From: Opitutaceae bacterium EW11
GTDB lineage: Bacteria > Verrucomicrobiota > Verrucomicrobiia > Opitutales > Opitutaceae
Assembly: GCA_003054665.1 (NCBI GenBank)
Contig: QAYY01000001.1
Location: forward strand, 795,501-859,500
Reading direction: 5' to 3'
Length of the DNA stretch: 64,000 nt
Positions 1 to 64,000 of this stretch are shown here, piece by piece. The position numbers and the translations under genes were made by a program. Numbering within the stretch: position 1 is the stretch's first letter; each line of letters begins with the position of its first letter. The notes under the pieces are model-generated. The model saw only the letters and a list, made by a program, of their open reading frames with translations, was not told the origin of the DNA and did no database searches.

Positions 1-547
1 CGAGCTTCCGGCGCTCCTCTAGACCGTCGATCACCGCCTGAAGTCGCGCCCGAATCCCGCGCAGCCTCGCGACGTAGGCGCGAGCGTCGTCGAGGCTCGA
101 AACGGCGTGGAGGTTCATCAGGAGCGAGGGAACTCCCGTGTGTTCGCCGAACATCGGATTCACCGGATAGTCGTGGAAACGCCACCGGAAGCCCTCCGTT
201 TCCATTTCCACATCGTAGACCCACAGGCGGTAACTGAGCTGGGTCTGCGCATCGAGGCGGTCGAACCGGATGGTCCGCTTCAACTCGGCGAGTTGCGAAA
301 GGCGCAGCGCGAGCTCCGCGGTGCGGGCTTCGTCCGAGATATCCTCCCATTTGACGTTGTTGACCTTGTATCCAAGCGTCGTGGCAAACTCGGGATGCCG
401 GTTCACCCGCTCCTCGAACACCCGATCGAAGAACGCGTTGGCCTTCTTCGACTCGGCCACGATCTCCTCCGGCGTTCCGACCGCGCGGGCCAACGCGGTC
501 AGTGCCAAGCCGAGGAAAACGACGGATACGCTTCGGTGGATACGCAT
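1..547 (-). CDS. DUF885 family protein, C-terminus cut by window edge
   Basis: Translating the minus strand from the ATG at 547 gives 182 residues with no stop before the window edge. The N-terminus has a short basic start and a hydrophobic run ending ALARA, so it looks like an exported protein. The next part (about residues 25-120: FFDRVFEERVNRHPEFAT, then LGYKVNN, LWVYDVEME, FRWRFHDYPVNPMFG) matches the usual opening of DUF885 proteins, a family of poorly characterised, peptidase-like bacterial proteins of about 550-600 residues. So about two thirds of the protein lies outside the window. It is transcribed in the same direction as the helicase gene at 788-2350 but lies beyond that gene's terminator, so it probably has its own promoter. 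Family membership is from motif recall; enzymatic function is not established. Confidence 0.75.
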   Translation of the reverse strand, partial: MRIHRSVSVVFLGLALTALARAVGTPEEIVAESKKANAFFDRVFEERVNRHPEFATTLGYKVNNVKWEDISDEARTAELALRLSQLAELKRTIRFDRLDAQTQLSYRLWVYDVEMETEGFRWRFHDYPVNPMFGEHTGVPSLLMNLHAVSSLDDARAYVARLRGIRARLQAVIDGLEERRKL

Positions 548-730
548 GCTCTTCAGCTCAACGAGTGGAGGATCTCACGCAAGCCGGGAGCCGTTGGCGG
601 CCGTCCCGCACGAGACACACCGCTCTGCACCGCTCACCGGAACACGATTCCTATCCCACGCGCCGGACTCGCACCGAGAATCACCGGAGGAGAGAAGCTT
701 CGCCCCACTTTGTCGCCGTCTCGGGACACA

Positions 731-760
731 ACAAAGGCGCGCCCCGGTTGAAGCGCGCCT
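731..760 (-). terminator. intrinsic terminator of the helicase gene
   Basis: An 8-bp perfect GC-rich stem (AGGCGCGC at 735-742 with GCGCGCCT at 753-760) has a 10-base loop. Read on the minus strand it is followed by a T-rich tail (TTTGTTGT, 728-735). It sits 28 bases past the stop of the RhlE-like gene. Confidence 0.6.
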
Positions 761-787
761 CACAAAAGCGGGATGACCGCGGCTCGG

Positions 788-2350
788 TCAGCGCCGCACT
801 CCTCGATGGAGGCGGCTGGCCGGCTTGGCCACGGCGGAAGCCTGCGCGGATTCGTCGAAGAGGGCCGAGTAGATGTACTCGAAGCCTTCGATCTTCTTCC
901 GCTCGATTTCCGTTCCGATAAAACGCTCGATGGACCGCGCGTCCCGGACGTCGTCCTCGGTCACGAGAGTGAACGCATCGCCCGTTGCCTGGGCGCGGCC
1001 GGTGCGGCCGATGCGATGCACGTAGTCCTCGGGATTCTGCGGGACGTCGTAGTTGATGACGTGCGACACGCCCGCGATGTCGAGGCCGCGGGCCGCGATG
1101 TCGGTCGCCACCAGAATCTCGAATTTGCCGCTCTTGAAACCGTTGAGAGCATCCACGCGCTCCGTCTGGCTGCGCGCGGAGTGAAGCACACCCACGGTCT
1201 GGCCCGATTGGTGGAGCCGACGGGCAATGCGGTCCGCCCCGAATTTCGTCCGGGTAAAGATCAGCACGCTCTTGTAGTCGGTCTGTTTCAACAGCGCCTC
1301 GAGCAGCTCGAACTTTTGCGAAGCCACGACCGGGTAGAAGGCGTGTGAAATCGTCTCGGCCGGCGAACGACGCTGGCCGATGTTGACCTCGACCGGTTCG
1401 CGGAGGGCCCAACCGGCGAGCTGCGCGATCTCCGGCGGCAGCGTGGCGGTGAAAAACAGCGTTTGCCGAGAAGCCGGGCAGCGCTGGACGATCCGGCGGA
1501 CGTCCGGCAGGAAGCCCATGTCCAGCATGCGGTCGACCTCGTCGAGCACGAGAATCTCGATGTCGTTCAGACTGACGTCGCCCTGCTCCATGTGGTCCAG
1601 GAGGCGCCCCGGCGTTGCGGCGAGAATGTCCATGCCCCGGGCAAGGTCTTCACGCTGCTTTCCGTATCCGACGCCGCCATACACCACGGTCGTGCGCAGA
1701 TTGGTGTATTTGCTGTACTCCTTGAACGCCTCCTCGACCTGGAGCGCGAGCTCGCGGGTGGGCTCGAGGATCAGGCAGCGCAGTCGGCCGTGCTGGCCAA
1801 GCCGCTGGAGAATCGGAAGCGCAAACGCCGCCGTTTTTCCCGTGCCCGTCTGCGCCGAGCCGATCACATCGCGACCCGAAAGAACGATCGGAATCGCCTG
1901 CTGCTGGATCGGCGTCGGTTCGCTGTAGCCCTTTTCCTGCACCGCGAAGGCGATCGCATTGGAAAGGCCCAGCGCCTTGAAAGGCGTCTCGACGTTCGGC
2001 ACTTCCGGCGGCGGCGGAGCAGACACCGGCTGCCGGCGCGGCTCACGCGGCTGGTTCTCCCGGGGCTGCTGCGCGGCAGCGCCGCCATGACCGCCGTGGC
2101 CACCGTGACGTTCGGTCCGGGCAGGGCCCGCGTGGCGGGACTTTTCGCCGCCGCGTCCCTCCTGGCGCGCAGGACGTCCTTGGCCACCGCGAGGGTGCTG
2201 CTGGTCGTGTGAGTGACGAGGAGAGGGTTTGTTGGACTGGCGCGCAGCGTGCGAACGGCGAGTCGGATGCTCCGACCGTTCCACTTTTGCGCTGGGCTCC
2301 GGTTCGGACCCCAGCGTCTTGCGCAACTTCGCAAATAACTTCCGCAACAT
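788..2350 (-). CDS. DEAD-box ATP-dependent RNA helicase, RhlE-like
   Basis: The product has 520 residues from the ATG at 2350; an upstream in-frame ATG at 2449 would add 33 residues that do not look like helicase sequence. Residues 1-120 form a basic, Arg/His/Gly/Pro-rich, probably disordered arm including HGGHGGHGG. The helicase core follows: Q motif GYSEPTPIQQQAIP (141-154), Walker A AQTGTGKT (166-173), PTREL (197-201), TPGR (246-249), motif II DEVD (270-273), motif III TAT (301-303), VATDIAARGLD (414-424) and HRIGRTGR (445-452). Such proteins unwind short RNA duplexes in ribosome assembly and mRNA turnover. Two things are odd: motif II reads DEVD instead of DEAD and motif III TAT instead of SAT, and the low-complexity tail is N-terminal, whereas RhlE proteins usually carry it C-terminally. 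A terminator follows at 731-760. Confidence 0.92.
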   Translation of the reverse strand: MLRKLFAKLRKTLGSEPEPSAKVERSEHPTRRSHAARQSNKPSPRHSHDQQHPRGGQGRPARQEGRGGEKSRHAGPARTERHGGHGGHGGAAAQQPRENQPREPRRQPVSAPPPPEVPNVETPFKALGLSNAIAFAVQEKGYSEPTPIQQQAIPIVLSGRDVIGSAQTGTGKTAAFALPILQRLGQHGRLRCLILEPTRELALQVEEAFKEYSKYTNLRTTVVYGGVGYGKQREDLARGMDILAATPGRLLDHMEQGDVSLNDIEILVLDEVDRMLDMGFLPDVRRIVQRCPASRQTLFFTATLPPEIAQLAGWALREPVEVNIGQRRSPAETISHAFYPVVASQKFELLEALLKQTDYKSVLIFTRTKFGADRIARRLHQSGQTVGVLHSARSQTERVDALNGFKSGKFEILVATDIAARGLDIAGVSHVINYDVPQNPEDYVHRIGRTGRAQATGDAFTLVTEDDVRDARSIERFIGTEIERKKIEGFEYIYSALFDESAQASAVAKPASRLHRGVRR

Positions 2351-2488
2351 ATCAGATAATCGGGGCAGCTTTCCGCAATTGACCCGATTTGCAACCTTCG
2401 ATCTCGGAAGGGCCTCGGCGGATACAAAACGGCTGCACGCACGCGCCAAATCGGGCGCGACGGCAAGCGGCGGAAGAAATCAGGCCGC

Positions 2489-2887
2489 TCAGATCGCGGC
2501 CTTGATCTTGTCCAGAATGGCCAGCGACTTCGCCTCGTCGCCGAAAACGCCGACACGGATTTGAACCTTGGTCGTTTCGGTCGCGAGCTTGGTGATCTTG
2601 ATCTCGACCTTCTTGTCGTCGGCCGTGCGGGCGGTGATCACCGCGACAAACGCGTCCTTGCGCTCGTTGATCTTCACCAGCTGAAGCTGCTCGATCGCGC
2701 GATTCGCGGCGCGTTCGACCGCATCGTAACTTCCGCTCAACGTCGTCTCGAGTTCGCCGCGGACATACGCAACGGCCCCCGCGCCCGCCGCGCCGGCAGC
2801 GACAATGAAGCAACCGGATTGGAGCGCCGCAGAAGCAACGAGCACTGCGCTGAACAAGCAGGTGGAGAGGATCCGAGACCGTTTCAT
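2489..2887 (-). CDS. DUF3568 family lipoprotein
   Basis: The product has 132 residues starting at the second in-frame ATG (MKRSRIL, 2887); an ATG three codons upstream is possible. It has a hydrophobic signal segment and a lipobox ending SGC (cysteine near residue 26), followed by a small Gly/Ala-rich stretch and the YVRGELETTL motif typical of DUF3568 proteins. The rest is an alpha/beta domain with VEIKITKLATETTKVQIRVGVFGDEAKS, also typical of this family. It is probably anchored in the outer or inner membrane and faces the periplasm. Its molecular function is unknown. It stands alone: the helicase gene downstream on the same strand starts 138 bases later, and the region upstream is a long divergent intergenic stretch. 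Confidence 0.75.
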   Translation of the reverse strand: MKRSRILSTCLFSAVLVASAALQSGCFIVAAGAAGAGAVAYVRGELETTLSGSYDAVERAANRAIEQLQLVKINERKDAFVAVITARTADDKKVEIKITKLATETTKVQIRVGVFGDEAKSLAILDKIKAAI

Positions 2888-3227
2888 GCCGCCCATTGAC
2901 CACGAATCAGCCGGTCGGTTTCAACGCTGAAGTCAGGGCGCTCGCTCGTTCGGGCAACCTCCAAGCGGGCGATCGTCGGAAGAACTCCCTAGCAATTCGC
3001 GGCCGGTCGCCAGCCCGATCGAGCGGATCTCAACCAGCGATTTTCAGAGGGAAAAACGCGCTGCCGGCGGAAATCTCTCCGCCGCCCGCCCCACCCTTTC
3101 GGGCGGAGAAGCGGCGAAATGTAATGGCGTTGTTTATTTGCCGCGCGCCCCAGGGCGCATCGGGAACCAACCCCACGAGTTCTCGCTTCGGTGGCACGGG
3201 ATGCGGTCGATAAACGGACATCACGTT
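2888..3227. other. divergent intergenic stretch with repeat-like structured DNA
   Basis: These 340 bases separate the DUF3568 gene and the first PilT gene and hold no convincing gene. The part from about 3055 to 3215 is rich in inverted repeats: GGCGGA with TCCGCC (about 3067-3085), CCGCCCG with CGGGCGG across 3084-3112, GCGCCCCAGGGCGC near 3146-3160, and a longer fold bounded by GCATCGGG and CACGGGATGC (about 3158-3204). It has the look of a dispersed intergenic repeat or a structured RNA. I found no second copy in this window. Confidence 0.4.
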
Positions 3228-4628
3228 ATGACACCGGACGTCCGCTGGCTCGCCCGCTTGGGCGTCGATCAAGGGTTGTTCACGCGCGCCGACTGCCTCG
3301 CGCTGCGCATGACCCTGGGCGAGGATGCCGAGCTGATGGCGTTTGCGCAGCAGCTGATCGACGAGGGCATCGTCGAGGACGTGGCGCTGCTCGAGCGGCT
3401 CGCGAGCACCGCGATGGGCAAGGCCGCCTCGGGTCCTCCGGCAAGCGACCCGTTTGCCGACGCGCCCGCCGAGGAGCACCCCGTCGGCAACGCCTCGCTC
3501 GGTTCGCCCGGCGCGCCTTTGCCGAAATTCGATTTCGCCCGTCTCGCCTCGCTCGCCGACGAGGAGCTCTCCGCTTCCATGACCGAGCTTCTCCGCGCCG
3601 GCGCCCGTTTCGGCGCGAGCGACCTTCACCTCTCGGCGGGCTCGCGGCCGTTCCTTCGCAAGCACCGGTCGCTGATCGAGCTGGACGAGCACGTCCTCTC
3701 CGCCGAGGAGTCGCTGCGGCTGAACAGCATCCTGCTCGCGCCGCATCAGAAGCAGCTTTTTCAGGAGCGCCGCGATTACGACTACGCCCTGGCGGTGGGA
3801 GCGGCCAACCGCTACCGCGTCAACCTGATGTTCCACAAGGAAGGCGCCGCCGGCTCCTATCGCATGGTGCCGGCGCGCATCCCGCGGCTGGACGACATCG
3901 GTCTCCGCAACCTGGATACCGTCCGCCGGCTTCTCTCTTTCCACAACGGCCTGATTCTGGTCACGGGTCCGGTCGGGGCCGGAAAAACGACCACGCTCGC
4001 CGCGCTGGTCGCAGAGCTGAACGAAACGCGCCAGGATCACATCATCACCGTCGAGGACCCGATCGAGATCGTGCAGCCCTCGCGCGGCTGCAACGTCACG
4101 CAGCGGGAGGTCGGCCCGCACACGAAATCGTTCGCCAGCGCGCTCAAGGGAGCCCTCCGCGAGGACCCGGACGTGATCGTCATCGGCGAGCTCCGCGACC
4201 TGGAGACGATCGAGATGGCCATTACCGCATCGGAGACCGGGCACCTCGTGATCGGCACGATGCACACCAGCGACGCGTCGACGACGCTCAACCGCCTGCT
4301 CGACGTTTTTCCCTCTTCTCAGCAGCCGCAAATCCGTGCCTCCGTCGCCGAAAGCCTCCGGGGAATCCTCTGCCAGCGTCTGCTCCCCGGCACCGAAGGC
4401 GGTCTCGTTCTTGCCTCCGAAATTCTCGTCGGCAACGCCGCCGTCGCGAATCTCATCCGCGAAGGCAAGATGCAGGGTCTGCGCAACGTGATCGAAACCG
4501 GGGTGCGCGACGGGATGTGCCTGATGGAGAATGTCATTTTCGATCTCTATCAGCGGGGAAAAATCTCCGCCGAAACCGCCCGAGCCCAGGTCGGCTCGCG
4601 GATGATGAAAGCCAAGATCGCCGCCTGA
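3228..4628 (+). CDS. PilT/PilU-type pilus retraction ATPase with N-terminal extension
   Basis: The product has 466 residues from the ATG at 3228; earlier in-frame ATGs (3138, 3201) lie in the structured intergenic stretch and are less likely. Residues 1-65 resemble a small helical N-terminal domain and 66-100 are an Ala/Pro linker. The secretion ATPase core follows: GASDLHLSAGSRP (129-141), Walker A GPVGAGKT (247-254), Asp box TVEDPIE (274-280), Walker B DPDVIVIGELRD (313-324) and His box HLVIGTMHT (339-347). GELRDLETI is close to the PilT signature (usually GEMRDLETI). It would act as a hexamer at the inner-membrane base of a type IV pilus. The extension makes it about 100 residues longer than ordinary PilT. 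A second PilT starts 2 bases after its stop, so the two are co-translated. Confidence in PilT versus PilU assignment is low. Confidence 0.88.
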   Translation: MTPDVRWLARLGVDQGLFTRADCLALRMTLGEDAELMAFAQQLIDEGIVEDVALLERLASTAMGKAASGPPASDPFADAPAEEHPVGNASLGSPGAPLPKFDFARLASLADEELSASMTELLRAGARFGASDLHLSAGSRPFLRKHRSLIELDEHVLSAEESLRLNSILLAPHQKQLFQERRDYDYALAVGAANRYRVNLMFHKEGAAGSYRMVPARIPRLDDIGLRNLDTVRRLLSFHNGLILVTGPVGAGKTTTLAALVAELNETRQDHIITVEDPIEIVQPSRGCNVTQREVGPHTKSFASALKGALREDPDVIVIGELRDLETIEMAITASETGHLVIGTMHTSDASTTLNRLLDVFPSSQQPQIRASVAESLRGILCQRLLPGTEGGLVLASEILVGNAAVANLIREGKMQGLRNVIETGVRDGMCLMENVIFDLYQRGKISAETARAQVGSRMMKAKIAA

Positions 4629-4630
4629 CC

Positions 4631-5710
4631 ATGGCCTCCCTCGACGCACTTCTCCGCCGGATGCTGGAGCGCGGCGGTTCCGATCTTCACCTCACCGTCG
4701 GACTGCCGCCGAAGGCCCGCATCTCGGGCTCGCTCGCCGCGATCGAGGATGGCACCGTCAGCGCGGGGCAGATGGAGAACTGGCTCCAGGAGATCTGTCC
4801 GCCGCGCCGCTGGAAGGATTTTCTCGAGCGCAAGGATCTCGACCTCGCCCACGAGATTCCCGGCGTGGCCCGCTTTCGCGCCAACTTCCTCTACAACCAC
4901 TGGGGCCAGGCTGCGGTCTTCCGCCAGATCCCCTCGAAGATCCTTTCGTTCGACGACCTGAAGCTCCCGGAAACGTTGAAGAAATTCTGCCATCTGACCG
5001 AGGGTCTGGTGGTGGTGACCGGCCCGACCGGCAGCGGCAAGAGCACGACGCTCGCCGCGATGATCGACTTCATCAACACGCACTACGCGCGGCACATCGT
5101 CACGATCGAGGACCCGATCGAATTCGTGCACAGCAACAAGCGATCGGTGATCGTGCATCGGGAGGTCGGCGAGCACACCGCGTCGTTCGCGGACGCCCTC
5201 AAGGGAGCGATGCGACACGATCCCGACATCGTGCTGCTCGGTGAATTGCGCGACCTCGAGACGATGCAGCTCGCCTTGAGCTGCGCGTCGATGGGCATGC
5301 TCGTATTCGGCACCCTGCACACAAACAACGCGCCGAAGACGATCGACCGCATCATCAACGCCTTTCCCGCCGAGGAGCAGAACCAGGTTCGCACCATGCT
5401 CGCGGGCTGCCTCGCGGGGGTCGTCGCCCAGCTGCTGTGCAAACGCCAGCCCAAGGGCCGCGTCGCGGTGCACGAAATCCTCCTTCCCCACGAGGCGCTC
5501 CCGAACACGATCCGCACCGGACAGATCGCATCGATCCGGCAGCTGATCGAGGGCAGCGGAGCCGAAGGCATGGTCACGATGGACCACAGCCTCATGGCCC
5601 GCGTGAAGGATGGCACCGTCGCGCCCGAAGAGGCCTACATGAAGTGCACGAACAAGGCGCTCTTCGCGCCGCTCCTCACCGGAAACGGCGCGCCGGCAGC
5701 CGCGCACTGA
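4631..5710 (+). CDS. PilT-type pilus retraction ATPase (second copy)
   Basis: The product has 359 residues from the ATG at 4631, 2 bases after the previous stop. It has the compact length of classical PilT. Landmarks are SDLHLTVGLPP (17-27), Walker A GPTGSGKS (131-138), Asp box IEDPIEF (159-165), HDPDIVLLGELRDLETM (196-212) and His box MLVFGTLHT (223-231). The PilT family hydrolyses ATP to depolymerise pilin into the membrane, powering twitching. Here the Walker A is canonical, unlike its upstream neighbour. The pair resembles pilT-pilU arrangements in other bacteria, where one motor depends on the other. No PilB extension ATPase or PilC is in the window; the prepilin peptidase is at 13422-14327. 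Confidence 0.88.
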   Translation: MASLDALLRRMLERGGSDLHLTVGLPPKARISGSLAAIEDGTVSAGQMENWLQEICPPRRWKDFLERKDLDLAHEIPGVARFRANFLYNHWGQAAVFRQIPSKILSFDDLKLPETLKKFCHLTEGLVVVTGPTGSGKSTTLAAMIDFINTHYARHIVTIEDPIEFVHSNKRSVIVHREVGEHTASFADALKGAMRHDPDIVLLGELRDLETMQLALSCASMGMLVFGTLHTNNAPKTIDRIINAFPAEEQNQVRTMLAGCLAGVVAQLLCKRQPKGRVAVHEILLPHEALPNTIRTGQIASIRQLIEGSGAEGMVTMDHSLMARVKDGTVAPEEAYMKCTNKALFAPLLTGNGAPAAAH

Positions 5711-5737
5711 GCGGTCCGCCCGCCCGGGACGGGCACG

Positions 5738-6421
5738 CTACCGTCTTCCGCGTTTCACCCAGCCGCGGCTCTTGGCGAAGAGGATCATCGCGACGCCGGC
5801 CAAAAACCCGCCGGCATGAGCCCACCAGGCCACCCCGCCCCGCCCCATTTCGCCGCTCATCAGCGAACCCACGCCGTTGAATGCCTGGAGCGCGAACCAA
5901 ACCAGAAGGAACAGAAACGCCGGTACTGGAATAATGGGTACGATCCAGGGCACGAGCGTATAGACGAGAGCGAAGGGGAATAGGAGCAGGTACGCGCCCA
6001 GCACGCCGGAGATCGCGCCGCTGGCCCCCAGCATCGGCAGGGTCGATTGCGGATACACCGCGGCCTGCAGAGCCGCGGCGGCAACGCCGCTCAGGAGATA
6101 GAAAAACAGATACCGAAACGATCCGAGCCGGTCCTCGATGTTGTTGCCAAAGACCCAAAGGAACCAGCAGTTCCCCAGCACGTGCGCCACGCCGCCGTGG
6201 AGAAACATGGAGGTAAAGACCGTCAGCCACTGGCCGCCGCTGTCGAGCTGGCCGAAGAACCGCGCCGGGACGAGCGCGTGCAGCTGGATAAACGTCGCCA
6301 GCGAGCGGTGGCTCTCCATCGCCAGCATGACTTCGTATCCAAAAACTCCGAGATTGGCCGCGATCAGCAGGCTTGTGATCACGGGCCGCCGGTGCGGCAC
6401 GTCGTCCCAAAGCGGAAGCAT
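5738..6421 (-). CDS. rhomboid family intramembrane serine protease
   Basis: The product has 227 residues starting at the ATG at 6421; a longer reading frame upstream to 6712 has no helical or conserved content. It has about six hydrophobic segments. Rhomboid landmarks are all present: HGGVAHVLGNCWFLWVFG in the second helix (His and Asn of the HxxxN motif), GASGAISGVLGAYL with the nucleophile Ser, and AWWAHAGGFLAG with the catalytic His. Rhomboids cut single-pass membrane proteins inside the bilayer. This is the short, widespread bacterial form with the catalytic core only. It converges with the PilT pair, ending 28 bases past the end of the second PilT gene. The substrate is unknown. Confidence 0.88.
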   Translation of the reverse strand: MLPLWDDVPHRRPVITSLLIAANLGVFGYEVMLAMESHRSLATFIQLHALVPARFFGQLDSGGQWLTVFTSMFLHGGVAHVLGNCWFLWVFGNNIEDRLGSFRYLFFYLLSGVAAAALQAAVYPQSTLPMLGASGAISGVLGAYLLLFPFALVYTLVPWIVPIIPVPAFLFLLVWFALQAFNGVGSLMSGEMGRGGVAWWAHAGGFLAGVAMILFAKSRGWVKRGRR

Positions 6422-6613
6422 GACCCAGTCGGGAGGACAAAGGCGGCACACGTCAACCTTCCGCGAAGCAGGAGACGCCGGACGTCCGCCACCGGTTGAA
6501 GCCGGCCAGACCGGATGGCGCTGCGGCCCATTCGAGGCGCGCGCAGTCGCCTGAGGCAGGGTCAAGTTCGACCTCTGCTTGCCCCCTCCCACTCCCCTCG
6601 TTTCCCTGCACGC

Positions 6614-9082
6614 ATGACCGATCCCAGCCCTGATCCGCTCCCGCGTCTCCGGCCCGCGCAGGCCCGGGCGTTGAGGTCGCGTTTGCAGCGGCTGATCCAC
6701 GATGCGGGTCAAACCGACTTGGCGCCGGAAGCCGAATGTTTCTGGGAGCTAGATCCGACGCCTATTGTGATCTCAGCCGCCGAGTGGGGCAGCCTCTCCG
6801 CCGGCCTGATTCAGCGGGCACGGCTCGTCAATGCCCTACTGCGCGATCTCTATTCGTCCCAGGCCGCGCTTCGCCAGAAGGTGCTTCCGCCGGAGATGAT
6901 TCTGGGCGATCCGCACTACCGGCGCCCGTGCCTGAACCTCGAGCCGGATCGCGTCAGCCCGGCCACGTTGCTGCGCTTCGACCTGACCCGCGCCGGCTCC
7001 GAGTGGCTCGTCACCAGCACCTTCGCAAACACGCCGGTGGGCCTGAGCTACGCGGTGCAAAACCGGCGCTTCCTTTCGCAAGAGGCGCCGCATCTGTACG
7101 CGGCGCTGCCCGACTACGAGAGCATCATCAACACGCCGCTGCAGCTCCTCGACGCGCTCCGCCAGCTTTCGCCGCGCCGTCCGGCCCAAGCGTCCATCGT
7201 CGTGCTCACTGCGGGACCGCACGATCCGTTTTATTCCGAGCACAGCTTTCTCGCCCGGAAGATGGGCGTGCCGCTCGCGCGGGGCGACGACCTGCTGGTC
7301 CTGGACAATTGCGTCTATTTCAAAACCGTCGCCGGCCTCGAGCGCGTCGACGTGATCTACCGCCGCCTCGGTGACGCTCACATCGACCCCGTTGTTTTTC
7401 CCACTCTGCGCCAGGCCGCAGGCGTGCCCGGGCTCCTGCACTGCGTTCGTCGGCGCAGCGTCGTGGTCGCGAACGCGATCGGCTCGGGTCTCGCCGAAAA
7501 CCGCGCGATCGAGGCGTTCCTGCCGCAGCTCTGCCGCTTTTACCTGGGCGAAGACCTCCGGCTGCCCGGCATCCCGACGCACCTCTGCACCGACGCCGAT
7601 CAGCTCGATGCGCTCCGGGCGCGTTTCGGCGAACTACGGCTGAGAAACGTCCACCCGCCGGCCGCCCTCGCCGCCAACAATCGCCCGGAGTTCGAACTCG
7701 TGCTCAGGCGCGGCGAGGCGCTTCCGGCACACGTCGCGGCGGCGCCGTACGATTTCGTCGTCCAGGAAACGCCGCCCACTCCGGAGAAACGAAGGCCGAC
7801 CAACGCCGCCGTGACTTGGTCCGCGTTCGTGATCTCCCAGTCCAACGACGTCCGCGCGATGCCCGGCGGTCTCGTCCGCGTGCTGCCTGAAGTCGTCGCG
7901 TCGAGCCGCATCGGGCTCACCGCCGACCTCGTGGTCCTGCAAACGGCGCAGTCGCCGGAGCCCACCTGCCCCGACACCCCCCTGGCGCCCCCGCCGCGCA
8001 CGCCCCTCGGCTCGAGGACGGCGGAATCGCTGTATTGGCTGGGCCGTTACCTGGAACGCGCGGAGTCGACCGCACGCATGCTGTCGATCTTCGACGACGT
8101 CGCCCTGGAGGAGATTCCGGCGCGCGACCGCCGCAATTGGCTGCCGGTCTGGCAGGGCCTGCTCGAGGCCGCGGGCTACCTCGGCGAAAAACTTCCGCCC
8201 CACGGCGATCCTTCCGCCGTGCTTTCGGCCGCGCTCGCCTGGCGCATGGCTCTGGATGCCTCGCATCCGAGTTCGATCTATTCCTCCGTCCACGCCGCGG
8301 CCGAAAACGCGCGCCAGCTGCGCGACTGCATCAGCCCCGAGGTGTGGGTCGCGCTGAGTCATCTCGATGACGAACTCCAGAACCTGCTCCGCTCGAGCGC
8401 GGAGCAAACCGATCCGAAGGACCTGGAGGGCTCGGCCCGCGCCGCCGCACAGCACGTGGTCGGCGGGGTCAACGCCGTGTTGGGCACCGCCGAGCGCACG
8501 CTGCTGCAGGACGCCAGCTGGCGCTTCCTCCTTGTCGGCCTCCACCTCGAACGGGCCATCATGACCTGCAGCGCCCTCCGCCACAGTCTCGGCGCGCTCG
8601 AAAAGCAGGCGGCGACCGACCCGGGCGTCGCGGATCGCGATAATCCGGAGCTCTCCGCGCTCGTTCGCATGCTCGGTTCCCAGGACGCCTATCGCCGGCT
8701 TTATCGGGCACCCAGCCTGCCCCACTTTGTCACCGATTTCTTCCTACACCAGCCCGCCGCCCCGGGCAGCCTGCTGCACAACGTCAACCGGCTGGCGGAG
8801 CAGATCGACGCGGTGGCGCACGAACTCGGGGCGCGCAGCGGGCCCGACAAGTGCGCCCGGGCGGGGGTCGACGAAGTCCTGCGTTTCATGCAGCCGCTCC
8901 GGTTCGAACGCGACCGAGCCTCCGCCCCGCTCGCCGAGCAGCTCTCTCACCTCCTCCATCGGCTCTACGGACTGCACTCCGTCATCAGCGATCACTATTT
9001 CAGCCACCAGGGCAGGCTGCCCGCCGCCCCCCTGACCGTCGCTCAAGTGGAAAACGGCCCCTGCTCGCCGGCGACTTCCTGA
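6614..9082 (+). CDS. circularly permuted ATP-grasp protein fused to alpha-E domain
   Basis: The product has 822 residues from the ATG at 6614 (MTDPSPDP). Residues 1-470 match the circularly permuted type 2 ATP-grasp family (former DUF404/DUF407), with FELDPTP-like opening, DLTR, YRRLGDAHIDP, VVVANAIGSGLAENRA and FYLGEDLRLPGIPTH. The C-terminal about 300 residues, beginning near SRTAESLYWLGRYLERAESTARML, are an alpha-E (DUF403) helical domain. In many bacteria these are two neighbouring genes, usually with a transglutaminase-like gene, and are thought to form a peptide ligation or modification system. Here the two are one chain and no transglutaminase lies next to it. A SirB1-type transglutaminase-like gene is 27 kb away and unlikely to be its partner. 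Substrate unknown. Confidence 0.85.
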   Translation: MTDPSPDPLPRLRPAQARALRSRLQRLIHDAGQTDLAPEAECFWELDPTPIVISAAEWGSLSAGLIQRARLVNALLRDLYSSQAALRQKVLPPEMILGDPHYRRPCLNLEPDRVSPATLLRFDLTRAGSEWLVTSTFANTPVGLSYAVQNRRFLSQEAPHLYAALPDYESIINTPLQLLDALRQLSPRRPAQASIVVLTAGPHDPFYSEHSFLARKMGVPLARGDDLLVLDNCVYFKTVAGLERVDVIYRRLGDAHIDPVVFPTLRQAAGVPGLLHCVRRRSVVVANAIGSGLAENRAIEAFLPQLCRFYLGEDLRLPGIPTHLCTDADQLDALRARFGELRLRNVHPPAALAANNRPEFELVLRRGEALPAHVAAAPYDFVVQETPPTPEKRRPTNAAVTWSAFVISQSNDVRAMPGGLVRVLPEVVASSRIGLTADLVVLQTAQSPEPTCPDTPLAPPPRTPLGSRTAESLYWLGRYLERAESTARMLSIFDDVALEEIPARDRRNWLPVWQGLLEAAGYLGEKLPPHGDPSAVLSAALAWRMALDASHPSSIYSSVHAAAENARQLRDCISPEVWVALSHLDDELQNLLRSSAEQTDPKDLEGSARAAAQHVVGGVNAVLGTAERTLLQDASWRFLLVGLHLERAIMTCSALRHSLGALEKQAATDPGVADRDNPELSALVRMLGSQDAYRRLYRAPSLPHFVTDFFLHQPAAPGSLLHNVNRLAEQIDAVAHELGARSGPDKCARAGVDEVLRFMQPLRFERDRASAPLAEQLSHLLHRLYGLHSVISDHYFSHQGRLPAAPLTVAQVENGPCSPATS

Positions 9083-9155
9083 GCGTGCCTCGTGTCCGGC
9101 AGAGATACGGTTTCCCGAGTATCCGCGGTCTCGCTCCTCAGCCTGGGCGTGCCAC

Positions 9156-10127
9156 TCAGTGGGCGAACAGCTGGTCCGTCTTGAAGAAAGCTCGCGGACG
9201 CCCGGCGATGGGCACGAAGAGCGGCGTGGTTTCTCCGATGTTGGCCCGGTGCAGCGTCTCTTCCTGCGCGCGGAGCAACCGCTGCGCCTGGTCGCGCTGG
9301 GCCGCGGAATTTGGGAACATGGCAGCAAGCTGCTGGGCGGCCGCCTGCGGCGCGGAAAGCACGCGGTCCTGCATCGAGAGGAGCACCGCGCTGACCGAAA
9401 GAAACACGTCCCGTTTCGCTCCCGGCTGAGCGAGGATCGCGGCAACGAAAGTCGTGGTCACCTCGCGGTTTTCGTCCGACACCTTGAAATAGATCGCCGG
9501 GCCGTTCGGGAGATCGGCGTATTTCTGCCGCGTGAGCTCGCCGAGCAGGTCGAGGCACGCGGCGCAGTTGAGGCTGATCACCAGGGCCGGGCTTCGCGGG
9601 CTGATCGGCCCGAGCCAAGGCAGGCCCGCGGGAGCGGACGCGAGCGGTCCGCCTCCCGGCACGACCACGCCGGTCTCCGCATGGGCCGCCGCCTGAGTGC
9701 GTGCGATCCAGAAGCCGCCGAGAGCAAGCGCAACGCTCAGGGGAACGGCCCCGCGATTGGGCGCTTCTCCGTAGACGCCGAGCGCGATCCAGGCGACCAC
9801 GGCGTGCAGGGTGCAATACAGGCAGAATCCGTGAAGCACCAGAAACTGGATACCCATGAAAATCGCCGAACCCGCCGCGAGCAGCATCAGCAACGATCCG
9901 CGTTTCGTGCGATCGCGCACCAGGATCGCTCCCGTCCAGAGCACCGCGCCGTAAACGCCGACGGGAAGGCCGAGCACGGTGCCGTAGGCGCTGTAGATGA
10001 TCGCGTGGCATCCACCGGGGCCGATGCAAGGAAGCGAGTAATACTTCAGCAGCGCCAGATGAAGGGAGAGCGCCAAGCCGAGCGTGCAACAAGCTGTATC
10101 GAGCCAGCGTTTCAGCGAAGGGGGCAC
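9156..10127 (-). CDS. VKOR domain fused to a thioredoxin-like domain
   Basis: The product has 323 residues. Residues 1-145 carry four to five membrane segments and the vitamin K epoxide reductase pattern: an outer cysteine pair C34 and C40 (CIGPGGC), the following YSAYG with the conserved Ser, LGLPVGVYGA, and the active-site pair C102/C105 (FCLYC). Residues about 175-323 look like an exported thioredoxin-fold domain with a CAAC pair (188-191). Bacterial VKOR-Trx fusions use quinone to drive disulfide bond formation in the periplasm, replacing DsbB plus DsbA. It is transcribed after the DUF1573 gene (200 bases upstream on the same strand). The Trx part is divergent: CAAC rather than CPHC, and I cannot see a clear cis-Pro motif. 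Confidence 0.82.
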   Translation of the reverse strand: MPPSLKRWLDTACCTLGLALSLHLALLKYYSLPCIGPGGCHAIIYSAYGTVLGLPVGVYGAVLWTGAILVRDRTKRGSLLMLLAAGSAIFMGIQFLVLHGFCLYCTLHAVVAWIALGVYGEAPNRGAVPLSVALALGGFWIARTQAAAHAETGVVVPGGGPLASAPAGLPWLGPISPRSPALVISLNCAACLDLLGELTRQKYADLPNGPAIYFKVSDENREVTTTFVAAILAQPGAKRDVFLSVSAVLLSMQDRVLSAPQAAAQQLAAMFPNSAAQRDQAQRLLRAQEETLHRANIGETTPLFVPIAGRPRAFFKTDQLFAH

Positions 10128-10326
10128 GTGGGGAAGTTCGTCGAGGCGGGAGACTGCCCGGCCCGCGGGGTGTATTCAATCCCGATCGGCGGACCCATCG
10201 GCCGCGGCCGGGCGTCCCGTTCGTTTCGACGCCCCAGGGGCATCCCGGGTGCGGTGCGCCCTCCTGTTGTCGACTCGAGCCGCTTGCCCGCGGTCAATCC
10301 ATCCGGGAGCGGGCGGCCTAACTGCG

Positions 10327-11289
10327 CTATTCCGCGCGAACGATCACCGGCACCTCTGCTTCAAGCGAATCGCCGGCATAGATCCGGAGCAGACGCGTGG
10401 TGGTGCCCGCCGTCTTCGGCGTCATCGAGAGTTTTGCGAGAACATCCCGACCGTCGCGCTCGGAAACACTCGCCTCGCCGCCCTCGAGCTCGAATCGAGG
10501 ATCCTGCTTGGCCTCCCACATCGAGAGCGTGAGCGGAATGTTCACCGTCTTTCCCACCGGGGTCATCGGGAGAAGCACCGGATTCGGCTTCACATTGAGA
10601 TTCGAATACACCGAAGCGAACACGGGCACAGAAAGCTCCCCTTCGTGCGGATCCGTGGTCGACAGCGTGATCTTCGGCTGGTGGTTGCCCGCGGGCGCCT
10701 CGGGATGCTTCGTCAGGCGCAGTTTAGTACCGTCGGGGGTTTTCTCGAGAGCGGCGGTAATCCACGGAACGGATGCGCGCGCCCCGGTGATCTCTGCTTT
10801 TCCCGAGCCGATGTAGGACACGGTGATCGCGGCTTCGGCGGGCGCGCCTTTGTTGCTTGCGGCAAACACCGCCATCGGGGCGCCGAGCATCCAGTCGTCG
10901 TACGCGCTGACGAGCGCCTTCACCGGGATGAGCACGTCGCCCTCCGAGGTTTGCACGAGCACGCGCCGCACGACTTCGCCCTGGTAGCTGCGGGTTTCGA
11001 AACTGACGTTCACCGTGGCGGTTTCCCCCGGCGCAAGCGTGCCGGTCTTGGTCGACACGGCCGTGCAGCTGCAGTCGGCACCCACCCGCAGGATCTCCAC
11101 GGGTTTCTCTCCCGCGTTGGTCAACGTCACCGTGGACGTGAGCGTCTTTTCCTGACGGGCCCTGCCGAAATCCAACGATGCAGGCGCGGCCTTCACGTCG
11201 GCGCGCGCCGTCGTCGTCGTGGCGGAGACCAGAAGGGCGAGAGAACAGACCCAGGCGGACGGCCGCGAAAGGAGTCGGAAAGAAGTCAT
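10327..11289 (-). CDS. DUF1573 domain periplasmic protein
   Basis: The product has 320 residues with a signal peptide (cleavage near TTTTARA-D, residue 31). Residues 32-125 form the Ig-like DUF1573 domain, including the signature ADCSCT with the cysteine pair C73 and C75, followed by APGETATVNVSFETRSYQGEVVRRVLVQT. A second, less conserved beta-rich half (130-320) may be another Ig-like repeat. DUF1573 proteins are exported and are frequent in Bacteroidota, Planctomycetota and Verrucomicrobiota; their role is unknown. The adjacent VKOR fusion on the same strand may oxidise its cysteine pair, which is inference from neighbourhood. It is divergent from the isomerase-like gene at 11476. Confidence 0.82.
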   Translation of the reverse strand: MTSFRLLSRPSAWVCSLALLVSATTTTARADVKAAPASLDFGRARQEKTLTSTVTLTNAGEKPVEILRVGADCSCTAVSTKTGTLAPGETATVNVSFETRSYQGEVVRRVLVQTSEGDVLIPVKALVSAYDDWMLGAPMAVFAASNKGAPAEAAITVSYIGSGKAEITGARASVPWITAALEKTPDGTKLRLTKHPEAPAGNHQPKITLSTTDPHEGELSVPVFASVYSNLNVKPNPVLLPMTPVGKTVNIPLTLSMWEAKQDPRFELEGGEASVSERDGRDVLAKLSMTPKTAGTTTRLLRIYAGDSLEAEVPVIVRAE

Positions 11290-11475
11290 GACCGGAAAAG
11301 CTGCCGATAGTCAGGCCCAAGATTTCCCCGGCGCAAGCCCGACCGCCCGCACCTCTCCGATGGAAATTCGCAATTGGAAATCCGGGGCGACCGTGGGAGA
11401 CAGAACATCGCTTCCAGTTCGCACCCAACTCCGTCCAAAACGTCCGAACTTCCGCGCCCGCCGGCGCCCATTTCC

Positions 11476-12213
11476 ATGAGCAGAACCCCAGTCGCCCTTC
11501 AATTGTACTCAGTCCGCGACGACACGGCGCGGGACTTTGCCCGAACCGTCGCCGAAGTCGCGAGCATCGGCTACACCGGCGTGGAGCTCGCCGGCTACGG
11601 AAGCCTCGACGCCCGCGGCGCGAACAAGGCTCTCCGCGACGCCGGCTTGGCGGTCGCCGCAATGCACATCCTCCGCGACGCGTTGCGGAAGGACTTCGAC
11701 CGCGTGGTCGAGGAGGCCCAGCTCCTTTCCTGCCCGCACATCGTCTGCCCATGGCTGGCGCCGGAAGAGTACGTGTCCCGCGGGGCCGTGGAGGACATCG
11801 GCAGGGAGTTCGACGAAATCGGAGAGAGGCTGCGGAAGCGCGGGCTGGCCTTCAGCTTTCACAATCACGCGGCGGAGTTCCGCTGCCTCGAGGGGCGGCC
11901 GATCATGGCTTGGATGCTCGACGCGGCGGCACCGAGAAACGTGGGCGCGGAACTCGACGTCTACTGGGCCCACGTCGCCGGCTATGCCCCGGAGCGTTTT
12001 CTCCGCGAGCAAGGCCAGCGGGTGGATCTCCTGCACCTGAAAGACGAGAAGGTGATCGGCGGCGGCCCGGTCAATTTCGGCCCGATCTTCGCGACCGCCG
12101 AAGCGATTGGCGCCGTCGAGTGGTACATCGTCGAGCAGGAAAACTACGACGATACGCCGCTGGCCTCCGTGCGAAAGTGCTTCGAGCAGCTGCGCAAGTG
12201 GAGCAAGGCCTGA
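11476..12213 (+). CDS. sugar phosphate isomerase/epimerase family protein (AP endonuclease 2 fold)
   Basis: The product has 245 residues from the ATG at 11476 (MSRTPVALQLYSVRDD). The opening VALQLYSVRDD, followed by GYTGVELAGYG, AFSFHNHAAEF, GAELDVYWAH, LLHLKDEK and EWYIVEQENYD, is the xylose isomerase-like TIM barrel pattern. The His, Asp and Glu residues in these motifs form the usual metal site. Members act on sugars, inositols or sugar phosphates; this one most resembles the short proteins annotated as sugar phosphate isomerase/epimerase in Verrucomicrobiota and Planctomycetota. Exact substrate cannot be assigned. It has no signal peptide. It is followed by aroE 105 bases downstream on the same strand, with no evident functional link. 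Confidence 0.82.
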   Translation: MSRTPVALQLYSVRDDTARDFARTVAEVASIGYTGVELAGYGSLDARGANKALRDAGLAVAAMHILRDALRKDFDRVVEEAQLLSCPHIVCPWLAPEEYVSRGAVEDIGREFDEIGERLRKRGLAFSFHNHAAEFRCLEGRPIMAWMLDAAAPRNVGAELDVYWAHVAGYAPERFLREQGQRVDLLHLKDEKVIGGGPVNFGPIFATAEAIGAVEWYIVEQENYDDTPLASVRKCFEQLRKWSKA

Positions 12214-12318
12214 GCCGTGTCGACGGCGGCGACGACCGCCAGCGCCCCGCCAGTCATCCGGGCGCGGCACCGGAGAAAACGCTTCCGCTCCGACCGCGAG
12301 CGATGCGATAACCGCGGC

Positions 12319-13248
12319 ATGGCATTCAGGCGTCCCGTGACAGAACTGGAAGTGTTGTCGATCGACGACCTCGACGGCTGGCCGTCCGACGGTCGCACGT
12401 GGCTCGCCGTTCTCGGGCATCCGATCAAACACTCGATCAGCCCGGCCATGCACGGCGCCGCCTTGAAGGAAATGGCGCGGGCTCACCGCGAGTACTCGAG
12501 ATGGGGATACGTGCGCTTCGATGTCCCTCCGGAGCGCTTGCCGGAAGCCCTGGAAAAACTCCACGCGCACGGCTTCACGGGACTCAACCTGACCGTTCCC
12601 CACAAGGTCCTCGCCTTCGGTCGCATCGCCCAAATCGACCCATCGGCCCGCCCGGTCGGAGCCGTGAACACGCTCCGGCGAACGGCATCGGGCTGGGAGG
12701 GTTTCAACACCGATGGATACGGAATGGCCGCCGGCATGCGCGAGGATCTTGGCGCAGAGATCGCGGGAGCTCACGTCATCCTGCTCGGGGCTGGCGGCGC
12801 GGCTCGAGGCGCCGCGGTCGAGTGCCTTCAGCGCGGTTGCGCCTCGCTCTGGATCTGCAATCGCACCGCCGCGAATCTCGAGACCCTGCTCCATCAGCTG
12901 AAATCCGTCACCGGAAAAACCCAACTCCGCGGTTTTGCCCCCGCCGAAATACCGGCGGAGCTTCCGACCGGCGCCTGGGTGATCAACTCCACCTCCGCGG
13001 GTCTTCACCCCGGCGATCCCATGCCCATCGATCTGGCGCGCCTGCCGAAACCCGCGGGCGTCTACGACATGATCTACAACCCAGCCGTCACGCCGTTGCT
13101 GGGCCGCGCGAGGGAACTCGGACTGCCGGCGGCCAATGGACTTTCCATGCTCGTGCACCAAGGCGTCCGCGCGCTCGAAATCTGGACCGGACGTTCCGTG
13201 CCGGTCGACGCGATGCGCCAGGCCGCACGGCAGGCGATGAGAATCTAG
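12319..13248 (+). CDS. aroE: shikimate dehydrogenase
   Basis: The product has 309 residues from the ATG at 12319 (MAFRRPVTELEVLSI); an upstream ATG at 12217 would add a low-complexity Ala/Arg stretch. It reduces 3-dehydroshikimate with NADPH in aromatic amino acid synthesis. Motifs seen are HSISPAMHGAAL (shikimate-binding Ser pair), NLTVPHK with the catalytic Lys, GAVNTL, FNTDGYGM with the catalytic Asp, GAGGAARGAAVEC (Rossmann loop), WICNRTAANLETL (NADP phosphate recognition by NRT) and YNPAVTPLL. The N-terminus has about 25 extra residues compared with the E. coli enzyme. The first enzyme of the same pathway, DAHP synthase, is at 17125-18180 but in a separate unit. Confidence 0.93.
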   Translation: MAFRRPVTELEVLSIDDLDGWPSDGRTWLAVLGHPIKHSISPAMHGAALKEMARAHREYSRWGYVRFDVPPERLPEALEKLHAHGFTGLNLTVPHKVLAFGRIAQIDPSARPVGAVNTLRRTASGWEGFNTDGYGMAAGMREDLGAEIAGAHVILLGAGGAARGAAVECLQRGCASLWICNRTAANLETLLHQLKSVTGKTQLRGFAPAEIPAELPTGAWVINSTSAGLHPGDPMPIDLARLPKPAGVYDMIYNPAVTPLLGRARELGLPAANGLSMLVHQGVRALEIWTGRSVPVDAMRQAARQAMRI

Positions 13249-13421
13249 CGGGCTTCGCAGGAGCGCACACGTGCGTCGGCGCGTCCCTGCGACGACATTC
13301 GCCGCGAGGGGCCATCGCGAACCGGGCTTCGCGGGCGTCGCGTGTCAGAGGAGGCGTCAGTCGCGCCGTCACGCGCGTTGACAACGCGAGCGGCCCAGGC
13401 CGAGATCACCTCATCCCCCGA

Positions 13422-14327
13422 ATGGATTTCAACTACGCGGAATTCTCGAACGCGTTTCCCTGGTTCTTCCCTGCCGCGGCGTTCCTCTTCGGCGCGATCG
13501 TCGGAAGCTTTCTGAACGTATGCATCTATCGCATACCGGCGGGAAAATCCGTCGTGCGCCCGGGTTCGCACTGCGCCTGCGGCCAGCCGATCGCGTGGTA
13601 CGACAATATCCCGATTCTCAGCTGGTTCATTCTGCGTGGAAAGGCGCGCTGCTGCGGCCGCCCCTACTCGTTTCGATATCCCCTCATCGAGCTGATCACC
13701 GCGCTGATCTTTCTGGCCTGCTGGATGCTCTTCCCACCGGGGAAAGCGCTCTGTGGAATGGTGCTCTCGGCATCCCTGGTCTGCGCGACGTTCATCGATC
13801 TGGATACGTTTGAGATTCCCGACGTTTTCAGCGTCGGGCTCGGCATCGTGGGGCTGCTGCTTTCGATCGTCGTGCCGTCGCTGCACGACCAGCACCACGA
13901 GATCGCTCTGGTCGCGAGCATGCGTTCAGCCACGGTCGCGGCGCAGGGCATGTTTATCGGCGCGGGCCTGGTCCTGTGGATCGCCGTGGTCGCCTACGCC
14001 GTGCTGAAGAAGGACGCGATGGGCATCGGCGACGTGAAGTTGGTCGGCGCGATCGGTGCGTTCACCGGCTGGCAGGGCACCGTCACTTCGGTTTTTGGAG
14101 GGGCGATCCTCGGCACTGTCTGGTTCGTGTTCGCCTTGGTTTGGCAGAAAGCCACGGGGAAAAAACTGGAGTTGAAGTCCCCGGAAGAAGGCGAAGGCCC
14201 GAAAGAGCTCAGCTTCGGCGCACATGTCCCGTTCGGACCGATGCTGGCCCTCGCCGGCCTCCTGCATTTTCTGTTCCTGCACCGCTGGGTTGCCTCCTAC
14301 TTCAAGGAGCTGAGCAGCCTCCTGTAG
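13422..14327 (+). CDS. pilD: prepilin leader peptidase / N-methyltransferase (A24)
   Basis: The product has 301 residues from the ATG at 13422. It has eight or so hydrophobic segments. The N-terminal cytoplasmic domain has the zinc-type cysteine set CACGQPIAWYDNIP and ARCCGRPYSFRYPLIE, needed for the methyltransferase half. The two catalytic aspartates lie in FIDLDTFEIPD and in the GxGD motif GIGDVKLVGAIGA. PilD cuts type IV pilin and pseudopilin leaders and methylates the new N-terminal residue. A hydrophilic insert (about 245-265, KKLELKSPEEGEGPKEL) separates the last helices. It works with the PilT motors at 3.2-5.7 kb although they are not in one operon. Confidence 0.92.
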   Translation: MDFNYAEFSNAFPWFFPAAAFLFGAIVGSFLNVCIYRIPAGKSVVRPGSHCACGQPIAWYDNIPILSWFILRGKARCCGRPYSFRYPLIELITALIFLACWMLFPPGKALCGMVLSASLVCATFIDLDTFEIPDVFSVGLGIVGLLLSIVVPSLHDQHHEIALVASMRSATVAAQGMFIGAGLVLWIAVVAYAVLKKDAMGIGDVKLVGAIGAFTGWQGTVTSVFGGAILGTVWFVFALVWQKATGKKLELKSPEEGEGPKELSFGAHVPFGPMLALAGLLHFLFLHRWVASYFKELSSLL

Positions 14328-14390
14328 CCAGGGCTTTGTCGGTGGAAGGTCCTTCTTCGGCCCGGCGGCTGCCGGCCGGCGACCTACCGA

Positions 14391-14424
14391 CAAAAAAAGA
14401 AGGCGCGCTTCGCGGCGCGCCTTC
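14391..14424 (-). terminator. intrinsic terminator of the galactokinase gene
   Basis: A 10-bp perfect stem GAAGGCGCGC (14399-14408) with GCGCGCCTTC (14415-14424), hexanucleotide loop, followed on the minus strand by seven T (14392-14398). It lies 31 bases past the galK-like stop and is one of the clearest terminators in the window. It may also slow transcription arriving from pilD on the plus strand. Confidence 0.85.
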
Positions 14425-14454
14425 GGCAAAAAGATCGGTTGGGTACTTCCCGGA

Positions 14455-15594
14455 CTAGACGACCTTGGCGCCGTCGCCGGTCTGGCAGTGGAGCAGCTCG
14501 GGCTCGGAGCCGTATTTCTTCGCGTACGTGGCCGCCACTTGGCGCGCCTGCGTCTCCGAGAAGGTCGAGTCGGTCATCGCCATCACCGCGCCGCCGAAGC
14601 CGCCGCCGGTGAGTCGCGCGCCGAAGACGTGCGGCGTAGCCACGAGGGCGTCCACCAGCGTATCCAATTCCGGCGTGCTGTTCTCGAACTGGGTCTGCGA
14701 ACTGCGGTGGGAAGCCGTCAGCAGCTGACCGACCTTCTTCAGATCGCCGACCTTCAGCGCCTGGTTGGTCTGCTCCACGCGAGCGATTTCCTCGATCACG
14801 TGCTTGGCGCGTTTGTAGGCCGTCGGCGAAAGCTTGGCCTTCGAGGCCTCCAGCTTCGGGAGATCGGCCTCGACCAACGCCGAGACGCCCAGCGCTTTTG
14901 CCGCTTCCATGCACTCCTTGTGGCGAGCGGCATAGAGACCATCGACGAGAGCGTGCTTCGTGTGCGTGTTGAAGATCCAGAAGTGAGCGCCCGCCGGCAG
15001 GGGAACGGTCGCGAACTTGGGACCGCGGCAGTCGATGAACACGAGATGGTTCTTCAGACCGAAGCCCGACACGCCTTGATCGAGGATGCCGCAGGGCACG
15101 CCGACGAAGTTATTCTCGGCGTGTTTTCCGATCTTTACCACGGTCTCGCGCGGCGGGTTCTGGCCCGTGGCCTTGAGGAAAACCAAAGCTGAGGCGAGCT
15201 CGAGCGCGGCGCTGCTGCTGAGTCCGGCGCCGACGGGAAGGTTGGAGATCGCCAGAAAATCGAAACCGCCGGGAGTCTTGAGCTCGAAAACCGGCAGCGC
15301 GGCAAGCACGCCGAGAGGATAGTTCGCCCAGCTCGCGGGGCCGCTCTGCTTCGCGAGGTCCTTTTCTCCCAGCGTCAGGATTTGTCCGCTCAGATCGCTG
15401 AAGAAGCGGCGCTGGCCGTCAGTCCGGGCCGCGTATCCCACCCACACGCCCCGATCGATCGACGCCCCGAGCACGGTGCCGGCGTTGTAGTCCGTGTGAT
15501 TGCCGATGAATTCAATTCGGCCTGGGGCCTGCGCCACGACTTCGGGCGCGCGACCAAACACAGTTTGAAAGCGGGTAAGGAGTTGTTCTTTCAT
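14455..15594 (-). CDS. galK: galactokinase family sugar kinase
   Basis: The product has 379 residues from the ATG at 15594. GHMP kinase landmarks are present: APGRIEFIGNHTDYNAG near residue 25-40, PVGAGLSSSAALELASA (ATP loop), GILDQGVSG with the catalytic-base Asp region, and the C-terminal GARLTGGGFGGAVMAM. Galactokinase phosphorylates galactose at O1 for the Leloir pathway. The signature differs from the classical one, which reads GRxNxIGEHxDY: here N is E and the Glu before His, which contacts galactose hydroxyls in known structures, is Asn. So the sugar could be galactose or a related hexose. No galT or galE is adjacent. Strong terminator at 14391-14424. Confidence 0.82.
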   Translation of the reverse strand: MKEQLLTRFQTVFGRAPEVVAQAPGRIEFIGNHTDYNAGTVLGASIDRGVWVGYAARTDGQRRFFSDLSGQILTLGEKDLAKQSGPASWANYPLGVLAALPVFELKTPGGFDFLAISNLPVGAGLSSSAALELASALVFLKATGQNPPRETVVKIGKHAENNFVGVPCGILDQGVSGFGLKNHLVFIDCRGPKFATVPLPAGAHFWIFNTHTKHALVDGLYAARHKECMEAAKALGVSALVEADLPKLEASKAKLSPTAYKRAKHVIEEIARVEQTNQALKVGDLKKVGQLLTASHRSSQTQFENSTPELDTLVDALVATPHVFGARLTGGGFGGAVMAMTDSTFSETQARQVAATYAKKYGSEPELLHCQTGDGAKVV

Positions 15595-15727
15595 GGGGGG
15601 AGGCGGAAACGAAGCCAAAGGCGGAGTCGATGTCCATCCCGGCCGAAAGTAGAACGTTAACAGCAGCCGGAAAGATGGGCCCCGTAAGCTCGCCCCATTC
15701 AGCGCATCCACCCGGTTGCGGAAAGGG

Positions 15728-15937
15728 CTACTGAGCGCCTGAACCGTCAGGCCCTTCGCCCATCCGACCTTTCACAAGCACTTCGAGCAAGTGGCGCATC
15801 GCCTCCACGCGGCTGATACCGCGCGTCGCCGCCAGCTGGTCCACGCGTTTGGCCAACTGCTTCGCCATGATCTCCGCCTGAGCCTGCGGCGAACCGAGAC
15901 CCACGCAGAGCTGCACGAGTTGTTCGTGTTCGGTCAT
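15728..15937 (-). CDS. small conserved-looking hypothetical protein
   Basis: The product has 69 residues and no cysteine-rich, signal or membrane segment apart from a single Cys. It is mostly helical, with SPQAQAEIMAKQLAKRVDQLAATRGISRVEAMRHLLEVLVKGR. Its start ATG overlaps the ygfZ stop by four bases (ATGA, 15934-15937), so it is translationally coupled to YgfZ. It is predicted real because of this overlap and consistent codon use. I do not recognise the family. It may be a small cytosolic helper or just a conserved linker gene. Confidence 0.6.
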   Translation of the reverse strand: MTEHEQLVQLCVGLGSPQAQAEIMAKQLAKRVDQLAATRGISRVEAMRHLLEVLVKGRMGEGPDGSGAQ

Positions 15938-16851
15938 TCCGATCCTTCCACCAATGAGATCGTCGGCGCGGTCGCCCCTTCGACGAGCAGCGGCTGGGTG
16001 CGGTCCAAGCCCAGCAATGTGACCATCGCGAGCCCGACGAAGCCTTGACCGTCGTTGTCGACTGCCGTGGAGCGCAACTCCCCGACCCGTTTTCCCTCTG
16101 CGGAAAACAGGGCCGGGCGGCCCGACACGCGCTCGACGCCGCGAACACGGACGAGTTTTCGGCGAATCTGCCCCTGATGATGCAGCCGCGCCATCACCTC
16201 CTGCCCCAGGTAGCAGCCTTTGGAATACGAAAGCGCCTCGTCCTCCAGTCCGCCTTCGTTGGGAAGGTCGTTCGGACCGACATCCGCAGGCACCATCGGC
16301 ACCCCCGCTTCAATTCGGGCGCGCTCGAACGCGGTTGCCTCCACGCGGCGGACCCTTTCCAAGCCGCTGAAGCTTCCGGCGGCGTCGGAGTTCACCGGCC
16401 GCAGCCATTGCCAATGCTCGGCCAAGCAACGCCGCCCACGGAAAAAGTACCCGTCGCCGAGACGAGACCACTCACCTTCGGCCGGAAGCGTCACACCTTC
16501 GCTCCGCAGCCACTCACTCGTATCCGGCCCCCAAAAGGACCCGATCTCCCAATCCTCCGTGACGTCCGAGAGCTCCACATCATCCGCTATGATAAAAGCT
16601 TCCAGCCTCTCCCGCAGCGCGATCACCGGGCTGCTCCCGCTCACCAGCAGCCACTCCGGGCCAAGCTGCAGGGCAAAGCTGTCGGCGACGACCTTTCCCT
16701 TCTGATTCAGCCAGAGTCCATAGGCCGCGCGCGGCGAATTCTCTGGCCTCAGATCTTGCGTAAACTGCCCTTGCAGAAAGGTAAACGCGTCGGCGCCAGT
16801 GACCCGAAGCACGGCAGAAGGCCGGGACGCGAAAAAGCTCGGAGAATTCAT
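15934..16851 (-). CDS. ygfZ: YgfZ/GcvT folate-binding family protein
   Basis: The product has 305 residues from the ATG at 16851, with AAGG seven bases upstream as a likely ribosome site. The family signature K-G-C-Y-x-G-Q-E is exact (KGCYLGQE, 211-218) and is followed by VMARLHHQGQIRRKL. The N-terminal half has the GcvT-like barrel with VTGADAFTFLQGQFTQDL. YgfZ is a folate-dependent protein that supports iron-sulfur cluster enzymes, and the conserved Cys is essential in the E. coli protein. It is the first gene of a two-gene unit with the 69-residue protein. The upstream region is divergent to the DAHP synthase gene. Confidence 0.9.
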   Translation of the reverse strand: MNSPSFFASRPSAVLRVTGADAFTFLQGQFTQDLRPENSPRAAYGLWLNQKGKVVADSFALQLGPEWLLVSGSSPVIALRERLEAFIIADDVELSDVTEDWEIGSFWGPDTSEWLRSEGVTLPAEGEWSRLGDGYFFRGRRCLAEHWQWLRPVNSDAAGSFSGLERVRRVEATAFERARIEAGVPMVPADVGPNDLPNEGGLEDEALSYSKGCYLGQEVMARLHHQGQIRRKLVRVRGVERVSGRPALFSAEGKRVGELRSTAVDNDGQGFVGLAMVTLLGLDRTQPLLVEGATAPTISLVEGSE

Positions 16852-16890
16852 TTAGCCTTAAATCGCTCGAAGGCCAACATTTGCAAGGTT

Positions 16891-16920
16891 GGAGGACAAA
16901 ATATGCGAGGTTTTGGTTGA
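16891..16920 (+). promoter_or_regulatory. possible leader mini-ORF upstream of DAHP synthase
   Basis: A GGAGG Shine-Dalgarno-like site (16891-16895) lies seven bases before ATG CGA GGT TTT GGT TGA (16903-16920), which would encode MRGFG. This is one of the best ribosome sites in the window, where most genes have poor ones. It precedes two stem-loops and the DAHP synthase start, so a translated leader is conceivable. The peptide has only one Phe, so it is not a classical attenuator peptide. Confidence 0.3.
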
Positions 16921-16968
16921 CGGAACCTGTCCAATCCTTTCTCTTAGCTCCATCAGATTTTTCCACTT

Positions 16969-16989
16969 CTCCCGCCTAGCGGGAGTTTT
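16969..16989 (+). repeat. short inverted repeat in the DAHP synthase leader
   Basis: A 7-bp perfect stem CTCCCGC (16969-16975) and GCGGGAG (16979-16985) with a three-base loop, followed by TTTT. It could be a weak plus-strand terminator or pause site in the leader. Confidence 0.5.
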
Positions 16990-17009
16990 GGGGTAACTAA
17001 GAAAGCAAA

Positions 17010-17041
17010 TGGCCGGTCGCTTAGGGGTAGGCGACCGGCCA
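17010..17041. repeat. 11-bp perfect inverted repeat before DAHP synthase
   Basis: TGGCCGGTCGC (17010-17020) pairs perfectly with GCGACCGGCCA (17031-17041) across a 10-base loop, followed by ACTTCTTTTC. It lies 83 bases before the DAHP synthase start. On RNA it would be a very stable hairpin. It may be a terminator or attenuator for the leader, or a protein-binding palindrome. Confidence 0.6.
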
Positions 17042-17124
17042 ACTTCTTTTCTGGATCCGGCGATCGCACCGCGCCCCGTTGAGCGCTTGCCAGCGGCGGC
17101 CGAAAATGCCCACTTTCGCCGTTC

Positions 17125-18180
17125 ATGCAAAAAACGTCCGACATCAACGTCGTTGAGACCCGCGTCCTTCCGTCACCTGCCGAGCTCTTCCGCGAGCTTC
17201 CCCGGACCGAGGCCGAGTCGGAGTTTATCGCCAATGCCCGCAAGGAGATCGCGCGCGTCATCTTCACCGACGACAAACGTTTCCTGCTCGTGGTAGGCCC
17301 CTGCTCGATTCACGACACCATTGCAGGAGCGGATTACGCCCGCCGCCTTGCCGCTCTCGCCAAGGAAGTGTCGGACCGGGTTTTGATCGTGATGCGCGTC
17401 TATTTTGAGAAACCGCGCACGACCGTCGGCTGGAAGGGCCTCGTGATGGATCCCCATCTGGACGGCTCGTACGACATCGCCTCGGGGTTACGCCTGGCTC
17501 GCACCTTCCTGCAAGAAGTGCTGAGCCTCGGTTTGCCCACCGCGACCGAGCTGCTCGACCCGATTACACCGCAGTACATCGCCGATCTGATCTGCTGGTC
17601 CGCCATCGGAGCGCGCACGGCCGAGTCGCAAACGCACCGACAGATGGCCTCGGGTCTCTCGATGCCGCTGGGCTTCAAGAACGGCACCGACGGCAGTATC
17701 CAGACCGCTATCAACGCGATCAAGGCGGCGGCCCAGCCCCAGACTTTCCTCGGCATCAACGTCGACGGCATTGCGTCAGCCATCAAGACGCGCGGCAACG
17801 CGAACTGTCATGTCGTCCTCCGCGGCGGCGCCCGGGGGCCGAACTACTCGCCCACGCACATCGCGGAAGCCGAGCAACTCCTCGGCAAGGCTTCCCTGCG
17901 CAAATCGATCCTCGTCGACTGCAGTCACGACAACTCGTCCAAACAACCGGAGCGGCAGCCCGACGTGCTCCGGGAGCTCATCGCCCAGATCGCCGCAGGC
18001 AACACCTCGATCATGGGAGCGATGGTGGAAAGCAACATCGGCCGCGGAAACCAACCCTTCCCTCAGCCGAAGGAAAAGCTGAGCTACGGCGTCTCCATCA
18101 CCGACGGCTGTATCGACTGGCCCACGACAGAAGCTTCCATCCGCGAATTGCACGCGGCTCTCGCGCCGCGCTTCCGTTGA
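17125..18180 (+). CDS. 3-deoxy-7-phosphoheptulonate synthase, class I (AroG/AroF type)
   Basis: The product has 351 residues, the usual length for the AroAI-alpha type. It condenses phosphoenolpyruvate with erythrose 4-phosphate, the first step of the shikimate pathway. Landmarks are VVGPCSIHD (metal Cys), MRVYFEKPRTTVGWKGLVMDPHLDGSYDI, TATELLDPITPQYIADLICWSAIGART, GFKNGTDGS, HVVLRGGARGPNYS, ILVDCSHDNSSKQPERQ, MVESNIGRGNQP and YGVSITDGCIDW. The 5' region holds two stem-loops and a possible mini-ORF (16891-17041), which suggests regulated expression, perhaps by aromatic amino acids. Which amino acid inhibits the enzyme cannot be read from the sequence, so I give no paralogue letter. Confidence 0.93.
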   Translation: MQKTSDINVVETRVLPSPAELFRELPRTEAESEFIANARKEIARVIFTDDKRFLLVVGPCSIHDTIAGADYARRLAALAKEVSDRVLIVMRVYFEKPRTTVGWKGLVMDPHLDGSYDIASGLRLARTFLQEVLSLGLPTATELLDPITPQYIADLICWSAIGARTAESQTHRQMASGLSMPLGFKNGTDGSIQTAINAIKAAAQPQTFLGINVDGIASAIKTRGNANCHVVLRGGARGPNYSPTHIAEAEQLLGKASLRKSILVDCSHDNSSKQPERQPDVLRELIAQIAAGNTSIMGAMVESNIGRGNQPFPQPKEKLSYGVSITDGCIDWPTTEASIRELHAALAPRFR

Positions 18181-18262
18181 GCGGGCCTTCGCGGCGCGCG
18201 CCTGGCCCCTCCGCCATCGCAAGCGAGAACTCCGTTCGCCGGACGATCTCGGACGGCGCAGT

Positions 18263-21200
18263 CTACGACTCCCGCATCGGCGGCGGAATCAGGCTATACA
18301 TGACCGGCGTGACGAGACGCGAAAGCACCAGCGAGCTGATCAGCCCTCCCACGATCACAACCGCAAGTGGTGAATACAGGCCCGAGCCCTGCAAGGCCAG
18401 CGGCATGAGCGCGCCGACCGCCGTCATGGTCGTCAGCACCACCGGCAGGAAGCGAATCTCGCCGGCCTGCTCGATCGCCTCGCGCAACGGCACTCCTTTC
18501 TCGCGGAGCTGGTTCGTGAAGTCCACCAACAGGATCGAGTTCTTGATCTCGATGCCGATCAACGCGACGAAACCGATCGAGGCGGTAAACGACAGCGAAT
18601 ACCCCGCCACGAGCAGACCGACCAGACCGCCGACAAAACCGAGCGGCACGACCGACGCCACGATGATCGTGCCGCGGAAGCTTTTGAACTCCAGCACGAG
18701 GATGGCGAGGATGGCAAAAACCGCGATGATGATGGCGCTGCCGATGCCGCCAAAGCTCTCCTTCCGAGAGGCCACCTCGCCGCCGAACTCCCAGCGCACT
18801 CCGGCGGGCCACGAGCGTTTGGACATCTGTTCGCCGATCAAGGTGGTCAGCTTGTCCACGTTGTATCCGGTATTCACCCACGCCGCGACGGTCGTCGAAC
18901 GCTCGCGATTGTAGCGCTTGATGATCGGCGGGGTGGAAACGTACTCCAGGTCCGCCACCTGGCTGATCGGGACGTACCCGCCCGACTGGGTTGCGACCTG
19001 GATCTTGGCCCAGTTGTCGAGCGTCGCACGCTGACCCCTGGGAAGCGCGAGCTGAATGTTGTATTCGTCGCCGTCCGTTTCCCGGAATCGCGCGACGTTG
19101 AGCCCGGCGAACGCGAGCCTCACCGCACGCTCGATTTCAACCTCCGGAATTCCGAGTACCGCCGCCATTCGATGATTGATGATGACCTTGAGGTCCGTGC
19201 GCTGCACGCGGAGGGGATTCGTCACATCGCGGACGCCCGTCGTCGCTGAGAGCAACTGTTCCACCTCGGTCGAAAGCTTTGCGAGTTGGTCGAGATCCTC
19301 GTCGAAAACCCGCACGGCGATCGGCGCCTCGATCGGGGGACCTTGCTCGAACTCCTTCACCATGATTCGCCCGCCGGGAATCCTGGAGAGCTTCCCGCGC
19401 AGATTCTCCAAGTGCCCCGGCGACGTCTTCGGGTCGTACTCTTTTAGGGAAACGAACAATTCGGCGGTGTTGGCCTTCTGACCGAGCGGCGTCTCGTTGT
19501 AGTAGACCTGCGGATTGCCGCGGCCGATGCTGGTGAAGTACCAGGCGATCTGGGGATCCTGTGCGAGCACCGCCTCGCATCTGCGGGCCAGATCGTCGGT
19601 CGCGGCGACACTCGCCCCCTCCTCCGCCTCGATCTTGATCAGGAACTGGCGCGTGCCAGCGGTCGGGAAGAGGCTGAATCCGATCGGCCCCACCAGTAGG
19701 AGGCTGCCCCCGAACAGCACCGCAGCGACTGCGATTGTGATCAGACGGTGCCCCATGCACCAGTGCAGGAGCGGCCGATAGCTTCTTTCGATTCCTTGCT
19801 GAAGGACGCGGAGAAAGGCATTCCCCTCCGCCGTCGCCTTCCCGCTCAGCACGCGGCTGGCGAGAAACGGCACGATCGTGAGCGCCACAATCATCGAGCA
19901 GAGCACGGTGTAGACGACCGCCACGGGCATGGAACGAACGAATTGCCCCGAGCCGCCTGGCATCATCATGAGCGGAAGGAACGCGAACAGGAGCGCAGCC
20001 GTCGTGCCGATCACCGCCACCGCTATCTGATCCGTCGCCTCGATCGCCGCCTGGATGGGAGCGACGCCCATGCGCCGGAAACGCGCGATGTTTTCGACCA
20101 CCACAATGGAGTCGTCCACCAACAGTCCGAGAGCGATGACGCAGCCGACGATGCTCAGCTGGTTCAGTCCGTATCCGGTAAAGTACAACAGCGTCATTCC
20201 CATCGCCAGGGAGAGCGGGATGGAGATCATGACGAGCAGCGACGCCCTGAACCCCAGGGGCAGGACCGTCAGGAGAACCAGAGCGAACGCGATGAGGAAG
20301 TCCGTCTCCAGACGCCCCAGTCGCTCCTGAACGTTTGCCGACTGGTCGAACGGAGTTTCGAGTCGCACGTCGTGCGGCAGCTCCGAGCGAAACGCCGCGA
20401 GCTGTTCGCGAAGGCCGTCGCGGGCGGCGAAAATGTTGATGCCGGCGTGGGGCTTCGCCGTCACGAAGACCGCCCGCTGGCCGTTGAAACGGCCGAAATC
20501 CTCCAGCTCTTCATAAGCCCATTCGACGCTCGCGACGTCCTTCAGGTAGACCACCGCGGCTCCGGAGCCGGATACCGGCGTATCGCGCACTTCGTCCAGC
20601 GAACTGTAGCTCCCGCTCGTCTTGATGTTGAACCGCCTCGAGCCGACCTCCACCGCGCCGCCCGGCACCGATGCGTTTGCGCCCTGGATCGCGTTCACCA
20701 CCGCTCCGAGCGGAAGCTTCATCCGGGCCAGCTTGTCGACGTCGATCGAGACACGGACCTGCTTGTCGGGGAAGGCATGTTTGTCCGCCCGACGGATGCC
20801 GGGAACGTGTTCGAAGCGTTTGCGGAGCGACTCGGCCAGGTCCTGCAAACGTGCGTAGCTGGCATCTGGAGACACGAGGGCGACCTGCATCAGGGCCACG
20901 TCCGACGTCCGGAACTTCAGCACCTCCAGGCTCAGAATCTCCGGGGGAAGGTTGGCGCGCTCCACGTTGGCTTGGCGCAGCACGTCGTCGTACTTCTTGT
21001 CCGGGTCGGTTCCGTAGAAGAACTCGACTCCGATGATCACGACGCCCTCCTGGACCGACGTGGTGATCTTGTCGATGTCGTCGAGCTCCTTCATCCGATC
21101 CTCGAGCGGCCGGGCAACCAGGCGCTCCATGTCGATCGGATTCGCGCCCGGATAGATCACGACGATGTTGAAAAACGGGATCTTCAGCTCCGGATCCTCG

Positions 21201-21304
21201 CTCCGGGGGAGACTCAGAAAGGAGTTCACGCCCAGGGCCGCCAGGCAGATGAACACCACGATGGTGAACGGAAAATTCCGAACCGCGTACGAGGTTACTT
21301 TCAT
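18263..21304 (-). CDS. RND family efflux pump, inner-membrane permease
   Basis: The product has 1013 residues, the length of AcrB-class HAE pumps. The N-terminal helix is followed by LPRSEDPELKIPFFNIVVIYPGANP, typical of the single-gene HAE1-like clade outside Proteobacteria. The proton relay pair is present in TM4 as GLLVDDSIVVVENI. TM10-11 motif IGIEIKNSILLVDFTNQLREKG is also present. It should form a homotrimer exporting drugs, dyes or lipids by proton antiport. It starts 5 bases after the adaptor stop and is the last gene of the tolC-like, adaptor, pump operon. The closest clade member by motif is of the multidrug type, not the heavy-metal CusA type, but the substrate is not determined. 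Confidence 0.92.
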   Translation of the reverse strand: MKVTSYAVRNFPFTIVVFICLAALGVNSFLSLPRSEDPELKIPFFNIVVIYPGANPIDMERLVARPLEDRMKELDDIDKITTSVQEGVVIIGVEFFYGTDPDKKYDDVLRQANVERANLPPEILSLEVLKFRTSDVALMQVALVSPDASYARLQDLAESLRKRFEHVPGIRRADKHAFPDKQVRVSIDVDKLARMKLPLGAVVNAIQGANASVPGGAVEVGSRRFNIKTSGSYSSLDEVRDTPVSGSGAAVVYLKDVASVEWAYEELEDFGRFNGQRAVFVTAKPHAGINIFAARDGLREQLAAFRSELPHDVRLETPFDQSANVQERLGRLETDFLIAFALVLLTVLPLGFRASLLVMISIPLSLAMGMTLLYFTGYGLNQLSIVGCVIALGLLVDDSIVVVENIARFRRMGVAPIQAAIEATDQIAVAVIGTTAALLFAFLPLMMMPGGSGQFVRSMPVAVVYTVLCSMIVALTIVPFLASRVLSGKATAEGNAFLRVLQQGIERSYRPLLHWCMGHRLITIAVAAVLFGGSLLLVGPIGFSLFPTAGTRQFLIKIEAEEGASVAATDDLARRCEAVLAQDPQIAWYFTSIGRGNPQVYYNETPLGQKANTAELFVSLKEYDPKTSPGHLENLRGKLSRIPGGRIMVKEFEQGPPIEAPIAVRVFDEDLDQLAKLSTEVEQLLSATTGVRDVTNPLRVQRTDLKVIINHRMAAVLGIPEVEIERAVRLAFAGLNVARFRETDGDEYNIQLALPRGQRATLDNWAKIQVATQSGGYVPISQVADLEYVSTPPIIKRYNRERSTTVAAWVNTGYNVDKLTTLIGEQMSKRSWPAGVRWEFGGEVASRKESFGGIGSAIIIAVFAILAILVLEFKSFRGTIIVASVVPLGFVGGLVGLLVAGYSLSFTASIGFVALIGIEIKNSILLVDFTNQLREKGVPLREAIEQAGEIRFLPVVLTTMTAVGALMPLALQGSGLYSPLAVVIVGGLISSLVLSRLVTPVMYSLIPPPMRES

Positions 21305-21309
21305 CGGCG

Positions 21310-22365
21310 TCAGTCGCGGACGACCTCCACCGGCGAGCCGTCGACGAGGTACTCCGCGCCCGCCGTGACCACACTCGCGCCACGCGGCAGGTCCCCGCGC
21401 AGGAATACGCGTTCACGGTCGATCTCGCCGATTTCCACCGCGATCCTCCTCGCCTTGGCCGCGCCTTGATCCACGACGAAAACCGAAGCTTTCCGGTCTG
21501 TGCCCTCGATCAGCGCCGAGGCCGGCACGACCGGCCGCGCCGGCACCTCCCCGGGGTGAATGACAACGGCCATGACGTATCCAGAACGCGCCGACGGAAG
21601 CGGAGCCTCGAGCGCGAGCTCAACCTCTGTCGTCCGCGTGGACGGATCGGCCGCCTCCGCGATATGACGCACACTTGCCTCGGCTTTTGCGCCAGAGCCG
21701 AGTTCCTCGTCCTCCACCAGGGCGCGATCGCCGACGCGGATGCGCGAAGCATCGCGTTCGGACAGGCCGGCGCGAACGAGCCACCCTTCGTCTTCCGAGC
21801 CAAACGTCAGGATGGCCCTGCCCGGAGCGGCAAGCTCGTCGGGCTCCGCCGTCCGCCGAAGCACGTGGCCGTCGGCCGGAGCGACAATCACCGCGTGATC
21901 GCGGTTGAATTCCGCGACTCGCAGGCCAGCCGCCGCCACCTCCACGGCCGTGGCGGCATCCTGGGCGTTCTCGAGCGTGGCGACGTTGTTCTCCTGAAGC
22001 CGGCGAACCCGGTCCAGATCCCGCCGCGCCTTCTCAAGCGCGCTTCGAGCCTGCACGACCTGCGCCTCGATTTCATCCGGCCGCAGACGCGCCAGGATGT
22101 CGCCTTTCTTCACCGGATCGCCCGCGCGCACCGCGATTTCCTGGATCACGCCGCCCACCTTGAACGACAGCTCCGCTTCCGCGCGGCGGCTCAGGATGCC
22201 CGCAACGCGGATCGGCACCGCTTCGGAGGTGTACTCCACCGGCGAAACGCGCACGACCGACGGCTTCGGCGCGGACTGCTCCTGCGCCGGCTTGGCGCAA
22301 CCACCCCAAGCGGCGGCGATGAGCGCCAAGGCCGCAAAGGCGCGAAAAAACGTAGGGCGTTTCAT
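21310..22365 (-). CDS. RND efflux periplasmic adaptor (membrane fusion protein)
   Basis: The product has 351 residues from the ATG at 22365 (MKRPTFFRAF). The lipobox AAWGGC gives a lipid-anchored Cys near residue 22. A biotinyl-lipoyl-like half (FKVGGVIQEIAVRAGDPVKKGDILARL) is followed by a coiled-coil hairpin (EIEAQVVQARSALEKARRDLDRVRRLQENNVATLENAQD), the second lipoyl half (APADGHVLRR), a beta-barrel and a membrane-proximal domain ending VEVVRD. It links the RND pump with the outer-membrane channel. Start choice: a longer frame (22419) adds 18 residues without a signal. It lies 88 bases after the tolC-like stop and 5 bases before the pump. Confidence 0.9.
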   Translation of the reverse strand: MKRPTFFRAFAALALIAAAWGGCAKPAQEQSAPKPSVVRVSPVEYTSEAVPIRVAGILSRRAEAELSFKVGGVIQEIAVRAGDPVKKGDILARLRPDEIEAQVVQARSALEKARRDLDRVRRLQENNVATLENAQDAATAVEVAAAGLRVAEFNRDHAVIVAPADGHVLRRTAEPDELAAPGRAILTFGSEDEGWLVRAGLSERDASRIRVGDRALVEDEELGSGAKAEASVRHIAEAADPSTRTTEVELALEAPLPSARSGYVMAVVIHPGEVPARPVVPASALIEGTDRKASVFVVDQGAAKARRIAVEIGEIDRERVFLRGDLPRGASVVTAGAEYLVDGSPVEVVRD

Positions 22366-22453
22366 GATACGATCGGAATGCGGTGTTCTTCCGGGACTCT
22401 CGGGAACGCCGTCAGGCACGCGGGCTGCGGCGAGAGGCCGGGATCTTTTTTTC

Positions 22454-23842
22454 TCAAGGCAGAGGACTCAGGGCAGCCGCGCGATCGAGCGCCGCCGCGG
22501 CGACCAGGAGACGATGCTGGGTGATGGCGAGATTCAGCTCCGCTCCGGTGAGCTCGTTCCGCGCATCGAGAAAGGTCAGCTGCGTGTCCATGCCTTCACG
22601 CTCCCGCAGACGCACGATTTCGAACGCCTTCGCCGAGGCCGCGCGCCGCCGCGTCGCGGTCTCGAGGCCGGCGACAGCCGCGGTCAGGTCGTCGGCTGCC
22701 CTCTGGACTTCGAGCGAGAGCTGCTGCCGCGCATCGGCCAGCTGCAGCTGGGCCTTTTTCAGCTCCAGCCGCGCGGATCGGATCGCGTTCCGGCGCTCCT
22801 TCCCGTCCCAGAGATTCGCCTCCGCCACCACCGATCCCTGCACGTAATTGTAGCCCGAGCCGGTGCGGTAATCCTCGCCCTGTATTCCACCCTCGACCGC
22901 GAGAGAAAGCGTCGGCCCCTGGCGGCTGCGCTCCACCGCCTCGAGCGCCGCGGCGGCATCCACATTCTTCTGAAGCGCAACCAGCTCTTCGCGGTTGTCC
23001 GGAGAGGGCCGGCTGGGCGCATCCTTCACGGCCGAGTCGACCGCCTTGCCGATCTCGGTCTCGTCCGCGGCGGGCGGCGGAGTGGAGAGCGGCCGATTCA
23101 GAAGCACGTTGAGCAGAGCGCGGGCCGTATTCCGATCGCGCTGCGCCTCCGCCAGCTGCTGGCGCACGGCCAGATCGTCGGCTTCGGCGCGCAGCACGCG
23201 GTCCTCGGTGATTTTCTCCGTGTCGTAGAGGAGCTTGTTCGTCCGCAGCGCCTCCGCCGTCAGTCCTCTCGACGACTCGAGAATCCGCACCGCGGAGTCC
23301 GCCTGCAGGTAGCGATACCAGGCGGATTCGACCTGGAACCGAAGCTCGCGCCGATAGACGTCGCGCTGCGCTTCCCGGGCCTGCAGTCCCGCTCGCCGCG
23401 CGCGGACGCCGCGGGTGATCGCCGGCTGGTAGATCGGCTGGACGAGGCGCAGCTTGGTCTCCTGCTCCCGCTCCCTGAGCAACGGTATTGATTGATTTGA
23501 TACCGACGGAAACGACCCGGCGCGACCCTGAGCGGCCAGCATTTCGTTGAGCGTCGCGTAAACAGGGTTGAGCAGATCGCCGATCGGGAAATCGATCGTC
23601 CGGCCGCCGTCCGCCCGAGTATAGCGCGCCACAATATCGAGTCGCGGCTGATACTGGCTGCGCGCCAGCTCCAGCTGCGCGAGTGCCTGGTCGACGTTTG
23701 CGTCCTCCGTTTTCAAGGCGAGATTGCCGGCAAAGGCTTCCTGCACGAGGGCCTGCACGGCGGCGGGACGCCGAGGCCATTCCGCGTTCGCGGCCACGGC
23801 CAGGAACGAAGCGAGAAGGGAGAAGGCAAGTCCTCGAATCAT
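22454..23842 (-). CDS. TolC family outer membrane efflux protein
   Basis: The product has 462 residues from the ATG at 23842 with a signal peptide (MIRGLAFSLLASFLAVAANA). It has the duplicated TolC architecture of long helices and short beta segments: VQEAFAGNLALKTEDANVDQALAQLELARSQ near the start and ATRRRAASAKAFEIVRLREREGMDTQLTFLDARNEL in the second repeat. It would form the trimeric exit duct for the pump encoded two genes downstream. It is the first gene of the efflux operon and has a 25-bp operator-like palindrome right before its start (23858-23882). The 297-base gap to the TetR gene upstream supports its own promoter. Confidence 0.88.
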   Translation of the reverse strand: MIRGLAFSLLASFLAVAANAEWPRRPAAVQALVQEAFAGNLALKTEDANVDQALAQLELARSQYQPRLDIVARYTRADGGRTIDFPIGDLLNPVYATLNEMLAAQGRAGSFPSVSNQSIPLLREREQETKLRLVQPIYQPAITRGVRARRAGLQAREAQRDVYRRELRFQVESAWYRYLQADSAVRILESSRGLTAEALRTNKLLYDTEKITEDRVLRAEADDLAVRQQLAEAQRDRNTARALLNVLLNRPLSTPPPAADETEIGKAVDSAVKDAPSRPSPDNREELVALQKNVDAAAALEAVERSRQGPTLSLAVEGGIQGEDYRTGSGYNYVQGSVVAEANLWDGKERRNAIRSARLELKKAQLQLADARQQLSLEVQRAADDLTAAVAGLETATRRRAASAKAFEIVRLREREGMDTQLTFLDARNELTGAELNLAITQHRLLVAAAALDRAAALSPLP

Positions 23843-23857
23843 GGCGGATGACGAGCA

Positions 23858-23882
23858 GTTAATTGACACTGCGTCAACTAAC
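23858..23882. promoter_or_regulatory. probable TetR-type operator before the efflux operon
   Basis: Arms GTTAATTGAC (23858-23867) and GTCAACTAAC (23873-23882) are inverted repeats, 9 of 10 positions matching, around a five-base centre. The size is typical for TetR/AcrR operators. It lies 16 bases upstream of the tolC-like start codon, so bound repressor would block transcription start or early elongation. The TetR regulator next door (24140-24829) is the obvious ligand, by inference. Confidence 0.65.
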
Positions 23883-24139
23883 ATTGAGGTCCAATCCGGG
23901 CGCCCGGCGGAAGATCGGCCAGGGCGTCCGGTGGCGGGACCGCAGATTGGTAGAATTCCCGGCAGCGGGCAAACCCGCGTTCGCGATACATTCGACGGCC
24001 ACGCCCGGCCGCCCCCAGAAAAGAACTACACGAACGCGTCCCTGAGCGCCGAAGGCCGGACGGGATCGTGCACATCGGAGCGCGGCGGCGGGAACACCGC
24101 CGTGCGCCGCAAGGAGAGAGTCGATTCCCCCGAAACGCC

Positions 24140-24829
24140 CTACTTTCGACGCCGTGCCGGCGCGGCAGGAAGCGAGCGATTGGATCCACCAGCGAGCGAC
24201 GCCCGGAGGACCTCGAAACCGTGACTCAGCAGCTGGTTTGCGGTGAGACTGAAGTCGTCTTCGAGCATGTACCGCTTGCTGGTGGAAATCTGAATCAAGC
24301 CGTGCGTGAAGGCCCACACGGATAGGGCGGTGAGCATCGGGTCCTTTGACTGCGTGCGGATCGAGCCGTCCTTCAAGCCGCGCTGGACCGTCTGCGCTAC
24401 CAGGCCGAGAACGAGCCGGCCGCAGTCGCTCGCCGACTGCTCCGCCGCACTCATCTTGGAGGGGTCCGTCTGTTTGGCCTCCAGCTCCGAAATCACCTTG
24501 AAATAAAGAGGCTCGTCGTCGGCAAAGGCCTGGTACGCGGCTGCCATCGCAAGCACCTGATCCAGCCCTCGGCTGTACCGTTTCATGGCCTCCTCGAGCC
24601 GCGCCTGAAGGAGCACCAGCCCCCGCACGCACACCGCATAGATGAGCTCATCATGCGTGGGGAAGTAGACGTAGATCAGCGAGCGGCTCAGGCGCGACTG
24701 TTTGGCGACGTGGCCGAACGTGACACCCGCCACGCCGTGACGCGCAATCATGCGCTCAGCAGCGTCGAGGATATCGTCACGGCGTTGTTTCTTGTCTTCG
24801 GTCCTGCGGGCCCGGCGGCGTCTGGTCAT
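24140..24829 (-). CDS. TetR/AcrR family transcriptional regulator
   Basis: The product has 229 residues from the ATG at 24829 (MTRRRRARRTEDKKQRR). Residues about 15-62 form the TetR helix-turn-helix: DILDAAERMIARHGVAGVTFGHVAKQSRLSRSLIYVYFPTHDELIYAV. The rest is a helical ligand-binding domain with no obvious family match. The C-terminal tail is Arg-rich (APARRRK). It lies upstream of the RND efflux operon on the same strand and most likely represses it through the palindrome at 23858-23882. The inducer is probably a pump substrate. It is divergent from mdh, with 153 bases between the starts. Confidence 0.88.
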   Translation of the reverse strand: MTRRRRARRTEDKKQRRDDILDAAERMIARHGVAGVTFGHVAKQSRLSRSLIYVYFPTHDELIYAVCVRGLVLLQARLEEAMKRYSRGLDQVLAMAAAYQAFADDEPLYFKVISELEAKQTDPSKMSAAEQSASDCGRLVLGLVAQTVQRGLKDGSIRTQSKDPMLTALSVWAFTHGLIQISTSKRYMLEDDFSLTANQLLSHGFEVLRASLAGGSNRSLPAAPARRRK

Positions 24830-24982
24830 GGCTGGAAGAAGGTCGTACGGGGGCTGGGTCGTAGTCGTTTGACGGGGACAAAGCCCCTGTGGCACCTCCC
24901 CCCAATGGCCTAAATTTGCGCGAAGAAAAACATTTCTTGCGTGTCGCGGAGGCCTGTTTCCTGGTTAGCTGAACAACCGCAT

Positions 24983-25966
24983 ATGAAATCACCCATCCGT
25001 GTTGCAGTTACCGGCGCCGCCGGCCAGATCGGCTACTCGCTGCTCGTCCGCATCGCGTCCGGCTCGATGTTTGGAGCCGACCAGCCTGTTATTCTCCACC
25101 TGATCGAAATCGAACCGGCACTTCCGGCTCTGCAGGGTGTGGTGATGGAGCTCCAGGACTGCGCGTTCCCGCTCCTCAAGGGCATCGTCGCGACGGCTGA
25201 CCTGAACCAGGGCTTCAAAGACGTAAACTGGGCTCTGCTCGTAGGTTCCGTTCCGCGCAAGGCCGGTATGGAGCGCAAGGATCTGCTCAACATCAACGGC
25301 AAGATCTTCATCGGCCAGGGCAAGGCGATCGCCGCCAATGCCGCCAAGGACGTCCGCATCCTGGTCGTCGGCAATCCGTGCAACACGAACTGCCTGATCG
25401 CGATGAACAATGCCAAGTCGATTCCCTCGGATCGCTGGTTCGCGATGACGATGCTCGATCAGAACCGCGCTGTGACGCAGCTCGCCATCAAGTCGGGCAC
25501 CGATGTCACCGCCGTGACCAATCTCGCCATCTGGGGCAACCACAGCTCCACGATGTACCCCGACTTCTACAACGCGAAGATCGGCGGCAAGCCCGCCACC
25601 TCCGTCATCACCGACGAAGCCTGGTACAAGGACACCTTCATCCCGACCGTCCAGCAGCGCGGCGCGGCCATCATCAAGGCGCGCGGCCTGAGCTCGGCGG
25701 CTTCGGCCGCCAACGGCATCGTCGATACGGTCCGCAATCTCACCACCCCGACTCCGGCCGGCACCTGCTTCAGCGTCGCCGTCTGCTCGGATGGCAGCTA
25801 CGGAATCGAAAAGGGCCTGATCTTCTCCTATCCGATCGTCAGCGACGGCAAGAGCTGGAAGATCGTCCAGGGCGTCCAACTCGGCGAATTCAGCAAGGCC
25901 AAGATCACGGCCACCGAGAACGAGCTCAAGGAAGAGAAAGCGCTGGTCGCCGAGATGCTCGGCTAA
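24983..25966 (+). CDS. mdh: malate dehydrogenase, NAD-dependent
   Basis: The product has 327 residues from the ATG at 24983 ([18 protein letters not shown]), the cytosolic-type MDH length. Landmarks are the NAD loop [53 protein letters not shown] (substrate Arg), [27 protein letters not shown] with the catalytic-pair Asp, and [14 protein letters not shown] with the catalytic His. It interconverts malate and oxaloacetate in the TCA cycle. An imperfect inverted repeat rich in A/T (about 24911-24943) lies upstream and may hold the promoter. A strong terminator follows at 25997-26024. Codon use is highly biased, as expected for a well-expressed gene. Confidence 0.95.
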
Positions 25967-25996
25967 GCGCCTATCGCACGTTCAACCGCTTTCACA

Positions 25997-26024
25997 GCGC
26001 CCGGCTTCGGGCGCCTTTTTTTTT
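25997..26024 (+). terminator. intrinsic terminator of malate dehydrogenase
   Basis: Stem GCGCCCG (25997-26003) with CGGGCGC (26008-26014), tetraloop GCTT, then C and nine T. It lies 30 bases past the mdh stop. Textbook factor-independent terminator. Confidence 0.92.
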
Positions 26025-26075
26025 GCCCCCGCAAACCGGATCGAAGCGCGCCCTCGCTGATAACGCGGGAGCTCG

Positions 26076-27272
26076 TCAGGCGGCCAGTTCCTTGCGGCGC
26101 GGTTTGCCCCGTACGCCCTCGGTCAGCCAACCCCAGGCTTTGCGAAGCCCGACGTCCTGCACGTCGCCGAGGCGGTACAAACGCGCCAGCTCCTCCTCGT
26201 GGTCCCGGTAGCGCGGAGGGAGAGTGAAGGCCTCGTTCTCTCCATCCGCCAAAACCACGGAAAAACAGAATCCGCGGCCGACAGCAGCGCGCTCCGGTTT
26301 CATCGACAGGCTCCGCTCGGGAAGCACGAGCCAGGGACGATAGCGAAACTTCCAATCGCCTTCCGGAGACCGCGACCAACGGCCGTAAGTCCGGATCGGC
26401 ACCCGATCGGAAAGCCCGGCTCCGGTAAACACGAGGTTCTCGTCGGGCGCTGGAACGAAGCGACGTTTCCTCCGGGTGAAGAAATCCCAGCAAAAGAGGG
26501 TGCCAAAGGTCGTCAGCCGGAACGCCCATCCGGACACGAAATACGCGACCACAATCACCATCAGCGACAGGAACGCTCCGGACTTCGGGTCGAGCTGCGT
26601 GGTCAGCGTGATCAGACCGAGAATCGAGGTGCGAACGGCCTTCAGGGTCGCATCGATCGCCGCCCACGGGCTGAGGAGGATCAGCACGTTGATCGCGTGC
26701 GAAGCCATCCAGACCACGGCAAACACCGCCACGCCGAGGGGAACGGTCAGGATGTTCAGCGCCCAGGACCAATCGACGGATCCCAGCATGATCGTCGCCA
26801 CGCCGGATGCCGTCGGATCGCCGTGCACCGCCGCCGAACCGACGAGGAGTTTGCTCAATGAACCCATCGTGATCGGAACAACGGCGCCCGCCGCCACCAG
26901 CCCCGAGAGCTTGTTTTCCAGCGTCTCGAGAATGTCCACCGGCTTCTTCCATCCCGGCGGCAACACCACGCCAAAGGTATCCTTCGCCGCGCACGCGCCG
27001 GCGATGAGCAACGCAGGAAGAAAAAACGTGGGAAAGGCGAACCAGGGGAGCGACGCGCGCTGAGCCTTGTCGGTCGAGAAGTATTTGTAGGCGCCATACA
27101 CGCCGGTCCCCAGCAGGGGCGAGATCGCGATTCCCGTGATCGCCGCGATCGTTTGGGAAATCTCGATCACCGGCTTCGACGCCTTGGGCGCAGAGGCGGG
27201 TTCCGTCGCGGAGTACAGCGGCGTGAGCAACACCGCGAAGCAGACGAATAGTCCGATGATGCGTCGCTTCAT
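26076..27272 (-). CDS. unrecognised multi-pass membrane protein
   Basis: The product has 398 residues from the second ATG (MKRRIIGLFVCFAV, 27272). It begins with a signal-like helix ending near YSATEPA. Six or so hydrophobic segments follow (about 35-60, 72-95, 110-135, 165-190, 205-230, 245-275). The C-terminal 130 residues are soluble and basic, including FFTRRKRRFVPAPDENLVFTGAGLSDRVPIRTYGRWSRSPEGDWKFRYRPWLVLPER. I do not recognise a family. It ends convergent to mdh and its terminator and appears monocistronic. The positive-rich cytosolic tail and the lack of conserved motifs give no function. Confidence 0.7.
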   Translation of the reverse strand: MKRRIIGLFVCFAVLLTPLYSATEPASAPKASKPVIEISQTIAAITGIAISPLLGTGVYGAYKYFSTDKAQRASLPWFAFPTFFLPALLIAGACAAKDTFGVVLPPGWKKPVDILETLENKLSGLVAAGAVVPITMGSLSKLLVGSAAVHGDPTASGVATIMLGSVDWSWALNILTVPLGVAVFAVVWMASHAINVLILLSPWAAIDATLKAVRTSILGLITLTTQLDPKSGAFLSLMVIVVAYFVSGWAFRLTTFGTLFCWDFFTRRKRRFVPAPDENLVFTGAGLSDRVPIRTYGRWSRSPEGDWKFRYRPWLVLPERSLSMKPERAAVGRGFCFSVVLADGENEAFTLPPRYRDHEEELARLYRLGDVQDVGLRKAWGWLTEGVRGKPRRKELAA

Positions 27273-27479
27273 CGCGGACACCGTACATCAACGAGGGCTT
27301 CCTGGGAAGCGAGCGATGCACTCGGATCTTGTGGCCGGCTCGAGACACCGGTCCGCCGATCCGACGCAGCCGTCTATTGACCGGATCGGCCGCCCGGCAA
27401 AACTCACCGCGTGGGTCCAAACAAACGATACGCGGCAGGGGTCGGCCCACGCTTCGCCGCGTCGAATCCGATTACCTCG

Positions 27480-27830
27480 ATGAAATACGCGTTTCTTTCC
27501 GCTCTCCTTCTCGTTCTCCCGGCCGGTCTTTTCGCGCAGACGACCTCCGCTCCCGCAGGAGCCGTGGTCACGATCGAATCCGAAGCCGTGGAACTCGCCC
27601 GCGGTTACGCCGCGGCGTTCTCGAGCCTGCGCCAGCCTCCCCTGACGCTCGCGTTTCAGAAAGCCGGCAGCGTTTTCGTGCTCGAAGACGTCAAGGGGCT
27701 TCACGCTTCGGGCGGCATTCTGGTCGTCGAGGTCGGACGCGGCATGATGTATCTGGTCAGCGCCCGCGACGTTCTCTACATCACCGACGGCAAGGCGCTC
27801 CAGCCGGCAAAAGAGCCCTCCGCCAAATAG
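27480..27830 (+). CDS. small exported hypothetical protein
   Basis: The product has 116 residues from the ATG at 27480 (MKYAFLSALLLVLPAGLFAQ), with a clear signal peptide cleaved after FAQ. The mature part is about 95 residues of predicted alpha/beta, with VAFQKAGSVFVLEDVKGLHASGG-like hydrophobic strands and VGRGMMYLVSARDVLYITDG. No cysteines, no repeats. I do not recognise it. It stands alone, 198 bases from the divergent membrane protein gene, so the two may share a control region. Presumably periplasmic. Confidence 0.65.
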   Translation: MKYAFLSALLLVLPAGLFAQTTSAPAGAVVTIESEAVELARGYAAAFSSLRQPPLTLAFQKAGSVFVLEDVKGLHASGGILVVEVGRGMMYLVSARDVLYITDGKALQPAKEPSAK

Positions 27831-28042
27831 CGCCCCAGCCTTCCCCGGGGCTTGGTGGCACAGCCCCGAACCTGCAGTCGAGATCGGTCGGTTTCGTGGT
27901 GGAATCCACCCACGCCGCCGATCTCGTGGAGATGACGCTATAGATAACCAGCTAATTCCTAGCAGGTTATTTCTAACGCTCCGGTCTGGCACGGGTTGGG
28001 CAGAGAGCGAAGGGCGAAGGTAATCCTGCCCTCCCCTCTCCC

Positions 28043-28663
28043 ATGAAACTCCACCATGCCGCCCTTTGTGCGATTGCGCTGGTCGCCACTCCTGTCGCGG
28101 CCCTGGCCCTCACCATCGATGCCGGACTCTCGTACGTGTTGATCGATCCCGCCGCGCGGAAGATCGCCGGAGCTCATTACCAAGGCACGGAAGACAACGA
28201 CACGCTGGCCTCTCCATACATTCGGTTTTCCGCCACGCCAAAGCCCGACTGGATCGTCGGCGTGAGCTACAGTTACTACCGGATCCGGACTTCCGGCGGC
28301 TTCTATTGGGACGGTCCTGCCGTCACGCAACTGGCGATGCGCGGCTGGCAGACGGAAAACCTGCACGAGATCGCGCTCGACGTCCGGTACCAGAAGCAGT
28401 TCAGCCCGAATCTCCGCTTTGAAGTCGGCCCCGTGCTCTCCTGCCTTTGGTCAAAGGCCACGACCGACATCTACACCGTATCCAGTTCTCCAACGTGGCT
28501 GTGGGCCGTTCGCGACAGCGACAGCACGGCGGAACTGGGCGGCGTGGCCGCCCTTCGCTACACGGTCTCCGATTCGTTGACGGTGACATTTGGATATCGA
28601 TACGAGCGAGCCTGGGGGCGGGACCTGCATTTGTTCAGCGGCGGCATGGGATTCAGCTTCTGA
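28043..28663 (+). CDS. small outer-membrane beta-barrel protein, hypothetical
   Basis: The product has 206 residues with a signal peptide (MKLHHAALCAIALVATPVAALA). The mature part shows alternating hydrophobic/hydrophilic strands (WIVGVSYSYYRIRTSGGFYW, LHEIALDVRYQKQFSPNLRFEVGPVLSCLW, LTVTFGYRYERAWG) and ends with Phe (GGMGFSF), the BAM recognition signal. The size fits an eight-stranded barrel of the OmpA/OmpX class. Function unknown. A 10-bp stem-loop follows ten bases past the stop (28673-28701). The 212-base upstream region is relatively A/T-rich near 27945-27975 and probably holds the promoter. Confidence 0.7.
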   Translation: MKLHHAALCAIALVATPVAALALTIDAGLSYVLIDPAARKIAGAHYQGTEDNDTLASPYIRFSATPKPDWIVGVSYSYYRIRTSGGFYWDGPAVTQLAMRGWQTENLHEIALDVRYQKQFSPNLRFEVGPVLSCLWSKATTDIYTVSSSPTWLWAVRDSDSTAELGGVAALRYTVSDSLTVTFGYRYERAWGRDLHLFSGGMGFSF

Positions 28664-28672
28664 GCTGACGCG

Positions 28673-28701
28673 CCTTCCGTCGTCCAGACCGCGACGGAAG
28701 G
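28673..28701 (+). terminator. stem-loop after the barrel gene
   Basis: Perfect 10-bp stem CCTTCCGTCG (28673-28682) and CGACGGAAGG (28692-28701) with a nine-base loop. Its position ten bases past a stop fits a terminator, but the tail AACCTTCTG lacks a proper T run. Confidence 0.4.
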
Positions 28702-28905
28702 AACCTTCTGCCCTGACGAAGTCCGGCCAGCGGCGCGCGCTCCCGATCGGGGCGCCGCCGTTCGGCCGGCTTTTCGGCATCCATTCCGCCGACCATCGCT
28801 GCGAAGGCGCCGCTGGACAAAGCGCCGTTGCATATTTCGCGCGGCCGGCGAGATTCCGCGAAACACTCGCGGCCGGCGCATGGAGCGCGGTCCGCAACTC
28901 TTCCC

Positions 28906-31701
28906 ATGTCATTCCGCCATTCACTCGGCCTGTCGCTCGCGCTCGCGGTCGGTACCGCACTGGGGCTTCGCGCAGCAGAAGCGCCCGTCTCCGTCGAAGG
29001 TTTCAACTACGTCAGAACCGTCGGCGAGATCTCCGAATACACGCTCGCGTCCAACGGACTCCAGGTGCTGCTCATGCCCGAGCACTCGGCTCCGGTTCTG
29101 ACCTTCATGGTCACCTATCGGGTGGGCTCGCGCAACGAGGTCACCGGCACGACCGGCGCCACCCACCTGCTCGAGCACCTGATGTTCAAGGGGACGGAAA
29201 AATTCCAGCGAGCCAAGGGCACCGGGATCGATCAGCTCCTCGAAAGCTGCGGCGCCGAATACAACGCGACCACGTGGCTCGACCGGACCAACTATTTCGA
29301 GAATCTCGCCAGCGACAAACTCGCGCTTGCCGTTGAGATGGAGGCGGACCGGATGCGCAATCTCCTCCTCCTCGAAACCGACCGGCAGCCGGAGATGACG
29401 GTTGTGCGGAACGAATTCGAACGCGGCGAGAACAGCCCGTACGAGTCGCTCGAAAAAGAACTCTACGCCGCGGCCTACATCGCACACCCGTACCACCACC
29501 CCACGATCGGTTGGAGAAGCGATATCGAGAAAGTATCCATCGATAGCCTACGCGGCTTCTATGACACTTTCTATTGGCCCAACAACGCCACGGTTTCCGT
29601 GATCGGCGACTTCAAGCCCGCCGAGGCCCTGCGCATCATCCAGCGGTTCTACGGGGCAATCCCGCGTTCGCCTAAGCCGATCCCGCAGGTCTACACCGAG
29701 GAACCCGAGCAAACGGGACCGCGTCGCGTCGCGGTGAAACGGAGCGGACAGCTCGGGGTCGTCGCCATCGCGCACAAGGTCCCTGCAGCGACCGGTCCCG
29801 ACTACGCCTCCCTCTCGGTCCTGAGCGCGATTCTTTCGGACGGAAAGAACAGCCGCCTGTACCGCGCTCTCACGGACAAGAATCTCACCACCTCCGTCCG
29901 CGGCTCCCTTGGGTTCAACCACGATCCCAGCCTGCACGTCCTTTTCGCCAGCCTCGCGCCCGGCGCAAAACATCAGGAGGTGGAGACGATCGCGCTGCAG
30001 GAGATCGAACGTCTCAAGAAGGACGGCGCCACGGACCTGGAGGTCTCCACCGCCATCAGCAAGATCCTCGCGGACTCCGCCTTCCAACGGGACGGCTCGT
30101 ATGCCATCGCCGGGAATCTCAACGAATGCATCGCGGCGGGAGACTGGACGACGTATTACTCCATCGATGACGCCGTGAAGAAAGTGACCGCGGCGGACGT
30201 GAAGCGCGTCGCCAACACGTACCTCTTCGACGACCACAGCACGATCGGATGGTTTATCCCGACAGCCGAGGCTGACGCGGGCGAAGCCGCGCAGGCAACC
30301 GCCGCTCCCGCATCCCGCTTCGCGAGTGATTTTGCGCGCCCGTGCTACTACCGCGATCCGGCCCTCGCTCGCGAACCCGGCGCTCCGGAGGGTTCGGCGG
30401 CTTCATCCGCCTCCGCCTCGCAGACGTTCGCCAAAGGGGTGATCCGCGAGAATGTCGGAGGCATCGACCTGCTGATGTACCAGACGGGAGTGCATGACGT
30501 GGTCACCTTCCGCGGCACGCTCCCTGCGGGAAAAGCCCTCTCTCCTTCCGACAACCCCGCCATCGCCACCCTGGTGGGCAACATGCTCGACAAGGGAACC
30601 ACGCAGCAGGACAAGTTCGCCATCGCCCAGAAGCTGGAGAGCGTCGGCGCGACGGTTCGGTTCGTGACGACGAACGACACGCTAGCGATCCTCGGTAAAT
30701 GCCTTCGCAAGGACGTGCCGCTCGTCGTCTCGCTGATCGGCGAAATGCTGCGTTCGCCGGCGTTCTCACCCGAGGAATTCGTAAAGGTGAAAAAGCAGCT
30801 CGCGGGTGGCCTGAAGCGCTCCCTTGAGAGCCCCGACTCGCGTGCGATGGAGGCCTTCTCTCGGGCCATTTACGCGCCGGGGCATCCGAACCGCCAAGCC
30901 TCGGTCCAGGAACTCCTCGCCGGCATCGAAGCGGCAAAACTGGAGGACCTGAAAGCCTTTCACGCGTCACATTACGGACCCGCGCACATGATCCTTGTCG
31001 CCGTCGGCGACCTTGATCCTGCCGAGGTGAAGACGAGCGTCTCGAAGGCGTTTGCCGGTTGGTCGGGCGGCGTGCCCGTTCCGTCGGCGCGCATGCTTTC
31101 CATCCCCGACGGAGCTCGCGAGCAGACGGTCTTCATGTCCGACAAGCCGAGCGTCACGATCGTTCTCGGTCAGACCACCGGTCTGAAGTACACCGATCCG
31201 GACGCCCAGGCGCTGTCGATCGGCACCGCCATCCTCGGAAGCGGTTTCACCGGCAGGCTGATGGCCCACGTGCGCGACAAGGAGGGACTCACCTACGGCA
31301 TCGGCGCCCAGATCATGGACAACACCCACAACCCCGGCGATTGGCGGATCATGGCGACCTTCGCGCCGGCTCTCCTATCGAAGGGGATCTCCTCCACCAA
31401 GCGTGAGCTGGAGACGTGGTACGAAAAGGGCGTCACCGCGGACGAACTCGAGCGGCGCAAGAGCAATGTCGTGGGCAACTTCAAGGTCGGCCTCGCGACA
31501 ACCTACGGCCTCGCCTACGAACTGCTCGCGAACGCGGAACGCGGACTCGATCCCAGTTTCCTCGATCAATACCCGGAGATCATCAACGGCCTCACGCTCG
31601 AGCAGGTGAACGGCGCCGTGCGAAAACATCTCAACCCGGCCAAGATGGTGCTGATAGAGGCTGGCAGTGTCCCGGGAGCGATCCCGGAAACGAAGAAGTA
31701 A
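28906..31701 (+). CDS. M16 family zinc metallopeptidase, exported, two-half form
   Basis: The product has 931 residues from the ATG at 28906, with a signal peptide (cleaved near LRAAEA). The N-terminal half carries the inverted zinc motif HLLEH (87-91) after GTTGATH, and the distal Glu region VVRNEFERGENSPYE. The C-terminal half has the inactive M16 fold with the conserved R/Y pair region GSGFTGRLMAHVRDKEGLTYGIGAQ. So the active and the partner half are in one chain, as in pitrilysin and many periplasmic bacterial M16 proteins. It would degrade peptides in the periplasm. An Ala/Ser-rich linker (about 460-510) joins the halves. It is followed by convergent tlpA-like. Confidence 0.92.
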   Translation: MSFRHSLGLSLALAVGTALGLRAAEAPVSVEGFNYVRTVGEISEYTLASNGLQVLLMPEHSAPVLTFMVTYRVGSRNEVTGTTGATHLLEHLMFKGTEKFQRAKGTGIDQLLESCGAEYNATTWLDRTNYFENLASDKLALAVEMEADRMRNLLLLETDRQPEMTVVRNEFERGENSPYESLEKELYAAAYIAHPYHHPTIGWRSDIEKVSIDSLRGFYDTFYWPNNATVSVIGDFKPAEALRIIQRFYGAIPRSPKPIPQVYTEEPEQTGPRRVAVKRSGQLGVVAIAHKVPAATGPDYASLSVLSAILSDGKNSRLYRALTDKNLTTSVRGSLGFNHDPSLHVLFASLAPGAKHQEVETIALQEIERLKKDGATDLEVSTAISKILADSAFQRDGSYAIAGNLNECIAAGDWTTYYSIDDAVKKVTAADVKRVANTYLFDDHSTIGWFIPTAEADAGEAAQATAAPASRFASDFARPCYYRDPALAREPGAPEGSAASSASASQTFAKGVIRENVGGIDLLMYQTGVHDVVTFRGTLPAGKALSPSDNPAIATLVGNMLDKGTTQQDKFAIAQKLESVGATVRFVTTNDTLAILGKCLRKDVPLVVSLIGEMLRSPAFSPEEFVKVKKQLAGGLKRSLESPDSRAMEAFSRAIYAPGHPNRQASVQELLAGIEAAKLEDLKAFHASHYGPAHMILVAVGDLDPAEVKTSVSKAFAGWSGGVPVPSARMLSIPDGAREQTVFMSDKPSVTIVLGQTTGLKYTDPDAQALSIGTAILGSGFTGRLMAHVRDKEGLTYGIGAQIMDNTHNPGDWRIMATFAPALLSKGISSTKRELETWYEKGVTADELERRKSNVVGNFKVGLATTYGLAYELLANAERGLDPSFLDQYPEIINGLTLEQVNGAVRKHLNPAKMVLIEAGSVPGAIPETKK

Positions 31702-31825
31702 ACAAGCCGCTCGCCTCTCCGGCGGTGCCGTTCTCGCGGGTCGCGCGGCGTTTTGCGCCCGGTCCGCGCCACCGCCGGCCGGAGAACCGGCGACTCCGAG
31801 CCGCCGAGGGGCGGCCGTCTTCCGG

Positions 31826-32356
31826 CTACAGCAGCTCCTTGAGCACTGCCTCGAATTCCTCCTCGGGGAGAGAGCCTGTCTTCTTGAAACGGATACGCCC
31901 TTCGCGATCGATGACGAAGGTCGTCGGGATCGCGTCGAAGCTGCCGAAGGCCTTGATCACGTCGTCGTCGGCCATCGCAATCGCGTAATTGATTTTTTTC
32001 GCCTGGACGAACTTCTTCACCACCTCGGGTCCGGCTTGGTCGACCGAGAGGCCGACGATCTTCAGGCCCTTTTCGTCGTACTTTTTCTGCAGCTGCACGT
32101 AGCCCGGGATCTCCGAAACGCACGGTCCGCACCAGGTGGCCCAGAAGTCGACGACCACGACTTTACCCTTGAGGTCGGCCGACGATAGCGGCTTCCCGGC
32201 GAGGTCGGAGACCTTCCAGTCGGGCGCCTTCTCCGACTTGGCCGCTTCGACCACACCGGCCGGCGCTGCCGCAGCCTTCGAACTGAGGAGTGAAGGGACA
32301 CCGATCGCCAGCGCCGTGGCCGACGCGGCAAGAAAGAGGACGTGCGACGTTTTCAT
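31826..32356 (-). CDS. TlpA/ResA-like thioredoxin family protein
   Basis: The product has 176 residues from the ATG at 32356 (MKTSHVLFLA). An N-terminal helix (5-28) acts as a signal or anchor. The thioredoxin fold follows: VVVVDFWATWCGPCVSEIP with WCGPC at 75-79, VGLSVDQAG, and the cis-Pro segment AIPTTFVIDREGRI. Such proteins reduce disulfides in the periplasm, often for cytochrome c maturation; a reductant role is likely given the WCGPC motif. It lies 37 bases upstream of nothing related: the neighbour behind it is the M16 peptidase (convergent), and a glycosyltransferase gene precedes it on the same strand by 37 bases. Confidence 0.9.
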   Translation of the reverse strand: MKTSHVLFLAASATALAIGVPSLLSSKAAAAPAGVVEAAKSEKAPDWKVSDLAGKPLSSADLKGKVVVVDFWATWCGPCVSEIPGYVQLQKKYDEKGLKIVGLSVDQAGPEVVKKFVQAKKINYAIAMADDDVIKAFGSFDAIPTTFVIDREGRIRFKKTGSLPEEEFEAVLKELL

Positions 32357-32393
32357 GGGCAATGCGCCCAAGGGATCCGGAATCTTGCCTGCG

Positions 32394-33875
32394 TCAAACG
32401 CGGGCAGGAGCGCCCCGCGGAATGAGGTCGCTCGTGGACAGAGCCGCCAAACCGAGAAAGCCGGTCGCCTTGATCAGCAGCGTTCCGGCAATCACGAGCA
32501 TCTCGCGGTGCCCGAAATACAGGGCGCCGGCCAGCATCCCGGCCCCGATCAGCAGCTCGATGAAAATCACCGCGGTGAACAGCGCTCGGCCGCGGAGCGG
32601 CGCGATCAACCCTCCGGCCCGAGCCGCACGGCCGCCCTTCGGCGTCCGGACAAACTCGCCGCCGCGCGTCACCATGCCTTCGATGACCGCGACGCAACAG
32701 GTCACGCTCATCGCGAGGCCGAAAGCGAGAAGGATGGGCGCGGCGATCAAGAGCAGGAGCCCCTCCTGCCACTGGCGCTGCCGGAAGTATTGGCCCGTAA
32801 CATACAATACGACGGTGGATCCGCCGGTCAGAACGACCGAAAGCGGGTTGAGCAGAAGCCAGATCCAGTGCTGTGGCGCCTCGCCCATGAGATAGAGGTA
32901 CGGCACGAACAGCACCGCGAAGGTGACCAGCAGGGGATGCACGAAGCCGATCGTCAGGTGGCTGAAGGCCTCCACTTTCACCCTCAGCGGAAGTTCGCTC
33001 CGCAAGACCTCGCCGAGCTGCTTCCGAGCGACCTGCACGCCGCCTTTCGTCCAGCGATGCTGCTGCGACTTGAACGCCGTGAGATTCTCCGGGAGCTCGG
33101 AAGGCACCGTGTAGTCGCTGACGTAGACGAATCTCCAGCCGCGCCGCTGGGCGCGGTAGCTCGCGTCGAGGTCCTCGGTCACCGTATCCGGCGTCCACCC
33201 ACCCGAATCCTCGAGTGCCACCCGGCGCCAGATGCCCGCTGTGCCATTGAAGTTGAAGAACAGGCCCGCCGAGCTGCGGGCCACCTGCTCCACGACAAAA
33301 TGCGCATCGAGGAAGATGCCCTGAAAGCGCGTCAGCAAGCTCGCACGGCGGTTGCTGAACTCCCAGCGGGCCTGAACGACCGCGACGTTCGAGTCGGCAA
33401 AATGCGGCATCAAGCGCTCAAGGAAGTCCGGCTCTGGGCGAAAGTCGGCGTCGAAGATCGCAAAGAACTCCGCCCCGGTGAGCGTCATCCCGTAGCCAAG
33501 CGCCCCCGCCTTGTATCCAGCACGATTGGGCCGCCGGATGTGGCGCACAAACGCCGCGCGTTGCGGATTGCGACGCAGCCACGCCTCGATGATTCCGGGC
33601 GTATCGTCTGTCGAGTCGTCGAGGATCTGCACCTCCAGCCGACCGCGCCACCGGAGAGCGGTGACTTTTTCCAACAGTGCCTCCACGACAAAGGGCTCGT
33701 TGTAGAGCGGGCACTGCACGCAGACCGTCGGCATCGCAGCGGGGAGCGACGGCACGGTTGCGGTGACCCGCCGCACGCTTCGCGCGTAGAGCCACAGCAT
33801 CTTGACGCGGTGGAGGCCGAAGTAGGCCAGCCCAGCCAGCGTAATCCCGTACAACACGTGGACGAGCGTTGCCAT
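32394..33875 (-). CDS. membrane glycosyltransferase, family 2
   Basis: The product has 493 residues. Residues 1-30 include one membrane helix. The GT-A domain follows: QCPLYNEPFVVEALLEKV, EVQILDDSTDDTPGI (first Asp), FAIFDADFRP (DxD-like metal site, near 155-164), VTEDLDASYR with the catalytic Asp, and QQHRWTKGG (Q-x-x-R-W, near 265). Four to five C-terminal helices complete the cellulose-synthase-like topology. This architecture fits processive or single-addition glucosyl/mannosyl transferases, such as those for cellulose, glucomannan or beta-glucan. It stands alone without partner genes such as bcsB. It ends 37 bases upstream of the TlpA-like start. Confidence 0.88.
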   Translation of the reverse strand: MATLVHVLYGITLAGLAYFGLHRVKMLWLYARSVRRVTATVPSLPAAMPTVCVQCPLYNEPFVVEALLEKVTALRWRGRLEVQILDDSTDDTPGIIEAWLRRNPQRAAFVRHIRRPNRAGYKAGALGYGMTLTGAEFFAIFDADFRPEPDFLERLMPHFADSNVAVVQARWEFSNRRASLLTRFQGIFLDAHFVVEQVARSSAGLFFNFNGTAGIWRRVALEDSGGWTPDTVTEDLDASYRAQRRGWRFVYVSDYTVPSELPENLTAFKSQQHRWTKGGVQVARKQLGEVLRSELPLRVKVEAFSHLTIGFVHPLLVTFAVLFVPYLYLMGEAPQHWIWLLLNPLSVVLTGGSTVVLYVTGQYFRQRQWQEGLLLLIAAPILLAFGLAMSVTCCVAVIEGMVTRGGEFVRTPKGGRAARAGGLIAPLRGRALFTAVIFIELLIGAGMLAGALYFGHREMLVIAGTLLIKATGFLGLAALSTSDLIPRGAPARV

Positions 33876-33968
33876 GCGGTTGAAGATTAAACGGTTACCC
33901 GTCGGGTCAAGGCTACTTATGACCCTGCAACCGGCTCACCGTACGGCGAGCGGACCCGCGAAGCCAGC

Positions 33969-34871
33969 CTAGGTTTCCTGAGGCGGTTGCGTCATATCCA
34001 TTCCCAAAATCTCGATGAACTTCTTCATCGCCGGCGTGAGCACACGGCCCTTCCGGTGGAGAATGGCGAGAGGCCGCGTGAATTCTTTCCCGCGGAAAGG
34101 AATGACCGAGAGGGTGCCCTGCTTGGATTCCTGCGTGATGGTCGCCTGCGGGACGATCGCGATGCCGTGGTCGATTTCCACCGCGCGTTTGACCGTCTCG
34201 ATGTTGTCGAACTCCATCACGGGCTCGATCTCGAGTTTGTTGTCGCGGAAAATCTGATCGACCGCCTTGCGCGTCGGGATGTCGGGGTCGAAACCGATGA
34301 AGCGCTGGCCGACGATATCCTTGAGTTCCACCTCGGGCCGCTTTGCCAGCGCATGGTTCGGATGCGTGATCAGCACGAGCCGGTCGTTCCGGAACGGAAT
34401 GGAGTCAATCTGCCGGACTTTCACCGGGAAGGCGACGAGGCCAAAGTCGACCGAGTTGTGCAGGATATCCTCGTACACGAGGTTGGACCGACGGTATTCG
34501 ACCCGCACATTCACCGAAGGATAGTCGTGGAGGAACCGTTTGATGTACGGGGGAAGCTCGTGCAGACCGATCGAATAAATCGTGGAGATCCGGATCGTGC
34601 CGCTGATGATCTTCTTCATCTCCTGAAGCTCGCTCAGCAGCTTCTCGTACTGGTGGAGCATCTCCTTCGCGGCATCGTAAACGCGCTGCCCTTCGCGCGT
34701 GAGCTGGAACTGTTTTTGGCTCCGGTCGATTAGGAGCGTCTTGAAGTGTCGCTCCATCGCGCGGGCTTGCTGGCTCACCGCAGACTGCGTGATGCCGTTT
34801 ATCTTGGCAGATTTTGAAAAGCTCTTCGTCTCGACGAGATCGGCGAATATCTTGAAGTTCTCGATTTGCAT
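33969..34871 (-). CDS. LysR family transcriptional regulator
   Basis: The product has 300 residues from the ATG at 34871 (MQIENFKIFADLVETKSFSKSAK). The helix-turn-helix is residues 3-60: FADLVETKSFSKSAKINGITQSAVSQQARAMERHF. The C-terminal periplasmic-binding-type effector domain spans 90-290. It resembles the CysB/CbbR style regulators found in Verrucomicrobiota, but effector and targets cannot be named. It is divergent from yggS, with 75 bases between the start codons. A consensus-like promoter and a palindrome at 34904-34922 lie between its -35 and -10 elements, so it probably represses itself. Confidence 0.88.
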   Translation of the reverse strand: MQIENFKIFADLVETKSFSKSAKINGITQSAVSQQARAMERHFKTLLIDRSQKQFQLTREGQRVYDAAKEMLHQYEKLLSELQEMKKIISGTIRISTIYSIGLHELPPYIKRFLHDYPSVNVRVEYRRSNLVYEDILHNSVDFGLVAFPVKVRQIDSIPFRNDRLVLITHPNHALAKRPEVELKDIVGQRFIGFDPDIPTRKAVDQIFRDNKLEIEPVMEFDNIETVKRAVEIDHGIAIVPQATITQESKQGTLSVIPFRGKEFTRPLAILHRKGRVLTPAMKKFIEILGMDMTQPPQET

Positions 34872-34895
34872 GGAGCGCGCTGAATATGGCGTTTC

Positions 34896-34923
34896 GTTAT
34901 AAATGCCCCTAATCAGGGGGCAA
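34896..34923 (-). promoter_or_regulatory. lysR promoter with overlapping operator palindrome
   Basis: On the minus strand TTGCCC (34918-34923) and TATAAC (34896-34901) are 16 bases apart, a good sigma-70-like pair for the regulator gene. The palindrome TGCCCC (34904-34909) and GGGGCA (34917-34922) with a seven-base A/T-rich centre fills the spacer. A regulator bound here would block its own promoter. Confidence 0.55.
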
Positions 34924-34946
34924 TTCATTAATCAGCCTTTTTATTC

Positions 34947-35651
34947 ATGGTCACATTCGACGAGTTTAACCTGCGCAGGGAGCAGCTGCGCTTGGAAGTG
35001 GCGCAACTCTGCCGGACTTCCGGCCGAAATCCGGGCTCGGTCGAGATCCTTCCCGTGACAAAAACGCACCCGCCCGAGGCCGCGTTTTTCGCCGCCCGCT
35101 GCGGGCTCCGCGCCGTCGGCGAGAACCGCGTGCAGGAGGCAGTCGACAAGCGCGCGGCGGCCCCCGACGCCACGGTCCAGTGGGAGCTGATCGGGCATCT
35201 GCAGTCGAACAAGGCCAAGATCGCGGCCGCGACGTTCGATCGTATTCAATCCGTGGATAGCGAAAAGCTGCTGAACCTGCTCGATCGCGCGGCGGGCGAG
35301 CTGGGCAAGCAGCTCCCCGTCCTCCTCCAGATCAACGCCGGCAACGATCCGGCGAAGTTCGGCGCCGATCTGTCCGCCGCGGACAAGCTGCTCGACGTCG
35401 CGCTTGCGAAACCGCACCTCCGCGTCGACGGGCTCATGACCATCGCGCCTCTCTCCGACGATCCAGCGGTAGCCGAACGCACGTTCGTCACCTTGCGCCA
35501 GCTCCGCGACGATCTCAGCGCACGGACAAAGGCTCCGCTCGCGACGCTCTCCATGGGCATGAGCGGCGACTACGCCACCGCGATCGCCGCGGGCAGCACG
35601 CTGATTCGAATCGGCACTCGGCTGTACGGCGAACGCCCTCCCGCGGCCTAA
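34947..35651 (+). CDS. yggS: YggS family pyridoxal phosphate homeostasis protein
   Basis: The product has 234 residues. It matches the PLP-binding alanine-racemase-like barrel of YggS/PROSC: ILPVTKTHP with the Schiff-base Lys at 39, VGENRVQEA, LIGHLQSNKAK, GLMTIAPLSDD and LSMGMSGDYATAIAAGSTLIRIGTRLYG. Such proteins buffer free pyridoxal phosphate and have no known catalysis. It is divergent from the LysR gene and may share its operator. The next gene, a SirB1-like protein, starts 58 bases later on the same strand. Confidence 0.93.
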   Translation: MVTFDEFNLRREQLRLEVAQLCRTSGRNPGSVEILPVTKTHPPEAAFFAARCGLRAVGENRVQEAVDKRAAAPDATVQWELIGHLQSNKAKIAAATFDRIQSVDSEKLLNLLDRAAGELGKQLPVLLQINAGNDPAKFGADLSAADKLLDVALAKPHLRVDGLMTIAPLSDDPAVAERTFVTLRQLRDDLSARTKAPLATLSMGMSGDYATAIAAGSTLIRIGTRLYGERPPAA

Positions 35652-35709
35652 CTCCACAAACCCAGCGGGGCAGCCCGGCAAACCGGCGCGATTCGAGCGG
35701 CGCGTCCAG

Positions 35710-36720
35710 GTGCCCTTCGCCGCACCGGCCGATCGAGCGGATGCGCAAGGCCACATCGCGAGCCGACGCAGGTTTTTCCTGCGTCAAGCCAAAGTGCCCG
35801 CGAATAGTTTCCAAGTTGCTTCTGCGAGACTTCTTTTTTCCTTGGGCGATGTGGATCCCGCCCGGCTCAGCACTGAAGAGAAGTTGGTGTTTCTGAGTCT
35901 TCTGGACGACCAGAGTCCGGCCGTCCGCCACGCCTTGCTTTCCTACTTTCGCGAGCACAGCGCCGAGGCGGTGGACTTTCTCAAGGAAACCGCCAACGGG
36001 AAAAACCGCGCGCTGGCCTGGCACGCCCGGTGGTTCCTCGAAGAGCTGAAGTTCAGCGACCCGATCGCGGAGTTCAAAGGCTTCATCCGCTCTCTGAACT
36101 ACGAACTGGAAACGGGCGCGCTGCTCCTGAGCCGCACGGTGTTCCCGTCGATCGACATCGGCGCCTGTTGCGGCGAACTCGACGCCATCGCCAACCGGTG
36201 CCGCGAGCTGATGGCCGAGCCGATGACCGTTCGCGAGAAGTGCCGCGTCATCAATCGCGTACTTTTTCATGAATACGGCTTTCGGGGGAACTACGAGCAC
36301 TACACCGACCCACTCAACAGCTTCCTTCAGCGCGTGATCGAGCGCCGCAAGGGCATCCCGATTTCGCTCTCGATCGTGTACCTTCTGGTCGCGCACCGGC
36401 TCGGCATCGATCTCGAGCCGGTCGGCCTGCCCGGGCATTTTGTCGTCGGCTGCTACGTCGAGGACGCCCCCTTCTTCATCGATGCGTTCGAGCAGGGGGT
36501 ATTTCGGTCCCGCGACGATCTCTTCACTCTCCTGCGCCTTCAGCAGATCGAGCCCAAGGAAAGCGATCTGGCGCCCACCCCCGTGCGCGAGGTCCTCTGC
36601 CGTTGCTGTCGCAACCTGGTGAACCACTACCGCGCCTCGGGCGACGAAGAGCACGCGCAATTGTTCGCCGATTTCGTCGACGAATTCGACGCGACCTACG
36701 AGCGCCACGCGCAGTCGTGA
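35710..36720 (+). CDS. SirB1 family transglutaminase-like protein
   Basis: The product has 336 residues if it starts at the ATG at 35710. A start at the GTG at 35851 (VDPARLSTEEKLVF) is equally plausible, because the 47 residues between them are Ala/Arg-rich and overlie A/T-rich, promoter-like DNA. Landmarks are RVLFHEYGFRGNYEHYTDPLNSFLQRVIERRKGIPISLSIVYLLVAHRLG and the LPGHFVVGC motif, which mark the SirB1/transglutaminase-like family. A HEAT-like helical N-terminal part (55-105) is common there. Function is unknown; some relatives are annotated as tetratricopeptide or invasion regulators without evidence. Confidence 0.8.
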   Translation: MPFAAPADRADAQGHIASRRRFFLRQAKVPANSFQVASARLLFSLGDVDPARLSTEEKLVFLSLLDDQSPAVRHALLSYFREHSAEAVDFLKETANGKNRALAWHARWFLEELKFSDPIAEFKGFIRSLNYELETGALLLSRTVFPSIDIGACCGELDAIANRCRELMAEPMTVREKCRVINRVLFHEYGFRGNYEHYTDPLNSFLQRVIERRKGIPISLSIVYLLVAHRLGIDLEPVGLPGHFVVGCYVEDAPFFIDAFEQGVFRSRDDLFTLLRLQQIEPKESDLAPTPVREVLCRCCRNLVNHYRASGDEEHAQLFADFVDEFDATYERHAQS

Positions 36721-36769
36721 GCCGTCGTTTCAGGTTTCGCGCCCAGGCCCTGTCCGCAAACGTCCGGCC

Positions 36770-39700
36770 CTAAACGGACTCTTCCATCACGCTCTGGATC
36801 GTGCGTGCTAGGTCCGCAAACCGGTACGGTTTCGGAACGACTCCGCGGAATCCGTGAGCCCGATAGTTAGCCAGAACCGGATCGCTGGAATAGCCGCTGG
36901 ACACGATCGCTTTCACGTTCGAGTCGATCTGCAGCAGTTTCTGCATCGCCTCGCGGCCGCCCATGCCGCCAGGCACGGTGAGATCCATGATGACGAGGCG
37001 GAACGGCTGGCCCTGCACGCGCGCGGACTCGTAACACTCCACGGCCTCACCGCCGTCCGATACCGTGGTCACGTCGAGTCCGAGCCGCTTGAGCAGCGCC
37101 GCCGCCAGCGTGCGGATAGTTTCCTCGTCGTCCATGAACAGCACGCGACCGGACACCGAGACCGGCTTGTCCTGCGAGACGGGTTCCTGCGGCAGAGCGT
37201 CGCGCGCGGCGGGCAGCCAGATGTGGAAGGTGGTGCCTCTGCCGAGTTCCGATTCCACTTCGATGTGCCCCTGGTGCTTGCGGATGATGGAATAGACCGT
37301 CGCAAGGCCGAGTCCGCTGCCGGACTGCTTGGTGGTGAAATACGGATCGAAAATCCGCGAGAGGTGTTCGCCACGGATTCCCATGCCGCTGTCGCTGATC
37401 GAAAGCTGCAGGTACTCGCCGACGGTCAACGGTCTGGTGGAATCCTGCCCCACCTGCTCGTTCTGCATCGCGAGGCGGATGATGCCGCCTTCGGGCATCG
37501 CCTGAACGGCGTTGATGATGAGATTCTGCACGACCTGGCCGATCTGCCCCTTGTCAACGTCGGCCGCCCAGAGGTTCGGCTCGGCCTTGAACTCGCACCG
37601 CACTTTCGAGCCGTGCAGGGCGAACTCCGCGGCTTCGCGCACCACTTCGGGAAGCTGCACGGCCTTGCGCACGGGCTCGCCGCCCTTTGCGAACGTGAGC
37701 AACTGCTGGGTGAGATCCCTGGCCCGCATCACGCCGCGCTCCGCTTCGGCCAGCCAACGCCCGGCGATGTCCATCACCGTGGCGTCCAGCATGGCGAGGG
37801 TGACGTTGCCCATCACCACCGTGAGGATGTTGTTGAAATCATGGGCAATGCCGCCGGCGAGGATGCCGACCGCTTCCAGCTTCGACGAGCGGAGCAGCTC
37901 CGACTCGAGCCGGGCGCGCTCGGTCACGTCGCGGAACACGACCACCGCGCCGATCGCCCGACCGCCGATGTTGTGCATCGGGGCGCAGCGTCCATCGACC
38001 AGGCAGGGCGCTCCCTGGCGGCTGAAGAGCATCGTCTGTAGTGGAAGATCAATGACACGGTGCTCCGAGATGGCGCGCGCAACGGGCATGCCGATCGCGG
38101 CGCGGGTCTTCTCGTGCCGCAACAGGCAGACTTCGCCGATCGAACGGCCGATCGCCGCGCCGGCGGTCCAGCCGGTCAGGCGCTCCGCCGCCTCGTTCAT
38201 GAATTGAACCACACCGTCGGTGTCCGTGGTCATCAGACCCTCGGCCATGGCCCGGAGCGTGACCCGGAGACGTTCGCGTTCGGCGGCGAGTTCCGCCTCC
38301 GCGCTCCTCACGTCCGTGAGGTCGAGGAGGACCGCCTGCGTCCACTCCAGATTGTGCGCGCCGTGCAGTTTCGGAAGCCACCACCGAAAATACGTGCGGC
38401 GGACCGTGCCATCGAGCGCGTTGATGGAAATCTCGCCCTCGATCTCCTGACGCCCATCCCAGACCGCGCGAAAGGCCCGGCGCCTGATCGCAAAACCATC
38501 CGGGCTGAATACGCGGCCGAAATTTTTCAGCAGTTCCTGCTTCGACCGGGCACGGGTCAGGCGGACCATTTCCTCGTTCACGCCCACCACGGCGACCAGG
38601 TCCATGGTGGCAGCCAGTTCCTCCGGGTGCAGATCGCAGTAGGCGTCGAAATCGGAAATCCCCTGGGCGCGCAGCCGGGTCACCCACTCGCCCACCTTGC
38701 GGTAGTCGTATTCGATGATCGCCGCCGGGGAATGCTCGAACAGGACGCGGTAGCGCTCCTCCGAAGCGCGGATCGCCTCCTCGGCCCGTTTGCGTTCGGT
38801 GATGTCGCCCACGAAGCCCTCGAGATAGGCCAGCCGGCCCTCGCCGTCGCGGATGGCTCGCACGTTCTCGGAGATCCAGCGAAGCGAACCGTCGGCGCAC
38901 CGAACCTGCGACTCGAAACCGGTGACGGATTCCGAGTCGCCGAGGAGCTTGAAGAATTCGTTTCTGCGATTCGGGTCGGCGTAGAACTCGGTGGCGATCG
39001 ACGTCACCGTCGTGATCAGATGCCGCGGGCTGCTGTAGCCGAGGAGCCGCGCCATCGCGGGATTCACCACTCGGAACTGACCGGCGGCAGTCGTCTGGTA
39101 AACGCCTTCGGCGGCGTTTTCGAAAAGATCGCGGTAGCGCTGTTCGCTCGCGCGCAGCCGTTCCTCCGCTTCCTGGCGCTCGGTCACGTCCTCGGCCAGG
39201 ACCAGGACGGCCGGGCGCCCGCCGAACTCGTGCAGGTGCGAGCGGACGCGCATGAGCATCTCGGTGCCGTTCTTCCTGCGGTGGCGCCAGAGCGTGGCCG
39301 CAGCCGGCGTAAGGGTGCCCTCGCGCCGCTTCCTGATGAATTCCCGCAGGCGCTCGGCGTCGGCCGGGGGCCGGATGTCGAAGATGGTGAGGGCGACGAA
39401 TTCCTCGTGCGTGTAGCCGTAGTGGCGCAGGGCCGCGGGATTTACGGCGAGGAACCGGAAGGTCTCGCTGTCGTAGACCCACATCGGGTTCGGGTTGTCC
39501 TCGAACAGGCGCCGATAGCGGATCTCGCTTTCGCGCAGAGCCTCTTCGGATTCGACGCGATCGGTGATGTCCATGTGCGCGCCGATGAGGCGCACCGGGT
39601 GCCCGGCGGCGTCGAAAACCGCGCGGCCGCAGGCGGCGATCCATTTATACCCGCCGTCGCGGCAGAGCATGCGGTACTCGACGCGGTAGAGATCGTTCTC

Positions 39701-40903
39701 CCCCCGCAGATGGGCCTGGAGGGCGCCGATGACCCGGTCGCGATCCGTCGGATGAATACGCGCCTGCCATTCTTCCTGAGTCGCCGCGAGTTCGTCCGGA
39801 GCGAATCCGAGCATCTCTTTCCAGCGATCGGAGAGGAAGGTCTGACCCGTGAGGTAATTCTTCTCGAAGATGCCGACGTTGAGAGCGCGGACGGCCAGCT
39901 GCCAGCGGTCCTCCACCTCGCGGAGCCGGGCCTCGGTCTGGCGCAGCTCGGTGAGGTCGGAGAACACGAGGACGGTGTGCGCAAGGTCCAGACCGGACTG
40001 CGTCTTGAGCGCGCTCCAATGCATCACGCCGTGGCCGAGCGGGCCGTCCAGCCGGGCGAACTGCATCTCCGAGACGGCCTCGTTGCGCCCGTTCCAGATC
40101 GCGTCGAGGTGGAGGCGGAACGTCCGCATGTCGCTCGGGCTCGGGATGAGCATGTGAACGTTGGCCGCCAGCGTCGCCACGTCGGGCGCGCCGCTGGTCC
40201 GGAGCGCGGCGGGATTGGCGCCGACGATCCTCACCAGCGAGAGCTTCTCGCGAAGCGCGGAGGGATTTGCCCGGAGATAGACTTCAAGGTCCGTCGCGCC
40301 GGCCCGGCGAATCTCGGCCAGCCATGCGCCGACCGCCGAATAATCCGCCTCGATCAGGGCGACCGGGGTCCTTTCGAAAAGCTCGCGGATGCGGCCCTCC
40401 GACCGCCTCAGCTCCTCCTCGGCCTTCAGCCGCGGGCGAAGGTCGCGGAGGATCGACTGGGTGTAGCGGTGCGCGCCCGCCGTAATCACGCACGAACGCA
40501 CCTGGACGGGAATCTGTTCGCCGCTGCGGTGCAGGATCACGCCCTCGCGCTCGGTGATTTCGCCGCGCTGCGAGATCTCCGCGAACTGCTGCCGCATGAA
40601 CTCCCGTCGCGCTTCCGGGTGAAGGATGGTGTGCCGTTTGCCGACCAGCTCCGTCTCGTTCGCTCCGAGGAGTTGGCAGGCGCAACGGTTCACTTCGAGG
40701 ATGACGCCCGTCTCGCTGTCCGCCACCACGATGGCGTCGCTGGCTTGCTCGAGAAGGAGGCGGTGGCGCTCCTCGGACATCGCGAGGGCCCGCGTCCGGC
40801 GCATGAGTTCGCTCTTCAGCCTGATCCGTGAGAGATAAATGAATACACAAGCGGCGGTCAGGCCCACCACGAGGCCGATGAACACATCGTCCACTGCGCC
40901 CAT
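36770..40903 (-). CDS. hybrid histidine kinase with multiple PAS domains and receiver
   Basis: The product has 1377 residues from the ATG at 40903; ATGs at 41005 and 41062 give longer, less likely forms. It has one N-terminal membrane helix (6-25), then six to seven PAS or PAS-like units to about 980. HisKA follows with the phospho-accepting GGIAHDFNNIL, then HATPase with the DSGMGIRGEHLSRIFDPYFTTKQSGSGLGLATV region and a C-terminal receiver with acceptor Asp in LVIMDLTVPGG. Two of the PAS units share a special form: LFExxPxALIExDYSxVGxWLxxLR about 170-310 and 700-845. This suggests internal duplication. The AHDFNN box and receiver suggest autoregulated phosphorelay. No partner regulator is next to it; the signal is unknown. 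Confidence 0.9.
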   Translation of the reverse strand: MGAVDDVFIGLVVGLTAACVFIYLSRIRLKSELMRRTRALAMSEERHRLLLEQASDAIVVADSETGVILEVNRCACQLLGANETELVGKRHTILHPEARREFMRQQFAEISQRGEITEREGVILHRSGEQIPVQVRSCVITAGAHRYTQSILRDLRPRLKAEEELRRSEGRIRELFERTPVALIEADYSAVGAWLAEIRRAGATDLEVYLRANPSALREKLSLVRIVGANPAALRTSGAPDVATLAANVHMLIPSPSDMRTFRLHLDAIWNGRNEAVSEMQFARLDGPLGHGVMHWSALKTQSGLDLAHTVLVFSDLTELRQTEARLREVEDRWQLAVRALNVGIFEKNYLTGQTFLSDRWKEMLGFAPDELAATQEEWQARIHPTDRDRVIGALQAHLRGENDLYRVEYRMLCRDGGYKWIAACGRAVFDAAGHPVRLIGAHMDITDRVESEEALRESEIRYRRLFEDNPNPMWVYDSETFRFLAVNPAALRHYGYTHEEFVALTIFDIRPPADAERLREFIRKRREGTLTPAAATLWRHRRKNGTEMLMRVRSHLHEFGGRPAVLVLAEDVTERQEAEERLRASEQRYRDLFENAAEGVYQTTAAGQFRVVNPAMARLLGYSSPRHLITTVTSIATEFYADPNRRNEFFKLLGDSESVTGFESQVRCADGSLRWISENVRAIRDGEGRLAYLEGFVGDITERKRAEEAIRASEERYRVLFEHSPAAIIEYDYRKVGEWVTRLRAQGISDFDAYCDLHPEELAATMDLVAVVGVNEEMVRLTRARSKQELLKNFGRVFSPDGFAIRRRAFRAVWDGRQEIEGEISINALDGTVRRTYFRWWLPKLHGAHNLEWTQAVLLDLTDVRSAEAELAAERERLRVTLRAMAEGLMTTDTDGVVQFMNEAAERLTGWTAGAAIGRSIGEVCLLRHEKTRAAIGMPVARAISEHRVIDLPLQTMLFSRQGAPCLVDGRCAPMHNIGGRAIGAVVVFRDVTERARLESELLRSSKLEAVGILAGGIAHDFNNILTVVMGNVTLAMLDATVMDIAGRWLAEAERGVMRARDLTQQLLTFAKGGEPVRKAVQLPEVVREAAEFALHGSKVRCEFKAEPNLWAADVDKGQIGQVVQNLIINAVQAMPEGGIIRLAMQNEQVGQDSTRPLTVGEYLQLSISDSGMGIRGEHLSRIFDPYFTTKQSGSGLGLATVYSIIRKHQGHIEVESELGRGTTFHIWLPAARDALPQEPVSQDKPVSVSGRVLFMDDEETIRTLAAALLKRLGLDVTTVSDGGEAVECYESARVQGQPFRLVIMDLTVPGGMGGREAMQKLLQIDSNVKAIVSSGYSSDPVLANYRAHGFRGVVPKPYRFADLARTIQSVMEESV

Positions 40904-41285
40904 GCGATGCCCACCACCCTCAAGCTGGTGGCAGCCGGAGATGAGCCCCCCTCCCAACCCCATCAGGCAAGTGATGCTTGTCCGTGAGCGCAGAGAGACC
41001 TTCATGCCGAATAATCTGGGACGGAAACCGAAACGGGTGGGATTCTGTTTGTCGAGGAGCAAACCTGTGTCAGCTGGCGAGCTACAAATTTGTCACCAAG
41101 CCACAGCTTTCTTCTCAGGAAAGCATGCGCTGTTCCGCCCAACATCGGCACTCGCCGCCAAGCAGGCGGAGATTTTGAGACTTCTTTGACCGGAAAACCC
41201 CTCGAAAGCGTTGTTAGCCTGGGGGAAACCCGCTTACCTCCCGGGCCGAACTTCCGCCGGCGCGCGCCAATCGACGGCTCTTCCC
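40904..41285. other. divergent intergenic region between the hybrid kinase and a GNAT gene
   Basis: If the kinase starts at 40903 this leaves 382 bases without a gene (280 bases if it starts at 41005). It holds a perfect 10-bp palindrome ACAAATTTGT (41084-41093) in an A/T-rich patch, the best promoter candidate. I see no RNA gene or repeat. Confidence 0.5.
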
Positions 41286-41759
41286 ATGAATATTTCCCTA
41301 CGCCCTGCGGTGGCCGCCGATGTGTCCGTTGTTCTCGGTTTCATTCGGGATCTGGCGAAATACGAGCAGCTGAGCTCCGAATGCCAAGCCACCGAAGCAC
41401 AGGTTCGGGACACGTTGTTTGGGGAGAATCCCGCGGCTGAGTGCCTCCTGGCGTTCGCCGACGGAGAACCGGCGGGTTTTGCGGTGTTCTTCGGCAACTA
41501 CTCCACCTTCCTCGCCCGTCCGGGCATCTATCTGGAGGACATTTTTGTGAAGCCGGCCTTCCGGAAACGCGGCATCGGCCGGGCGCTGCTCCTGCACGTC
41601 GCCAAGCTCGCCAACGACAGGAAATGCGGCCGGCTCGAGTGGACGGTGCTCGACTGGAACGAGCCCGCGATCGAGTTCTATCGTGGGCTCGGCGCCCAAC
41701 AGCTCGACGAATGGCGCATCTTCCGGCTTTCGGGCCCGGCCCTCGCGAAGTACGCGTGA
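41286..41759 (+). CDS. GNAT family N-acetyltransferase, SSAT/thialysine-like
   Basis: The product has 157 residues from the ATG at 41286 (MNISLRPAVAADVSVVLGFI). Acetyl-CoA binding loop RKRGIGRALLLHVAKLA and the preceding LEDIFVKPAF strand, then GRLEWTVLDWNEPAIEFYRGLGA with the usual catalytic Tyr, place it near spermidine/thialysine acetyltransferases. The whole chain aligns by eye with the short SSAT form. The acetylated substrate, probably a small amine, is not certain. It converges with the PhzF gene, whose stop is 28 bases away. Confidence 0.88.
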   Translation: MNISLRPAVAADVSVVLGFIRDLAKYEQLSSECQATEAQVRDTLFGENPAAECLLAFADGEPAGFAVFFGNYSTFLARPGIYLEDIFVKPAFRKRGIGRALLLHVAKLANDRKCGRLEWTVLDWNEPAIEFYRGLGAQQLDEWRIFRLSGPALAKYA

Positions 41760-41787
41760 TGGACGGATCTCCAGGCGAGCCGTCCGC

Positions 41788-42573
41788 CTAAACGCTGATC
41801 TCGCCTTTGAGGTAACAGACCGCCTGACCGGCGATCTTCACCCGAGGGCTCGCCCATTCGCACCAGAGTTCGCCTCCCCGGGCGGAAATCTGCCGCGCAT
41901 GGACGTTCTTCCTGCCCAGCCGCTCGCACCAGTACGGCACCAGCGTGCAGTGCGCCGAGCCGGTGACCGGATCCTCATCGATGCCGACGCTCGACGCGAA
42001 ATAGCGGGAAACGAAGTCGCAGTCTTCGCCGGGAGCCGTCGCGATCACCCGGAGATCCTTCATTCCTCTCAACGCGGCGAAATCCGGGCGAAGCCGCGCG
42101 ACGTCGGATTCGCGCTCGTAGACAAAAAGATGGTGATTGCCGGCCACGCGCAGTTCGCGCGGCGCCGCGCCCACCGCGGCGGTGACATGCTCGAGCGGCC
42201 CGTGCGGCTGGGCGACGCGCTCGGGGAAATCCATCTCGAGTCGCTGGCCGCGCTCGGCGACGCCGAGAGGGCCGCTCTTCGTATCGAAAACCACACTACC
42301 GGTCGCGGCCTTCAGCTCGCGCAGGATCACGTGCGCGCTCGCGAGCGTCGCGTGACCGCAGAGGTTGACCTCCACGGCCGGGGTGAACCAGCGCAGATGG
42401 TAGCGCCCCGGGCCCTTCGGCACCAGAAACGCGGTCTCGGAGAGCCCGTGCTCGAAGGCCATCCGCTGCAGAATCTCGTCCGGAAGCCATTCGGTTAGCG
42501 GACAAACACCGGCGGGATTCCCGCGAAATGGCTGCGCAGTGAAAGCGTCGATCCAGAAGAAAGGCAGTTTCAT
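41788..42573 (-). CDS. PhzF family phenazine biosynthesis-like isomerase
   Basis: The product has 261 residues from the ATG at 42573 (MKLPFFWIDAFTAQPFRGNPAGVCPL). The PhzF pattern is clear: FTAQPFRGNPAGVC at the start, GLSETAFLVP with the catalytic Glu, FTPAVEVNLCGHATLASAHV, and SSVGIDEDPVTGSAHCTLVPYW. Family members are diaminopimelate-epimerase-fold isomerases; no phenazine operon is present, so it is a general isomerase of unknown substrate. It is divergent from a MocR regulator, with two palindromes between them. Together with the EamA transporter downstream this looks like one regulated amino acid or metabolite handling locus. Confidence 0.88.
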   Translation of the reverse strand: MKLPFFWIDAFTAQPFRGNPAGVCPLTEWLPDEILQRMAFEHGLSETAFLVPKGPGRYHLRWFTPAVEVNLCGHATLASAHVILRELKAATGSVVFDTKSGPLGVAERGQRLEMDFPERVAQPHGPLEHVTAAVGAAPRELRVAGNHHLFVYERESDVARLRPDFAALRGMKDLRVIATAPGEDCDFVSRYFASSVGIDEDPVTGSAHCTLVPYWCERLGRKNVHARQISARGGELWCEWASPRVKIAGQAVCYLKGEISV

Positions 42574-42674
42574 GGCGCCGATCCAGCAAGGATGGCACGG
42601 CCCCGGCAAGCGACCGAGCGACTGTTCTGCGCGGCGGGCCGCCCCACTGTGCCACGCCCACGAACTGTCCGGGC

Positions 42675-42729
42675 ACAGATCCCATAAATGGGATTTGTCA
42701 TGGTCACAGTTCAGGAATTGCCAAACTGT
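42675..42729. promoter_or_regulatory. operator-like palindromes between the PhzF and MocR genes
   Basis: A perfect palindrome ATCCCAT-AA-ATGGGAT (42679-42694) is extended by ACA and TGT on the two sides (42675-42698), with one mismatch pair. A second inverted repeat ACAGTT (42706-42711) and AACTGT (42724-42729) has a 12-base spacer; AACTGT also occurs at 42663-42668. MocR regulators commonly bind repeats next to their own gene. A TTGCCA/TATCCT pair near 42719-42745 may be the MocR promoter. Confidence 0.5.
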
Positions 42730-42786
42730 ACTGGATCCTATCCTCGGGGATTGCTCCTGAGCATCCGACGGAGCCTCTGGTACAAA

Positions 42787-44238
42787 ATGGGCGCCATGAT
42801 TCAGCCACTCGCAAAGCTCGCCGCGGTTCCCCTGTACGTGGAACTGGCCGATTCGCTCCAGCAACTCGTCGAGCAGGGCACGCTCCGCCCCGGACACCGC
42901 GTGCCCTCCGTCCGCCGGATGGCCCTGCAGCGCGACGTGAGCATCTCCACCGTCCTCCAGGCGTACACCATGCTGGAGAACCGCGGTTTTCTCGAAGCCC
43001 GCCCGCAATCCGGGTATTACGTGAGGCCCAGGCTGCCGCTGGACACTCCCGAGCCGCGGATGGCGCGCCCGATGGCGAAGCCGAGCTACGTCGGGGTGAG
43101 CGACTTCACCGCGGAGGTCCTGGCCACGTGCGTCGACCCAAGCTACATCTCGCTCGGAGCCGCCTGCCCGGCGCCGTCGCTCTTCCCGACGAAGAAGCTG
43201 GCCCGGGTCATGGGCTCGGTGGCGCGGAACGATCCCTCGCTGATCGGCCGATACACGATGAACTGGGCGTACGAGCCGCTCACGCGCGAGATCGCCCGCC
43301 GCTACCTGCAGGCCGGAGCCGCGCTGGCCCACGACGAGCTCGTGATCACCGTGGGCTGCACCGAAGCGGTCAATCTCGCCCTGCGCGCGGTCACCAAGCC
43401 CGGAGACACCGTCGCGGTGGAGACGCCGGCCTATTTCGGCATTCTCCAGCTGATCCAGAGTCTGAATCTGCGGGTGCTGGAAATCCCGACCGACTCGCGC
43501 GAAGGCCTGTGCCTGGACGCTTTTCGGGACGCGATCCGGCAGAACGACGTGAAGGCGCTGTTCGTGATGCCCAGTTTCCAGAACCCGCTCGGAGCCTGCA
43601 TGCCCGACTCGAAGAAGGAGAAGCTGTACGAGCTGCTGAGCGAGTTCGACATCCCCGCGATCGAAGACGACATCTACGGCGACATCCACTTCAGCGAGCG
43701 CCGGCCCAAGCCGCTCAAGGCGTGGGATCGCGACGGACGGGTGCTGCTCTGCAGTTCCTTCAGCAAGACGCTGGCCCCGGGGCTCCGCGTCGGCTGGATC
43801 GCGCCGGGCCGGTACATGGAGCGGGTCAAGCGTCTCAAGTTTACCAATACACTGGGCACGCCCGTGGTCCTGCAGAAGACCGTCTCCGATTTCCTCCGCG
43901 ACGGCGGCTACGACCACCACCTGCGGTCGATCCGTCGCGCCTACCAGAATCAGATGCATCTGGTCTCGCAGGCGATCCTCCGGCACTTCCCGGTCGGCAC
44001 GCGGCTGAGCCGGCCCCAGGGCGGATTTGTCCTCTGGATCGAACTTCCCTCGCGGGTCGACACGCTGAAGCTCTACACCGAAGCGCTGAGGCATCGGATC
44101 AACACGGCGCCGGGACCCCTGTTCTCGGTGAAGGAGCGCTATCGGAATTGCCTCCGGCTGAATTGCGGACTGCCGTGGTCCGACACCGTCGCGCGGGCGC
44201 TCGAAACGGTCGGAAGCCTGGCGCGCCAGCAAATCTAG
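42787..44238 (+). CDS. MocR/GntR family PLP-dependent transcriptional regulator
   Basis: The product has 483 residues from the ATG at 42787; an ATG at 42796 is possible too. Residues 5-75 are the GntR winged helix (VPLYVELADSLQQLVEQGTLRPGHRVPSVRRMALQRDVSISTVLQAYTMLENRGFLEARPQSGYYV). The rest is a fold-type I aminotransferase domain with GCTEAVNLALRAV, FQNPLGACM, IEDDIYGDI, the Schiff-base Lys in SSFSKTLAPGLRVGW, and LNCGLPWS. MocR proteins sense PLP or an aminated ligand and control neighbouring genes. The PhzF gene (divergent) and the EamA transporter (40 bases downstream) are likely targets. Confidence 0.9.
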   Translation: MGAMIQPLAKLAAVPLYVELADSLQQLVEQGTLRPGHRVPSVRRMALQRDVSISTVLQAYTMLENRGFLEARPQSGYYVRPRLPLDTPEPRMARPMAKPSYVGVSDFTAEVLATCVDPSYISLGAACPAPSLFPTKKLARVMGSVARNDPSLIGRYTMNWAYEPLTREIARRYLQAGAALAHDELVITVGCTEAVNLALRAVTKPGDTVAVETPAYFGILQLIQSLNLRVLEIPTDSREGLCLDAFRDAIRQNDVKALFVMPSFQNPLGACMPDSKKEKLYELLSEFDIPAIEDDIYGDIHFSERRPKPLKAWDRDGRVLLCSSFSKTLAPGLRVGWIAPGRYMERVKRLKFTNTLGTPVVLQKTVSDFLRDGGYDHHLRSIRRAYQNQMHLVSQAILRHFPVGTRLSRPQGGFVLWIELPSRVDTLKLYTEALRHRINTAPGPLFSVKERYRNCLRLNCGLPWSDTVARALETVGSLARQQI

Positions 44239-44278
44239 CGTTCACTCCGTCACCGGATGCCCGCAGACAGGCGCCACC

Positions 44279-45247
44279 ATGACCGCCACCGAAAAGAAGC
44301 CCGCCACCTCCGCCGTGATCCTCGCGTTTGCGACGATCTACGTCGTCTGGGGCAGCACCTATCTCGGTATCCGCGTCGCGGTTGAAACCATTCCGCCGTT
44401 CGCCATGGCGTCGCTCCGATTCGCCGCCGCCGGGGCGATCCTCCTCGCCGCACTCCGCTTTCAGGGCGCGGCGTGGCCGACACCCCGGCAGTGGCGCGAC
44501 AACGCCGTCATCGGAGCCTTCCTCCTCCTGGGCGGAAACGGCCTGGTCGCGTGGGCCGAGCAGACCGTGCCTTCCGGCGTCACCGCTCTGCTGATCGGCG
44601 TGCAGCCTGTATTCATGGTCCTGACCGAGTGGGCGTGGCCCAAAGGCCAGCGGCCGAATCTCGCGATGTTCGTCGGCATGGCGCTCGGCTTCGTGGGAGT
44701 CGCCTGGATTGCCGCCCCTTGGCAGACCGTCGGAACTCAACGGATCGATATCGCCGGCGCACTGGCGGTGCTCGCCGCCTGCGCCCTTTGGGCCATCGGA
44801 TCGATTTACTCGCGCCACGCCAAACCCGCAGCGCCTCCGTTCGTCGCCGCCGCGGCGCAGATGCTCTGCGGCAGCGTGGCGCTGGCGAGCGTCGCTCTCA
44901 TCCGTGGCGAGTTCACGACCTTTCATCCCCTCGCTGCAAGCGCGCGCTCCTGGTGGGCGTTCACCTACCTCGTGCTCGTCGGATCGCTCGTGGGTTTCTC
45001 CACCTTCGTCTGGCTGATGAAACACAGCACGCCGGCCCGCGTTTCCACGTACGCCTACGTCAATCCGATCGTGGCGGTCTTCCTCGGCTGGCTGATCCTG
45101 AAGGAGCCGGTTTCCGCCCGCACTTTTTTCGGCGCCGGCATCATCATCGCAGCCGTGGCGATCGTCACGACCCAGAAGGCAAAGGCTCAACACGCCGCCG
45201 CGGCGCAGACGCCGGGCCCCGCGCAGCCTGTTCCGGCGCGCCGCTGA
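44279..45247 (+). CDS. EamA family drug/metabolite exporter, YedA/RhtA-like
   Basis: The product has 322 residues with ten hydrophobic segments in two EamA repeats. Landmarks are VVWGSTYLGIRVAVETIPPFAMASLRFAAAG and the second-repeat motif STPARVSTYAYVNPIVAVFLGWLILKEP. EamA transporters export amino acids, metabolites or drugs. It lies 40 bases after the MocR gene on the same strand and is probably co-transcribed. The C-terminal tail (Ala/Gln/Pro-rich) is cytoplasmic. Confidence 0.9.
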   Translation: MTATEKKPATSAVILAFATIYVVWGSTYLGIRVAVETIPPFAMASLRFAAAGAILLAALRFQGAAWPTPRQWRDNAVIGAFLLLGGNGLVAWAEQTVPSGVTALLIGVQPVFMVLTEWAWPKGQRPNLAMFVGMALGFVGVAWIAAPWQTVGTQRIDIAGALAVLAACALWAIGSIYSRHAKPAAPPFVAAAAQMLCGSVALASVALIRGEFTTFHPLAASARSWWAFTYLVLVGSLVGFSTFVWLMKHSTPARVSTYAYVNPIVAVFLGWLILKEPVSARTFFGAGIIIAAVAIVTTQKAKAQHAAAAQTPGPAQPVPARR

Positions 45248-45572
45248 GCGGCCGCGGACCTCCACCGGATTGGGCGAGAAATAGCCCTGCCAGTTGCGGT
45301 GGGGCACTCGAGCCGTACGGTTTCTAGCTTCTTTGTTCGTTTCGTAGGTCAGTCACGGCCGAGCGCTTACAAAGCTTGGCAGGCTACGGCAAGAGGGTTC
45401 ATAAACCATCCGCATAGTAGGGAAACAGACCAGTAGATTATCTTCTCGGTCCTCTTGACAGTTTCTGCGCGGTGTTGGCCAAATTCTGGCGAGTCCAGAA
45501 ATCGTGTTGGTTGTATCCTTAACACACTACAACCCGGGCGTGTCGTCCCGGAACTTCACCTAACCGTACCCC
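45248..45572. other. intergenic region before the electron-transfer cluster
   Basis: These 325 bases hold no gene. The second half is A/T-richer than its surroundings, with TTGACA at 45455-45460, and GTGTT (45504-45508) inverted with AACAC (45521-45525), and probably carries the promoter of the four-gene cytochrome cluster. No clear -10 box at the right distance. A sigma-54-like TTGGCA...GGC at 45376-45390 has a spacing one base too short. Confidence 0.45.
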
Positions 45573-46355
45573 ATGAAAAAAATCATCCGTCGCTGGAGCG
45601 CGAATACATGGATCTTCGGCGGTCTCGCAGCGTGGGGGCTCTTGACGGGCGCCTGCGTCATGGTCGATCGCCCGATGGTCGCTCCTCCGCAGATTGCTGG
45701 CGCCGTCTTTGTCGGCTCCAATGAGTGCAAGGAATGCCACGCCGACGTGACTCACACCTTCGGCGGCGCCACTCACGCCAACCTGAAGGCCCAGGGCGAC
45801 AACGCGAAGAACATCGGCTGCGAGTCGTGCCACGGCCCGGGCAGCAAGCACGTCGAGTCCGGCGGCGGAGCGGGTACGATCGTCAATCCGAAGACCTCGC
45901 CCGAAACCTGTTTCCAGTGCCACCTCGACAAACGCGCGGAGTTCCAGCTTCCCCACTCCCACCCGGTGGCCAGCGGAAAGATGACCTGCAGCGACTGCCA
46001 TGAGCCGCACAAGGACGATGCGGTGATCGGCGGCGGCACTCAGATGGCCTCGGCCAACGAGACCTGCTTCAAGTGCCACAGCGCGCAGCGCGGACCCTAC
46101 GTTTTCGAGCACGAAGCGAGCCGAGAGGGCTGCGTTTCCTGCCACAACCCGCACGGCACGGTGAACGACAAGATGCTGACCGCGCGCAACCAGGCGCTCT
46201 GCCTGCAGTGCCACAATCAGCAGCAAACCGTCGCCGGCCAGCTGATGATCGGCGGTCGCGATCACGCGGCCTTCGTCTCGCGCGGCACCTGCTGGACCGC
46301 CGGCTGCCACGAAGCCGTCCACGGCTCGCACGTCAGCTCCTCCCTCCGCTTCTAA
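45573..46355 (+). CDS. multihaem c-type cytochrome, DmsE/MtrA-like
   Basis: The product has 260 residues. The N-terminal segment LAAWGLLTGAC suggests a signal or lipoprotein anchor. Seven CXXCH haem sites are at C52, C83, C113, C139, C165, C187 and C210, and an eighth, spaced CX4CH (CWTAGCH), at C240. The C-terminus HEAVHGSHVSSSLRF, with a HGSxV motif, matches the DmsE/PioA/MtrA group of periplasmic multihaem electron carriers that sit inside an outer-membrane barrel. It is shorter than MtrA, which has ten haems. The barrel gene starts 18 bases after its stop (46374). Role: carry electrons through the outer membrane. Direction (oxidation or reduction of external substrates) is unknown. Confidence 0.88.
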   Translation: MKKIIRRWSANTWIFGGLAAWGLLTGACVMVDRPMVAPPQIAGAVFVGSNECKECHADVTHTFGGATHANLKAQGDNAKNIGCESCHGPGSKHVESGGGAGTIVNPKTSPETCFQCHLDKRAEFQLPHSHPVASGKMTCSDCHEPHKDDAVIGGGTQMASANETCFKCHSAQRGPYVFEHEASREGCVSCHNPHGTVNDKMLTARNQALCLQCHNQQQTVAGQLMIGGRDHAAFVSRGTCWTAGCHEAVHGSHVSSSLRF

Positions 46356-46373
46356 CCTTTGACCCCATCAGCC

Positions 46374-48419
46374 ATGCCAAGCCTTCGCTCTAGCGCCATC
46401 CTGGCGGCCCTGGCTACACCCCTTGCCTTGACCGCTCAGGTCTCCTCGACGGCCGCCGACAACGCCACCGTGGAAGGAACCGTTTCCGTCGCCGCCGGCG
46501 GCGCCATCCTCTCCGGACATCCCGGAGCTTATCAGCAGCAGTTCCAATCCCGGATGAACGGATTCGGCGGGATCGACGAACTCCGCTACAAACGGGAAAC
46601 CAAGACCGCGACGTTCCAGCTGGACGGCCGTTTCCTCCCCGGCGACGCCGACTACCTGCTCCACCTCCGCCTGAGCGGACAGGAGAAATGGTATGTGGAT
46701 GCCGGCTACAAGAACACCCGCGTCTGGTACGACGGCCTGGGCGGCTACTTCGCTCCGACCAACACGTCGTTCCACCTCTTCGACGAGTCGCTCTATGTCG
46801 ACCGCAGCGATGCCTGGGTCGAACTGGGCTGGGTCGCAGAGGATACTCCGTACCTGAAGATTCGGTACGACCACGAAACGCGCGACGGCTCGAAGGGCTC
46901 CACGATGTGGGGCGACACCAACCTCGTCGGGCGCTACGGTACCCGCAGCGTCGTGCCGTCGATCCAGAATATCGACGAGAAGCGGGATATCGTGACCGTC
47001 GACGCGGGAAAAGAAACGGAACAACAGACCTGGCAGGTCGGAGTGCGCTACGATCACTCCAGCCTCAACAATGGACGCATGGCCACGCGCCGGCCGCTTG
47101 AAAACGTCAGCCGCGCCGTCACGCAGAAGGACGACACGTCCACCGATCTGTTCAGCGCCCACGCGTTCACGGAACGCCGGTTCACCGAACAATTGACGAT
47201 GTCGACGGGCGGTTCGATCACGACGCTCGACACGAACCTCGACGGCAGCCGCATCTACGGCGCCGGCTACGATCCGGTCTTCGATCCCGCCTACGCCCAC
47301 CGGCAAGCGCGCGACGAAGGTTTTTACGATCTGTCCGGCGGTTCGGAGGTGAAGCAGTACGTCTTCAACTTCAACATCGTCTATCTCCCGGCGAAGAACT
47401 GGTCCATTCGGCCGAGCTTCCGATTCGAGGACATGACGCAGAACAACAGCGCGACGTTCGTCGAGACCAACATCGCGAGCAATCTGTCCGCGCAGCTCGA
47501 GGATCTCGCCTCCCAAAGCCACAAGCGCTGGGACGAGTTCACCGAAGCGGTCGACGTCCGCTACACGGGCCTCGCGAACGTGACCTTCAACTGGCGCGCC
47601 GAGCTCGTCCAGGGCACGGGTAACCTCTCCGAGCTGGAGGAGGCGGAAGAAACCGGAATCGCCTCGCTCTATCGCAAGACCGACATCTCCCGCGACACCC
47701 AGAAGTATTCGTTCACGAGCAACTGGTACGCCCGCCCGGGCCTGACCTTCGCGGCGCAGTATTACTATAAGGCCCGCAACAACGACTACACCAACCTCCG
47801 CGACTCCACGCCAGCGACCGGCGGCGACCGCTACCCGGGCTACATCGACTCGCAGGATTTCGCGACCAACGACTTCAATCTGCGCGTCTCCTGGCGCCCG
47901 ACGACGAAGGTCAGCCTCGTCACCCGCTACGACTACCAGCGCTCGAATGTGGATACGGCGGTGTTGCTGCTGCAGTCGGTCGAATCCGGCAAACTCACGA
48001 GCCACATCATCAGCGAGAACGTCACTTGGAATCCGATCAACCGCCTCTACATCGTGGGCAACGTGAACGTCGTGTACGACTCTCTCGCCACCCCGGCCGC
48101 GGCGTACGTGCGGAATTCGGACAACAACTACCTGAACGCCTCCCTCGGCGGCGGGTACGCCCTGGGCAAAATAACGGATGTCTACTTTGACTACTCGTTC
48201 TATCGCGCCAATGATTTCACCAACAACGCGTCGCAGACCCTCCCCTATGGCGCAGATCAAAAGCGCAACGTCGCCTCGCTCACCTGGGTTCGCCGCCAGT
48301 CGGAACGCCTGCTGTACACCGTCAAATACAGCTACGTCTCGTACGACGACCGCACTTCGGGCAACCGGGCCGACTTCAACGCCCATGTCCTGTACGGAAA
48401 AGTTCAATACCGCTTCTAG
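46374..48419 (+). CDS. MtrB/PioB-like outer-membrane porin of a porin-cytochrome conduit
   Basis: The product has 681 residues from the ATG at 46374 (MPSLRSSAILAALATPLALTAQ) with a signal peptide. It has no cysteine. The mature part shows many alternating strands (LLHLRLSGQEKWYVDAGYKNTRVWYDG, WQVGVRYDHSSLN, NFNIVYLPAKNWSIRPSFRFED, FTSNWYARPGLTFAAQYYYKARNNDY, VSLVTRYDYQRSN) and ends in Phe (HVLYGKVQYRF), so it is a large beta-barrel, about 26-28 strands by length. Size, and position between two multihaem cytochrome genes, fit MtrB/PioB, which insulates an MtrA-type wire. It lacks the CXXC near the N-terminus known in Shewanella MtrB. Confidence 0.85.
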   Translation: MPSLRSSAILAALATPLALTAQVSSTAADNATVEGTVSVAAGGAILSGHPGAYQQQFQSRMNGFGGIDELRYKRETKTATFQLDGRFLPGDADYLLHLRLSGQEKWYVDAGYKNTRVWYDGLGGYFAPTNTSFHLFDESLYVDRSDAWVELGWVAEDTPYLKIRYDHETRDGSKGSTMWGDTNLVGRYGTRSVVPSIQNIDEKRDIVTVDAGKETEQQTWQVGVRYDHSSLNNGRMATRRPLENVSRAVTQKDDTSTDLFSAHAFTERRFTEQLTMSTGGSITTLDTNLDGSRIYGAGYDPVFDPAYAHRQARDEGFYDLSGGSEVKQYVFNFNIVYLPAKNWSIRPSFRFEDMTQNNSATFVETNIASNLSAQLEDLASQSHKRWDEFTEAVDVRYTGLANVTFNWRAELVQGTGNLSELEEAEETGIASLYRKTDISRDTQKYSFTSNWYARPGLTFAAQYYYKARNNDYTNLRDSTPATGGDRYPGYIDSQDFATNDFNLRVSWRPTTKVSLVTRYDYQRSNVDTAVLLLQSVESGKLTSHIISENVTWNPINRLYIVGNVNVVYDSLATPAAAYVRNSDNNYLNASLGGGYALGKITDVYFDYSFYRANDFTNNASQTLPYGADQKRNVASLTWVRRQSERLLYTVKYSYVSYDDRTSGNRADFNAHVLYGKVQYRF

Positions 48420-48431
48420 TCCCTGATATCC

Positions 48432-48782
48432 ATGAAAGTCTCATCCTCGCTCCTCCTCGCGTCCGCCGGCCTGCTCTGTCTCAGCTCGGTCTCCTTCGCC
48501 GATCAGGCGCAGGAGAAGGCCAAGGAAAACTGGACCAAGATGTGCGCCCGCTGCCACGCGGCGGACGGCACCGGCAACACCAAGGTCGGCAAGAAACTGA
48601 ACGTGAAGGATTACACGTCCGCCGACGCTCAGGCCAAGATGACCGACGACGAGATGCTCAAGTCAGTTCTGGAAGGCGTGAAGGACGACAACGGCAAGGA
48701 GAAGATGCAGCCGTACAAGGAGAAGCTCACCGAGGCCGAAGCGAAGGACCTCGTCGCGCTGATCCGGTCGATGAAGAAGTAG
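48432..48782 (+). CDS. small monohaem cytochrome c
   Basis: The product has 116 residues with a signal peptide (SSVSFA-DQA). One haem site CARCH (38-42) follows the first helix, then HAADGTGNTKVGKKLNVKDYT and a likely distal Met in EKMQPYKEKLTEAEAKDLVALIRSMKK. This is a class I cytochrome c of c5/c552 size. It lies 13 bases after the porin stop and 13 bases before the ImcH-like gene, so it is co-transcribed. It is a good candidate for the periplasmic shuttle between the inner-membrane quinol dehydrogenase and the outer-membrane conduit. Confidence 0.92.
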   Translation: MKVSSSLLLASAGLLCLSSVSFADQAQEKAKENWTKMCARCHAADGTGNTKVGKKLNVKDYTSADAQAKMTDDEMLKSVLEGVKDDNGKEKMQPYKEKLTEAEAKDLVALIRSMKK

Positions 48783-48795
48783 TCGATCGGACAGC

Positions 48796-50301
48796 ATGAG
48801 CGGTGCCTCTCAAGATCCGGCGGGGTCGGCTTTGCCGCCCCGCCGTTCCATTTGGCGAAACTGGGTGACCCTTGCGGGCACCGTCGTCGCGGTCGGGAGC
48901 TTCTTTGCCTTCCTTCTTCTCTTCGCGATCGATACGTTCGGCCCCGGGCAGCACAACCCTTACCTGGGCATTCTGAGCTACCTGGTCGCGCCGGGCTTCC
49001 TCATCCTCGGCCTGGTTCTCGTTTTCGGCGGCGCGTGGTGGCAGCGCCGGCAACAGCATCTCTATCCCGAGCGTCCGGCGCCGACGCTCTCGATCGACTT
49101 GAGCCAGCCGAAGCAGCGCTGGCGGCTCTTCTGGTTCGGACTCGGCACGGTCACCTTCCTCCTCTGCACCGCGCTGGGAAGCTATCAGACCTACCACTAC
49201 ACCGAATCGGTTCAGTTCTGCGGTCAGGTCTGTCACACGGTGATGGAGCCCGAATTCGTCACCTACCAGCGCGGCAATCACGCCCGAGTAGCCTGCGTCG
49301 AGTGCCATATCGGCTCCGGCGCGACTTGGTACGTGAAATCCAAGCTGAGCGGCGCGTACCAGGTTTATTCGACCGCCTTCAACAAATACCACCGGCCCAT
49401 TGGCGCTCCGGTTGAGAACCTGCGCCCGGCGCAGGACACCTGCGAACGCTGCCACTGGCCCGAGAAGTTCGCGGGCAGTCTCGACCGCGTCTACAATCGC
49501 TTCCTCACCGATGAGAAAACGACGCCCTACACCGTCCGTCTTCTCCTCCACGTCGGCGGCGGCGCGTCCGCGCACGGTCCGGTCGGCGGCATCCACTGGC
49601 ACATGAACGTGGCGAACAAGGTCGAGTACCTCGCCACCGATACGCAGCGCCAGAAGATCCCGTGGGTCCGGGTCACGAGCCGCGAAGGCAAGGTCACCGT
49701 GTATCGCACGCCCGACTACAAAGGGGAGCCCGATCCCAAGGCTGTGCGGCGGATGGACTGCATCGACTGCCACAACCGCCCCGCTCACGCCTACCGCTCG
49801 CCGGACGACGCCGTCGACGAAGCCCTCTACCTCGGCCGCATCGACCGCAGCCTGACCTCGGTGAAGTACAACGTGGTCGAGCTGCTCACGAAGCCGTACA
49901 ACTCCGTCGAGGAAGCTTCCGCCGGAATCACGAACGGCCTGCGAAAGAAATACGGGGCGGACGCCAAGATCGACGGCACCATCGCCGAGGCGATCAGCAT
50001 CTACCAGCACAACTTCTTCCCGAAAATGAAGGCCGACTGGTCCAGTTACCCGAACAACCAGGGCCACAAGGACTCGGCCGGATGTTTCCGCTGCCACGAC
50101 AACAACCACATCGCGGAGGGTTCGAAGGAGAAGATCGCCGCCGGCGACTGCAATACGTGCCACACCATCCTCACCCAGGGCGAGGGCGCCGAGCTGATGA
50201 AACTCTCCGCCGACGGTCAGACGTTCAAACACCCGGGCGGCTCGTACTCCGACGACCTGATCTGCAGCGACTGCCACAACGGCAAACTGCAAGAACCGTG
50301 A
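48796..50301 (+). CDS. ImcH-like heptahaem NapC/NirT family quinol dehydrogenase
   Basis: The product has 501 residues. Three membrane helices are at about 20-47, 54-80 and 112-130. Seven haem sites follow: C142 (CGQVCH, CX3CH), C167, C216, C322, C430, C452 and C490 (all CXXCH). The first two with their spacing are the NapC/NrfH/CymA type quinol-oxidising core (FCGQVCHTVMEPE). Three helices and seven haems in a chain of about 500 residues is the architecture I know for Geobacter ImcH, an inner-membrane cytochrome that hands electrons from quinol to the periplasm when the acceptor potential is high. Here it lies in one unit with a monohaem cytochrome and a porin-cytochrome pair. Family assignment is firm, the ImcH subgroup is inference. 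Confidence 0.85.
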   Translation: MSGASQDPAGSALPPRRSIWRNWVTLAGTVVAVGSFFAFLLLFAIDTFGPGQHNPYLGILSYLVAPGFLILGLVLVFGGAWWQRRQQHLYPERPAPTLSIDLSQPKQRWRLFWFGLGTVTFLLCTALGSYQTYHYTESVQFCGQVCHTVMEPEFVTYQRGNHARVACVECHIGSGATWYVKSKLSGAYQVYSTAFNKYHRPIGAPVENLRPAQDTCERCHWPEKFAGSLDRVYNRFLTDEKTTPYTVRLLLHVGGGASAHGPVGGIHWHMNVANKVEYLATDTQRQKIPWVRVTSREGKVTVYRTPDYKGEPDPKAVRRMDCIDCHNRPAHAYRSPDDAVDEALYLGRIDRSLTSVKYNVVELLTKPYNSVEEASAGITNGLRKKYGADAKIDGTIAEAISIYQHNFFPKMKADWSSYPNNQGHKDSAGCFRCHDNNHIAEGSKEKIAAGDCNTCHTILTQGEGAELMKLSADGQTFKHPGGSYSDDLICSDCHNGKLQEP

Positions 50302-50340
50302 GCGGTTGCGCAGAGACGGCCTGTGCCCGAGTGTGAGCGC

Positions 50341-50928
50341 ATGCCGTCCGCGCCTTCCCAGCTTCAGGAACTTTTCGCACGGCGCGAGGAGTTCAAAGGT
50401 TTCCTCGCCAAGCGGCTCAAGGATTCGGCCGCGGCCGAAGACCTGCTGCAGGACAGCCTGGTGAAAGCGCTCCGCCACGCGGAGGATCTGCGCGACGGCG
50501 AAAAACTGACCGCATGGTTCTACCGCGTGCTTCGGAACGCCGCGACGGATTTCGCCCGCAGCCGCTCCGCCGCGCGAACGAGGGAAGAGGTTTGGGCGAT
50601 CGAGTCGGTCAATGAGCCGGAAGCCGAACGCCAGATCTGCCGCTGCTTCGAGGGACTGCTCGGCACGCTCAAGCCCATGCAAGCCGAGCTGCTTCAGAAG
50701 GTGGAGTTCGAAGGCGAGTCAGTGGCGGAGGCCGCGGCGCGACTCGGGATCACGCCCAACCACGCCAGCGTGAATCTGCACCGAGCGCGCCTCGAACTGC
50801 GCAAACGACTCGAAGCGTTTTGTGGTGACTGCTCCGCCGCTGCGTGCCTCGACTGCGAATGCGCTCCTCCGGACGCCAAGCGGCAGCCGAAAAAGAAACG
50901 AGCGCCGCAAGAAGCCGAAGACCTGTAA
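50341..50928 (+). CDS. CorE-like ECF sigma factor with C-terminal cysteine-rich domain
   Basis: The product has 195 residues from the ATG at 50341. Sigma-2 is at 20-78 ([41 protein letters not shown]) and sigma-4 at 108-158 ([29 protein letters not shown]). A CxC motif sits in the linker (C100, C102) and five cysteines form the tail: C161, C164, C169, C172, C174. This combination is what I recall of the CorE (ECF44) group from Myxococcus, where the cysteines bind copper and switch the sigma factor without an anti-sigma factor. A copper P-type ATPase begins 31 bases after its stop, which fits well. It starts 39 bases after the ImcH-like gene and has no anti-sigma gene beside it. Confidence 0.85.
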
Positions 50929-50959
50929 GGTTCCAAAAACTACTCCGTCTGCAGGGTAT

Positions 50960-52996
50960 ATGCACGGTCACACGCACACACATTCGCACGAGTCCGAAAT
51001 GGGCGGCGAAACGCCCGCCCCCGACGCGCCGGTTTACATGGGACTTCCGGACGCCCGCTACCTGCTTCGCCGATTCTGGGTGGCGCTGACGCTCAGTCTG
51101 CCGGTCGCGTTTCTCGCCATGGCGGAGATGTTTCCCTCTGCCCATGCCTGGCTGCCGGCACCCGATGTCTCGGGATGGATCCAGGGCGTGCTGACGACCC
51201 CGGTGTTTTTCTGGGCCGGAGCGCCTTTCATCCGACGGTGGTGGATCTCGCTCCGCGAGCGCGACACGAACATGTTCACGCTCATCGTCACGGGCACAGG
51301 CGCCGCTTATTTCTACAGCGTGGCGGCGCTTCTCTTCGGCGACCGTTTTCCCGCGGCGTTGCAGGGGACGCATGGAGTGCCCCTCTATTTCGAAGCCGCC
51401 GCGGTGATCACAACCATCGTGCTCATCGGCCAAGTGCTGGAACAGCGGGCTCACGCCCGAACCGGCGCCGCAATCGAAGCGCTCATGCACCTCGCCCCCG
51501 CCGTCGCCCACCGGATCCGCGACGGTCGCGAGGAGGACGTGCCTGTGGCGGACGTGGCCGTGGGCGACGCCCTGCGGGTTCGCCCGGGCGAAAAGATCCC
51601 GGTGGACGGCAGGGTCGTCGAAGGCAGCAGCGCAGTCGATGAAGCCATGCTGACCGGCGAGCCCATGCCGGTCACGAAAACGGCGGGAGACGCCGTCAGC
51701 GGCGGCACGCTCAACACGACCGGCAGCTTCGTTTTCCGCGCGGAGCGCGTGGGCCGGGACACGCTCCTCGCGCACATCATCCAACTCGTCGAGGAGGCGC
51801 AGGAAAGCGAGGCGCCCATCCAGCGCCTCGCGGATCGCGTATCGAACTTCTTCGTACCGGCGGTCGCGGGCGCGGCGCTGGTGACGTTTGTGCTCTGGTT
51901 GACGATTGGTCCAGAACCCCGGTTTATCCACGCGCTCGTCAACGCCGTTGCGGTGTTGATCATCGCCTGCCCCTGCGCGCTCGGCCTCGCCACTCCGGTT
52001 TCGCTCGTCACCGGCATCGGGCGCGGCGCCCAGGCTGGCGTGCTCGTCCGGAACGCGGAGGCGCTGGAACGGCTTTCGTACGTCGACACACTGCTGATCG
52101 ACAAGACAGGCACGCTGACGGAAGGCAAACCGCAGGTCGTCGAGATTGTCCCGGAGCCAAGCTTCGACGTGAACCGCGTGCTCGAGCTTGCCGCGGCCGC
52201 CGAGTCGCCGAGCGAACACCCGCTGGCGCGGGCGATCGTCGGCAAAGCGCGGGCCGAAGGCATCGAATGGGAATCTCCGGCCGACTTCGCCGCGGAACCG
52301 GGTTTCGGCGTCACCGCTCGCGCGGGCGGGAGCAAGGTCGCCGTAGGCCGCGCCGCAGGCAGCGAACCGGGTGACCGCGAGCCGCGCACGCGCGTCGCGG
52401 TCAGCGTCGAAGGGCGGCTCGCCGGCACGATTCTCCTCGCCGACCCGATCAAGGAGTCCAGCGCCCCGGCAGTCGCCGAACTGCACCGGCTTGGGCTGAA
52501 GGTCGTGATGGTGACCGGCGACGAGGAAAGGGTGGCGCGCGCCGTGGCCGACAAACTCGGCCTCGACGAAGTCCACGCCCGGACAACTCCCGCGCGGAAA
52601 CAGGAAATCGTACGCCAGCTGCGCGCCGCCGGGCGCCGGGTCGCTTTTGCCGGCGACGGAATCAACGACGCCCCTGCGCTCGCCGCAGCCGAAGTGGCGA
52701 TCGCGATGGGCACCGGGGCCGACGTGGCGATGGCGTCCGCGGGTCTCGTGCTCGTGAAGGGCGACCTGCGCGGGCTGGTGCGCGCCGTACACCTGAGCCG
52801 CGGCGTCCTGGGCAACATCCGGCAGAACCTGTTCCTTGCCTTCGTCTACAACGGCCTCGGCATCCCGATCGCCGCCGGTGTGCTGTACCCCGTCGCCGGC
52901 TGGCTGCTCAACCCGATGCTCGCCGGCGTGGCGATGAGCCTCAGCTCGATCAGCGTCGTTTCGAACGCCCTTCGGCTGCGCCGGCTGAAGCTGTAG
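50960..52996 (+). CDS. Cu(I)-exporting P1B-type ATPase, without HMA domain
   Basis: The product has 678 residues from the ATG at 50960, the first Met after the sigma factor stop. The N-terminus is His-rich ([12 protein letters not shown]) and replaces the usual HMA metal-binding domain. Core motifs: [16 protein letters not shown] (CPC in TM6), DKTGTLTEG (phosphorylated Asp), [10 protein letters not shown] (nucleotide domain HP), [11 protein letters not shown], and the last helices [11 protein letters not shown] and [18 protein letters not shown], which match the P1B-1 Cu(I) type. So it should pump Cu(I) from the cytosol to the periplasm. Cotranscription with the CorE-like sigma gene suggests copper-induced expression. 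Confidence 0.9.
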
Positions 52997-53029
52997 GTCC
53001 GCCTCCGACCGCCCGCGCCGGCGCTGCCT

Positions 53030-53473
53030 TCACGTCAGCGTCGGCCCGTGGTTTGTCTCCAGCCAATAGATACGGATCGCCTCGATGATCCGGCCGAGCT
53101 CGGCCACGTCGGTCGGCTTGACGAGGTAGGAATTGGCTCCGAGTGCGTAGGCGCTGTCGATGTCCCGGGCCTGGGACGAAGAGCTGAAGATCACCACCGG
53201 AAGCCGCTTCAGCGCGGCCTGCTCGCGGATCCAGCCGAGCACCTGAAGCCCGGTGAAATACGGCAGCTGCAGGTCGAGCAGCACCAGCCGGGGCAACGGA
53301 TGTTTCGTGCGGTCCGCGAACTTGCCCGACCCGCCGAGATAGGCCATCGCCGCCCGTCCGTCGCTCGCGACCTCGACCGGAGCGTTGATGCCCTTGGTTT
53401 TCAGCGCACGCCGCAGGAAAAAGACGTCGTCCGAATTGTCTTCGACCAGGAGGATCGGGTGCTCGTGTGCCAT
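53030..53473 (-). CDS. single-domain response regulator, Rcp1-like
   Basis: The product has 147 residues with only a receiver domain. The acidic cluster EDNSDD (11-16), acceptor D67 in LVLLDLQLPYFTG, the conserved Ser in VIFSSSSQ and the Lys in YLVKPTD are present. The long loop GSGKFADRTKHPLPRL before the acceptor is typical of the Rcp1 family that partners phytochrome-like kinases. It has no output domain, so it acts as a phosphate shuttle or by protein contact. The kinase at 53603-55690 lies directly upstream on the same strand. Confidence 0.92.
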   Translation of the reverse strand: MAHEHPILLVEDNSDDVFFLRRALKTKGINAPVEVASDGRAAMAYLGGSGKFADRTKHPLPRLVLLDLQLPYFTGLQVLGWIREQAALKRLPVVIFSSSSQARDIDSAYALGANSYLVKPTDVAELGRIIEAIRIYWLETNHGPTLT

Positions 53474-53602
53474 GCAGAAACCGCTGCGCGCTAGAGGCTG
53501 TCCGAAAAGCCGAACGGGTGCGCAAAACCTGGGTTTCCGATTCCCGCCTTGCTCCCGGCAATATCTCGCTCCGTGCGCATCATCTCCGTTTTCGGAATGC
53601 TT

Positions 53603-55690
53603 CTACAGCCGCTTGAGCTCGAGCCAGAATTTGCTGCCGACCCCCTCTTCCGATTCCACGCCAACCTCGCCGTTCATGCGCTCCACGGCTTTCTTCACGA
53701 TGGAGAGACCGATGCCCGTGCCCTCGTACGCCGAGTCGGGATTGAGACGCTGGAACATCCCGAAGATCCGGCCGAGGTTGTGCGGGGAGATGCCGATGCC
53801 GTTGTCCTGAACCCAAAGTCGAAGCCGTTCGTCCCGCGGTTCCGACCAGATCGTGACGACGGGGCGTTCGCCCGGCCGGACGAACTTGGCCGCGTTGATC
53901 ATCAAATTGGATACGCTCTGGACGACGAGCGCCTCGTGTCCGAGCACCTTGCCGAGGGGCGAACAGACGCGAACCTCCGCGCGATCGGCCTGCAAGCTCG
54001 GGTACTGAAGCAGGATTTCGTGCAGGACCCGGTCGAGGTCCACCGGATCGAAACGCACGTCGGTCCGCGCCAGGCGGCTGTACGTCAGCACGTCGTTGAT
54101 CAATCGATCCAATCGCTGTGCACCCCGGGAAATCCGCGCGAGGTATTCACGCTCGTTCGCCGAAAGACGCTCAGCCGCATCCTCCATCAACGCGACCGAG
54201 TAGCCGTACATCGCCCGCAGGGGCGCCCGCAGATCGTGGGAAACGCTATAGGAAAACGCTTCGAGCTCGCCCACGGTTTCGCGAAGCTTGGCGGTGCGCT
54301 CCTTCACTGCACGTTCCAGGCGTTCCTCCGCGCGCTTTTGCGCATCGATGTCGGTGGACGTGCCAAACCATTTTACGATCGCGCCGGCGTCGTCGCGAAC
54401 GGGGATCGCACGAGCGATGTGCCAGACATACTCCTGGTCGGCCGCACGCAGCAGCCGGTATTCGGCTTCGAAAAGGACGCCTTCCGTCACCGACTTCTGC
54501 CAAGCCGACGTTGCGCGCTCACGGTCGTCCGGGTGAAGTGCGGCGCTCCAGCCGCTGCCTCGCGTGGCCGCCAAGTCGCAACCTGTAAACTCCGCCCAGC
54601 GGCTGTTCACATAGACGAGTTCGCCCGCCGGGGCGGTGATCCAGACCATCAACGGCAGCGATTCCGCCAGGAGGCGAAACTCCGCCTCGCGCTGCCTCAC
54701 TGCCTCTTCGGCCGCCTTGTGTTCGGCGAGTTCCTTCTGCACGGCACGGTAGAGATTCGCATTGTCGCGGTTCACCGCTTCCAGCGTCCGTGCGTGCTCG
54801 CGCAGGTCTTCCTCGGCCCGCTTCCGGTCGGAAATGTCTCGATTCGTTTCCAGGACGACAGGCTGCGCGTCGAAACTCCGGGAAAGCACCAGCCGGCTCT
54901 CCACGGTGACGCGGCGGCCGTCGCGCGCGAGCTGCACCATTTCTTCCATGCACTGACCGTCGCGGCTTAGCCGATACCGCAGCTGATCGAAATCCCGGGG
55001 GGCTTCCATTTTCAGCAGCTCAAACGTCTTTCGTCCGAGCGCCTCCGTCGCCGAATAGCCGTAAAGCCGCTCCGCGCCGCGATTCCAGAACACAATCGTC
55101 CCATTCCATTGCCAGGCGAAGATCGCGTCGTGCGTTTGCGAAAGGAGGTCCGCCTGACGCGTGAGCAACTCCTCCGCCCGTTTTCGTTCCGTGATGTCCT
55201 GGATGACAGCGATGACTCCGGCGACGGCACCGGTGGAGTCCGACTGGGGCTCGACGCTCATCGAGCAGGCCAGCCGGCTGCCGTCCGGCCGCTCGATGAT
55301 GAGTTCCTGATCCCGAAAGCGTTTTCCCGTCAGAATCGACTGCATCGGGGGCGTATCCATCCGCCCCATCACGGAACCGTCCAGCCGCCAAACGCGCATC
55401 GCTCCGCAGAACGAACCGTCATCTTTGCCGATGGATGGCTCCCGACCCCAGAGCTCCACCGCACGGCGATTGAAAAACGTGATGTGACCCGCGGCGTCGC
55501 AGGCGAAAATGCCGACAGGAATCAGGCTCGCCAAGTGTTCGGCGGGCGTATGGCTGCCCAGGGCCGAGCCGACGCAGAAAATGCCGCCGCGCGCATCCTC
55601 AACAGGAGCCGAAGAGATCGGAGCATAGGGAGGCGTATTCACGAGAGTCCGGCGCGGGAGATCGCGACGCTGCTTGTCCTTTCTAACCAT
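53603..55690 (-). CDS. multi-PAS histidine kinase, partner of the Rcp1-like regulator
   Basis: The product has 695 residues from the ATG at 55690 (MVRKDKQRRDL); the longer frame from 55783 is less likely. There is no membrane helix, so it is cytosolic. Three PAS units (about 55-175, 180-300, 345-460) are followed by a short coiled coil, HisKA with SHDLRAPLRAM (H-box) near 480, and HATPase with NLMINAAKFVRPGERPVV, DNGIGISPHNLGRIFGMFQRL and GTGIGLSIVKK. This PAS-SHDLRAPL style pairs with single-domain regulators of the Rcp1 class, which is exactly what follows 130 bases downstream. The signal is unknown; PAS could sense redox or small ligands. Confidence 0.9.
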   Translation of the reverse strand: MVRKDKQRRDLPRRTLVNTPPYAPISSAPVEDARGGIFCVGSALGSHTPAEHLASLIPVGIFACDAAGHITFFNRRAVELWGREPSIGKDDGSFCGAMRVWRLDGSVMGRMDTPPMQSILTGKRFRDQELIIERPDGSRLACSMSVEPQSDSTGAVAGVIAVIQDITERKRAEELLTRQADLLSQTHDAIFAWQWNGTIVFWNRGAERLYGYSATEALGRKTFELLKMEAPRDFDQLRYRLSRDGQCMEEMVQLARDGRRVTVESRLVLSRSFDAQPVVLETNRDISDRKRAEEDLREHARTLEAVNRDNANLYRAVQKELAEHKAAEEAVRQREAEFRLLAESLPLMVWITAPAGELVYVNSRWAEFTGCDLAATRGSGWSAALHPDDRERATSAWQKSVTEGVLFEAEYRLLRAADQEYVWHIARAIPVRDDAGAIVKWFGTSTDIDAQKRAEERLERAVKERTAKLRETVGELEAFSYSVSHDLRAPLRAMYGYSVALMEDAAERLSANEREYLARISRGAQRLDRLINDVLTYSRLARTDVRFDPVDLDRVLHEILLQYPSLQADRAEVRVCSPLGKVLGHEALVVQSVSNLMINAAKFVRPGERPVVTIWSEPRDERLRLWVQDNGIGISPHNLGRIFGMFQRLNPDSAYEGTGIGLSIVKKAVERMNGEVGVESEEGVGSKFWLELKRL

Positions 55691-55894
55691 AACACCTGCA
55701 AGCGCAAACACGGTGCAGGGAATAGTCGACAGTCCGGTCGAGTAGGTACGGGAAAGACCCGGGGACGACCGCCCCAGCAACACCCCTACCTTTCCCTCGC
55801 AGACTGCGCTGCCGGGCCTGCAGGCGGAGGTTGCAGCCCCACTCCGAAAACCGCTCTAGAAACCCACGCTCAATTCTGCCTGTCTGTGGCAGGC

Positions 55895-56341
55895 ATGAAA
55901 ACCGTCGCCCTACTCTCGCTCGCTCTCGCCTTCCTCGGACTGGTCGGCTGCAGCACCGTGCACAGCCGGATCGAAGAGAAGGCGGCCGTATTCAACTCCC
56001 TCGATCCGCAGACGCAGGCGCGCATTCGCCAGGGGTTGGTCGATATCGGCTATACCGAGGACATGGTGTACATCGCGATGGGCCGGCCGGACGAAACCAA
56101 GGAGCACATGACCGCGAAGGGGCGTGAGACCACCTGGATCTACAACTCCTACTGGCAGGAGTATGAAGGCAGCCGGCTGGTCGGCTTCCACCGGGTCATC
56201 TACTTCGACAAGGTCGCCCGCGCCTACCGGGTCTTCTACGAGCCCGTTCGCGCCGAGATGTACAGCGACCGCGTCGAAGAACGCACCCGCGTGATGTTCA
56301 AGGACGGCAAAGTCACCGCCATCGAACAGGCGAAAAACTAG
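55895..56341 (+). CDS. BamE/SmpA-like small lipoprotein, hypothetical
   Basis: The product has 148 residues from the ATG at 55895 (MKTVALLSLALAFLGLVGCS). The lipobox LVGC gives a lipid-anchored Cys at 19. The mature part LDPQTQARIRQGLVDIGYTEDMVYIAMGRPDETKE, then TTWIYNSYWQEY and a basic beta segment, resembles the fold of the SmpA/OmlA/BamE domain (helix-helix-three strands), with the typical GYTxDxVxxxMGxPD-type opening. It may help outer-membrane protein assembly, but the match is weak. A six-bp stem-loop (GCCCGA...TCGGGC) lies at the stop, without a T run. Confidence 0.7.
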   Translation: MKTVALLSLALAFLGLVGCSTVHSRIEEKAAVFNSLDPQTQARIRQGLVDIGYTEDMVYIAMGRPDETKEHMTAKGRETTWIYNSYWQEYEGSRLVGFHRVIYFDKVARAYRVFYEPVRAEMYSDRVEERTRVMFKDGKVTAIEQAKN

Positions 56342-56532
56342 CCCGACGATTCGGGCCCTCCTCTGCCGGCTGTAGTCGGGGTTCAACTACCCGTTCGGTG
56401 CCTCGTCGGCGACGTTGCGCCCGGTCAGGACCGAGTCTCGAGAACGCCCGCGCTTTTCTCCGGGGGTACCGATCCCAGCGTTGCGACGGAATCAGGAAAC
56501 CGAGCTGTCACGTGCCCGCCCGGCAGCCGGCC

Positions 56533-56563
56533 AAAAAAAGGCGGAGCCCCGAAAAGTTCCGCC
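56533..56563 (-). terminator. intrinsic terminator after araD
   Basis: Read on the minus strand, a stem GGCGGA with TCCGCC (56558-56563 and 56540-56545) is followed by seven T (56533-56539). It lies 15 bases past the araD stop. Confidence 0.75.
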
Positions 56564-56577
56564 CGAGCAAGGAGATC

Positions 56578-57276
56578 TCAGTGTTTGCCGGGCTGCCCGT
56601 AGTAGGCGCCCGGGCCGTGCTTGCGCTTGAAATGCTTGCTGAGCAGTTCGGGCTCGATCTGCGCGAGATCGGGCCGCAGCTGCAGCGACATCATCGCCAT
56701 GTGCGCGATGCATTCGACCGCCACAGCGACTTCGACAGCTTTCGCGACGGTCGGGCCCCAGGTAAACGGCGCGTGCCGGTTCACGAGCACGGCAGGGAAA
56801 TCGAGCGGATCCACGCCCTTGAAGCATTCGACAATGACGTTACCCGTCTCCCATTCGTACGCGCTGGCAATCTCCTGAGCCGTCATCTTGCGCGTGACCG
56901 GAATGTCCCCCGCAAAGTAGTCGGCGTGCGTCGTGCCGAAGATCGGAATCGCGCGGCCGGCTTGGGCGAACGCCGTCGCGTGCGAGGAATGCGTATGCAC
57001 CACGCCGCGGATCTGCTCGAACGCGAGGAACAGGCGGCGGTGCGTGGGCGTGTCCGACGACGGGTTGAGCCGGCCTTCGACTTTCTTGCCCTCGAGGTCG
57101 ACGAGAACCATGTCCTCAGGCTTGAGCGCGGCGTACTCCACCCCGCTCGGCTTGATGGCAAAGATCCCCTTGGCGCGGTCGAGCGCGCTGGCGTTGCCAA
57201 ACGTGAGATTGATCAGTCCCTGCCGCGGCAGGGCGACGTTCGCTTCGTACGCTTCGCGTTTCAGTTCTTCGAGCAT
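56578..57276 (-). CDS. araD: L-ribulose-5-phosphate 4-epimerase
   Basis: The product has 232 residues, the length of E. coli AraD (231). The aldolase class II fold is clear: LINLTFGNASALDR, KPSGVEYAALKPEDMVLVDLEGK, LNPSSDTPTHRRLF, VVHTHSSHATAFAQAGRAIPIFGTTHADYFAGDIPVT (zinc His pair plus substrate Asp) and VLVNRHAPFTWGPT with the third zinc His. It epimerises ribulose 5-phosphate to xylulose 5-phosphate, the last step of arabinose use. It lies downstream of araA on the same strand, separated by 174 bases, so a second promoter is possible. A strong terminator follows (56533-56563). Confidence 0.94.
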   Translation of the reverse strand: MLEELKREAYEANVALPRQGLINLTFGNASALDRAKGIFAIKPSGVEYAALKPEDMVLVDLEGKKVEGRLNPSSDTPTHRRLFLAFEQIRGVVHTHSSHATAFAQAGRAIPIFGTTHADYFAGDIPVTRKMTAQEIASAYEWETGNVIVECFKGVDPLDFPAVLVNRHAPFTWGPTVAKAVEVAVAVECIAHMAMMSLQLRPDLAQIEPELLSKHFKRKHGPGAYYGQPGKH

Positions 57277-57450
57277 GGGAAATCGGCGTTGAGGTTCGCC
57301 GGGCGCGACACTTCAGGTCTTCGAGGTGAAACGGGCCAGGCGTCGGTACGGGCTTCGGTATGCCGGGGAAGCCCGGAAGGCGCACTCTCCAACCTTGCGG
57401 AGAAGAGCGGCACCCTCCGGGAGCCCTGTTCAGCTATCGCGAGACCGGGA

Positions 57451-58959
57451 TCAAACCCGGATGCCCTGCGCGAGATGGTAATAGACCTCGTTGTTACGGA
57501 GGGTCTGCTTGAAGTCGCTGAGCTTCGTCTCGTCGTTGATGGTGACGAGTTCGATGCCCGCGATCGTGGCAAAATCTTCCAACATTTCCGTCGTGACGGC
57601 GTAGCTGTAGCCCGTGTGATGCGCGCCACCGGCGAGAATCCAGGCCGCGCAGGCGGTCTTGAAGTCCGGCTTGCACTCCCACACCGAGCGGGCGACCGGC
57701 AGCTTGGGCAATGCCGGCGGTTTCACGGCTTTCACTTCGTTCACCACCAGGCGGAAACGGTTGCCGAGATCGATCAGGGAGGCGTTCAGGGCGTCTCCGG
57801 TGGTGGCGTTGAACACCAGGCGAACCGGATCCTCCTTGCCGCCGATTCCGAGCGGATGGATTTCGAGCGTGGGTTTGGCGTCGGCGATCGAGGGGCAGAT
57901 CTCGAGCATGTGGGCGCCGAGCACCTGGTGGCCTTTCGGCGACAGGTGATAGGTGTAGTCCTCCATGAACGAGGTGCCGCCGGGCAGGCCGGCCGCCATG
58001 ACCTTCATGGCTCGCAGCAGCGCGGCCGTCTTCCAGTCGCCTTCGCCGGCAAAGCCGTAGCCGTCGGCCATCAGTCGCTGAGGAGCGAGTCCGGGCAGCT
58101 GCTTCAGGCCGTGCAGGTCTTCAAACGTCGTGGTGAAACCCTTGAAATCGCCCTCTTCGAGGAAAGCGCGAATGCCGAGTTCGAGGCGGGCGCCGTAGCG
58201 GAGCGAGTCGTGGCGGGCACCGCCTTTGCGCAGCTCCCGGGCGACGCGGTACGTCGCGTCGTATTCGGCGACCAACTTCGTGACGTCGCCGTCCGAAACC
58301 GCGTTCACCTTCGCGACGAGATCGCCCACGCCGTAGCCGTTGGTGGCGAAGCCGAACTTCATCTCGGTCGCGACCTTGTCGCCCTCCGTGACGGCGACCT
58401 GGCGCATGTTGTCGCCGAAGCGGCAGAACTTCGCGCCCTGCCAGTCATGCCAGGCGCGCGCTGCGCGCATCCAGGCTCCCAGGCGATCCTGCACCTCGGG
58501 ATCGGACCAATGGCCGACCACGACCTTGCGGCCGAGCCGCATGCGCGTGTGGATGAACCCAGCCTCGCGGTCGCCGTGGGCGGCCTGATTGAGGTTCATG
58601 AAGTCCATGTCGATCGTGCTCCACGGCAGGTCGCGGTTGAACTGCGTGTGCAGGTGGACAAACGGCTTCTTCAGCGAGCCCAGCCCGCGGATCCACATCT
58701 TCGACGGCGAAAACGTGTGCATCCAGAGGATCAGGCCGGCGCAGTTCGCGTCGCTGTTCGCCTCGATGCAGAGCTTGGCGATTTCGTCGGGAGTCGTGAG
58801 CAGCGCCTTGAAGACGGTTTTCAGAGGCAGCTTTTTCGAAGCGGCAAGCGCGTCGGCAACCTGCTGCGCGTTGGAGGCGACCTGCTTCAGCGGTCCCGGG
58901 CCGTACAGGTGCTGCGAACCGCAGACAAACCAGATTTCGGGTGAGGCGAGTTGGATCAT
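57451..58959 (-). CDS. araA: L-arabinose isomerase
   Basis: The product has 502 residues, like E. coli AraA (500). Landmarks are [96 protein letters not shown] and [12 protein letters not shown] (metal Glu residues), [12 protein letters not shown] and [10 protein letters not shown] (metal His). It isomerises L-arabinose to L-ribulose, using Mn2+. A perfect 12-bp palindrome AAGTTCGAACTT lies ten bases upstream of its start (58969-58980). It is the second gene after araB, 104 bases between them. Confidence 0.95.
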
Positions 58960-58968
58960 GGGGATGTG

Positions 58969-58980
58969 TAAGTTCGAACT
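58969..58980. promoter_or_regulatory. perfect palindrome before araA, possible LacI-type operator
   Basis: AAGTTCGAACTT is a perfect 12-bp palindrome with CG at its centre, the form typical for LacI-family operators. It lies ten bases before the araA start, which would block translation start or an internal promoter. Link to the ara regulator is inference; it does not match the site near the regulator's own start. Confidence 0.4.
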
Positions 58981-59063
58981 TGGGAAATGCTCTCCGAAGC
59001 GCGGCCGCCCGGAGGGAAGCGCGCTGGCCTGCTAGCCAGCGGCGCTTCCTGGGCGGCTCCGGT

Positions 59064-60722
59064 TCAGCTCTGTTCCGATTTGATCGACAGGAGGTCCTTC
59101 ATGACCCGCGAGAGGTCGGAGGCCTTGTCGAGTCCGCCGAAACTGTCGTGGACTTTCCGATACAACCGGTACAGCTGGTCGTAGACTTTCTGGTTCGCGG
59201 GAATCGGGCGGTACTGTTTCGGCTGCACCGAGGTCATCGCCTCCTGGGCGGCGGCGAAGTTCGGATGGGCCTTGGCCAGCACCGCGGCGGCGACGGCGGA
59301 GCCGAGCGCGCAGGCCTGGCTGGAGCCGGCGACCTGCATCGTGCAGCCCGTGACGTCGGCATAGATCTGCATGAGCAGCGGATTTTTTTCCGCGATGCCG
59401 CCGGCGCAGACCACGCGGTCGATCGGGACTCCGTATTCGCGGATCCGCTCGATGATCGCCCGGGCGCCGAAGGCGGTGCCTTCGATCAGGGCGCGGTAAA
59501 TCTCCGCCTGGGTGGTGTACAGCGTCTGCCCGAGGAGAAGCCCGGTGAGGAGCTGATCGACGAGGATCGTGCGGTTGCCGTTGTTCCAATCAAGGGCGAG
59601 CAGGCCCGATTGCCCGGGTTTCTGTTTCGCGGCTTCCTTGGTCAACTTGGCGTGCAGGGCGCCGTCGCCCCCGTTCACCACCTCGACCCACCACTTGAAG
59701 ATGTCTCCGACCGCGGATTGACCGGCCTCGATGCCGTAGAAACCGGGGAGGATCGCGCCCTTGACGATGCCGCAGATGCCCGGGATGTCGGGCACGACCT
59801 TGTCGGCCGAAACCACGCCGCAATCGCAGGTGGAGGTGCCGATCACCTTGACCAGCGTTCCTTCCCGCACGCCGCAGCCGATCGCACCGTAATGGACGTC
59901 GAATTCGCCGATCGCGATCGGAATGCCGGCCGGGAGGCCCAGCTTCTTCGCCCACTCGGCGCTGAGGGTGCCGGCGGGTTCGGTCGCGTCGTGGGCTTTC
60001 TCGTACAGACGGTCGCGGAGATCCGCGAGCCGGGGATCGAGCAGCGTGAGAAACTCCTTGTCGGGCAAGCCGCCCCACTCGTCCGAATACATCGCCTTGT
60101 GGCCGGCGGCGCAGACGCCGCGCTTCACCTGCCGCGGGTCGGTCACTCCGGCGAGGACCGAAGGCACCCAGTCGGCGAGTTCCACCCAGGAGTACGCGGC
60201 CTGGAAGACCTCGGGAGCGACGTTCAGGCAGTGCCAGATCTTCGACCACCACCACTCGGAGGAATAGGTGTTGCCGCACTTGCCGATGTACTGCGGCCGA
60301 TTCTTCGCCGCGAGTTCGGTGATCTTTGCGGCCTCGCGCCAGCCGGTGTGGTCTTTCCACAGCCAGCACTGCGCGGAAAGGTTCTTCTTCCACTTCTTGT
60401 CGAGCGCCAGCGGACGATTCTGCGCGTCGACCGGAATCGGGCTCGATCCAGTAGTGTCAACGCCAATACCGAGGATCCGCGACGCGTCGAACCCGCGCTT
60501 CTTCTTCGCGGCGGCGAGCGCGCCCTTCACGCTCTTCTCGATGCCGACGAGGTAGTCGCCAGGATGCTGGCGCGCGAGGTGGTGATCCTTCGGGTCGAGC
60601 AGGATGCCCTGCTTTCCGGAGGGATAGTCGATGACACAGCTGCCAAATTCTGCGCCGTCTGAGCAGCGGACGATGAGGCAGCGAACCGAATTGGTGCCGT
60701 AGTCGAGTCCGAGGGTAAACAC
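59064..60722 (-). CDS. araB: ribulokinase
   Basis: The product has 552 residues, the usual length of AraB. FGGY kinase landmarks: LGLDYGTNSVRCLIVR at the start, GIGVDTTGSSPIPVD, LWKDHTGWREAAKI with the phosphate-binding Asp region, IGTSTCDCGVVSADK (glycine-rich), and the C-terminal VVCAGGIAEKNPLLMQIYADVTGCTMQVAGSSQACALGSAVAAAV. It phosphorylates L-ribulose to ribulose 5-phosphate. It is the first gene of the araB-araA-araD unit. The LacI regulator at 60860 is divergent, with 137 bases between the start codons holding a likely operator (60796-60809). Confidence 0.95.
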   Translation of the reverse strand: MFTLGLDYGTNSVRCLIVRCSDGAEFGSCVIDYPSGKQGILLDPKDHHLARQHPGDYLVGIEKSVKGALAAAKKKRGFDASRILGIGVDTTGSSPIPVDAQNRPLALDKKWKKNLSAQCWLWKDHTGWREAAKITELAAKNRPQYIGKCGNTYSSEWWWSKIWHCLNVAPEVFQAAYSWVELADWVPSVLAGVTDPRQVKRGVCAAGHKAMYSDEWGGLPDKEFLTLLDPRLADLRDRLYEKAHDATEPAGTLSAEWAKKLGLPAGIPIAIGEFDVHYGAIGCGVREGTLVKVIGTSTCDCGVVSADKVVPDIPGICGIVKGAILPGFYGIEAGQSAVGDIFKWWVEVVNGGDGALHAKLTKEAAKQKPGQSGLLALDWNNGNRTILVDQLLTGLLLGQTLYTTQAEIYRALIEGTAFGARAIIERIREYGVPIDRVVCAGGIAEKNPLLMQIYADVTGCTMQVAGSSQACALGSAVAAAVLAKAHPNFAAAQEAMTSVQPKQYRPIPANQKVYDQLYRLYRKVHDSFGGLDKASDLSRVMKDLLSIKSEQS

Positions 60723-60795
60723 AGCACGACGTTGGCGCGGCAGTCTGGACCGGTAAACGACGCGAAGACTTGACAGTCATGCTCCGAGGAGATGC

Positions 60796-60809
60796 CTCTA
60801 ACGTCAGAG
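60796..60809. promoter_or_regulatory. operator-like palindrome between araB and its LacI regulator
   Basis: CTCTAACGTCAGAG is a 14-bp palindrome with one mismatched pair and a central CG. It lies in the 137-base divergent region between araB and the LacI-type gene. Another pair, TGACAGTC (about 60773-60780) and GACTGTCA (about 60841-60848), forms a distant inverted repeat that could support looping. Confidence 0.45.
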
Positions 60810-60859
60810 CCTTACCCGCACTCGTCTCCCCGCCCCGCCCGACTGTCATTTCCCGATCC

Positions 60860-61918
60860 ATGGAACGCGTCACGATGACGACCATTGCCGAGCGAGCCGG
60901 CGTTTCCAAAAACACGGTCTCTCTGGCATTGCGGCACGATCCGCAGATCCCCGTCGGCACCCGCCGTCGCATCGCGAAGATCGCCCGCAACCTCGGCTAC
61001 ACCAAGAATCCCGTGGTCTCGCAGCTCATGACGGAGCTGCGGAAGGCCCACCCCGCCGGGTATCGCCGCACGCTCGCCCTGCTGAACGCAAATCAGGATC
61101 CGCAGGCGTTCACCCGGCACCCCACCGTGCCGGTCTACGTCGACGGATGCCGCCGCCGCGCGACGTTTCACGGCTACAAGCTCGACGAGTTCTGGCTGCA
61201 CGATCCGGAGCTTTCCGGCGAACGCCTCGAGCGGATCCTCCGGGCGCGCGGCATTCGCGGCGTGTTGATCGTGGGGCTGATGAACGAGAACCAGCTTCCG
61301 GAACGTTTTCAGCCGCTGTGGAGCCAGCTCGCCTGCGTGGTCACGGGCGTGCGGACTCGCAACCCCACCCTGCCTTTCTGCTGCGTCGATCATCACGCTC
61401 TCGTGATGCAGGCGTTCGAGCAGGCCCGGCGGCTCGGCTATCGCCGTCCCGCGCTCGTGGTGGACGAGCGGATCGACAAGCTGGTCGACGGGCGTTTCAG
61501 CTCGGGGATGTGGATCGGTCAGCTCACGCTTCCTCCGGAGGATCGGCTGCCGGGCTTTTTCCAGGTCGAGGCGTCGCGGTCGAACCCCAAGCTCTTCACC
61601 GATTGGCTCACTCAGCATCGGCCCGATGTGGTGTTCACGTTGTACCATTTCGTCCGTCCGTGGATCGAGCAAACGGGAGTGCGCGTCCCGCAGGACATCG
61701 GCATCGTCCAGCTGGAGCGCCGCCGCGGATCCGACGAGTGGGCCGGCATGGATCAGCACAACGATCTCACCGGCGAGGGTGCCGTGGACATGCTCGTGGG
61801 CATGCTCCACAACAACGAAATCGGCCTCCCTCCCTTTCCGCGCGCCACGCTGATCAGCGGCACCTGGGTCGGAGGGAAGACGGTGAGACGAGTCGAGGTT
61901 TGCGGGGCGGACGCTTAA
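60860..61918 (+). CDS. LacI family transcriptional regulator of the ara genes
   Basis: The product has 352 residues from the ATG at 60860 (MERVTMTTIAERAGVSKNTVS); MTTIAE at 60875 is another start. The helix-turn-helix is residues 6-55 (TTIAERAGVSKNTVSLALRHDPQIPVGTRRRIAKIARNLGYTKNPVVSQLM), where SKNTVSLALR is the style I know from Opitutaceae. The effector domain has GVLIVGLMNENQLP, PFCCVDHHALVMQA, GYRRPALVVDERIDKL and VPQDIGIVQLERRR. It is divergent from araB and is the natural regulator of araBAD, with L-arabinose or a derivative as ligand. So this organism controls arabinose genes by a LacI protein, not AraC. Confidence 0.88.
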   Translation: MERVTMTTIAERAGVSKNTVSLALRHDPQIPVGTRRRIAKIARNLGYTKNPVVSQLMTELRKAHPAGYRRTLALLNANQDPQAFTRHPTVPVYVDGCRRRATFHGYKLDEFWLHDPELSGERLERILRARGIRGVLIVGLMNENQLPERFQPLWSQLACVVTGVRTRNPTLPFCCVDHHALVMQAFEQARRLGYRRPALVVDERIDKLVDGRFSSGMWIGQLTLPPEDRLPGFFQVEASRSNPKLFTDWLTQHRPDVVFTLYHFVRPWIEQTGVRVPQDIGIVQLERRRGSDEWAGMDQHNDLTGEGAVDMLVGMLHNNEIGLPPFPRATLISGTWVGGKTVRRVEVCGADA

Positions 61919-61959
61919 GTTGGTGGCTGGAAATTCGTCAGGGGCAGGAGAGCGATGGT

Positions 61960-62007
61960 AGTTGGTAGTTGGTTACAGTCTCAGCTCCCAACTCCTAACT
62001 TCCAACT
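61960..62007. repeat. heptameric AGTTGGN repeats in inverted orientation
   Basis: Two direct copies of AGTTGG in a seven-base period (61960-61972) face three degenerate copies of the complement, CCAACT, CCTAACT and CCAACT (61988-62007), also with seven-base period. The whole can fold into a hairpin between the ends of the convergent LacI and phosphatase genes. The stop codon of the phosphatase-like gene (61995-61997) lies within the repeat, so its last residues (GEVGS) are encoded by it. Confidence 0.65.
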
Positions 62008-63041
62008 TCTCCTGCGTCCGCCGCGGGCGCAGGCCGCAGTCTCTCGCGTATGAGACGTCTCAATACCGGCCGCATTTTCTTCGCCAGGGCCGGATTGGCG
62101 AACGCTACCCAGCTCACCGGCGACACCGTGTCGAGGGGAGCCTTGACCGGTCCGCCGAGCGGAGCCTCGACGACGGCCCCCAACTCGGTCGCGATCAGCG
62201 CGGTGCAGATGTCGTACGGATGGCAGGCGAGGTTGGAGGAGAGCCCGAGCCGGGCGTGCGCCTCGGGTCGCAGGTCGGCGAGAAACCGATCGTGCCCGGC
62301 GAGGATCTCGTAGAGCTGCCCGCCGGTGGAGATGTATTGATCGTCGAATACAAGCGGCGACCCCGGGGGCACGTCGGCGTGAATCTCCGCCCAAAGATCC
62401 TCCTCGAGCTGCGACAACAATCCCTTCCCGTGGGGGAAGAACCGCACGAGGGCGGAAAAACCGTGTTTGAAGTCTTTGGCGCGGGACGGCCGCAACGTCA
62501 GCGGCCCGCGTCCGCCCGCACGCACGTCGACCCACTCGGCGCGAACGCCCCTCGGCCCGGCGCCGCGGACCGCGCTGATCTGGTCGGAACGCCACTGTTT
62601 GCTCGTCGGCAGTTCCGTCATCGCCGCGACGACAAGATCCGTGAGGTTCGTCCTCGCGCCGCGCTGCGGGGCCAGGGCCGCAAGGCTCCAGGCAGAGCGT
62701 TTGTCGTACATGATTTCGCGGGTGCCATCGATCGGATCGAGGATGCACTTCCAGCGCGTCTTCGCGACGGGCGTGCCCCGGGGAAACGTCGTCACCTTGC
62801 CTTCGAGCCCCTCCATCACCAGTTCCACCGGCCACGTTTTCGGCCAGTGACCGTCGAACCACGCCAAAATCACGTCCTCAGTCACTTTGTCGATTTGGTA
62901 GATCGTGTCGGCTTCGGTGACATCGGCGATTCGCGAAAAATCCGACGACGAGCGCCGCCGCGCCTCCAACAGCGCGTCGCGGATGTGATCCTGAAGGGAG
63001 CAGAGGAGACGCCGGGCGCGATGAAGGGCTGAGGGTGACAT
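61995..63041 (-). CDS. inositol monophosphatase family protein
   Basis: The product has 348 residues from the ATG at 63041 (MSPSALHRARRLLCSLQDHIRDALLEAR). The IMPase metal site is present: CILDPIDGTREIMYDKRSAWSL with D-P-I-D-G-T, preceded by a Glu-rich (VMEGLEGK) segment. Near the C-terminus HPYDICTALIATELGAVVEAPLGGP replaces the usual WDxAAG motif, with the catalytic Asp as YD. It is longer than ordinary IMPases (about 260) by about 80 residues. It probably dephosphorylates a sugar or inositol phosphate; substrate unknown. The end is in the heptameric repeat. Confidence 0.82.
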   Translation of the reverse strand: MSPSALHRARRLLCSLQDHIRDALLEARRRSSSDFSRIADVTEADTIYQIDKVTEDVILAWFDGHWPKTWPVELVMEGLEGKVTTFPRGTPVAKTRWKCILDPIDGTREIMYDKRSAWSLAALAPQRGARTNLTDLVVAAMTELPTSKQWRSDQISAVRGAGPRGVRAEWVDVRAGGRGPLTLRPSRAKDFKHGFSALVRFFPHGKGLLSQLEEDLWAEIHADVPPGSPLVFDDQYISTGGQLYEILAGHDRFLADLRPEAHARLGLSSNLACHPYDICTALIATELGAVVEAPLGGPVKAPLDTVSPVSWVAFANPALAKKMRPVLRRLIRERLRPAPAADAGEVGS

Positions 63042-63229
63042 GCTGGCGGGATGACAAGCCCGGCGCCTGGGCGCGTCGAGCCTTTGGCGGACCGGAGCCT
63101 GCGCAGCGGCGCCCAGCCGGCTTTCCCAGTTCATTAGCGCTCTCTAGCGCCGCCCACTTCCTTATACCATTCAGTAGCTTGACTTCTCGCCCAACCTAGA
63201 CACCCGTCCCTCCGCATCACCCCGCCTGC

Positions 63230-63547
63230 ATGCCCCTCCCCGACCCGGACGATTCCGTGCATAGCGAAGCGTTTTTGCGCTCGCTGATGCGCCGCCAGCT
63301 CACGTTGTCGATCAGTTGCGCCGCGGCGTTCCTGATCGTTGTTCTCGGCCTTCCTCTCGCCAACTATTTCGCGCCCGAACTGATGGCGACGCGCGTCGGC
63401 GGCTTCACGCTGACGTGGTTGCTCCTCGGCGTTCTTTTTTTCCCGGCGGTTTGGGTGATATCGTGGACGTTCATCCGCCGGTCGATCTGGCTGGAAGAAG
63501 ACGAAGTGCGCCAGGCCGAGGCCGCCCGCAGGAGGACCGAGCCATGA
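63230..63547 (+). CDS. DUF485 family membrane protein
   Basis: The product has 105 residues with two hydrophobic segments (about 26-45 and 56-80), typical for DUF485: SEAFLRSLMRRQLTLSISCAAAFLIVVLGLPLANYFAPELM, then TLTWLLLGVLFFPAVWVISWTFIRRS. DUF485 proteins accompany acetate or other monocarboxylate symporters (ActP/YjcH pair). It overlaps the next gene by four bases (ATGA, 63544-63547), so the two are translationally coupled. Confidence 0.92.
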   Translation: MPLPDPDDSVHSEAFLRSLMRRQLTLSISCAAAFLIVVLGLPLANYFAPELMATRVGGFTLTWLLLGVLFFPAVWVISWTFIRRSIWLEEDEVRQAEAARRRTEP

Positions 63548-64000
63548 GCGCATCGCTTCGCACGCTCGCTTTTCTCGACGGGGCCGATCCGTGGATCCTC
63601 GCGTTCTCCCTCGTGACGGTCGTCGTGACGATCTGGATGGGTTTCCGCTCCGCGAAGAAGTCGAAAACCGCGAGCGATTTCTTCGTCGCGGGCCGCTCGG
63701 TCTCCGTCGGCTGGAACGCATCCGCGATTTCGGGCGAATACCTCTCGGCCGCGTCCTTCATGGGCATCGCCGGCATGGTCATGTCGGCGGGCTACGACGC
63801 GCTGTGGTATCCGGTGTGTTACGCGTGTGGATACCTGTTCCTGCTCCTTTTCATCGCCGGGCCGCTGCGCCGTTTCGGGGCGTACACGATCCCCGACTTC
63901 GCCGAGGGCCGCTTTGACTCGCCCCTCTTCCGCAAGATCGCGGTGTGTTTTGTCCTCTTCATCGGCTTTTTCTACACGATGCCGCAGATGAAAGGCGCCG
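63544..64000 (+). CDS. sodium:solute symporter, ActP-like, cut by window edge
   Basis: Only the N-terminal 152 residues are in the window. LAFSLVTVVVTIWMGFRSAKKSKTASDFFVAGRSVSVGWNASAISGEYLSAASFMGIAGMVMSAGYD is the typical SSS opening with TM1 broken at the sodium site, then GYLFLLLFIAGPLRRFGAYTIPDFAEGRF. The pairing with DUF485 suggests a monocarboxylate (acetate-type) symporter, but the substrate-specific part is outside the window. It starts in a four-base overlap with the DUF485 gene. Confidence 0.9.
   Translation, partial: MSASLRTLAFLDGADPWILAFSLVTVVVTIWMGFRSAKKSKTASDFFVAGRSVSVGWNASAISGEYLSAASFMGIAGMVMSAGYDALWYPVCYACGYLFLLLFIAGPLRRFGAYTIPDFAEGRFDSPLFRKIAVCFVLFIGFFYTMPQMKGA

Follow-up and report, generated by a model that had tools for sequence, protein, structure and literature searches.

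CorE-type sigma factors combine a metal sensor and a sigma factor in one molecule, and few examples have been worked out. The reference protein, CorE of Myxococcus xanthus (MXAN_3426), is a copper-dependent ECF sigma factor (former ECF44, near ECF238) with the order sigma2, CxC linker, sigma4 and C-terminal CRD, and has several targets (cuoB, copB, MXAN_3427 and perhaps copA). PMC3107203 describes CorE as having no anti-sigma gene and a copper ATPase among its targets; its invariant CRD cysteines are 181, 184, 192 and 194, and Cys189, present in 11 of the 21 proteins listed, is the main residue for activation by copper. In the same source, CorE promoters have a distance of 16-18 between the AAC of the -35 and the G of the -10, and the list of CRD sigma factors includes two Verrucomicrobia, of which Opitutus terrae (Oter_1731) is one. 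M. xanthus also has CorE2, a Cd/Zn sigma factor. According to PMC9023288, the CorE motif is C184-x4-C-x2-C-x-C, and that of CorE2 contains an adjacent Cys pair (173-174), the second of which sets the Cd/Zn specificity. CorE itself is unclassified in the new ECF scheme, according to PMC8999054.

The stretch of DNA analyzed here, 64 kb in length and referred to as the window, encodes on its + strand a 195-aa CorE-type ECF sigma factor (50341..50928). The ORF starts with ATG; a GTG upstream at 50323 would add 6 aa. Pfam matched sigma2 and sigma4 only (Sigma70_r2, 6.2e-13; Sigma70_r4_2, 6.4e-8). The linker between the two carries the CxC (C100-R-C102), and sigma4 is followed by a C-terminal CRD, C161-x2-C164-x4-C169-x2-C172-x-C174. 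All seven cysteines, two in the linker and five in the tail, are invariant across an alignment of nine CorE-like proteins, and the pattern is therefore more than chance. An earlier note on this DNA had described a 195-residue ECF sigma factor with a linker CxC and five clustered tail cysteines, and the ORF, the Pfam matches and the alignment bear this out. The gaps it had given also match the coordinates: the ImcH-like gene ends at 50301, 39 bases before the sigma start, and 31 bases separate the sigma stop from the ATPase ATG at 50960. It had further noted the lack of an anti-sigma gene, and we found no anti-sigma domain with Pfam in the eight proteins scanned (the sigma factor, the ATPase and six neighbors).

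Cysteine layout and tree support the assignment of the predicted protein to the CorE type, the family named in the earlier note. Compared via the published CorE positions, the tail spacing is that of C181/184/189/192/194. C161, C164, C172 and C174 correspond with identical spacing to the four invariant CRD cysteines of CorE, and C169 is the equivalent of Cys189. CorE differs in having a sixth Cys in its 38-residue tail, whereas the window tail has five. Note that this spacing is not kept by every CorE-like protein, differing in G072a. For the tree, the CRD was trimmed away and the sigma2-sigma4 core kept; M. xanthus CorE was not among the rows. The window protein, those of Verrucomicrobiota and Nitrospirota and the published proteins of R. 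litoralis, Roseovarius TM1035 and P. zucineum formed one clade (support 100/99) that excludes SigZ and the remaining ECF rows. The clade contains a single further row, G003b, a sigma gene from which both CRD and CxC have been lost. SigZ was the best NCBIfam match (TIGR02959), at 92.2 bits far under the cut-off of 168.65, and this identity was rejected; the Priestia SigZ compared has neither CxC nor CRD, unlike the window protein. A PDB search returned six ECF-type sigma factor sequences, none named CorE, and an AlphaFold model of the sigma factor (four sequences) had a mean pLDDT of 54.3, too poor for placing the cysteines.

The gene behind the sigma factor (50960..52996, + strand) encodes a 678-aa Cu(I)-type P1B ATPase with a His-rich N terminus and a CPC motif, as assigned by TIGR01511 and Pfam. 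The score for TIGR01511 (copper-translocating P-type ATPase) was 581.5 against a curated cut-off of 397, and the copper ATPase proposed in the earlier note to lie 3' of the sigma gene is thus borne out. An HMA domain was absent in the Pfam scan, with the His-rich start in its place. An N-terminal HMA domain is common in P1B-1 copper ATPases, but not universal.

CorE2 shares group and layout with the window sigma factor, and the sensed metal differs among CorE-like proteins, CorE itself being weakly responsive to Cd and Zn (PMC3107203). The window sigma factor might accordingly sense Zn/Cd, like CorE2, or another metal that the ATPase would serve. We consider this improbable: the tail has the CorE motif, with the Cys189 equivalent and without the adjacent Cys pair of CorE2 (motifs as in PMC9023288), and the ATPase exceeds the copper cut-off. 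Copper genes also lie near several plasmid relatives, though not all. In a comparison of eight named plasmid stretches, each with a CorE-like gene, they are annotated in those of Manganitrophus, Pseudohalocynthiibacter, Roseovarius indicus and Roseobacter litoralis; none are annotated in three (P. zucineum, Indioceanicola and Roseovarius AK1035), and the eighth stretch carries no annotation.

We collected 20 discovery loci with CorE from Verrucomicrobiota and then 39 later loci from the family (39 of 41 new places), 59 in total. Two of the 55 CorE places in the family, G466:C288 and G480:C165, were left out of the later set, L227 was dropped as a repeat of L030, and G003b, CorE-like without a CRD, stood outside the 20 discovery loci. 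CorE has an ATPase of the same kind within 2 kb at 19/20 discovery and 29/39 later loci (48/59 overall), and none within this distance at the other 11/59. The two genes are codirectional at 35 of the 48 loci, convergent at 8 and divergent at 5. On the ATPase tree, CorE adjacency requires 11 changes, at least 10 of them forced by well supported branches. By gene order and tree, the pair is a conserved unit, rebuilt in three arrangements with ATPases of separate branches.

When GGAAC/TGAAC was tried as the -35 element upstream of the sigma and ATPase genes, matches were scattered with no site in common, and this candidate was rejected. In the ATPase upstream regions used for that search, TGTAAG-N16-CGTC was recognized by eye. 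We call this predicted ECF-type promoter motif before the ATPase, new here, the CorE box, and define it as GTAAS-N16-CGTN, with a strict form GTAAG-N16-CGTC and a form in Opitutaceae that is mostly TGTAAGRT-N13-CCGTCT. The definition was derived from the discovery set, and the 39 later loci served as its test. Searches of the open-licence literature brought up neither a description of a CorE box in Verrucomicrobiota nor a paper that treats copper together with the regulation of ImcH. The window box (TGTAAG-N16-CGTC, 50924..50949, + strand), predicted from motif, PWM and conservation, is the sole match to GTAAS-N16-CGTN on both strands of the 64 kb. The sigma stop codon TAA (50926-50928) lies inside its -35 element, and 10 bases separate its CGTC from the ATPase ATG. 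With a PWM made from 54 distinct strict boxes of 50 loci, the window excluded, this site scored 27.7 bits and the second-best window site 8.1. The spacing falls in the published range of 16-18, while the -35 is AAG rather than the AAC of M. xanthus CorE promoters. Allowing one mismatch, the 26-base pattern is no rarer in the window than in shuffles, so the weight of the box rests on its conservation.

Within 1500 bases upstream, GTAAS-N16-CGTN was present at 15/16 discovery ATPases (10/16 strict), an in-sample figure, and at 28/29 later-set ATPases beside CorE (27 strict). Homologous ATPases not beside CorE had no box in 25 controls and 5 further cases (0/30). The difference between the later set and the 25 controls gives a Fisher p of 1.5e-14, not corrected for kinship; many of the loci share a genus with others, genera being unevenly sampled, and the counts therefore overstate independence. 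Note that L030, L037 and L038 were left out of the box test because their stretches stop short of the DNA upstream of the ATPase, that one of the 38 ATPase places, G011, with 13 bases upstream only, was likewise left out, and that two control ATPases (one each of G034 and G007) belong to genomes with CorE elsewhere. Two CorE-linked ATPases, L121 and L263, are without a box, and none occurs anywhere in 12/59 stretches (L030, L037, L038, L121, L242, L245, L248, L253, L262, L264, L265 and L266). With other spacers, the strict pattern nearly vanished from the 39 later loci: N16 gave 39 matches, and each of N10-15 and N17-22 gave 0-2. When ten independent pairs were drawn from the ATPase tree, with the degenerate sigma of G003b taken as CorE, presence of the box agreed with that of CorE in 9.9/10 on average (200 pairings; p ~0.002).

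The promoter role of the box is deduced from geometry alone, and the box might instead be the operator of an unrelated copper regulator, with CorE merely traveling along. This is very improbable in our view, given that the box is not palindromic, that a fixed 16-base spacer separates its -35-like and -10-like blocks and that its presence tracks CorE on the ATPase tree.

In a scan of 28 genomes, GTAAGRT-N13-CCGTC was found in 11/11 genomes with CorE (19 matches) and in 2/17 without (2 matches), compared to 7 and 16 matches, respectively, for the reversed control. Fourteen of the 19 matches lie at CorE-like loci; a site common to G210 and G222 and sites of G015, G021 and G034 have no clear target. 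Of the three matches in the window's genome, only that at the ATPase is followed by a gene start, and in this the genome differs from the M. xanthus system with its several targets. The looser TGTAAG-N16-CGTC gave 4 matches in this genome versus 5 and 8 for the reversed control, and so is not enriched by itself. The following sites were not accepted as targets: C4:179953 and C19:57802 are each internal to a long open frame, and within 70 bases of them no frame of 40 codons opens with ATG; C11:1049197 is antisense within a gene with sigma-70 regions 2, 3 and 4; and C11:987197 is followed, 52 bases away, by just a GTG frame. Copper control of the ATPase, as anticipated in the earlier note, is well supported as a prediction by the conserved box between the two genes and by the co-occurrence of box and CorE.

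We also analyzed what else stands behind the box in relatives. In L035, L116 and L119 the gene directly before CorE is an RND efflux gene (Pfam ACR_tran in L035), and an extra box lies on the CorE strand ~5 kb upstream of the sigma gene; these boxes would head operons that end with CorE. An RND gene directly precedes CorE at 12/59 loci, four of the genes being 29-41% identical to that of L035, and a box lies upstream of it in 3/12 such loci, within the sequence covered. At ten loci (L035, L116, L117, L235, L236, L238, L239, L240, L246 and L247) the box is followed by a Cys-rich peptide of 52-62 aa (CGCxxCxC...CRCHxxNALLALALWD), a candidate metal-binding protein; two of these peptides were tested and had no Pfam or NCBIfam match. 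RND efflux genes and Cys-rich peptides behind the box fit a predicted metal regulon, most simply one for copper. They are new candidate targets suggested by the box, and a clear promoter motif for this branch of the Verrucomicrobiota could make copper regulons readable from sequence. Some boxes (in L232, L233, L234, L240 and L244) precede other genes.

Several loci show other arrangements. L118, the sole discovery locus without an ATPase, has a box (6737, +) followed by a 56-aa peptide with 11 Cys and then the sigma gene, in which the tail spacing is altered. In L039 (G003:C1:5678000-5694000), a second CorE-like sigma gene (7607-8191) has lost CRD and CxC and the ATPase keeps its box (8194, +); the other, intact CorE of that genome may now act on it in trans. 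L042, a Manganitrophus plasmid, carries tandem GTAAC-N16-CGTC boxes (8699 and 8755, +) 3' of the CorE-like gene; they precede a P-type ATPase that matches in pieces only.

The start codon follows CGTC by 8-11 bases in 17/31 boxes that have a long frame with an ATPase or efflux signature behind them, and the recurring His-rich starts of the encoded proteins (30 residues, not shown) argue that these ATGs are real. Transcription from ECF promoters begins some 6 to 8 bases past the -10 element. Together, the two distances point to an ATPase mRNA that would be leaderless or nearly so.

We consider it probable that the window locus is a self-contained copper switch made of a copper-activated sigma factor, one box promoter and the ATPase, with the neighboring conduit genes not a target. 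The sigma factor would be made without copper and become competent when the cysteines of CRD and CxC bind copper. It would then direct RNA polymerase to the single promoter at 50924-50949, which overlaps its own stop codon. The ATPase mRNA would start at the ATG or within a few bases, and the ATPase would export Cu(I) from the cytoplasm, ending the signal. Sequence comparison shows the family, the Cys layout, the box with its co-occurrence with CorE and the lack of a box at the conduit. From these we infer that the box is CorE's promoter and, by analogy with CorE, that the metal is copper, and likewise the direction of the switch, the transcription start and the direction of efflux. The locus would thus be a minimal one-promoter copper switch.

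The conduit genes end directly upstream. The last of them (48796..50301, + strand) encodes an ImcH-like, NapC/NirT-type multihaem c-type cytochrome identified with Pfam; the rest (45573..48782, + strand), considered here as neighbors only, encode a multihaem cytochrome, a presumed barrel of 679 aa without a Pfam match and a c-type cytochrome. Note that the protein encoded at 45573-46355 matches decahaem cytochrome families, yet 7 CxxCH were counted in it; the ImcH-like protein has 6. The earlier note had suggested that copper perhaps also controls the conduit, and had proposed looking for one motif common to the regions upstream of 45573 and 50341. A copper-activated CorE that also switches on the conduit genes is favored by position, at 39 bases and on the same strand, and is highly unlikely on the remaining evidence. 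The shared motif was not found; the motif precedes the ATPase instead. On the + strand, the best PWM score before the conduit (45100-45572) was -12.9 bits, compared to 27.7 at the ATPase, and before the sigma gene (50000-50341) it was -8.9 bits. Conduit genes occur at 1/59 CorE loci, the window itself (the other stretches span 3.5 to 19.5 kb). Because there is no box before conduit or sigma gene and the conduit stands at a single CorE locus, copper control of the conduit, judged from sequence, is not supported, and this tempting link is removed.

A survey of 252 genomes of the family (ImcH-like, E <=1e-100; CorE, E <=1e-40) points the same way. ImcH-like genes were found in 103/252 genomes, CorE in 49/252 and both in 23, with ~20 expected if the two were independent. 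In these 23 genomes the two lie on different contigs in 20 and >1 Mb apart in G003 and G516, and adjoin only in the window. The CorE copy of G003, which we take to be perhaps Oter_1731 of Opitutus terrae, would be a close comparison: also from the Opitutaceae, it is 53% identical to the window protein and stands beside an ATPase of the same kind with the same box. It has no conduit beside it, unlike the window, the ImcH-like gene of G003 being ~1.2 Mb away. Among ImcH-like loci of 35 other genomes, 32 had ~1.5 kb or more of sequence downstream; CorE followed at 0/32 and the ATPase at 1/32. This single case, in G009 (L086, G009:C23:7000-22000), has genes for a cytochrome c, the ImcH-like protein, the ATPase and a lipoprotein in a row, with about 100 bases between ImcH-like gene and ATPase and with neither sigma gene nor box. 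On the ATPase tree it groups with G024, not with the window. As this second ImcH-ATPase adjacency is without CorE, it is not a CorE link; the association, found twice, may be old or accidental.

The sigma gene itself has no box before it here, whereas L035, L116 and L119 have one ~5 kb upstream, and the conduit operon may therefore supply the sigma factor. According to this companion reading, CorE would be carried on the conduit transcript and copper export armed only when the conduit is expressed. It is compatible with the copper switch set out above, since it concerns the source of the sigma factor. The 39-base gap, the lack of a terminator-like site on the + strand of 49900-51100 and the recurrence of the ImcH-ATPase adjacency in G009 are in its favor, while the co-occurrence of CorE and ImcH-like genes close to that expected by chance, and their adjacency in the window alone, are not. 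A promoter inside the ImcH-like gene is also possible: scans for sigma-70 promoters before the conduit and around the sigma gene found nothing, a weak test in Verrucomicrobiota. Folding of the gap between ImcH-like and sigma genes gave no more structure than in shuffles. Read-through from the conduit would be the simplest source, although we hold the reading as a whole only tentatively, and in the preferred copper switch the sigma gene is probably read either from the conduit operon or from an unrecognized promoter in the ImcH-like gene. With read-through, copper defence would hinge on expression of the conduit, opposite to the direction of control drawn in the earlier note.

A fuller version, which we regard as rather unlikely, joins a one-promoter regulon, a promoter lying partly in the stop codon of its own sigma gene, a leaderless pump mRNA and a sigma supply moved to an operon for extracellular electron transfer. 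If true, the sigma factor would once have been supplied by a self-reinforcing copper operon, the arrangement of some relatives, and would now be supplied by the conduit operon, and respiration through the conduit would arm copper defence.

Further downstream in the window, a lipoprotein-like gene of 148 aa (55895..56341, + strand), without a family match above cut-off, recurs close to ATPases of this kind in other genera; in L036 it stands between CorE and the ATPase.
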